A stretch of 22,803 bases of DNA from a virus. Of the stretch, positions 1 to 22,803 are shown one piece after another. A program made the translations under genes and the position numbers. The stretch's first letter is position 1. Every line of letters starts with the position of its first letter. The stretch lies in the IMG/VR virus record IMGVR_UViG_3300030430_005381, positions 1 through 22,803 of that record; one strand, written 5' to 3'. The notes below the pieces were generated by a model. The model saw only the letters and a list, made by a program, of their open reading frames with translations, was not told the origin of the DNA and did not search any database.

Positions 1-1134
1 TAATCTATTCCATTGATCAGTAAACTTAGCATATTTATCTCTTAATAAAATTAATCCTTTTAAATCTTCTGAATCTACTTTACCATCTTTATTTAAATCG
101 AATTCATCATAATGATCACCATCATTTCCATTTTGACCTATAATATCCATTCTCTTCTCATCTTCATCCGTATATTCTTTTTCCAAATTAAACCATTGAG
201 GTGGTTCGTTTTTTAAAATTAAATCTTTTTCCTTAGATTTTTCTTTATTTTTTATAGTATATTCATCTACTAATTTATTTCTTTCCTTAAAATAATCTTG
301 GGTTTGATTTTTATCTTTATTTTTAGAATAAGCCTGAGTAAAAGCAAAATTAGAAGCTACTACTAAAGATATAGCTAGTGGATCAAATACAAAAATGATA
401 ATAAGGAGTAACCAATTAATAATTTTATCCATAGATATACCTGTTAAACCCGATAAATACTGCAGTGGTCCTAATTCTCCAGCTACTTTATTGTTATTAT
501 TTAATTCTAGCACTTGTAATTGAAACTTTTGAAGACTATCTGATGCTATTGTTCTTTGTTCTTGCGCCAATTTGCGATTTTCTTCCTCAATATTAATTCT
601 ACTCTGCGCCATTCTAAGTTCCGTAGTGGAGATGGTTCGTCTAATGCCCCCAGATACCGTGGTGTCTTGTACCTCAATGGTCGAAGCTTTTGCATTAGAT
701 AAAGTACTAATATTGCTAGATATTCTTTCAATTTCCGTATCATATCGATTTACATCATTTTGGTAAAAGTTAATTTTTTGTTGTATAAAAGCTTTTTGAT
801 TTTCTAAAACTGATAATTTAGAGTATGTTTCTTGATATGCAGCACTTAAAAATCCATAAATCCCCATACTAGTAATTAGTACTAATATAATAGTTGCTAT
901 AGATAAATAAGTTCGTAATGTTTTATTAATTGTGTCCCAATACTGGTATAAAAGTGAAGCTGTAACTAATTTAGCAAATTCTAGGGATCCCGCCATTATA
1001 ATTACTTCTAAAGCGGCACCTGCAAAAAGTTTACTAAGGCCACTAACCGAATAGAAAGCGGCCGAAGCAGAAACTGACAGGGCAGAAAATCCTATAAGGA
1101 ATGGAAACATCCCTTTTTTAATGTTTTTAAGCAT
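1..1134 (-). CDS. Multi-TM membrane protein with coiled coil and EF-hand-type loop (3' end cut by window edge)
   Basis: This reading frame starts at ATG 1134-1132 and stays open for 378 codons to the left edge, so its C-terminus lies outside the window. By eye, residues about 9-31, 36-62 and 76-99 are hydrophobic helices. Residues about 105-220 are a long polar, Gln/Glu/Asn-rich coiled-coil-like segment, and about 236-265 form a fourth membrane helix. A charged Lys/Glu-rich tail follows, ending in a textbook 12-residue calcium loop at residues 346-357 (DLNKDGKVDSED, bases 64-99) of EF-hand or dockerin type. The gene lies last in the lysis/membrane cluster, 37 bases after the holin-like gene. 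I do not recognise a named family. A role in the envelope or lysis is possible from context, but only the topology and the Ca-loop motif are supported. Confidence 0.85.
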   Translation of the reverse strand, partial: MLKNIKKGMFPFLIGFSALSVSASAAFYSVSGLSKLFAGAALEVIIMAGSLEFAKLVTASLLYQYWDTINKTLRTYLSIATIILVLITSMGIYGFLSAAYQETYSKLSVLENQKAFIQQKINFYQNDVNRYDTEIERISSNISTLSNAKASTIEVQDTTVSGGIRRTISTTELRMAQSRINIEEENRKLAQEQRTIASDSLQKFQLQVLELNNNNKVAGELGPLQYLSGLTGISMDKIINWLLLIIIFVFDPLAISLVVASNFAFTQAYSKNKDKNQTQDYFKERNKLVDEYTIKNKEKSKEKDLILKNEPPQWFNLEKEYTDEDEKRMDIIGQNGNDGDHYDEFDLNKDGKVDSEDLKGLILLRDKYAKFTDQWNRL

Positions 1135-1171
1135 AATTATAAATATAGTAAAGAATTTAAACTAAGGCAAA

Positions 1172-1588
1172 TTACTTTCTAATTCCCTTATGTTTATCTA
1201 TAGAATCTAAAATTTGATTAAGTACTTCTCCTTTTATAAAACCAGCCATGGATGCATTTTTTAAAGTACTTATTAATTGAAATATAACTAAGGGCATAAG
1301 TAAAGTTTCACTTAACCACCCTGCGCCAGGTATGCTTTTTTCAATAACTAAAATTAAGGTCAAAATAACTACCCAAAAAACTAAAGTTTTTAGTATTTTA
1401 ATAGCTTTATAAGTTTTAAAACCCTCTCTTTTTACTCCAGCTATTATACCAAAAAACCCATCTACAAATACTAAACTTATTATAGCTAAATATTGTTCAG
1501 CATTTTCCATAGTTAATTCCATAAAATATGAACAAATAAATCCCAGCGACATGCCAGTTAAAAGTATTATGGTTTGGGTTGTTTTCAC
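1172..1588 (-). CDS. Phage holin-family membrane protein
   Basis: This is a 138-residue protein with hydrophobic segments at about 5-24, 31-50, 65-83 and 90-107 and a basic C-terminus ending IRK. The pattern of a VDGFFGIIAG segment, a short basic linker, paired hydrophobic helices and a final amphipathic helix resembles the phage_holin_4 / toxin-secretion holin family. Such proteins permeabilise the inner membrane to release or activate the endolysin. The chosen start is GTG at 1588, only two codons after the stop of the upstream putative endolysin gene (tandem TAA TAA, then GTG). The next Met is residue 13, inside the first membrane helix, which makes the GTG more likely. The coupling to the DUF5675 gene supports a lysis role. 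The family assignment is by pattern and not by search. Confidence 0.7.
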   Translation of the reverse strand: MKTTQTIILLTGMSLGFICSYFMELTMENAEQYLAIISLVFVDGFFGIIAGVKREGFKTYKAIKILKTLVFWVVILTLILVIEKSIPGAGWLSETLLMPLVIFQLISTLKNASMAGFIKGEVLNQILDSIDKHKGIRK

Positions 1589-1591
1589 TTA

Positions 1592-2077
1592 TTATTTATG
1601 TCTTATAGCAGTGTCAAAATCTATGTATTTGACCCTAACTCTTTCTCCTGATTCTATTGCTCTTGCAACTATAGGATAGACTCTTTTATAAGCATCAGTT
1701 GAGGCACCTATAAATCCAGATTTACTTACATTTTGTTGAGATGTATCTCCTAAAAGTAAACATCCAGCAGTATGTTCATCTGTATTTCCAGTATGCCAAA
1801 GTATCCATCTAAAATTAGGTACATTTTGAACATGAATCATTCCTTTATGGAATTTAGTACCATATTTTTTAATATATCTTTGATGATAACCCCCTTCTTT
1901 TCTAAGTTTTAAATCGTAAATACCAGCAGGGATTCTGGTTTCAGCCATAACTTTAGTATCTCTAGCTTCATCTTCCAAAGTAAAACACATAAATTTGCGT
2001 TTACCATCACTTACATTAAATAAAATACCTAATGTAGAATCATTTTGAGAGCTAAATCTTAATACTTCTAATTTCAT
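1592..2077 (-). CDS. DUF5675-like protein, putative phage endolysin / L,D-transpeptidase-like enzyme
   Basis: This 161-residue soluble protein has no signal peptide. It carries the features I associate with DUF5675: an N-terminal beta-rich part with a 'FTLEDE' strand, an 'IPAGIYDL' strand, then 'MIHVQN' and the His/Cys motif HTGNTDEHTAGC at residues 95-106. His82, His95, His102 and Cys106 are the candidate catalytic or metal-binding residues. The His...GC arrangement recalls L,D-transpeptidase (YkuD) active sites. Members are common in phages and are often found beside holins, which suggests peptidoglycan as substrate, but this activity is not proven for the family. The gene sits between a two-TM holin-like gene (10 bases upstream) and a holin-family gene (3 bases downstream), the expected place for an endolysin. 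Confidence is good for the family and moderate for the function. Confidence 0.75.
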   Translation of the reverse strand: MKLEVLRFSSQNDSTLGILFNVSDGKRKFMCFTLEDEARDTKVMAETRIPAGIYDLKLRKEGGYHQRYIKKYGTKFHKGMIHVQNVPNFRWILWHTGNTDEHTAGCLLLGDTSQQNVSKSGFIGASTDAYKRVYPIVARAIESGERVRVKYIDFDTAIRHK

Positions 2078-2087
2078 ATTTTAAATT

Positions 2088-2429
2088 TTACCAATCGTCT
2101 CCATCAATGTTAATACTAATATCTGGTCTAGATTCCTTTTCAGGTTCTGGTTCAGCAGGAGGTTCCGGAGTTGTAGTTCCTTTTTTGCCAAATATTTGAC
2201 CCACTTCTGCAATTCCAAAACAACCTAAAGTAATAAATAAAAATGAATCATAAATAAACTCATTAATTACTAAATCTTTACCAAAATAACCAGTTAATAA
2301 ATCTGCAAAAGCAAATAATGTCATTATTGCAAAAGCTGCAAATCCTACTACTGATTTTTCATTAATATCGTTTTTGTCGTTAAATAGATTTTTGAATGCC
2401 ATCCACTTAGTTTTTAATTTATTAAACAT
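2088..2429 (-). CDS. Small two-TM membrane protein, holin-like
   Basis: This is a 113-residue protein. A basic N-terminus (residues 1-25) is followed by two hydrophobic helices at about 27-48 and 57-80. A Pro/Glu-rich linker and an acidic tail (PDISINIDGDDW) follow. Its size, two-helix hairpin and charged termini fit a class II holin or a similar phage membrane pore protein, but no family-specific motif is visible. It is the first gene after a 39-base gap that holds an AT-only inverted repeat, and it lies 10 bases upstream of the putative endolysin. It therefore seems to open the lysis cluster. With a second holin-family protein at 1172-1588, one could be the holin and the other an antiholin or an unrelated membrane protein. 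Confidence 0.7.
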   Translation of the reverse strand: MFNKLKTKWMAFKNLFNDKNDINEKSVVGFAAFAIMTLFAFADLLTGYFGKDLVINEFIYDSFLFITLGCFGIAEVGQIFGKKGTTTPEPPAEPEPEKESRPDISINIDGDDW

Positions 2430-2449
2430 ATATAACTTTTAATGAAACT

Positions 2450-2464
2450 TATTTATTATAAATA
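2450..2464. promoter_or_regulatory. AT-only inverted repeat in front of the lysis cluster
   Basis: The 15 bases form a perfect palindrome with one central base (arms TATTTAT/ATAAATA). They lie in the 39-base gap between the thioredoxin-like gene and the first lysis gene. On the minus strand the 11-mer ATATTTATAAT (2465-2455) contains a TATAAT box. The same 11-mer recurs at 1146-1136, just in front of the last gene. This could be a promoter or late-promoter element for the lysis genes, but AT-rich DNA produces such strings easily. The support is weak. Confidence 0.2.
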
Positions 2465-2468
2465 TTAT

Positions 2469-2798
2469 CTAAAATGCACTCATTACAAGTTCATCAATAT
2501 AATCTTGCACATCTTCCCTAGAGGTATCCATCTTAAAACTAAGATCAGCCTGATATCTTTGAACTTCATCTCCATCCTGAAATACAATAATTGTAGGAAC
2601 TACTACAACTTTATATTTACCAGCATCTGCCGGGGTGCTTCCAATATCATATTTTTCTATTTCACAATCGGATAATTCATCTATCCACCCAATACTATTA
2701 GCTTTATTCCAGCCTGCATTGAAATATTTTACTTCTATTTGACTAAATGTGGGGAGAGAAAAAAGAAATAATAAAACACTAAATATTAATTTTTTCAT
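2469..2798 (-). CDS. Exported thioredoxin-fold protein lacking the CXXC motif
   Basis: This 109-residue protein has a signal peptide at residues 1-20 (KK, a hydrophobic core, then LPTFSQ), so it is predicted periplasmic. The mature part follows thioredoxin order: a first strand IEVKYFNAGW, a helix, strand IEKYDIG, the cis-Pro strand VVVVPTIIVF with a DGDEV turn, then a C-terminal helix. At the active-site position, where thioredoxins have WCGPC, it has WNKAN, so both redox cysteines are gone and dithiol exchange is not expected. A single Cys remains at about residue 45. It may act as a binding or chaperone-like module. It lies 5 bases downstream of a small TM/coiled-coil gene and closes the exported cassette. 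The fold is well supported, and the role is unknown. Confidence 0.8.
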   Translation of the reverse strand: MKKLIFSVLLFLFSLPTFSQIEVKYFNAGWNKANSIGWIDELSDCEIEKYDIGSTPADAGKYKVVVVPTIIVFQDGDEVQRYQADLSFKMDTSREDVQDYIDELVMSAF

Positions 2799-2803
2799 AA
2801 TAA

Positions 2804-3088
2804 TTATCTTAGATCATCAATCTTTTCTTCAATACGTTTCATGTCTTCCTTAAGTTCTTTTACATCATCTTGTGTAGTCATGATAGTTTGACGAATTAAT
2901 TGATCTTTCATATCATATTCCATTCTAGTAACATCAGGTGGAGGAGCAATAGGAAGTTCCTTAGCTTCTTCTATATCAGCTTGTAATGCAAACCACATTC
3001 CAACCACTGATGCTATACCAAATGCTATTCCAATTAACGTTTGAATGCTTATTTTAAAACTAGTATTTTCACTTAACTCTTTTGCCAT
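2804..3088 (-). CDS. Small single-TM protein with C-terminal coiled coil
   Basis: This 94-residue protein has a short polar N-terminus, one hydrophobic helix at about residues 16-35, a Pro-rich linker (LPIAPPP) and a highly charged heptad-like helix from about 56 to 94 (KELKEDMKRIEEKIDDL). A single membrane anchor followed by a coiled coil is seen in inner-membrane spanin subunits, XhlA-type phage proteins and scaffolds for membrane complexes. None can be chosen from sequence alone. It begins 2 bases after the stop of the beta-barrel gene and ends 5 bases before the thioredoxin-like gene, so it appears co-transcribed with the exported cassette. I do not recognise a named family. Confidence 0.7.
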   Translation of the reverse strand: MAKELSENTSFKISIQTLIGIAFGIASVVGMWFALQADIEEAKELPIAPPPDVTRMEYDMKDQLIRQTIMTTQDDVKELKEDMKRIEEKIDDLR

Positions 3089-3090
3089 TA

Positions 3091-4158
3091 TTAAAAAATT
3101 ATATAATTAATTCCTACTGAAAAATCATGCCAATTTCTATTCCAGTATTGATAATATGTTCCTTCTGCAAATAATCCAAGGGATTTAGTTAATTTATGGC
3201 CAAAAATTAAACCTCCTGAATAATCTATCCATTGTCCTCCATTATAATTATGGTAAGAGAAATCATCTTTAGTATTAAGATGATAGGGCATCACATTTCC
3301 CCAACCATGCAACCAAAAGTTTTTAGAATATTTATAATAATCAAAACCTAAAACTAAAGAATATTCTAATCTTAATGGAGCTTCATCTTGTTTTCTTTCA
3401 ACATATTTTTCTAATACTTGAGGAATAACTACCCCTTCCCAAATATCAGTACTAGTAGCTACTATAGTTCCTGAGGGATCATAGTAAATTTCCCCTCCGG
3501 ATCCATCAAAATCAACAGTATATCCCTCTTGTATTGCTAACCAAGTATAATGCAAATTACCATTACTTAACATCCATTCTTCTAATGGATTATAACCATA
3601 AGGTTGAGAGAGTCTTTGGGCAGCTCCTATGTTAAGGGAAAGTTCTTTAGATATATTATGTTTATATCTTTGAGATGCTTGAAAGTATTCTATATCTATA
3701 AATCCTCCAACCAGATATTCTACTTTTGCTACCCAATCATTTGCTACATATCTAAGAAAATGATGTTGATCTAAATAATTAATTCCTTGAATTCTTCTTA
3801 AATCTCCCTCAAATAAAAATTCAAAACCTTTTATTCTACCTAAGGTAGCATTATCAGAATAAGAATCTTCAGTACCATTATAAAATACATTTTCTCTATT
3901 TTCATATTGAAATCTAGCAATTTTACGAATACCTATTGACATATTATAATCAAAAGGAGTTTCTAATACATTTTGAACTAATGCCCCAGTGTTAACTGAA
4001 AATAAATTTCTATCAGATAGAGAAGTTCCACCATTTACTGCAGCAAATATAGTTGAAAATTTAAAGGTTTTTTTAAGTTCTTTTTTAAATTTTGATTCAG
4101 TTTTTTGACTAAAACTTAAAAACGGTATTACTAAAAGTAGTATTAATAATTTTCTCAT
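3091..4158 (-). CDS. Exported outer-membrane beta-barrel protein of unknown function
   Basis: This 355-residue protein has a clear signal peptide (residues 1-18, ending FLSFSQ). The rest is Tyr/Trp/Phe-rich with many alternating hydrophobic/polar strands (for example VAKVEYLVGGFIDIEYF and LRLEYSLVLGFDYYKYS). It ends in FSVGINYIIF, a terminal aromatic strand typical of outer-membrane barrels inserted by BAM. Length fits a 12-16-strand barrel. The start ATG lies 1 base after the TAA of the large T9SS cargo gene (TAA A ATG), implying translational coupling and a functional link with it. In Flavobacteriia, SprF/PorP-type barrels are encoded beside T9SS adhesins. I see no clear PorP/SprF sequence signature here, so that is analogy only. 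It could alter the host surface, for example for superinfection exclusion, but this is inference. Confidence 0.8.
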   Translation of the reverse strand: MRKLLILLLVIPFLSFSQKTESKFKKELKKTFKFSTIFAAVNGGTSLSDRNLFSVNTGALVQNVLETPFDYNMSIGIRKIARFQYENRENVFYNGTEDSYSDNATLGRIKGFEFLFEGDLRRIQGINYLDQHHFLRYVANDWVAKVEYLVGGFIDIEYFQASQRYKHNISKELSLNIGAAQRLSQPYGYNPLEEWMLSNGNLHYTWLAIQEGYTVDFDGSGGEIYYDPSGTIVATSTDIWEGVVIPQVLEKYVERKQDEAPLRLEYSLVLGFDYYKYSKNFWLHGWGNVMPYHLNTKDDFSYHNYNGGQWIDYSGGLIFGHKLTKSLGLFAEGTYYQYWNRNWHDFSVGINYIIF

Positions 4159-4159
4159 T

Positions 4160-7100
4160 TTATTCTTTAATTATTCTTTTATTAAATACTTTTCCTTCAG
4201 TGCTAATAGATAAGAAATATATTCCATTTTCAACATTGGTTAAATCTAATATTTCACTAGTAGAATCCTTAATTATAGTTCTTCCAGTTATATCATGAAC
4301 TGAATATGATATATTTACATTAGAAGCTATATTGATAATATCCTTAGTTGGGTTAGGATAAACTATAACCTTACTCATATTTCTATTAAACATTCCATTA
4401 ATATCAAATCCTTCGGGAAATCCATTTTCACAATAGTTATAAGTTTGTTGGCAAATTGCATCCCATTCATTTTCACAGCAATAACTGTCAACATCTATTA
4501 CCCAAGCATAACATTGATTATTAAGCCAATAAGGATTACCTGGTCCATCTATACACCCTGCATCATATAAACAAGAATCAGGATCTGAAACATTAGCTTC
4601 AGGATTATAGTTATAAGATTCCGGATCGGTACATCCAACTATGGCAGTAATACAAGTACCATTATCTACATTTGCTTCCGGATTGTAATTTACTGCTGTA
4701 GGATCCATACAACCATAAATTTTTTCTACACAGCTAAAATCTTCTACATTAGCTTCAGGATTATAATTTAAGGCTTCGGGATCAGTACAACCAGTTACAA
4801 TAGGAATACAACTACCATCATCAACTGTAGCTAAGGGATTATAATTGAATGAATCTGGATCCATACAACCATAAAGAATAGGTATACAAGAACCGTCATC
4901 CACATTTGCCTCTGGGTTAAAATTCAAAGAAGTATTATCTGTACACCCTTCTACTACAGGAACACAACTACCATCATCTACTGTAGCTAGAGGGTTATAA
5001 TTAAAAGAATTTGAATCCATACAGCCGTATAAAATAGGGATACATGAACCATCATCTACATTAGCCTCAGGGTTATAGTTTAAAGAAGTATTATCAGTAC
5101 ATCCTTCTACTACTGCTACACAACTTCCATCATCCACGGTAGCTAAAGGATTATAATTAAAAGAATCAGGATCCATACAACCATAAAGTATTGGAATACA
5201 ACTACCATCATCTGTATTAGCTTCAGGATTATAATTTAATGAAGTATTATCTGTACAACCGTAAACTATAGGAATACAACTTCCATCATCTGTATTAGCT
5301 AATTCATTATAATTAAATGAAGTGGGATCTGTACATCCTGCTAAAATTGGAATACAGGAACCATCTTCAGTATTGGCTTCAGGATTATAGTTTAGGGCAG
5401 TATTATCAGTACATCCATATACTATAGGTACACAAGTACCATTATCAGTATTGGCCGCAGGATTATAATTAAATGAAGTAGGATCAGTACAACCATATAC
5501 TATATCTACACAAGTTCCATTATCAGTATTGGCTTCTGGATTATAGTTGTAAGATTCAGGATTAGTACATCCGTAAACTATAGCAATACAGCTACCATCA
5601 TCTACATTAGCTTCAGGGTCAAAATTATATGAAGATGGATCAGTACATCCCTCCACTATTGGAATACAACTACCGTCATCTGTATTAGCATTGGGGTCAT
5701 AATTTATGGAATTTTCATCCATACACCCTTCTACTACAGGCACACACGAACCATCATCTACATTAGCATTTTCGTTATAATTAAATGAAGTTGGATCCAT
5801 GCATCCTTCTACTATAGCTATACAATCACCAGGAGTGTTAGCTTCAGGATCATAATTAAATGAATCTGGATCCATACAACCAACTACAACTGGAATACAT
5901 GAACCATCATCTACATTAGCATCTGGATTATAGTTAAATGCTAAATCATTCATACATCCTTCTATTATTTCAATACACGAACCATCGTCCGTATTTACGT
6001 CTACTAAAGGATCTCCTGTGGGTTCTACATAATTTAAGGAAGTAGGATCTGTACATCCTTCTATAATAGGGATACAGACGTCTCCAAAAGTAGGAGTATC
6101 AGCTTCTAAAATATAGGGATATGGTATAGCTTCCCAATAACCTACATCAATTATTTTATCTCCAGTAGGACCAGTTAAAGTATAACCTATTTGTGCTACT
6201 GAATTTTGTGAATTAGGAGTAACAAATAAAAAAGCTCTAATAGGTTGATATATATTTAAGGGTACTTCAAAAGTAAGACTAGTACCATCATTAGGTCCCA
6301 TTTTATATTGGGGAGAAATCCAATTACCCTGTATTAAACCTAACCAAGTTCCTTGCCACCCATCAGCTGCTCCATCAAAAATTTCTAAGGTATAAGTACC
6401 AGTCATAATTTCACTGGTATTAGCTTCGGGATCATAATTGAATGAATCAGGATCAGTACAACCTACTACTCTAGGTTCCCCACAACTACCATCATCTACT
6501 ACAGCATCAGGATTATAATTTACTGAAAAAGGATTCATACAACCCACAATAGTTTCTTCTTCCTCGCATACTATGGGAGTAAATTGGGCAGAAGTAGTTA
6601 AATAACCAAAATCTCCATCTGGATGCTCATTAAGTAAATCATAAAGAGTGGATCTATCACATCCAAATATTTGTAAATTACCACCTCCTGAAAGACCATC
6701 TCCATAGGAATCTTCTAATACTAAATCTAAAGTACTATTTTCACTAACACATACAAAAGTAGTAATAGGAACTCCTGCAGGTGAACCTTCATAGGAACCT
6801 TCATTGGCTGATGCATACGTAATATCATTTCCATTTTCATCTCCATATAATATCCAACTAGTTTCTTCAGGCCAGTTATCAGGAGTGTAAACTACTGCTA
6901 TTAAAGTTTGTCCTTCTCCACATTGAGGTACTGTAAGACAGGATCCATCATCTATAGTAGCCCATGGATTATAATTAGCAGAAGTAGGGTCAGTACATCC
7001 TAATATGGCTCCACAGGGTAAACAAGATTCCCAACAAACTGGAGGAAGAGTTATGGATTGGTTACCAGCAACTATTAAGGTTCTATTAATAAACCCATTT

Positions 7101-7801
7101 TCATCTAAAGTAAAACAAGCTGAGTTAGCTGTAACACCTACCGGAAGTTCTTGTTCTGCCCAATTATCTAACATAAATTTATATAAATGCGGGCCCTGAG
7201 GTAACTCTATAGTAGTTTTATAAACACCATTACCATTATTATCAAACATAGGATGCTGATCCGTCCAACCATTGAATGTACCAGCAACATAAGGATTACC
7301 AAATTCTTCTGGATAATCCGACATATCTACTCTAAATTCTACAGGTATAAGACAACTACCGTCATCTAAAGTAGCTTCAGGATTATAATTAGAAGAATCC
7401 GGATTAGTACAGCCTAATATCGGAGGTGGACAGGGTAGAAGATTTATAACTACTTCGTGAGTTTCAAAATCAAATCTAGCATCTAAATCTAAAATTTCTC
7501 CTTCACAGGAGTTACTTATTACAACCCCAGAATAAGCATTATTTTGATCTATCCAACCATCACCAAAACTATCCAATAAAGTTAAAGTTACTGAAGGAGT
7601 ATTAGTAAAAACTATTGTTTGGAATAATTCACTAGGTAGTGTAGGGGTATGATTTACTAAAGTATCATTTTGGGATGTTACTATTACAACTGATTCATCA
7701 GGTCCATAACTATCAAATTGCACTTCTAAACTAAACCAGGAGGCTTGGGAAAAACCAAAAGTAGAGGTTATTAATAATAACCAAAACGCTAATTTCTTCA
7801 T
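4160..7801 (-). CDS. Giant secreted Cys-repeat protein with CBM48-like module and type IX secretion sorting domain
   Basis: This 1213-residue protein starts with a Sec signal peptide at 1-19 (MKKLAFW...FGFSQ). Three 'DSFGDGW'-type modules lie near residues 70-95, 357-380 and 470-500. A CBM48/E-set-like module sits at about 153-245 (VAGTFNGW, NNGNGVYKTTIELPQG, LYKFMLDNW). About 23 copies of a 26-residue repeat of the form GC(T/M)DPxSxNYNPEANxDDGSC occur: four scattered before residue 465 and 19 in tandem at 581-1077. A Cys-rich segment at about 1083-1127 holds DSYCCENEWDAICQQ. The last 73 residues (1141-1213) form a type A T9SS sorting domain (VYPNPTKDIINI, ITGRTI, LENGIYFLSI-like, KRIIKE end). 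The protein should cross both membranes through the host T9SS and be released or surface-anchored. It is a candidate adhesin or surface coat, and is not typical of phage virions. Confidence 0.9.
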   Translation of the reverse strand: MKKLAFWLLLITSTFGFSQASWFSLEVQFDSYGPDESVVIVTSQNDTLVNHTPTLPSELFQTIVFTNTPSVTLTLLDSFGDGWIDQNNAYSGVVISNSCEGEILDLDARFDFETHEVVINLLPCPPPILGCTNPDSSNYNPEATLDDGSCLIPVEFRVDMSDYPEEFGNPYVAGTFNGWTDQHPMFDNNGNGVYKTTIELPQGPHLYKFMLDNWAEQELPVGVTANSACFTLDENGFINRTLIVAGNQSITLPPVCWESCLPCGAILGCTDPTSANYNPWATIDDGSCLTVPQCGEGQTLIAVVYTPDNWPEETSWILYGDENGNDITYASANEGSYEGSPAGVPITTFVCVSENSTLDLVLEDSYGDGLSGGGNLQIFGCDRSTLYDLLNEHPDGDFGYLTTSAQFTPIVCEEEETIVGCMNPFSVNYNPDAVVDDGSCGEPRVVGCTDPDSFNYDPEANTSEIMTGTYTLEIFDGAADGWQGTWLGLIQGNWISPQYKMGPNDGTSLTFEVPLNIYQPIRAFLFVTPNSQNSVAQIGYTLTGPTGDKIIDVGYWEAIPYPYILEADTPTFGDVCIPIIEGCTDPTSLNYVEPTGDPLVDVNTDDGSCIEIIEGCMNDLAFNYNPDANVDDGSCIPVVVGCMDPDSFNYDPEANTPGDCIAIVEGCMDPTSFNYNENANVDDGSCVPVVEGCMDENSINYDPNANTDDGSCIPIVEGCTDPSSYNFDPEANVDDGSCIAIVYGCTNPESYNYNPEANTDNGTCVDIVYGCTDPTSFNYNPAANTDNGTCVPIVYGCTDNTALNYNPEANTEDGSCIPILAGCTDPTSFNYNELANTDDGSCIPIVYGCTDNTSLNYNPEANTDDGSCIPILYGCMDPDSFNYNPLATVDDGSCVAVVEGCTDNTSLNYNPEANVDDGSCIPILYGCMDSNSFNYNPLATVDDGSCVPVVEGCTDNTSLNFNPEANVDDGSCIPILYGCMDPDSFNYNPLATVDDGSCIPIVTGCTDPEALNYNPEANVEDFSCVEKIYGCMDPTAVNYNPEANVDNGTCITAIVGCTDPESYNYNPEANVSDPDSCLYDAGCIDGPGNPYWLNNQCYAWVIDVDSYCCENEWDAICQQTYNYCENGFPEGFDINGMFNRNMSKVIVYPNPTKDIINIASNVNISYSVHDITGRTIIKDSTSEILDLTNVENGIYFLSISTEGKVFNKRIIKE
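4571..6061 (-). repeat. Tandem array of 19 coding repeats, about 78 bp each
   Basis: These bases encode residues 581-1077 of the secreted protein: 19 units of mostly 26 residues, each with a GC...SC cysteine pair. The first unit carries a 7-residue insertion and the third lacks one residue. Units 11-16 (about 4796-5263) form a higher-order 156-bp dimer repeated three times (GCTDNTSLN.. followed by GCMDxxSFN..). Although the proteins are nearly identical, the DNA units differ at many third positions. The array is a protein-coding repeat and not CRISPR. Confidence 0.95.
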
Positions 7802-7833
7802 AAGATAAACTAAAATATTTACTAATAAATATT

Positions 7834-7864
7834 AAAAGAAGGGGTGATAATACACCCCTTTCTT
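7834..7864 (-). terminator. Intrinsic terminator after the replication/nucleotide block
   Basis: An 8-bp perfect stem (AAGGGGTG 7839-7846 with CACCCCTT 7853-7860) has a 6-base loop. It extends by three more pairs past a bulge. It is followed on the minus strand by the T-rich tract TTCTTTTAATATTT. It sits 22 bases past the stop of the small membrane protein gene and just before the start of the giant secreted protein gene. It therefore separates the replication/RNR block from the exported cassette. The opposite flank is also T-rich, so it could work in both directions, but no plus-strand gene approaches it. Confidence 0.75.
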
Positions 7865-7885
7865 ATTTTTATTGTAATCCTTTTA

Positions 7886-8116
7886 TTACTTTTTAAGTAT
7901 GTGGATAAGGATAAAAGCACCTACTAGGCCTAATAAACCCTTTCCATCTAGATTACCTAGGATTCCCATTATATTATCAACTACTGATATTTCTTTCCAA
8001 AATGGGATGCCTACTCCGCCAAATAATACTTCAAGTACTACTCCGAGTGCAATAACTGAAACACCAATTTCAGTTAATTTATTAGCCCAAGAGCTAATCT
8101 TAGTTAAAATTTCCAT
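7886..8116 (-). CDS. Small two-TM membrane protein of unknown function
   Basis: This is a 76-residue protein from ATG 8116. A longer frame beginning with TTG at 8155 would add 13 residues (MLVTFCLTKIIFF) and is less likely. An amphipathic N-terminus (MEILTKISSWANKLTEIG) is followed by a hydrophobic helix at about 17-35, a loop with GIPFWKEISVVDN, and a second Gly-rich helix at about 51-74 ending ILKK. No enzymatic motif is visible. It follows nrdA after a 76-base gap and precedes the terminator, so it is the last gene of the replication/nucleotide block. The function is unknown. A small pore or envelope-targeting protein is possible. Confidence 0.75.
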   Translation of the reverse strand: MEILTKISSWANKLTEIGVSVIALGVVLEVLFGGVGIPFWKEISVVDNIMGILGNLDGKGLLGLVGAFILIHILKK

Positions 8117-8161
8117 AAAAAATATGATTTTAGTTAAACAAAATGTAACTAGCAACTATGA

Positions 8162-8181
8162 AGTTTGGTGGATATCCAACT
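8162..8181. other. Imperfect hairpin between nrdA and the small membrane protein gene
   Basis: AGTT(T)GG at 8162-8168 can pair with CCAACT at 8176-8181, with one bulged base and a 7-base loop. The 10-base palindrome TGGATATCCA overlaps it. On the minus strand no T-run follows, so it is not a convincing intrinsic terminator. It might protect or process the nrdA mRNA 3' end. The support is weak. Confidence 0.25.
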
Positions 8182-8192
8182 AATACATATGT

Positions 8193-9908
8193 TTAACCAT
8201 CGCAACTAACGCAATCCGCCATTCTTGAACCAAGATCACCCTTTATCACACTATCAGTTCTTAAGTAATATAATGTTTTTATCCCAAGTTTCCATGCCTC
8301 CATATGAACTTGATTTATCCATTTTGGCGAATCATTAGGATCAAATGAAAGATTAAGAGATTGAGTTTGGTCAATATATCTTTGTCTGATTGCAGCTTGA
8401 CGTACTAATTCTAATTGATTTATTTCAGAAAATGTTAAAAATAACTCTTTTTCGTCAGGAGTTAAAATATTATCTGGTAAATTTTGTACTGAACCTCCAT
8501 CTTGAAGCATCTGATCCCACCATTTATTTTTATCTTCCTTTTTACTCTGAAGTAATGCTTGTAAAACTTTATTTTTTCTAATAAATGTTCCCTTAGCTCC
8601 ATTAAAAGTATAAACATTAGCAGGTAGGGGTTCTATACCTGCACTTACTCCCCCACAAATAACAGAATTAGAAACTGTAGGAGCAACTGCTAATAAGTGA
8701 GTATTTCTCATACCAGTACCTTTACACCAAAGAGGTTCACCATATTGCACTGCTAAATCCATAGATGCTTTTTCTGCCTTATTTCTAATATCAGAAAAAA
8801 TATTATGTGTATGTGCAGTAGAAGCTATAGAATTAAAGGGTAATCCCTTTTTCTGTAAAAATGTATGCCAACCTAAAACTCCTAAACCTAAAGCTCTACC
8901 TTTAAATGCGTGTTTATGGGTTCTTTTTAAAGATTCCCTACCACTAGATTTATTAATAAATTCTTCCATAACCCCATCTAAAAACCAAGTAGCTAACTCT
9001 ACAGTATCTGTATCTTTCCATTCATCATACTTAGCTAAATTTAAAGAAGATAAGCAACATATAAAAGAATGTTCTTCATCTGTAAATAAGGTAATTTCAG
9101 AACATATGTTAGTCATAGAAACATTTAAATTATTTAATCTGTAAGCTATGGGATTATCTTTATTAACATTATCCTTATACATTACATAGGGTTCTCCTGT
9201 TTCCATTCTAGCTTTTAAAATAGTAGCCCACGTATTTAAAGCATCAGAATCTCTAGCTTCTAATTTACGCATAAAAGTATCTCCTACTACTACACACTGA
9301 TGGAGATTTAGACATTGTCTATTAGGATCACCTTTAGGTCTCCTAATTTGCAAAAATTCATCTATATCAGGGTGCTCAATATCCAAATTTACAGAAGCGG
9401 CTCCTCTTCTTACATTACCTTGGTTAGTGGCTATAATAGCAGAATCATAAATTTTACACCAAGGTACTACTCCTTCACTTTTACCATTACCAGAAATATA
9501 AGTTCCTCTAGGTCTAATACGAGAAACGCTAATTCCTACTCCACCTCCTGTTGCAGTTAACTTCATTAGCTCGGCATTAGTTAATCCTATGCCCCTGATA
9601 GAATCAGGAGTATCAACACCATAACAAGAAATAGGTAAACCTCTGTCTGTACCCATATTAGAAAGAACTGGAGAAGCTAAACCTAACCAACCATTCCATA
9701 TTATTTTAAAAAATTTATTTTCTAAGTCTGGTCTTTTAAGCCTATAAGCTGAAGCCTTAGCAACTCTCCTATAAGCTTTTTTTACATCTTCTCCAGGAAG
9801 TAAATAACCTTTACTAACTGTAGCTAAAGATATTTCATCCATCCATTCAGGATAATTTTTACCTGCTTCCCAGTTACTATAATCTACTTGTAATGCGTTG
9901 TTTTCCAT
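8193..9908 (-). CDS. nrdA: Ribonucleotide reductase class I large (alpha) subunit, without ATP cone
   Basis: This protein reduces ribonucleoside diphosphates to deoxyribonucleotides together with NrdB. The ATG at 9908 is preferred. It begins 1 base after the nrdB stop (TAA T ATG), giving 571 residues. A GTG at 9944 would add 12 residues and overlap nrdB. Visible catalytic residues in this numbering are Cys95 (ISCYG), Asn267-Cys269-Glu271 (NICSE), Cys284 (ICCLSSLNL), Tyr547/Tyr548 of the radical-transfer path (TLYYLRT), and the C-terminal shuttle cysteines 566 and 569 (CVSC). It is about 190 residues shorter than E. coli NrdA. The N-terminal ATP-cone that senses dATP is missing, so overall activity feedback should be absent. 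The genes downstream of the helicase supply dNTPs for phage replication. Confidence 0.96.
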   Translation of the reverse strand: MENNALQVDYSNWEAGKNYPEWMDEISLATVSKGYLLPGEDVKKAYRRVAKASAYRLKRPDLENKFFKIIWNGWLGLASPVLSNMGTDRGLPISCYGVDTPDSIRGIGLTNAELMKLTATGGGVGISVSRIRPRGTYISGNGKSEGVVPWCKIYDSAIIATNQGNVRRGAASVNLDIEHPDIDEFLQIRRPKGDPNRQCLNLHQCVVVGDTFMRKLEARDSDALNTWATILKARMETGEPYVMYKDNVNKDNPIAYRLNNLNVSMTNICSEITLFTDEEHSFICCLSSLNLAKYDEWKDTDTVELATWFLDGVMEEFINKSSGRESLKRTHKHAFKGRALGLGVLGWHTFLQKKGLPFNSIASTAHTHNIFSDIRNKAEKASMDLAVQYGEPLWCKGTGMRNTHLLAVAPTVSNSVICGGVSAGIEPLPANVYTFNGAKGTFIRKNKVLQALLQSKKEDKNKWWDQMLQDGGSVQNLPDNILTPDEKELFLTFSEINQLELVRQAAIRQRYIDQTQSLNLSFDPNDSPKWINQVHMEAWKLGIKTLYYLRTDSVIKGDLGSRMADCVSCDG

Positions 9909-9909
9909 A

Positions 9910-10896
9910 TTAAAATAATGCTGCGGCATCCCAATTTTGAACACCTTTTGAATAATTAGTTACTCTATTAGCAAAGAAATCTGTATGTTGTTTACCAGCG
10001 GATAAGCTATCAAACCAACTCATTCTTTGTACTGCTTCTTGGTCTATACCATTAACTATAGGTTCATATCCTAAATCACCCATTTTGGTATTTACTCTAT
10101 GTTTTATAAAAGAAACTAAATCATATTTAGTACAACCTTCTAAATCTCCCATTTCATATACCTTATCAATAAAATCCAATTCTAATTTTAAAGATAATTT
10201 AGCTGCTTCTATAATATCAGCTTTTAATTCCGGAGTATCATATTCTGGGTGTTCTTTTAGTAAAGTTCTAAACAACCAACAGCCTGCATTAGAATGTAAT
10301 GATTCATCTCTAATGCTCCATTCCACTATTTGCCCTACACCTTTAAGTTTATTTTGTAATTTAAAAGAAAGTAATACAGCAAAAGAAGAAAATAAGTTTA
10401 CACCTTCAGTAAAAGCTGAAAATATAGCTAAAGATTTAGCTCTTTCATGCCAATTAGGAGTACCATCATGACCATCTCTTACATTCATTAAGGCCTCTAT
10501 TTTAGCCATAGTGGTTTCATCTTCTAAAAACTCAGCAAAGTTATCTAGTCCTAATTCTTCATTTAATAAGGAATAAGCTTCTGCATGAATAGTTTCAAAA
10601 CACCCAAAAGTTACAGCCATAGCTATTACCTCTGGTTTTCTAAACCATTTAGTTACTAAAGTAGACCAATAGTCATTTACTACAGTTTCAGTTTGAGCAA
10701 AACCTTTAAGAATAGAACCTATTATATTTTTTTCTGTTTTAGATAGATTTTGTTTCCAATCATTTACATCTGCCATCATAGGTACCTCTGTCCAAAGCCA
10801 ATGTGCCTGTTGTTGTTTCATATAAAAGTCAAACGCCTCTGGATATTCAAAAGGTTTATAAACTATTCTTTCCTGCAATAATGATTTTTTTGCCAT
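9910..10896 (-). CDS. nrdB: Ribonucleotide reductase class I small (beta) subunit
   Basis: This 328-residue protein is the ferritin-like radical-generating partner of NrdA. All diiron ligands are visible with family spacing: Glu70 (in place of the usual Asp), Glu101, His104, Glu164, Glu198 and His201. The radical Tyr108 sits in ETIHAEAYS, so it is a class I enzyme with a tyrosyl radical. The C-terminal tail (NYSKGVQNWDAAALF) would dock to NrdA. The start is ATG 10896 (MAKKSLLQ). The gene is 24 bases downstream of the helicase gene and 1 base upstream of nrdA, so the two subunits are probably made by coupled translation. No glutaredoxin or thioredoxin with an intact CXXC is in the window, so reduction of the enzyme probably relies on the host or on genes elsewhere. 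Confidence 0.96.
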   Translation of the reverse strand: MAKKSLLQERIVYKPFEYPEAFDFYMKQQQAHWLWTEVPMMADVNDWKQNLSKTEKNIIGSILKGFAQTETVVNDYWSTLVTKWFRKPEVIAMAVTFGCFETIHAEAYSLLNEELGLDNFAEFLEDETTMAKIEALMNVRDGHDGTPNWHERAKSLAIFSAFTEGVNLFSSFAVLLSFKLQNKLKGVGQIVEWSIRDESLHSNAGCWLFRTLLKEHPEYDTPELKADIIEAAKLSLKLELDFIDKVYEMGDLEGCTKYDLVSFIKHRVNTKMGDLGYEPIVNGIDQEAVQRMSWFDSLSAGKQHTDFFANRVTNYSKGVQNWDAAALF

Positions 10897-10920
10897 TTTA
10901 ATTAATTTAAATTGTTAAGA

Positions 10921-12291
10921 TTATTTTTCTAATTCGAAAAACTTTTTACGTAGTAACTGTTTATCAAAAGTATCTACATCAGTATCAAATTTATTAGATT
11001 TAAATGAGGGAGATAATGATTCATTATCTTCACTATCATTATAATCATAAACTTCAAAATGACCAGTTGCAGTATCTGCTTTAACAGAAAATGTAAGGCC
11101 ATCTATCCCATATCTATTTTTCATAATATGAAATCTACCAGTGTTATTTACTTTATCTTCTTTCTTTCTTGAAAGAGACATTGCAAAATCAGATATCATC
11201 ATTTTATCATATGAACCTGCTGCTTTATCTCCTTCTATTATTTTATCTTGTGCACCAGCTCGGTTAACTTGAGAGACAGACCAGATAGGAATATTTAATT
11301 GTCTTGCTAAACCTTTTGTGCTAGTATAAATATCATCAATTTCGTCCTTACGCTCTCTATTCTTACGTCTTGATGAAAGTAAGTCTACATAATCAATAAT
11401 AACTAAATCAGGTTTTACACCCATTCCTGAACATTTGCTAATATGGGACTCAATAGTTGAAACCGTTGCCCTACCTGTAGGAAATTCCTTAATAATTAGT
11501 TGACCTGGTAATTGTGGTATAATATCCTCTATTTTTTCTCTAAAGGAATCTACTTTATTAACAGGTATTTTAGTAAAAAAGGCATCATATCTTTTACCTA
11601 CATAATCTTCACCCAATTCCAAAGTATAATGTAATACATTATATCCTAATCTTACAGCATGACCCCCTAAAGCTACAAGAGACCATGATTTACCACCTCC
11701 AGGATTACCAAAAATAAGACCAAAATCTCCGTTTCCAAGTCCACCTTGTAATAACCCATTAATACGTTCCCAAGGTGTAGGTAAAATAGTTCTTGAATTT
11801 TCTCTATAACGTTCTTCAATATCCTTAATATATTCATGGCCTAAATTTTTATCTTGCCCCGCTTTTAAGGCATTATCTATTAAATATCTTATTCCATCAA
11901 AATCTCCACCTTTAAGTAAATCAACAGAAGACATTAATGCTCTTTTTAATTGTTGATTTCTACAAAAATTAGTAAATTCTTCTTGCACATATTGTAAATC
12001 ATCATCTGAAGTTACATATGCAGCTTTAAGTTGTTCTTTTATAGATATTTGTAATACTTCATTATCTACCTTTTGTAGTTCTACTTTTAATATATCTAAA
12101 GAAGGAGTAGTATGGTATTTGTCATAATATTTTAAAATTTCTTTAATAGCCCATTTTTGAGCAGGGTTTTCAAAATACTCATCAGATATAATATCATGAA
12201 TATTAGTTAAAAATTCTTTATGTGTCAATAAAGAAGATAAAACCTTTATCTGAAATTCATGTCCGTATTGGTTTATACTATTAAGTGTCAA
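10921..12291 (-). CDS. DnaB/gp41-like replicative DNA helicase
   Basis: This 456-residue protein is a hexameric 5'-3' helicase that unwinds the phage fork. An N-terminal DnaB-like helical domain (about 8-110, YGHEFQIKVLSSLLTHKEFL) precedes a RecA-type core: Walker A GNPGGGKS at 195-202, catalytic Glu225 (YTLELG), Walker B LVIIDYVDLL with Asp300, the SQVNR sensor at 340-344, and KNRYG at 391-395. The start must be the TTG at 12291, because an in-frame TAA lies two codons upstream and the next Met is residue 120, beyond the conserved N-terminal domain. This TTG overlaps the TGA of the upstream nuclease gene (ATTGACA), so translation is probably by re-initiation. A separate primase is not seen in this window. 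Confidence 0.95.
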   Translation of the reverse strand: MTLNSINQYGHEFQIKVLSSLLTHKEFLTNIHDIISDEYFENPAQKWAIKEILKYYDKYHTTPSLDILKVELQKVDNEVLQISIKEQLKAAYVTSDDDLQYVQEEFTNFCRNQQLKRALMSSVDLLKGGDFDGIRYLIDNALKAGQDKNLGHEYIKDIEERYRENSRTILPTPWERINGLLQGGLGNGDFGLIFGNPGGGKSWSLVALGGHAVRLGYNVLHYTLELGEDYVGKRYDAFFTKIPVNKVDSFREKIEDIIPQLPGQLIIKEFPTGRATVSTIESHISKCSGMGVKPDLVIIDYVDLLSSRRKNRERKDEIDDIYTSTKGLARQLNIPIWSVSQVNRAGAQDKIIEGDKAAGSYDKMMISDFAMSLSRKKEDKVNNTGRFHIMKNRYGIDGLTFSVKADTATGHFEVYDYNDSEDNESLSPSFKSNKFDTDVDTFDKQLLRKKFFELEK

Positions 12292-13328
12292 TCCTTATAA
12301 CCTTTAAATTGTAAAAATATATCTTTTAACCACGTATCTAAGTTCCTAATCATTCCCCCTAGTTTATCCTCATTATAAAATTGTATAAACATTTCGGGAT
12401 TAAAATCAGGAAAATTATCTAATATAAGATTATCTATATGTTCTATACCCCTATTATCTATCATTGGAATACTTAAATCCATAACTTTATAACTAGTTTC
12501 AATTCTATTTTTGTTCTGAATTATTCTAGAATATACAACATGATCTTTGAATTTCCTAGCTGATATCTCAAAAATATCTTCTAATGTAAGTTCTTGTGTT
12601 TTTAATTCAGGAAATTTTTTAAATATTCCTTTTACACCTAAACCTTTAACTCCGGGAATATTATCTGAATTATCACCTAGTAAAGTTTTATACAGAATAA
12701 AATTTTGAGGCAGTAAACCTAATTTTTCCTCTACTACCTTAGGAGTATAATATTCCTTCTCCATAGGTCTATATAAAATAATTTTATCAGTTACTAACTG
12801 GAGGAAATCCTTATCACTGGAGACTATAAAACATGTAGAATTATATTTTTTTACTAATTTTTTAGATAACACGGCTATAATGTCATCAGCCTCCACTTTA
12901 TCTAATATGGTAGTTTTTACAGGTAATAATTTTAAATACTGTATTATACGCACTATTTGATCAATTTTTGAGTCATGTTCCTCCTCTATTGAATCAAATG
13001 CTTCCCAATTAGTAATTCGTTGTAAATTTCTAGTTCCTTTGTATTCGGAGAGCAGATTCTTGCGGTTGGTAGTTGAACCTGCTCCATCGAATACTACATA
13101 AACAGAAGTTGGGTTAGTTTGTCTAATCATAGCACCTAAAGAACGGAAGAACCCACCTAACCCACCTATGTGAACTCCATCAGGATTAACCATATTCATC
13201 ATAGCAAAGTTTCTAAAAAATAGATTTAAACCATCTAGTATTAAAACTCTATCATGTTTTTTAGGTATAGTCTCCTCCTGATCCTCTTGGACACTGTCCA
13301 ATAGACTAAACAATTCTTTATGTTTCAT
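12288..13328 (-). CDS. FEN-family 5'-3' exonuclease / RNase H (T4 Rnh-like)
   Basis: This 346-residue protein is a flap-type nuclease that would remove RNA primers and 5' flaps from Okazaki fragments. Acidic metal-binding residues occur in FEN order: Asp32 (ILDGLNLFFRN), Asp81 (VVFDGAG), Glu146/Asp148/Asp149 (KVEADD), Asp172/Asp174 (SSDKDF) and Asp219/Asp222 (GDNSDN). They are followed by the helix-hairpin DNA-binding motif IPGVKGLGVKG (224-234). An N-terminal 25-residue acidic extension precedes the core. As the polymerase in this window has no 5' nuclease domain, this separate protein probably supplies that function. It is 8 bases after uvsX and overlaps the helicase start by 4 bases. Confidence 0.92.
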   Translation of the reverse strand: MKHKELFSLLDSVQEDQEETIPKKHDRVLILDGLNLFFRNFAMMNMVNPDGVHIGGLGGFFRSLGAMIRQTNPTSVYVVFDGAGSTTNRKNLLSEYKGTRNLQRITNWEAFDSIEEEHDSKIDQIVRIIQYLKLLPVKTTILDKVEADDIIAVLSKKLVKKYNSTCFIVSSDKDFLQLVTDKIILYRPMEKEYYTPKVVEEKLGLLPQNFILYKTLLGDNSDNIPGVKGLGVKGIFKKFPELKTQELTLEDIFEISARKFKDHVVYSRIIQNKNRIETSYKVMDLSIPMIDNRGIEHIDNLILDNFPDFNPEMFIQFYNEDKLGGMIRNLDTWLKDIFLQFKGYKD

Positions 13329-13335
13329 GTTTTAA

Positions 13336-14409
13336 TTATAAATCCTGTACGTCATAAAGTACAGGTGTTGTATCTTCTTGATCTTCAACAATTTTGAATT
13401 GTCCTCCTCCTAAAATTTTAGACCATTCATCGGCATGCTCTTTTTTATAAGCATTTTTATCTTTATCCGTATCTTGTATAAAACCATGATTTGTCATAAC
13501 AATTTTACCTCTTGATTGCATACCATTAACATGATTTTTATCAATTTGTAAATTTGTTCTTTTACCCCATTCTACTTGCATACCACCTTTAATTGCCTTA
13601 ATCTTAGATGTTCCAGCATTTGATATATTTCCAAACGTAACTACAAATGTTGCATCATACCACATTGCCATCCCACCTTTATTCATCATTTTAGGTTGAC
13701 CCATAGGTGATTCCGCTTTTGCTGTCCAAACTTTATTAACAGCAATTAATGTATTAGTATAAGGAGATGATTCCTTACGAGACATTACAATACTTTGGTT
13801 AACTGTATTACCAAATTGTGTTGACATTGCACCAGCATTCCATTCATTATTGTTTTTTAGTTTTTCAACTGACATTTGACATGGAATAGATCCAATTGAG
13901 TCCCAGAAAAAGGCTAAATCATATGGCAAATTACCTTTTTTCTGTTCATTTTGTAAATCCATAATAAAAGCTGCTACATCTTCTATAGTATGTAATGTTT
14001 CTCTATCAACATAGATAAAATTACCCTCATAGTCTACTACTTCACCCTCATCATCTTTAATTAAATTAACTTGTAATCCCATTTGGGCTGCATGTTCCCA
14101 ATTCCATTTCATTTCTGTAATGATAAAAACGGGAAGTACTCCCATATTTTGAGCTGAAACAGCCGCCTCTAGTAAAGCCGTGGTTTTACCTGTATCAGAA
14201 TGACCCCTTAGTAATGAAATATGTCCCATTGGTATACCTGGTACTCCTGCTACTTTTTGAAAAGCAGGAGATAAAGGTATCCATTGTTGATCTTTAAATT
14301 TGACATTTTTATTTAAACCTTTAGAGGATTTAAATTTATTAAGATCAAATTTGCTCTTTATTTCCGCAGATACTGCTTCGGAAAGAGACTTTGATGCTTT
14401 TCTTGCCAT
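13336..14409 (-). CDS. uvsX: UvsX/RecA-like recombinase
   Basis: This 357-residue protein is an ATP-dependent strand-exchange protein used for recombination-dependent replication and repair in T4-like phages. Motifs: Walker A GHSDTGKT at 69-76, catalytic-type Glu99 in IITEMKWNWEH, Walker B LAFFWDSIGS with Asp170, and the L2-like region after MSRKESSPYTNTLIAVNKVW. Its length is similar to T4 UvsX (about 390). The start ATG 14409 is 2 bases after the gp32-like gene stop, consistent with co-expression of the two filament-forming partners. The mediator UvsY and the helicase UvsW are not seen in this window. The family assignment is secure. Confidence 0.95.
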   Translation of the reverse strand: MARKASKSLSEAVSAEIKSKFDLNKFKSSKGLNKNVKFKDQQWIPLSPAFQKVAGVPGIPMGHISLLRGHSDTGKTTALLEAAVSAQNMGVLPVFIITEMKWNWEHAAQMGLQVNLIKDDEGEVVDYEGNFIYVDRETLHTIEDVAAFIMDLQNEQKKGNLPYDLAFFWDSIGSIPCQMSVEKLKNNNEWNAGAMSTQFGNTVNQSIVMSRKESSPYTNTLIAVNKVWTAKAESPMGQPKMMNKGGMAMWYDATFVVTFGNISNAGTSKIKAIKGGMQVEWGKRTNLQIDKNHVNGMQSRGKIVMTNHGFIQDTDKDKNAYKKEHADEWSKILGGGQFKIVEDQEDTTPVLYDVQDL

Positions 14410-14411
14410 AT

Positions 14412-15239
14412 TTAAAAGGGTAAATCATCTACTTTTTTTTCTTTACTTTCAAATAAAGAATCAAATTCATCAACTTTACTTTGTTTAGCTTTAGAAGTAT
14501 CTAAACTAAAATTATTAGATGGTTTAGATTCTACTATAGGTGCAGGCACGTCATCTTCGGACTCATCCTCAGGTGATAACCATTTTTCTAAAGCAGATTT
14601 CATTTCATCAAATGAATATCTTTTGAATAATCCATCTTTGGGATTTGGTTGTTCATTACACCATTTTTCTACCAATGAAGCATCTTCACTAAGTGGAGAA
14701 GTTTTTAAACGAACCCTTACTGATGATTTATTATAAGGAGTGCCAGTTGATTCTGGTCCCACTGTTTCTACTGTAAGATCTCTACCATTTACAATATCAG
14801 TATAATCTCCAATTTCTTCATCTACGGCTAATGCAAGAAGTTCTTCATATACTGTTTTACCAAATTGCCATAGTCTAACACCTTTATCTTCTTCACCACG
14901 TACTATAACGGGGACAAAAACTCGGTTTTTAGCATCTAATTTTTTAGCAAGAACATAATTTTCTTTATTATATTCTCCCTCACGTAATTTACTTGCAAAT
15001 AAAGCAATGGGATCTTTATCACCAAAATTAGCAGGTGAAATCATTACCTTGTTAGTAATTCCATAATAGAACTTAAGTTCCGTAAATGGGTTTGATGAAT
15101 CATACGTTGAAGGTACAATTCTAATTTGTTGTTTACCTACTGTAGGTCTCCAAAAAATTGTTGTGTAATCTGTCTTTTGACCACCCTGTGGTTTTGATTG
15201 GAGGGTATCCAATTTCTGTTTAAGCATTGTTAAATCCAT
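14412..15239 (-). CDS. 32: gp32-like single-stranded DNA-binding protein with SSB-type C-terminal tip
   Basis: This 275-residue protein is the cooperative ssDNA-binding protein of the phage replisome. An N-terminal basic segment (1-25, MDLTMLKQKLDTLQSK) matches the cooperativity domain. The OB-fold core at about 26-205 has the recognisable FWRPTVGKQQIRIVPS and FYYGITNKVMISPANFG stretches. An acidic Ser/Asp/Glu-rich linker runs to the end. The protein has only one Cys, so the zinc site of T4 gp32 (His64, Cys77, Cys87, Cys90) is absent. The last residues are VDDLPF, which is the tip by which bacterial SSB proteins recruit repair and replication partners. The gene is preceded by a 56-base leader with a hairpin and followed directly by uvsX. 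Confidence 0.93.
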   Translation of the reverse strand: MDLTMLKQKLDTLQSKPQGGQKTDYTTIFWRPTVGKQQIRIVPSTYDSSNPFTELKFYYGITNKVMISPANFGDKDPIALFASKLREGEYNKENYVLAKKLDAKNRVFVPVIVRGEEDKGVRLWQFGKTVYEELLALAVDEEIGDYTDIVNGRDLTVETVGPESTGTPYNKSSVRVRLKTSPLSEDASLVEKWCNEQPNPKDGLFKRYSFDEMKSALEKWLSPEDESEDDVPAPIVESKPSNNFSLDTSKAKQSKVDEFDSLFESKEKKVDDLPF

Positions 15240-15277
15240 ATTATAACTTATTTTAATGTAACTGTAATATACGAATC

Positions 15278-15299
15278 ATAGTTAGGGATGCCAAACTAT
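15278..15299 (-). promoter_or_regulatory. Hairpin in the leader of the gp32-like gene, possible translational operator
   Basis: On the minus strand ATAGTT (15299-15294) pairs with AACTAT (15283-15278). Two more G-C pairs follow across a T-T mismatch, with the 4-base loop CATC. The hairpin overlaps the TAG stop of the upstream gene and ends 38 bases before the gp32 ATG. Unstructured, AT-rich sequence lies between. In T4, gp32 represses its own translation by binding from a structured element at a similar distance. I found only three bases of possible loop-to-downstream pairing, so a pseudoknot is not shown. Confidence 0.35.
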
Positions 15300-15763
15300 A
15301 ATTCAATAATTTTGTAAATTTTTGTATTCAATTGGTTTAATTCATTATGTTGCGTAAGTAAAATGCAATTTCTATAATGTTGCCAATCAACTCTATAACG
15401 TGTATCTACTACTCCACCATTAAGCTTTTTAATTAATTCATTTAAAGCATTAATAGTATATAAAGTATTAGATTCTTTTTTACGATGTACTAGAATAGTA
15501 TTATCAGGGATTGAATTTAAATTAGTTTGATCAACATTATAAGTAACTACATACTCATCTTTTCCAACTATCTCAAGTACAAAAAGTTTATTATATATAA
15601 TATCGTACTTACTTTTAATATCCTCAATTAGTAATTCAAGACCTTCAAGATCAGTAAAAGTACAAAATAATTTATTGTTCAAATCACCTAATATTTTGAT
15701 ATCTGTTACAATATCATATTTCGTATTATACATATTAGGGTTACTCTGTAAGACTGTAGTCAT
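15296..15763 (-). CDS. Protein of unknown function overlapping the DNA polymerase gene
   Basis: This 155-residue soluble alpha/beta protein has no signal peptide, no membrane helix and no Cys-rich motif. Visible segments are a region rich in charged helices (LEGLELLIEDIKSKYDIIY), a stretch NTILVHRKKESNTLYTINA at about 89-107, and a C-terminal part DTRYRVDWQHYRNCILLT. I do not recognise the family. Its ATG (15763) lies inside the end of the polymerase gene, with a 23-base overlap in another frame, and it is 56 bases upstream of gp32. Co-translation with the polymerase suggests a replication-related role such as an accessory or regulatory subunit. This is inference from position only. Confidence 0.75.
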   Translation of the reverse strand: MTTVLQSNPNMYNTKYDIVTDIKILGDLNNKLFCTFTDLEGLELLIEDIKSKYDIIYNKLFVLEIVGKDEYVVTYNVDQTNLNSIPDNTILVHRKKESNTLYTINALNELIKKLNGGVVDTRYRVDWQHYRNCILLTQHNELNQLNTKIYKIIEL

Positions 15764-17012
15764 ATCCTTCTGTTTCTTTTATATTTAATTTATAATTTTT
15801 AAATACTTCTCTAATTTTTTCTAAAATTTCACTATCATTATCATCTACATCTAATAAAAACGAATCATAAGTGTATAATACTAGTTGTGTCTTGTGTTTT
15901 CTTAATATACGAAGTATATCCCATAATATCAACACATTTACAGATGTTTCTAAATTTTGTAAAACGTAATTAAATAACTTTTGCGGATTCATATTATCTA
16001 AATTTTCTTTTTTATATCTATATCCAGAAATTTTACATTCTACAAATCCATCGTTTTGAAACTTACTCCAAAGCTCTCCTACGTATTTTTCTATTTTTTT
16101 AAAGAATTCCAGGTGTTTATAATTATCAAAAACGCCCCCATAGAGCTGTTTGAAGGTAAGTTCTTTCGATTTTTTATAATCCACTCCATATAAGGACGCA
16201 AAATGAGAGTGAATATCAATACCGGAAAAATCATAACCAATAAGCCGAGCAGACAAACTAGGGTGGTAAGCGCTAATATCAATTTCCAAAAACCTATTAT
16301 TACGTGGTATAAAACTTTTTCTACAACCGTTTTCTTTATTAAGTGCTGCATAATTTACATTATTAAATTTATTTGAGGGTCTTGTGGTTATTGTTTTTAA
16401 GTTGAACTGAGTGTTGATGTATTCACCATTAACGGGGTGGAAATACTTACTGAAGGTTTCATTATGTATTCGTATTCCACTTCTCTCGATGGCGTTGAAT
16501 ACCACTGACACTCTACTGTTAAAGAAGTCATCATATTTAGTTTTTTCATTAGTAATATTATCTTTTAAATCATTAAAAATTTGCTCACACAATTCATAGT
16601 GTTTAACAATGGGTATAATTAAGTTTATCTCTGGGTTATCCTTATATTGTCTATAAAATAAATCATGTGTAGGTGTTGTAGGACGTATATATGGATTAGG
16701 AGGTGTGTTTATGTCATAAAGAGTTTGAATTGGAAAATAATGTAATATTTCTTTTTTATCTCTACAATATAACTTATCAAATTTATCTATTAATTTGCAT
16801 ATACGCGTATTTAACACATTTAAAGACTCACTATGCTCACTACATATCATAAAGCCTTTACTCGCTTTAAGTGGTCTAATATACACTAAACTAACGGGAT
16901 TAATAGCAGGATGAATATTATCACTATAAGGGATAACTTCTATATAAGCTTCTTTATAACTACTATTTAATAAAACATTTAACTGTTCCTCGTTCTCTAC
17001 AAGCCAGTACAT
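15741..17012 (-). CDS. Compact, divergent family A DNA polymerase with degenerate exonuclease region
   Basis: This 423-residue protein carries the family A polymerase core at about 165-415: ERSGIRI (176-182), TITTRPSNKFNNVNY (207-221, equivalent to the TGRLSS..NLQN region), motif A EIDISAYHP with Asp245 and Arg256, DIHSHFASLYG, motif B KELTFKQLYGG with Lys283, Phe287 and Tyr291, the NYVLQNLET helix (348-356), and motif C YTYDSFLLD with Asp383. Departures are notable. Motif C is YDS instead of HDE, and motif A is DISAYHP instead of DYSQIE. Residues 1-160 resemble an exonuclease domain, but the usual DxE is IEV (24-26), so proofreading is probably lost. T4 itself uses a family B enzyme. The polymerase sits upstream of gp32, uvsX, FEN and helicase genes. 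Confidence 0.85.
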   Translation of the reverse strand: MYWLVENEEQLNVLLNSSYKEAYIEVIPYSDNIHPAINPVSLVYIRPLKASKGFMICSEHSESLNVLNTRICKLIDKFDKLYCRDKKEILHYFPIQTLYDINTPPNPYIRPTTPTHDLFYRQYKDNPEINLIIPIVKHYELCEQIFNDLKDNITNEKTKYDDFFNSRVSVVFNAIERSGIRIHNETFSKYFHPVNGEYINTQFNLKTITTRPSNKFNNVNYAALNKENGCRKSFIPRNNRFLEIDISAYHPSLSARLIGYDFSGIDIHSHFASLYGVDYKKSKELTFKQLYGGVFDNYKHLEFFKKIEKYVGELWSKFQNDGFVECKISGYRYKKENLDNMNPQKLFNYVLQNLETSVNVLILWDILRILRKHKTQLVLYTYDSFLLDVDDNDSEILEKIREVFKNYKLNIKETEGYDYSLTE

Positions 17013-17044
17013 ATAACCTATTTTTACGCAATGTAATAAATTAT

Positions 17045-17884
17045 TTAGTAACCTCCACCATATCCTATACTTCCTCTATTACTAGAAGTTTGGTTTTCTA
17101 TTCTATCTACTATATTTTGTTGATTTGATCCACTTATAGGTATTAAAAATTCATGAGAGTAAGGTACATGTTGTGCCCCTACCATAGGACCTTTATTAGG
17201 ATGTATATGATATAATCCAATATAAGGCCTTCCTGTTGATTCAACTACAAATTCAGTGCCATCCGTTTTTAGGTTATCTCCAATGGCATATCTAAAGTAT
17301 TGGTCATAATTTTCTTTAAAATATGATTTGAAACCTCTTAAATTAAAATTTCTAGAAGCCCTTTCTATGGTTTTTTTATTAACATTAATAACATTATTTC
17401 TATCTCCTGATATTAACCATGGAATACTAAAAGGGAAATATAATTGATAATTTACTAGGGGGTCCTGTTCTAAAAATCTTTTATAAGTTTCATTAGATAC
17501 CTCTATATAATTAATATCATTAACTTTAGAAGTAAAATATCTTTGAAATTCTTGAATTTTATAATCTTCTTCAGTAGGAAAATTAATAGTTTGACTAGGA
17601 TTAATTGGTGGAGTACCTTGAAATTGGTTTCCAGAAGCTCTTGAGTAGCCTAAATCTAATAAATAATAAGAATTTTCTTCTTGTGAAGTATTATTATTTT
17701 CTACACTTATTCTTTCTAACTGTTGATTTGGTTTATCATTAGGGTTTCTACCCGTAAAAATTTTACCATCGGATGTAGTATAATAATAACCTATATAATT
17801 TTCTAAGGTGTTAGAAAAAAGATAAACTAGTTCCCCCCCATTAGTATATAAATCTGTTTGTATTTGTGATTTAGGATAATACAT
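17045..17884 (-). CDS. Putative tail/structural protein of unknown function with His-rich HxHP motif
   Basis: This is a 279-residue protein from ATG 17884, overlapping the hub gene by 14 bases. An alternative TTG at 17893 adds only three residues. It has no signal peptide or membrane segment and is Asn/Tyr/Gln-rich, as many phage structural proteins are. Near its C-terminus is GLYHIHPNKGPMVGAQHVPYSHEFL, given here only in part: key residues are the HxHP pair, GPMVGAQH and a final His. Together these could bind a metal ion. The tail ends in Gly/Tyr-rich GSIGYGGGY. Its position directly after the baseplate hub suggests a baseplate or tail-tip component. I do not recognise a named family. Confidence 0.7.
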   Translation of the reverse strand: MYYPKSQIQTDLYTNGGELVYLFSNTLENYIGYYYTTSDGKIFTGRNPNDKPNQQLERISVENNNTSQEENSYYLLDLGYSRASGNQFQGTPPINPSQTINFPTEEDYKIQEFQRYFTSKVNDINYIEVSNETYKRFLEQDPLVNYQLYFPFSIPWLISGDRNNVINVNKKTIERASRNFNLRGFKSYFKENYDQYFRYAIGDNLKTDGTEFVVESTGRPYIGLYHIHPNKGPMVGAQHVPYSHEFLIPISGSNQQNIVDRIENQTSSNRGSIGYGGGY

Positions 17885-20800
17885 ATACTTCAAAATCTGC
17901 TTTTGTTAACACAGGATAGGTACCTAATTCTAAACGGGTTCCCTCTAATGTTTTAGGTCTAACATTACTTACTGTTCTTCCAGATACTCTAACTCTTCTT
18001 ACTGCAGGGTTTTGTTGTGCCAAAGTGGCTGCAAATTCATCAGATTTTTCACTTCCCAGTACATAATCTGCAGGTTGGGTTGCAGCATATGGATAAAAAG
18101 TTAACATATATATATCTATAGTACTTAAAACCGCCTTACTAGGATTTGCACCTAATGATAAATAATACTCCTGTACTACATCTAACTGTTCTACTCCTGT
18201 CATATTTTGTACCTCAGTTAAATTATATACCTTACCCCTAATAGTTTTAGTTGTACCCCTACTCTTATCTGGGCATAATTGTATAAGTCCCACACAACCT
18301 ATTGGATTTCTAGCACTTTCATTAATTTTAGACTCCTTATACATAGTCTTAACCAAGGCAACTTCGGTAGTTCCAAGATTAGCTGCTACTAATTTAACTT
18401 TATCCTTAAAACCTTCAGATCTTATTTCTGCTTTATCGTATGCAGTTTGTTGATTAGTTGAAAGTTCAGTAAGTGGAGTAATAGTTGCAGTAACTGGATT
18501 GGCTTCTATAGTAGTTGCTGCTTTATTTTTATAGGCTTTTTGTAGACTTGGGGCCTTTTTAGAAACGGGAACAGAAAATGTTCCTAAGCTAGTTTCCCAA
18601 ACATTTCTACTTACTTTATGGTTAATTTTTCGTAAAAGAAACTTTAATGCTTTTGGGTATGAACTAGGTAAGAATTCAGTATTTACATCTAACATATCAA
18701 ATATTTTAAATCCACTCATACCATCTATTTCTACACCTAATTCTAAAGGGATAAATCCATTACTAGAAACTGAATCATTATCAATAGCTTCCTGTTTATC
18801 CCTATCACTTAAATATAATTTAAATGCATTTTTGCCTTGATTTCTAAAAGAAACATTATCAAACTCCCAAAACATTGAACTTCCAATAGAAGTATTAAGC
18901 TCCGTTAGTTGTTCTTTAAATAATTTTTCTTTCTTATTCACTACAACCTTTTCATAAGAAGAAAACCCGGACTTACCACCTAGGGCTTTTGTTACAAAAA
19001 ATTTATAATTTTTTTCAGCTTCTTTAACATTTCTTAATCTGGTTGTTCCATCATCTCCAGTTTCGTATTTTTGCTTATCTGCTAAAACTGCTTGTTTATA
19101 TTGATTTAATCCTACACTTAATAAATCCTCATTTTTAGAATCGCTTTCACGGTTTCTCGAAAAAGGATTAACTTCTACTGTTGATGAAAATATTCCTGTA
19201 ACTAATACACCACCATATTTAAAACTATAACCTTTAGAAACAACACCCGATACTTCACGTAGAAACAAAGCATCTCCACTTTTGATAGCTGCAGATAAAG
19301 CATCTTTAAATTTTTGGTCATTAGCTTCTTCCTTTTCAGCTTCAGTTAACACTGTAGTTTTCATTAAATTATTAGAAACCCTATTTTTTAATCCTTTATT
19401 CCATCTAGAAAAAGGGGCAGCACTCTCTTCTTTTTCATTAATAGCAGCAGAACCGGCTGTAATTAAATTAACTAAATCTGGTGTTATTTTTGTCTGGAAA
19501 TCAAAAGATTTTACAAAATTTGAACTACCATTTGAGTTATATCCATAAAGTTCTATAGGAGTAGTAGGTGAGTTGTTTAGAAGATTATCATATCCCTTAA
19601 TATTATTTTGATCAATTATAATAACTTTTTTATCCTTTTTCAAAACAACTTCTAGTTTAGTACATTGACCAGTAGAATCATTTATTCCATCACATAAGTT
19701 TTGAAGAAAAGTATATAAACTAACATTATCTTCTTTATCCTTAGCCGATTGAAAGGCTTGTTCAATAAAATTAAAATTTAAATAAATATTTAATAATTTA
19801 CCATAGACGACTCCATTTTCTTTATGAGCAAATTTTCTTAAGGGTTTATTAAACCTATCTACAGCATCATAATTAGAATTAAATTTTGTAGTTTCTCCTA
19901 CAGCATTTTTAAATTCTTCATCCAACATAATACTAAATACTGCTTTATTGGGTGCAAGTGGAATTAAATTAGTTTCATAATTACATAAAATATTATCTGT
20001 ATCTAAATCAAACTCTACTTCACCTTCAATTACATTATCACCATTTACTATGTCTACAATTACTCTATTTTGTATAACTTCTAAGAACTTTCCAAACCTA
20101 ATGAAATAGCGTAAGTTTTTAGGTATTTTTTTTCTGATTGCTTTAAAAGTTGATAAAGCAAAAAAACCACTTTCTTTATTAGGGTCATGTCTAGTCTCTG
20201 TAATTAAATTAGGAGCAAATAAAAGTTCTTTATATTTAAACTCAGAATTGAAAAAATTAATTATAGTAGTGCCTAAAAACTGAGATATAACATCTGAACC
20301 TAGATTTGTTAGAAGGGTATTATTAGAACTATCTATTTGTTCCTGGGTTATAGCATTCTCACCTCCTTCTTGACCATCATTAAGACCTAATTTTAAATAA
20401 AGCTTACGTTGTTGCTCTAAAAAACTATTTTTATCTATATTGAGAGCTGGGATATTTGCATTGATAGATTCTATGACTGAACCTACGGTTAATAAATTAA
20501 CTGTAATATCATAGGTATTATCCACATTTAATTTCCAATTAAAATTTACTATTTTACCTAAAAAACCGTCGTAGTTACCTAAATATTCCTCTCTTAATGT
20601 GTTGATAGATGAAATAAAATCATTTTGTGTTCTAGCCTTACCATCAAACCATAATCTTTCTATTAAAGTTTGTCCAGTATCTTCTATTGTTACAGAGGAT
20701 GGGGTAGTGGCATTAGCTCCTTCTTTAACATTTGAAACATATTTATCCCATCCCCATTCTAACATTACAAAATAGCCTAATCTTAAATACAATAGCTCAA

Positions 20801-21383
20801 TTACATTAAACTGAAATTTATTATAGGCTTTTATATTTACAGTTGCTTTTCTAATAGAACCTCTATTAATGCATTCTACAGATATATCAGTTATCCCCGC
20901 TACCGGTTGTAATCCTCTTTCAATACTACTTCCAACCCCACCATACATTTTATTAATAGATTTTTGAAAAGGAGAAAGTATAGGTGGATTTTGATTAGGG
21001 TCTGCGGGTGAGATATCTGTAACTACTCCACTTCTATCAGTATAAGTACCATCACCGTTATACTTTCTTAAAGTATTAAAAAGAACAAAATTTTTAGCTA
21101 GTCCATTACCTTTAAAGGAAGTAATATCACTTTCTGATAAATAATTATTATTAGAAGCACCTAAATTTTGCATTAGTTTTTCTTCTCCTGCAGAGCCGGA
21201 AAAATTTACCCCGGAAGCCATTTTTATCCAGGCATTTCTATTATTTAAATAATTAGATACTTCTGGAGTTCTTTGTACTTTATCTTCGCCTGGTAAGTAA
21301 CCAGCTCCATAAAGTTTTTGCCTATTATCTATTTGTTTATCAAATACAGCATCAATGGATTTCCCTAATAAATTTCCTGTCAT
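17871..21383 (-). CDS. Baseplate-hub-like tail protein with C-terminal lytic transglycosylase domain
   Basis: This 1170-residue protein is the largest of the tail genes here. The N-terminal third contains strands such as ITDISVECINRGSIRKATVNI followed by LGYFVMLEWGWDKYV, resembling gp27/hub-type baseplate domains. The middle is long and beta-rich with Asn/Lys-rich linkers. Residues about 997-1110 form an SLT-type lysozyme-like domain: catalytic Glu1017 in YKESKIN, then GCVGLIQLCPDKS at about 1029-1041, and further helices with YYLSLGANP and MLTFYPYA. It would locally cut peptidoglycan when the tail tube penetrates the cell, the role T4 gp5 lysozyme plays. The start is ATG 21383, 2 bases after the gp53-like gene. 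The SLT domain is well supported. The hub identity of the N-terminal part is moderate. Confidence 0.8.
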   Translation of the reverse strand: MTGNLLGKSIDAVFDKQIDNRQKLYGAGYLPGEDKVQRTPEVSNYLNNRNAWIKMASGVNFSGSAGEEKLMQNLGASNNNYLSESDITSFKGNGLAKNFVLFNTLRKYNGDGTYTDRSGVVTDISPADPNQNPPILSPFQKSINKMYGGVGSSIERGLQPVAGITDISVECINRGSIRKATVNIKAYNKFQFNVIELLYLRLGYFVMLEWGWDKYVSNVKEGANATTPSSVTIEDTGQTLIERLWFDGKARTQNDFISSINTLREEYLGNYDGFLGKIVNFNWKLNVDNTYDITVNLLTVGSVIESINANIPALNIDKNSFLEQQRKLYLKLGLNDGQEGGENAITQEQIDSSNNTLLTNLGSDVISQFLGTTIINFFNSEFKYKELLFAPNLITETRHDPNKESGFFALSTFKAIRKKIPKNLRYFIRFGKFLEVIQNRVIVDIVNGDNVIEGEVEFDLDTDNILCNYETNLIPLAPNKAVFSIMLDEEFKNAVGETTKFNSNYDAVDRFNKPLRKFAHKENGVVYGKLLNIYLNFNFIEQAFQSAKDKEDNVSLYTFLQNLCDGINDSTGQCTKLEVVLKKDKKVIIIDQNNIKGYDNLLNNSPTTPIELYGYNSNGSSNFVKSFDFQTKITPDLVNLITAGSAAINEKEESAAPFSRWNKGLKNRVSNNLMKTTVLTEAEKEEANDQKFKDALSAAIKSGDALFLREVSGVVSKGYSFKYGGVLVTGIFSSTVEVNPFSRNRESDSKNEDLLSVGLNQYKQAVLADKQKYETGDDGTTRLRNVKEAEKNYKFFVTKALGGKSGFSSYEKVVVNKKEKLFKEQLTELNTSIGSSMFWEFDNVSFRNQGKNAFKLYLSDRDKQEAIDNDSVSSNGFIPLELGVEIDGMSGFKIFDMLDVNTEFLPSSYPKALKFLLRKINHKVSRNVWETSLGTFSVPVSKKAPSLQKAYKNKAATTIEANPVTATITPLTELSTNQQTAYDKAEIRSEGFKDKVKLVAANLGTTEVALVKTMYKESKINESARNPIGCVGLIQLCPDKSRGTTKTIRGKVYNLTEVQNMTGVEQLDVVQEYYLSLGANPSKAVLSTIDIYMLTFYPYAATQPADYVLGSEKSDEFAATLAQQNPAVRRVRVSGRTVSNVRPKTLEGTRLELGTYPVLTKADFEVYVLS

Positions 21384-21385
21384 AA

Positions 21386-21691
21386 CTAATTAATTTCATT
21401 CAATTTATTATATTGAAATAATATTGAACCTATATCTGTAGGTATTCTAATTTGTACACCTAAGGGTGGAAACATAGAACCTTGATCAAATTGGGGGTTA
21501 GCTATAGATATAACCCACCAAAGAGAAGGGTCACCATAAAAATTTTGTGCTAAAATATCAAATCTATCTCCTTCATCTGTATAAGCATATATATCATTAA
21601 AACTTAAAGGAATATCAGGGTATTTAACCGTTTCTTTAAAACGTTTTCCTTTAGAAGTAGTTGTTACTGGTATTTTAGTATATCTTCCCAT
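21386..21691 (-). CDS. gp53-like baseplate wedge protein with LysM-type domain
   Basis: This 101-residue protein contains a LysM-like core DEGDRFDILAQNFYGDPSLW followed by WVISIANPQFDQGSMFPPLG and a strand VQIRIPTDIGSIL. This is the arrangement seen in T4 gp53 and in tail protein X / Afp7-type LysM proteins of contractile injection systems. Those proteins join the tube-proximal hub to the baseplate wedges. Its place between a tail-tube/baseplate-type protein and the hub gene fits this. Spacers are 3 bases upstream and 2 bases downstream. Confidence is high for a LysM-type baseplate protein and lower for exact equivalence to gp53. Confidence 0.75.
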   Translation of the reverse strand: MGRYTKIPVTTTSKGKRFKETVKYPDIPLSFNDIYAYTDEGDRFDILAQNFYGDPSLWWVISIANPQFDQGSMFPPLGVQIRIPTDIGSILFQYNKLNEIN

Positions 21692-21694
21692 TAA

Positions 21695-22803
21695 TTAATC
21701 AAATTGTTCAAAGAGATTATTAAAATTATCATAATTATTTTGGTTGGTTCTGGCGGTACCCTCACTTAATGCTATATATCGTTCAACACCAAAGTCAGCT
21801 ACTTTGCCCTCTTTTAGGGGACCGGTATAACCATCATTATCTTTAAATTCATTAACTTGAGTTCTAGGAACAAAATTATGGATAGGAATAAAACTAAATC
21901 CGCTTACTTTAATCATAAAAGGTAATTCTTTTACTGTTGGATCAGATTTAGCACTTAAATCATCTACTACACCAGTATCATTAATGGCTATTTCCCAAGG
22001 TGAATCCATAGGTATAGTATAATCAAGTCCTGTCATTATTCCAACCTGATTAAAAAGATAACCTCCTACAGTTAATTCAATTAAATTACCTCTCATATAA
22101 CCACTATCGGAGTAATCAGGAGCACATACTGAAGCTAGATAATTTAATTTATGATACATTGGAATTAGCTCTTGTTTAGATTGAGCTACTACAGTCCAAC
22201 TTAACTTAAATTGTCTATCAAAATCTTGGTAGTTATATAGTTTTTCAGCTCTACCAGCAAAATTTTGAGATGACCAATTTGCGGAGTATGAATCATCCAT
22301 ACTATCCAAAAAAGCTCTAAAATGTATATATCTTTTAAGTTTAGGGTCATTATTACTGATAACTCCTATTCTAAATTTACATAAATCGCTAGTGGGATAT
22401 TCCTCAGAGTTATGTTGTGCAAATTTGGATTGATAAATAGGTAATTCATTTAGTTTATCTAATGCTTCTTTTTTTCCATCTCGAGTTAAAAAACCCGTTA
22501 CATAGGAAGAATTTGGAGGTAATTGTTTACCTGGATTACCTAAATTAACTCTACCTTCTATTCTATTTTCAGGTTTAGTATAGTCTAGAGATTTTAATCC
22601 CTGATTTTTTTCTCTTTTTTGTCTAAAATCTTGAATATTTAGTACTTGAGTATATACATTTTCTTCATTAAGTACATTAGGTTTTTCAAGCGACTTCATT
22701 AACTCATCATAATTCAAAGTAGTACCTAATCCTCCTACTGTAGGGGTATTAGCTTTAAATCCATTTTGAAAAACATTAACTGAAGACTTTTTTAAACTAG
22801 ATG
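21695..22803 (-). CDS. Tail/baseplate structural protein (gp48/gp54-type tube-associated), 5' end beyond window
   Basis: The frame is open to the right edge. A TTG at 22717 could be read as a start, but 28 further in-frame codons (SSLKKSSVNVFQNGF...) without a stop precede it, so the true start is probably outside the window. At least 368 residues are encoded here. A central beta-rich module includes IHFRAFLDSMDDSYSANW, AEKLYNYQDFDRQFKLSWTV and LIPMYHKLNYLASVCAPDYS, followed by PMDSPWEIAI. This pattern fits tube-fold proteins at the tail-baseplate junction (gp48/gp54/gp19-like). It is translated just before the gp53-like and hub proteins. The structural role is likely, and the exact equivalent is uncertain. 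Confidence 0.7.
   Translation of the reverse strand, partial: SSLKKSSVNVFQNGFKANTPTVGGLGTTLNYDELMKSLEKPNVLNEENVYTQVLNIQDFRQKREKNQGLKSLDYTKPENRIEGRVNLGNPGKQLPPNSSYVTGFLTRDGKKEALDKLNELPIYQSKFAQHNSEEYPTSDLCKFRIGVISNNDPKLKRYIHFRAFLDSMDDSYSANWSSQNFAGRAEKLYNYQDFDRQFKLSWTVVAQSKQELIPMYHKLNYLASVCAPDYSDSGYMRGNLIELTVGGYLFNQVGIMTGLDYTIPMDSPWEIAINDTGVVDDLSAKSDPTVKELPFMIKVSGFSFIPIHNFVPRTQVNEFKDNDGYTGPLKEGKVADFGVERYIALSEGTARTNQNNYDNFNNLFEQFD

Follow-up and report, generated by a model that had tools for sequence, protein, structure and literature searches.

Does a polymerase of only 423 residues copy the genome of the phage that encodes it, or does it assist another enzyme? The question is raised by a gene in the window analysed here, a complete IMG/VR record of 22.8 kb that is a piece of a larger phage genome. 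In a preliminary description of this DNA, a family A core was proposed to have replaced the family B polymerase (PolB) normally used by T4-like phages, with the alternative that the true replicase may be encoded elsewhere. The gene and its neighbours, which are the first features needed here, are as follows.

15741..17012, minus strand: short family A polymerase-like protein (mini-polymerase) of 423 aa with an ATG start, the feature under study (ORF list, Pfam, PHROG, AlphaFold, Foldseek and profile-profile comparison)
15296..15763, minus strand: partner gene of 155 aa with a conserved core of ~130 aa, its start overlapping the 3' end of the polymerase gene by 23 bp
14412..15239, minus strand: gp32-like single-stranded DNA-binding protein (PF08804, E=1e-10; phrog_1192)
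13336..14409, minus strand: UvsX/RecA-like recombinase (phrog_97)
12288..13328, minus strand: separate 5'-3' exonuclease, like the 5' nuclease domain of DNA polymerase I (PF02739, E=5e-35)
10921..12291, minus strand: DnaB-like (gp41-like) replicative helicase (phrog_19, E=5e-83)

In the order of transcription, the tail and baseplate block is followed by the mini-polymerase, the 155-aa ORF, the gp32-like protein, the UvsX-like recombinase, the 5'-3' exonuclease, the DnaB-type helicase and both ribonucleotide reductase subunits. The 5' nuclease gene matches the DNA polymerase I families NF004397 and TIGR00593 at profile residues 2-247, so the two halves of a Pol I are present in this cluster, each with a gene of its own. 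Within the baseplate region, a protein of 1170 aa (17871-21383, minus strand) carries a C-terminal transglycosylase-like (SLT) domain (PF01464, E=0.002; phrog_3874). Elsewhere in the window, a 1213-aa protein (4160-7801, minus strand) has a signal-peptide-like start, many G-C-T/M-D/N-P-x-S/A-x-N-Y-N-P...DDGSC repeats and, at its C-terminus, a type IX secretion sorting domain (PF18962, E=2e-12; TIGR04183, E=2e-11), and this phage product is apparently addressed to the type IX secretion system of the host. Proteins of 966 and 994 aa occupy the same place in two relatives, G007 and G023.

The family A homology of the 423-residue protein is weak by Pfam, yet real. It scores 16 bits against PF00476, for which the gathering cut-off is 34.3; several homologues from the clade of Flavobacterium phage immuto reach 34.3, some through summed stretches only. 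Because the window member falls below this cut-off, the gene is easily overlooked or mis-called a replicase. No relevant match was obtained for the short polymerase against PDB sequences by phmmer or profile search. PHROG 17 (DNA polymerase) matches the protein at E=2e-5, and when 59 homologues are set against Klenow, T7 gp5 and phage PolAs in a profile-profile comparison, residues 199-422 match with a probability of 96.3% (E=1.8e-9). The AlphaFold model built from the 59-homologue alignment (pLDDT 91.3, pTM 0.90) resembles Klenow-type enzymes in the PDB with Foldseek E-values of about 1e-15 to 1e-17 (lowest 5e-17), and all of the 50 best PDB matches are family A. As in Klenow and in bacterial and plastid Pol I, the fold extends over the whole chain (E~1e-15), with a query TM-score (TMq) of at most 0.75 for Pol I/Klenow. 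As modelled, the protein is a shrunken Klenow-like family A fold, and a family A core at exactly these coordinates on the minus strand is thus borne out by PHROG, profile-profile and Foldseek comparisons. The gene evolves with a dN/dS of ~0.21 (0.19 in the N-terminal part, 0.22 in the polymerase part). A broken or truncated PolA is ruled out by this ratio, by the steady length of ~400-450 aa and by the existence of hundreds of homologues.

The mini-polymerase gene is found on more than 570 viral contigs. Its carriers are large T4-like viruses of aquatic bacteria, for the most part from three clades, namely the window's own, a sister clade with the isolated phage immuto and a third with Microcystis phage Mel-JY01, and the gene is kept in all three. 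A close counterpart from an isolated phage is immuto gp001 (NC_055915), a direct homologue with 38-39% identity, the same gene order and the same partner, which is annotated only as 'DNA polymerase family A'. When placed in a phylogeny with PolA families, as the preliminary description had proposed, the short polymerases form one separate clade with 100% ultrafast bootstrap support and a long stem, while the deeper nodes are weak. The full-length PolA of immuto, gp199, falls beside the T5-like enzyme (73% support), apart from the short ones, and a recent duplication of that PolA is therefore unsupported. A search of a bacterial genome collection returned only six matches, all in metagenome-assembled bins and mostly flavobacterial; the restriction of matches to phages and metagenome bins counters an origin as a cellular gene. 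No earlier account of the polymerase and its partner as a module was found in the open literature, subscription papers lying mostly outside the search, and term searches of two viral PolA surveys (PMC6302109, PMC9069017) and a jumbo-phage review (PMC7824862) turned up none either.

The active site combines strictly kept and consistently replaced residues. Equivalences are given in E. coli (Klenow) numbering and derive from profile comparison, the homologue alignment and reference PolAs.

16380..16382, minus strand: R211 = R668, within T-T/S-R-P-S-N
16257..16286, minus strand: motif A, EIDISAYHPS, with D245 = D705 (metal ligand) and H250 = E710 (steric gate changed to His)
16137..16178, minus strand: motif B, YKKSKELTFKQLYG, with Y279 = R754 (changed), K283 = K758, F287 = F762 and Y291 = Y766
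15957..15959, minus strand: Q352 = Q849, within the conserved K-x2-N-Y-x2-Q-x2-E-T
15849..15875, minus strand: motif C, YTYDSFLLD, with Y382 = H881 (changed), D383 = D882 (metal ligand) and S384 = E883

The protein shares with Klenow the equivalents of D705, D882, K758, F762, Y766, R668, N845 (N348 in the window protein) and Q849. Among 215 distinct homologues, nearly all from the three clades and with identities down to 25%, R211, D245, H250, K283, F287, Y291, Q352 and D383 are invariant, and Y279 and Y382 each vary in only two. The position of R754 is Tyr in 95/96, 56/56 and 58/58 members of the three clades; motif B otherwise retains its K, F, Y and G and departs from the family A pattern at this arginine. 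A search with the partner gene independently yielded 40 more proteins, which share 28-41% identity with the window protein; all have D705, D882, K758, F762, Y766 and a His at 710, and the R754 position is Tyr in 35, Val in three and Thr in two.

The motif A sequence DISAYHP (residues 245-251) had been singled out for the change of its steric-gate Glu to His, and this holds in every mini-polymerase homologue, compared with a Glu in 11 of 12 reference PolAs. Of the motif C change from HDE to YDS (residues 382-384), only half is unusual. H881 is present in 12/12 reference PolAs, and the R754 motif is detected in 10/12 by motif search. At the E883 position, by contrast, four of the 12 have Ser and three closely related ones have Gln, and an HDS motif C is found in the T5-like, HTVC033P, EFDG1 and Shamu PolAs. 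As Ser is common at this position in phage PolAs, including the T5-like and HTVC033P enzymes that share it with the mini-polymerase, YDS is unusual for its Tyr and not for its Ser. Mini-polymerases therefore differ from Klenow by E710 to His, R754 to Tyr, H881 to Tyr and E883 to Ser or Ala, of which the first three are, in sequence comparison, the unusual changes. Phage PolA replicases such as T7 gp5 and those of T5 and pelagiphage HTVC033P have the family A palm and catalytic aspartates in common with the mini-polymerases but keep E710, R754, H881 and nearly always the exonuclease acids, which the mini-polymerases do not. In other family A enzymes, R754 binds the incoming triphosphate. With this residue replaced and E710 and H881 also lost, the enzyme could be a poor catalyst or none at all; the loss of R754 in particular warns that the reaction may be slow or need the partner.

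In addition to its length of 423 aa, compared with 605 aa for Klenow, the mini-polymerase differs from Klenow in lacking exonuclease acids and in having a constant small partner gene. The DxE pair reported as missing is indeed absent from the N-terminal 160 residues, and the full set D355/E357/D424/D501 is kept in 0 of 18 short homologues aligned, in which single acids occur at scattered positions. Together with the fixed active-site replacements, this agrees with the earlier suggestion of an unusual, possibly non-proofreading lineage. The best reading of the N-terminal region is as follows.

16533..17012, minus strand: residues 1-160, degenerate 3'-5' exonuclease fold without catalytic acids (AlphaFold/Foldseek full-length Klenow match, TMq 0.74-0.75)

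A sequence-only profile comparison of residues 1-160 with the exonuclease domain gave no significant match. Since residues 161-423 make up only 62% of the chain and TMq reaches 0.75, we infer that in the model the N-terminal 160 residues superpose on the Klenow exonuclease domain as well.

The relatives of the window phage encode a separate replicase. In the window clade, a family B polymerase is found in 10 of 33 long relatives and a full-length PolA in none; relatives that are 72-86% identical over the mini-polymerase carry a split PolB, which consists of two ORFs in those read closely. In the 119-kb relative G007, the ORFs at 52527-54236 and 55924-56880 match phrog_262 at 93-566 and 565-842, with DIE, SLYPS and LNSLYGA intact in the first half and VDTDS in the second. 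The split falls between motif B and motif C (L065:12527-14236 and L065:15924-16880, which correspond to G007, and G023:85170-87769); the halves abut in G023, four small ORFs lie between them in G007, and one PolB stretch of a further relative, G001, contains an in-frame TGA. G007 also encodes both clamp-loader subunits (phrog_168 and phrog_225), and the T4-like (gp43) replisome set of the relatives comprises PolB, both clamp-loader subunits, gp32, UvsX and a DnaB-type helicase. In the immuto clade, a full-length PolA is found in 6 of 10 contigs. The replicase of immuto itself is such a full-length PolA, not a PolB: gp199 has 777 aa and intact exonuclease acids, PolB is absent, and gp44/gp62 were undetected in this genome. 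In the Mel clade, PolB occurs in 7 of 12 records and in Mel-JY01, which has an ordinary family B polymerase, while LR756508 combines its mini-polymerase with PolB and a Pol III-like gene. Wherever a second polymerase is missing, the record is a fragment.

The same locus, between FolE and GroES/GroEL, holds PolB in the window clade and full-length PolA in the immuto clade, and is thus a site of replicase exchange in situ. When immuto (L056:32397-42237) is compared with G007 (50.7-61.0 kb), the PolB and gp44/gp62 of G007 stand opposite the full-length PolA of immuto. In those relatives where it was measured, the distance from the short polymerase downstream to the replicase is ~20-26 kb, and the window extends only ~16 kb on that side; the PolB observations accordingly concern relatives of the window phage, the 22.8-kb fragment ending before that locus. 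The proposal that a family A core has taken over from the family B polymerase is contradicted by the split PolB of close relatives and the separate PolA of the sister clade, whereas the alternative of a replicase encoded elsewhere agrees with the PolB or full-length PolA in relatives of all three clades. As evidence against its reading, the preliminary description had named polymerase and clamp genes elsewhere together with a loss of activity in this protein. PolB and clamp-loader genes were found in relatives; the sliding clamp gp45 was not identified there (a 241-aa ORF beside PolB is suspected, unconfirmed), and the metal-binding aspartates of the mini-polymerase are invariant.

The partner gene accompanies the polymerase in every locus long enough to show it. 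Its family members have 130-155 aa, and homologues in immuto, Mel-JY01 and LR756508 are 42-54% identical. In a search of 50,697 phage records, partner homologues occurred in the same six records as the strong short-polymerase matches. The partner lies beside a full-length short polymerase in 238 of 254 loci; the remaining 16 are cut short by a contig end no more than 603 bp away. In the reverse search from the partner, a short polymerase was found in 48 of 80 loci; the other 32 are uninformative because their upstream DNA is at most 2,525 bp, below the spacing of several members in the group. The partner core, 'NTILVHRKKESNTLYTINALN..I..LN.G..D', is better conserved between clades than the polymerase (42-54% versus 25-39%). 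The structural model of the partner has a pLDDT of 80, and searches of Pfam, NCBIfam, the PDB by sequence profile and the PDB by Foldseek returned nothing significant for it.

The reading favoured here, with a probability of about 0.55, is that the protein is the mini-polymerase of a two-gene phage module, an accessory, non-proofreading enzyme for Pol I-like gap-filling or lesion-tolerant synthesis and not the replicase. As the main copying enzyme is present in addition, the mini-polymerase probably helps with repair or gap-filling. We infer its catalysis and its binding to the partner from sequence, and the gene neighbourhood suggests the function. The mini-polymerase would work with the partner, gp32, UvsX and the 5' nuclease. 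Together with its partner, it would make short DNA patches where gp32 coats a gap or a recombination intermediate. Primers or a damaged strand would be cleared by the Pol I-type 5' nuclease, leaving the mini-polymerase to fill or extend. With one gene product removing and the other filling, the two genes together are proposed to act as a Pol I that the phage encodes in two pieces. Without proofreading and with an altered active site, the mini-polymerase may also tolerate lesions or mismatches. T4 offers a precedent, since either gp43 or host Pol I fills the gap that RNase H leaves, and this nuclease is stimulated by gp32 (PMC3012046). Among jumbo phages, group 2.2 is described as having PolB and a minimal split Pol III alpha (PMC7824862). 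On that account, a T4-like PolB replicase with a second, reduced polymerase is common to both systems, but the second enzyme is family C there and a reduced family A here.

The main rival shifts the emphasis from gap-filling to lesion bypass, making the protein chiefly a translesion or mismatch-extension polymerase in UvsX-dependent, recombination-dependent replication and not a lagging-strand gap-filler. The missing exonuclease acids, the adjoining gp32 and UvsX genes and the replacement of the steric gate, the triphosphate-binding Arg and the motif C His all speak for it, but F762 and Y766 are retained and the neighbouring Pol I-type 5' nuclease suits gap repair as well, and this emphasis is rather improbable. 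A bolder view is similarly improbable: a phage-only family A subfamily with a rebuilt active site that would work only in complex with its partner, with a novel substrate choice or reaction, and that has been kept while the replicase swaps between families B and A. The same replacements, those of R754, E710, H881 and E883, and the shrinkage of the entire protein to 423 aa would also suit a catalytically dead or nearly dead fold acting with the partner as a DNA-binding scaffold or loading factor. This is rather doubtful, as decay would free the aspartates, yet the metal-binding Asp pair and the equivalents of K758, F762, Y766, R668 and Q849 are invariant in 215 sequences, the 40 independently found proteins also keep both Asp, K758, F762 and Y766, and some ordinary phage PolAs likewise have Ser at position 883.

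A site altered for another substrate, either ribonucleotides (as a maker of primers or RNA patches) or the phage's own modified nucleotides, is very improbable. The change of the Glu steric gate to His in every member would fit it, as would the genes for 7-deazaguanine DNA in relatives: QueC, QueD, QueE, FolE and a DpdA-like gene occur at 46-51 kb in G007, 88-96 kb in G023 and 18-37 kb in L056, and 7-deazaguanine DNA modification is predicted for the relatives of the window phage. However, a DnaG primase is present in immuto and a 158-kb relative, and loss of R754 is not known as a feature of family A RNA polymerases. DpdA modifies DNA after synthesis, so no modified dNTP is needed. The least probable reading is a minimal family A replicase that took the place of gp43. 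Although the gene lies within a replication cluster and the 22.8-kb window contains no second polymerase, close relatives have the split PolB, one of them with both clamp-loader subunits; immuto has its full-length PolA at the PolB position with gp44/gp62 undetected; and the replicase gene of relatives lies 20-26 kb off, past the window end. A role as sole or main replicase is thus not supported by these sequences.

More than 570 contigs carry the gene, yet a member that scores below the Pfam cut-off, as the window's does, is easily missed or mis-called a replicase. The fixed active-site replacements offer a naturally occurring test of how family A polymerases select nucleotides. Finally, a second, dedicated polymerase and its partner can persist in T4-like phages while the replicase swaps between PolB with a clamp loader and PolA, and since the second polymerase is kept through this exchange, the division of labour would be testable in the isolated phage immuto.
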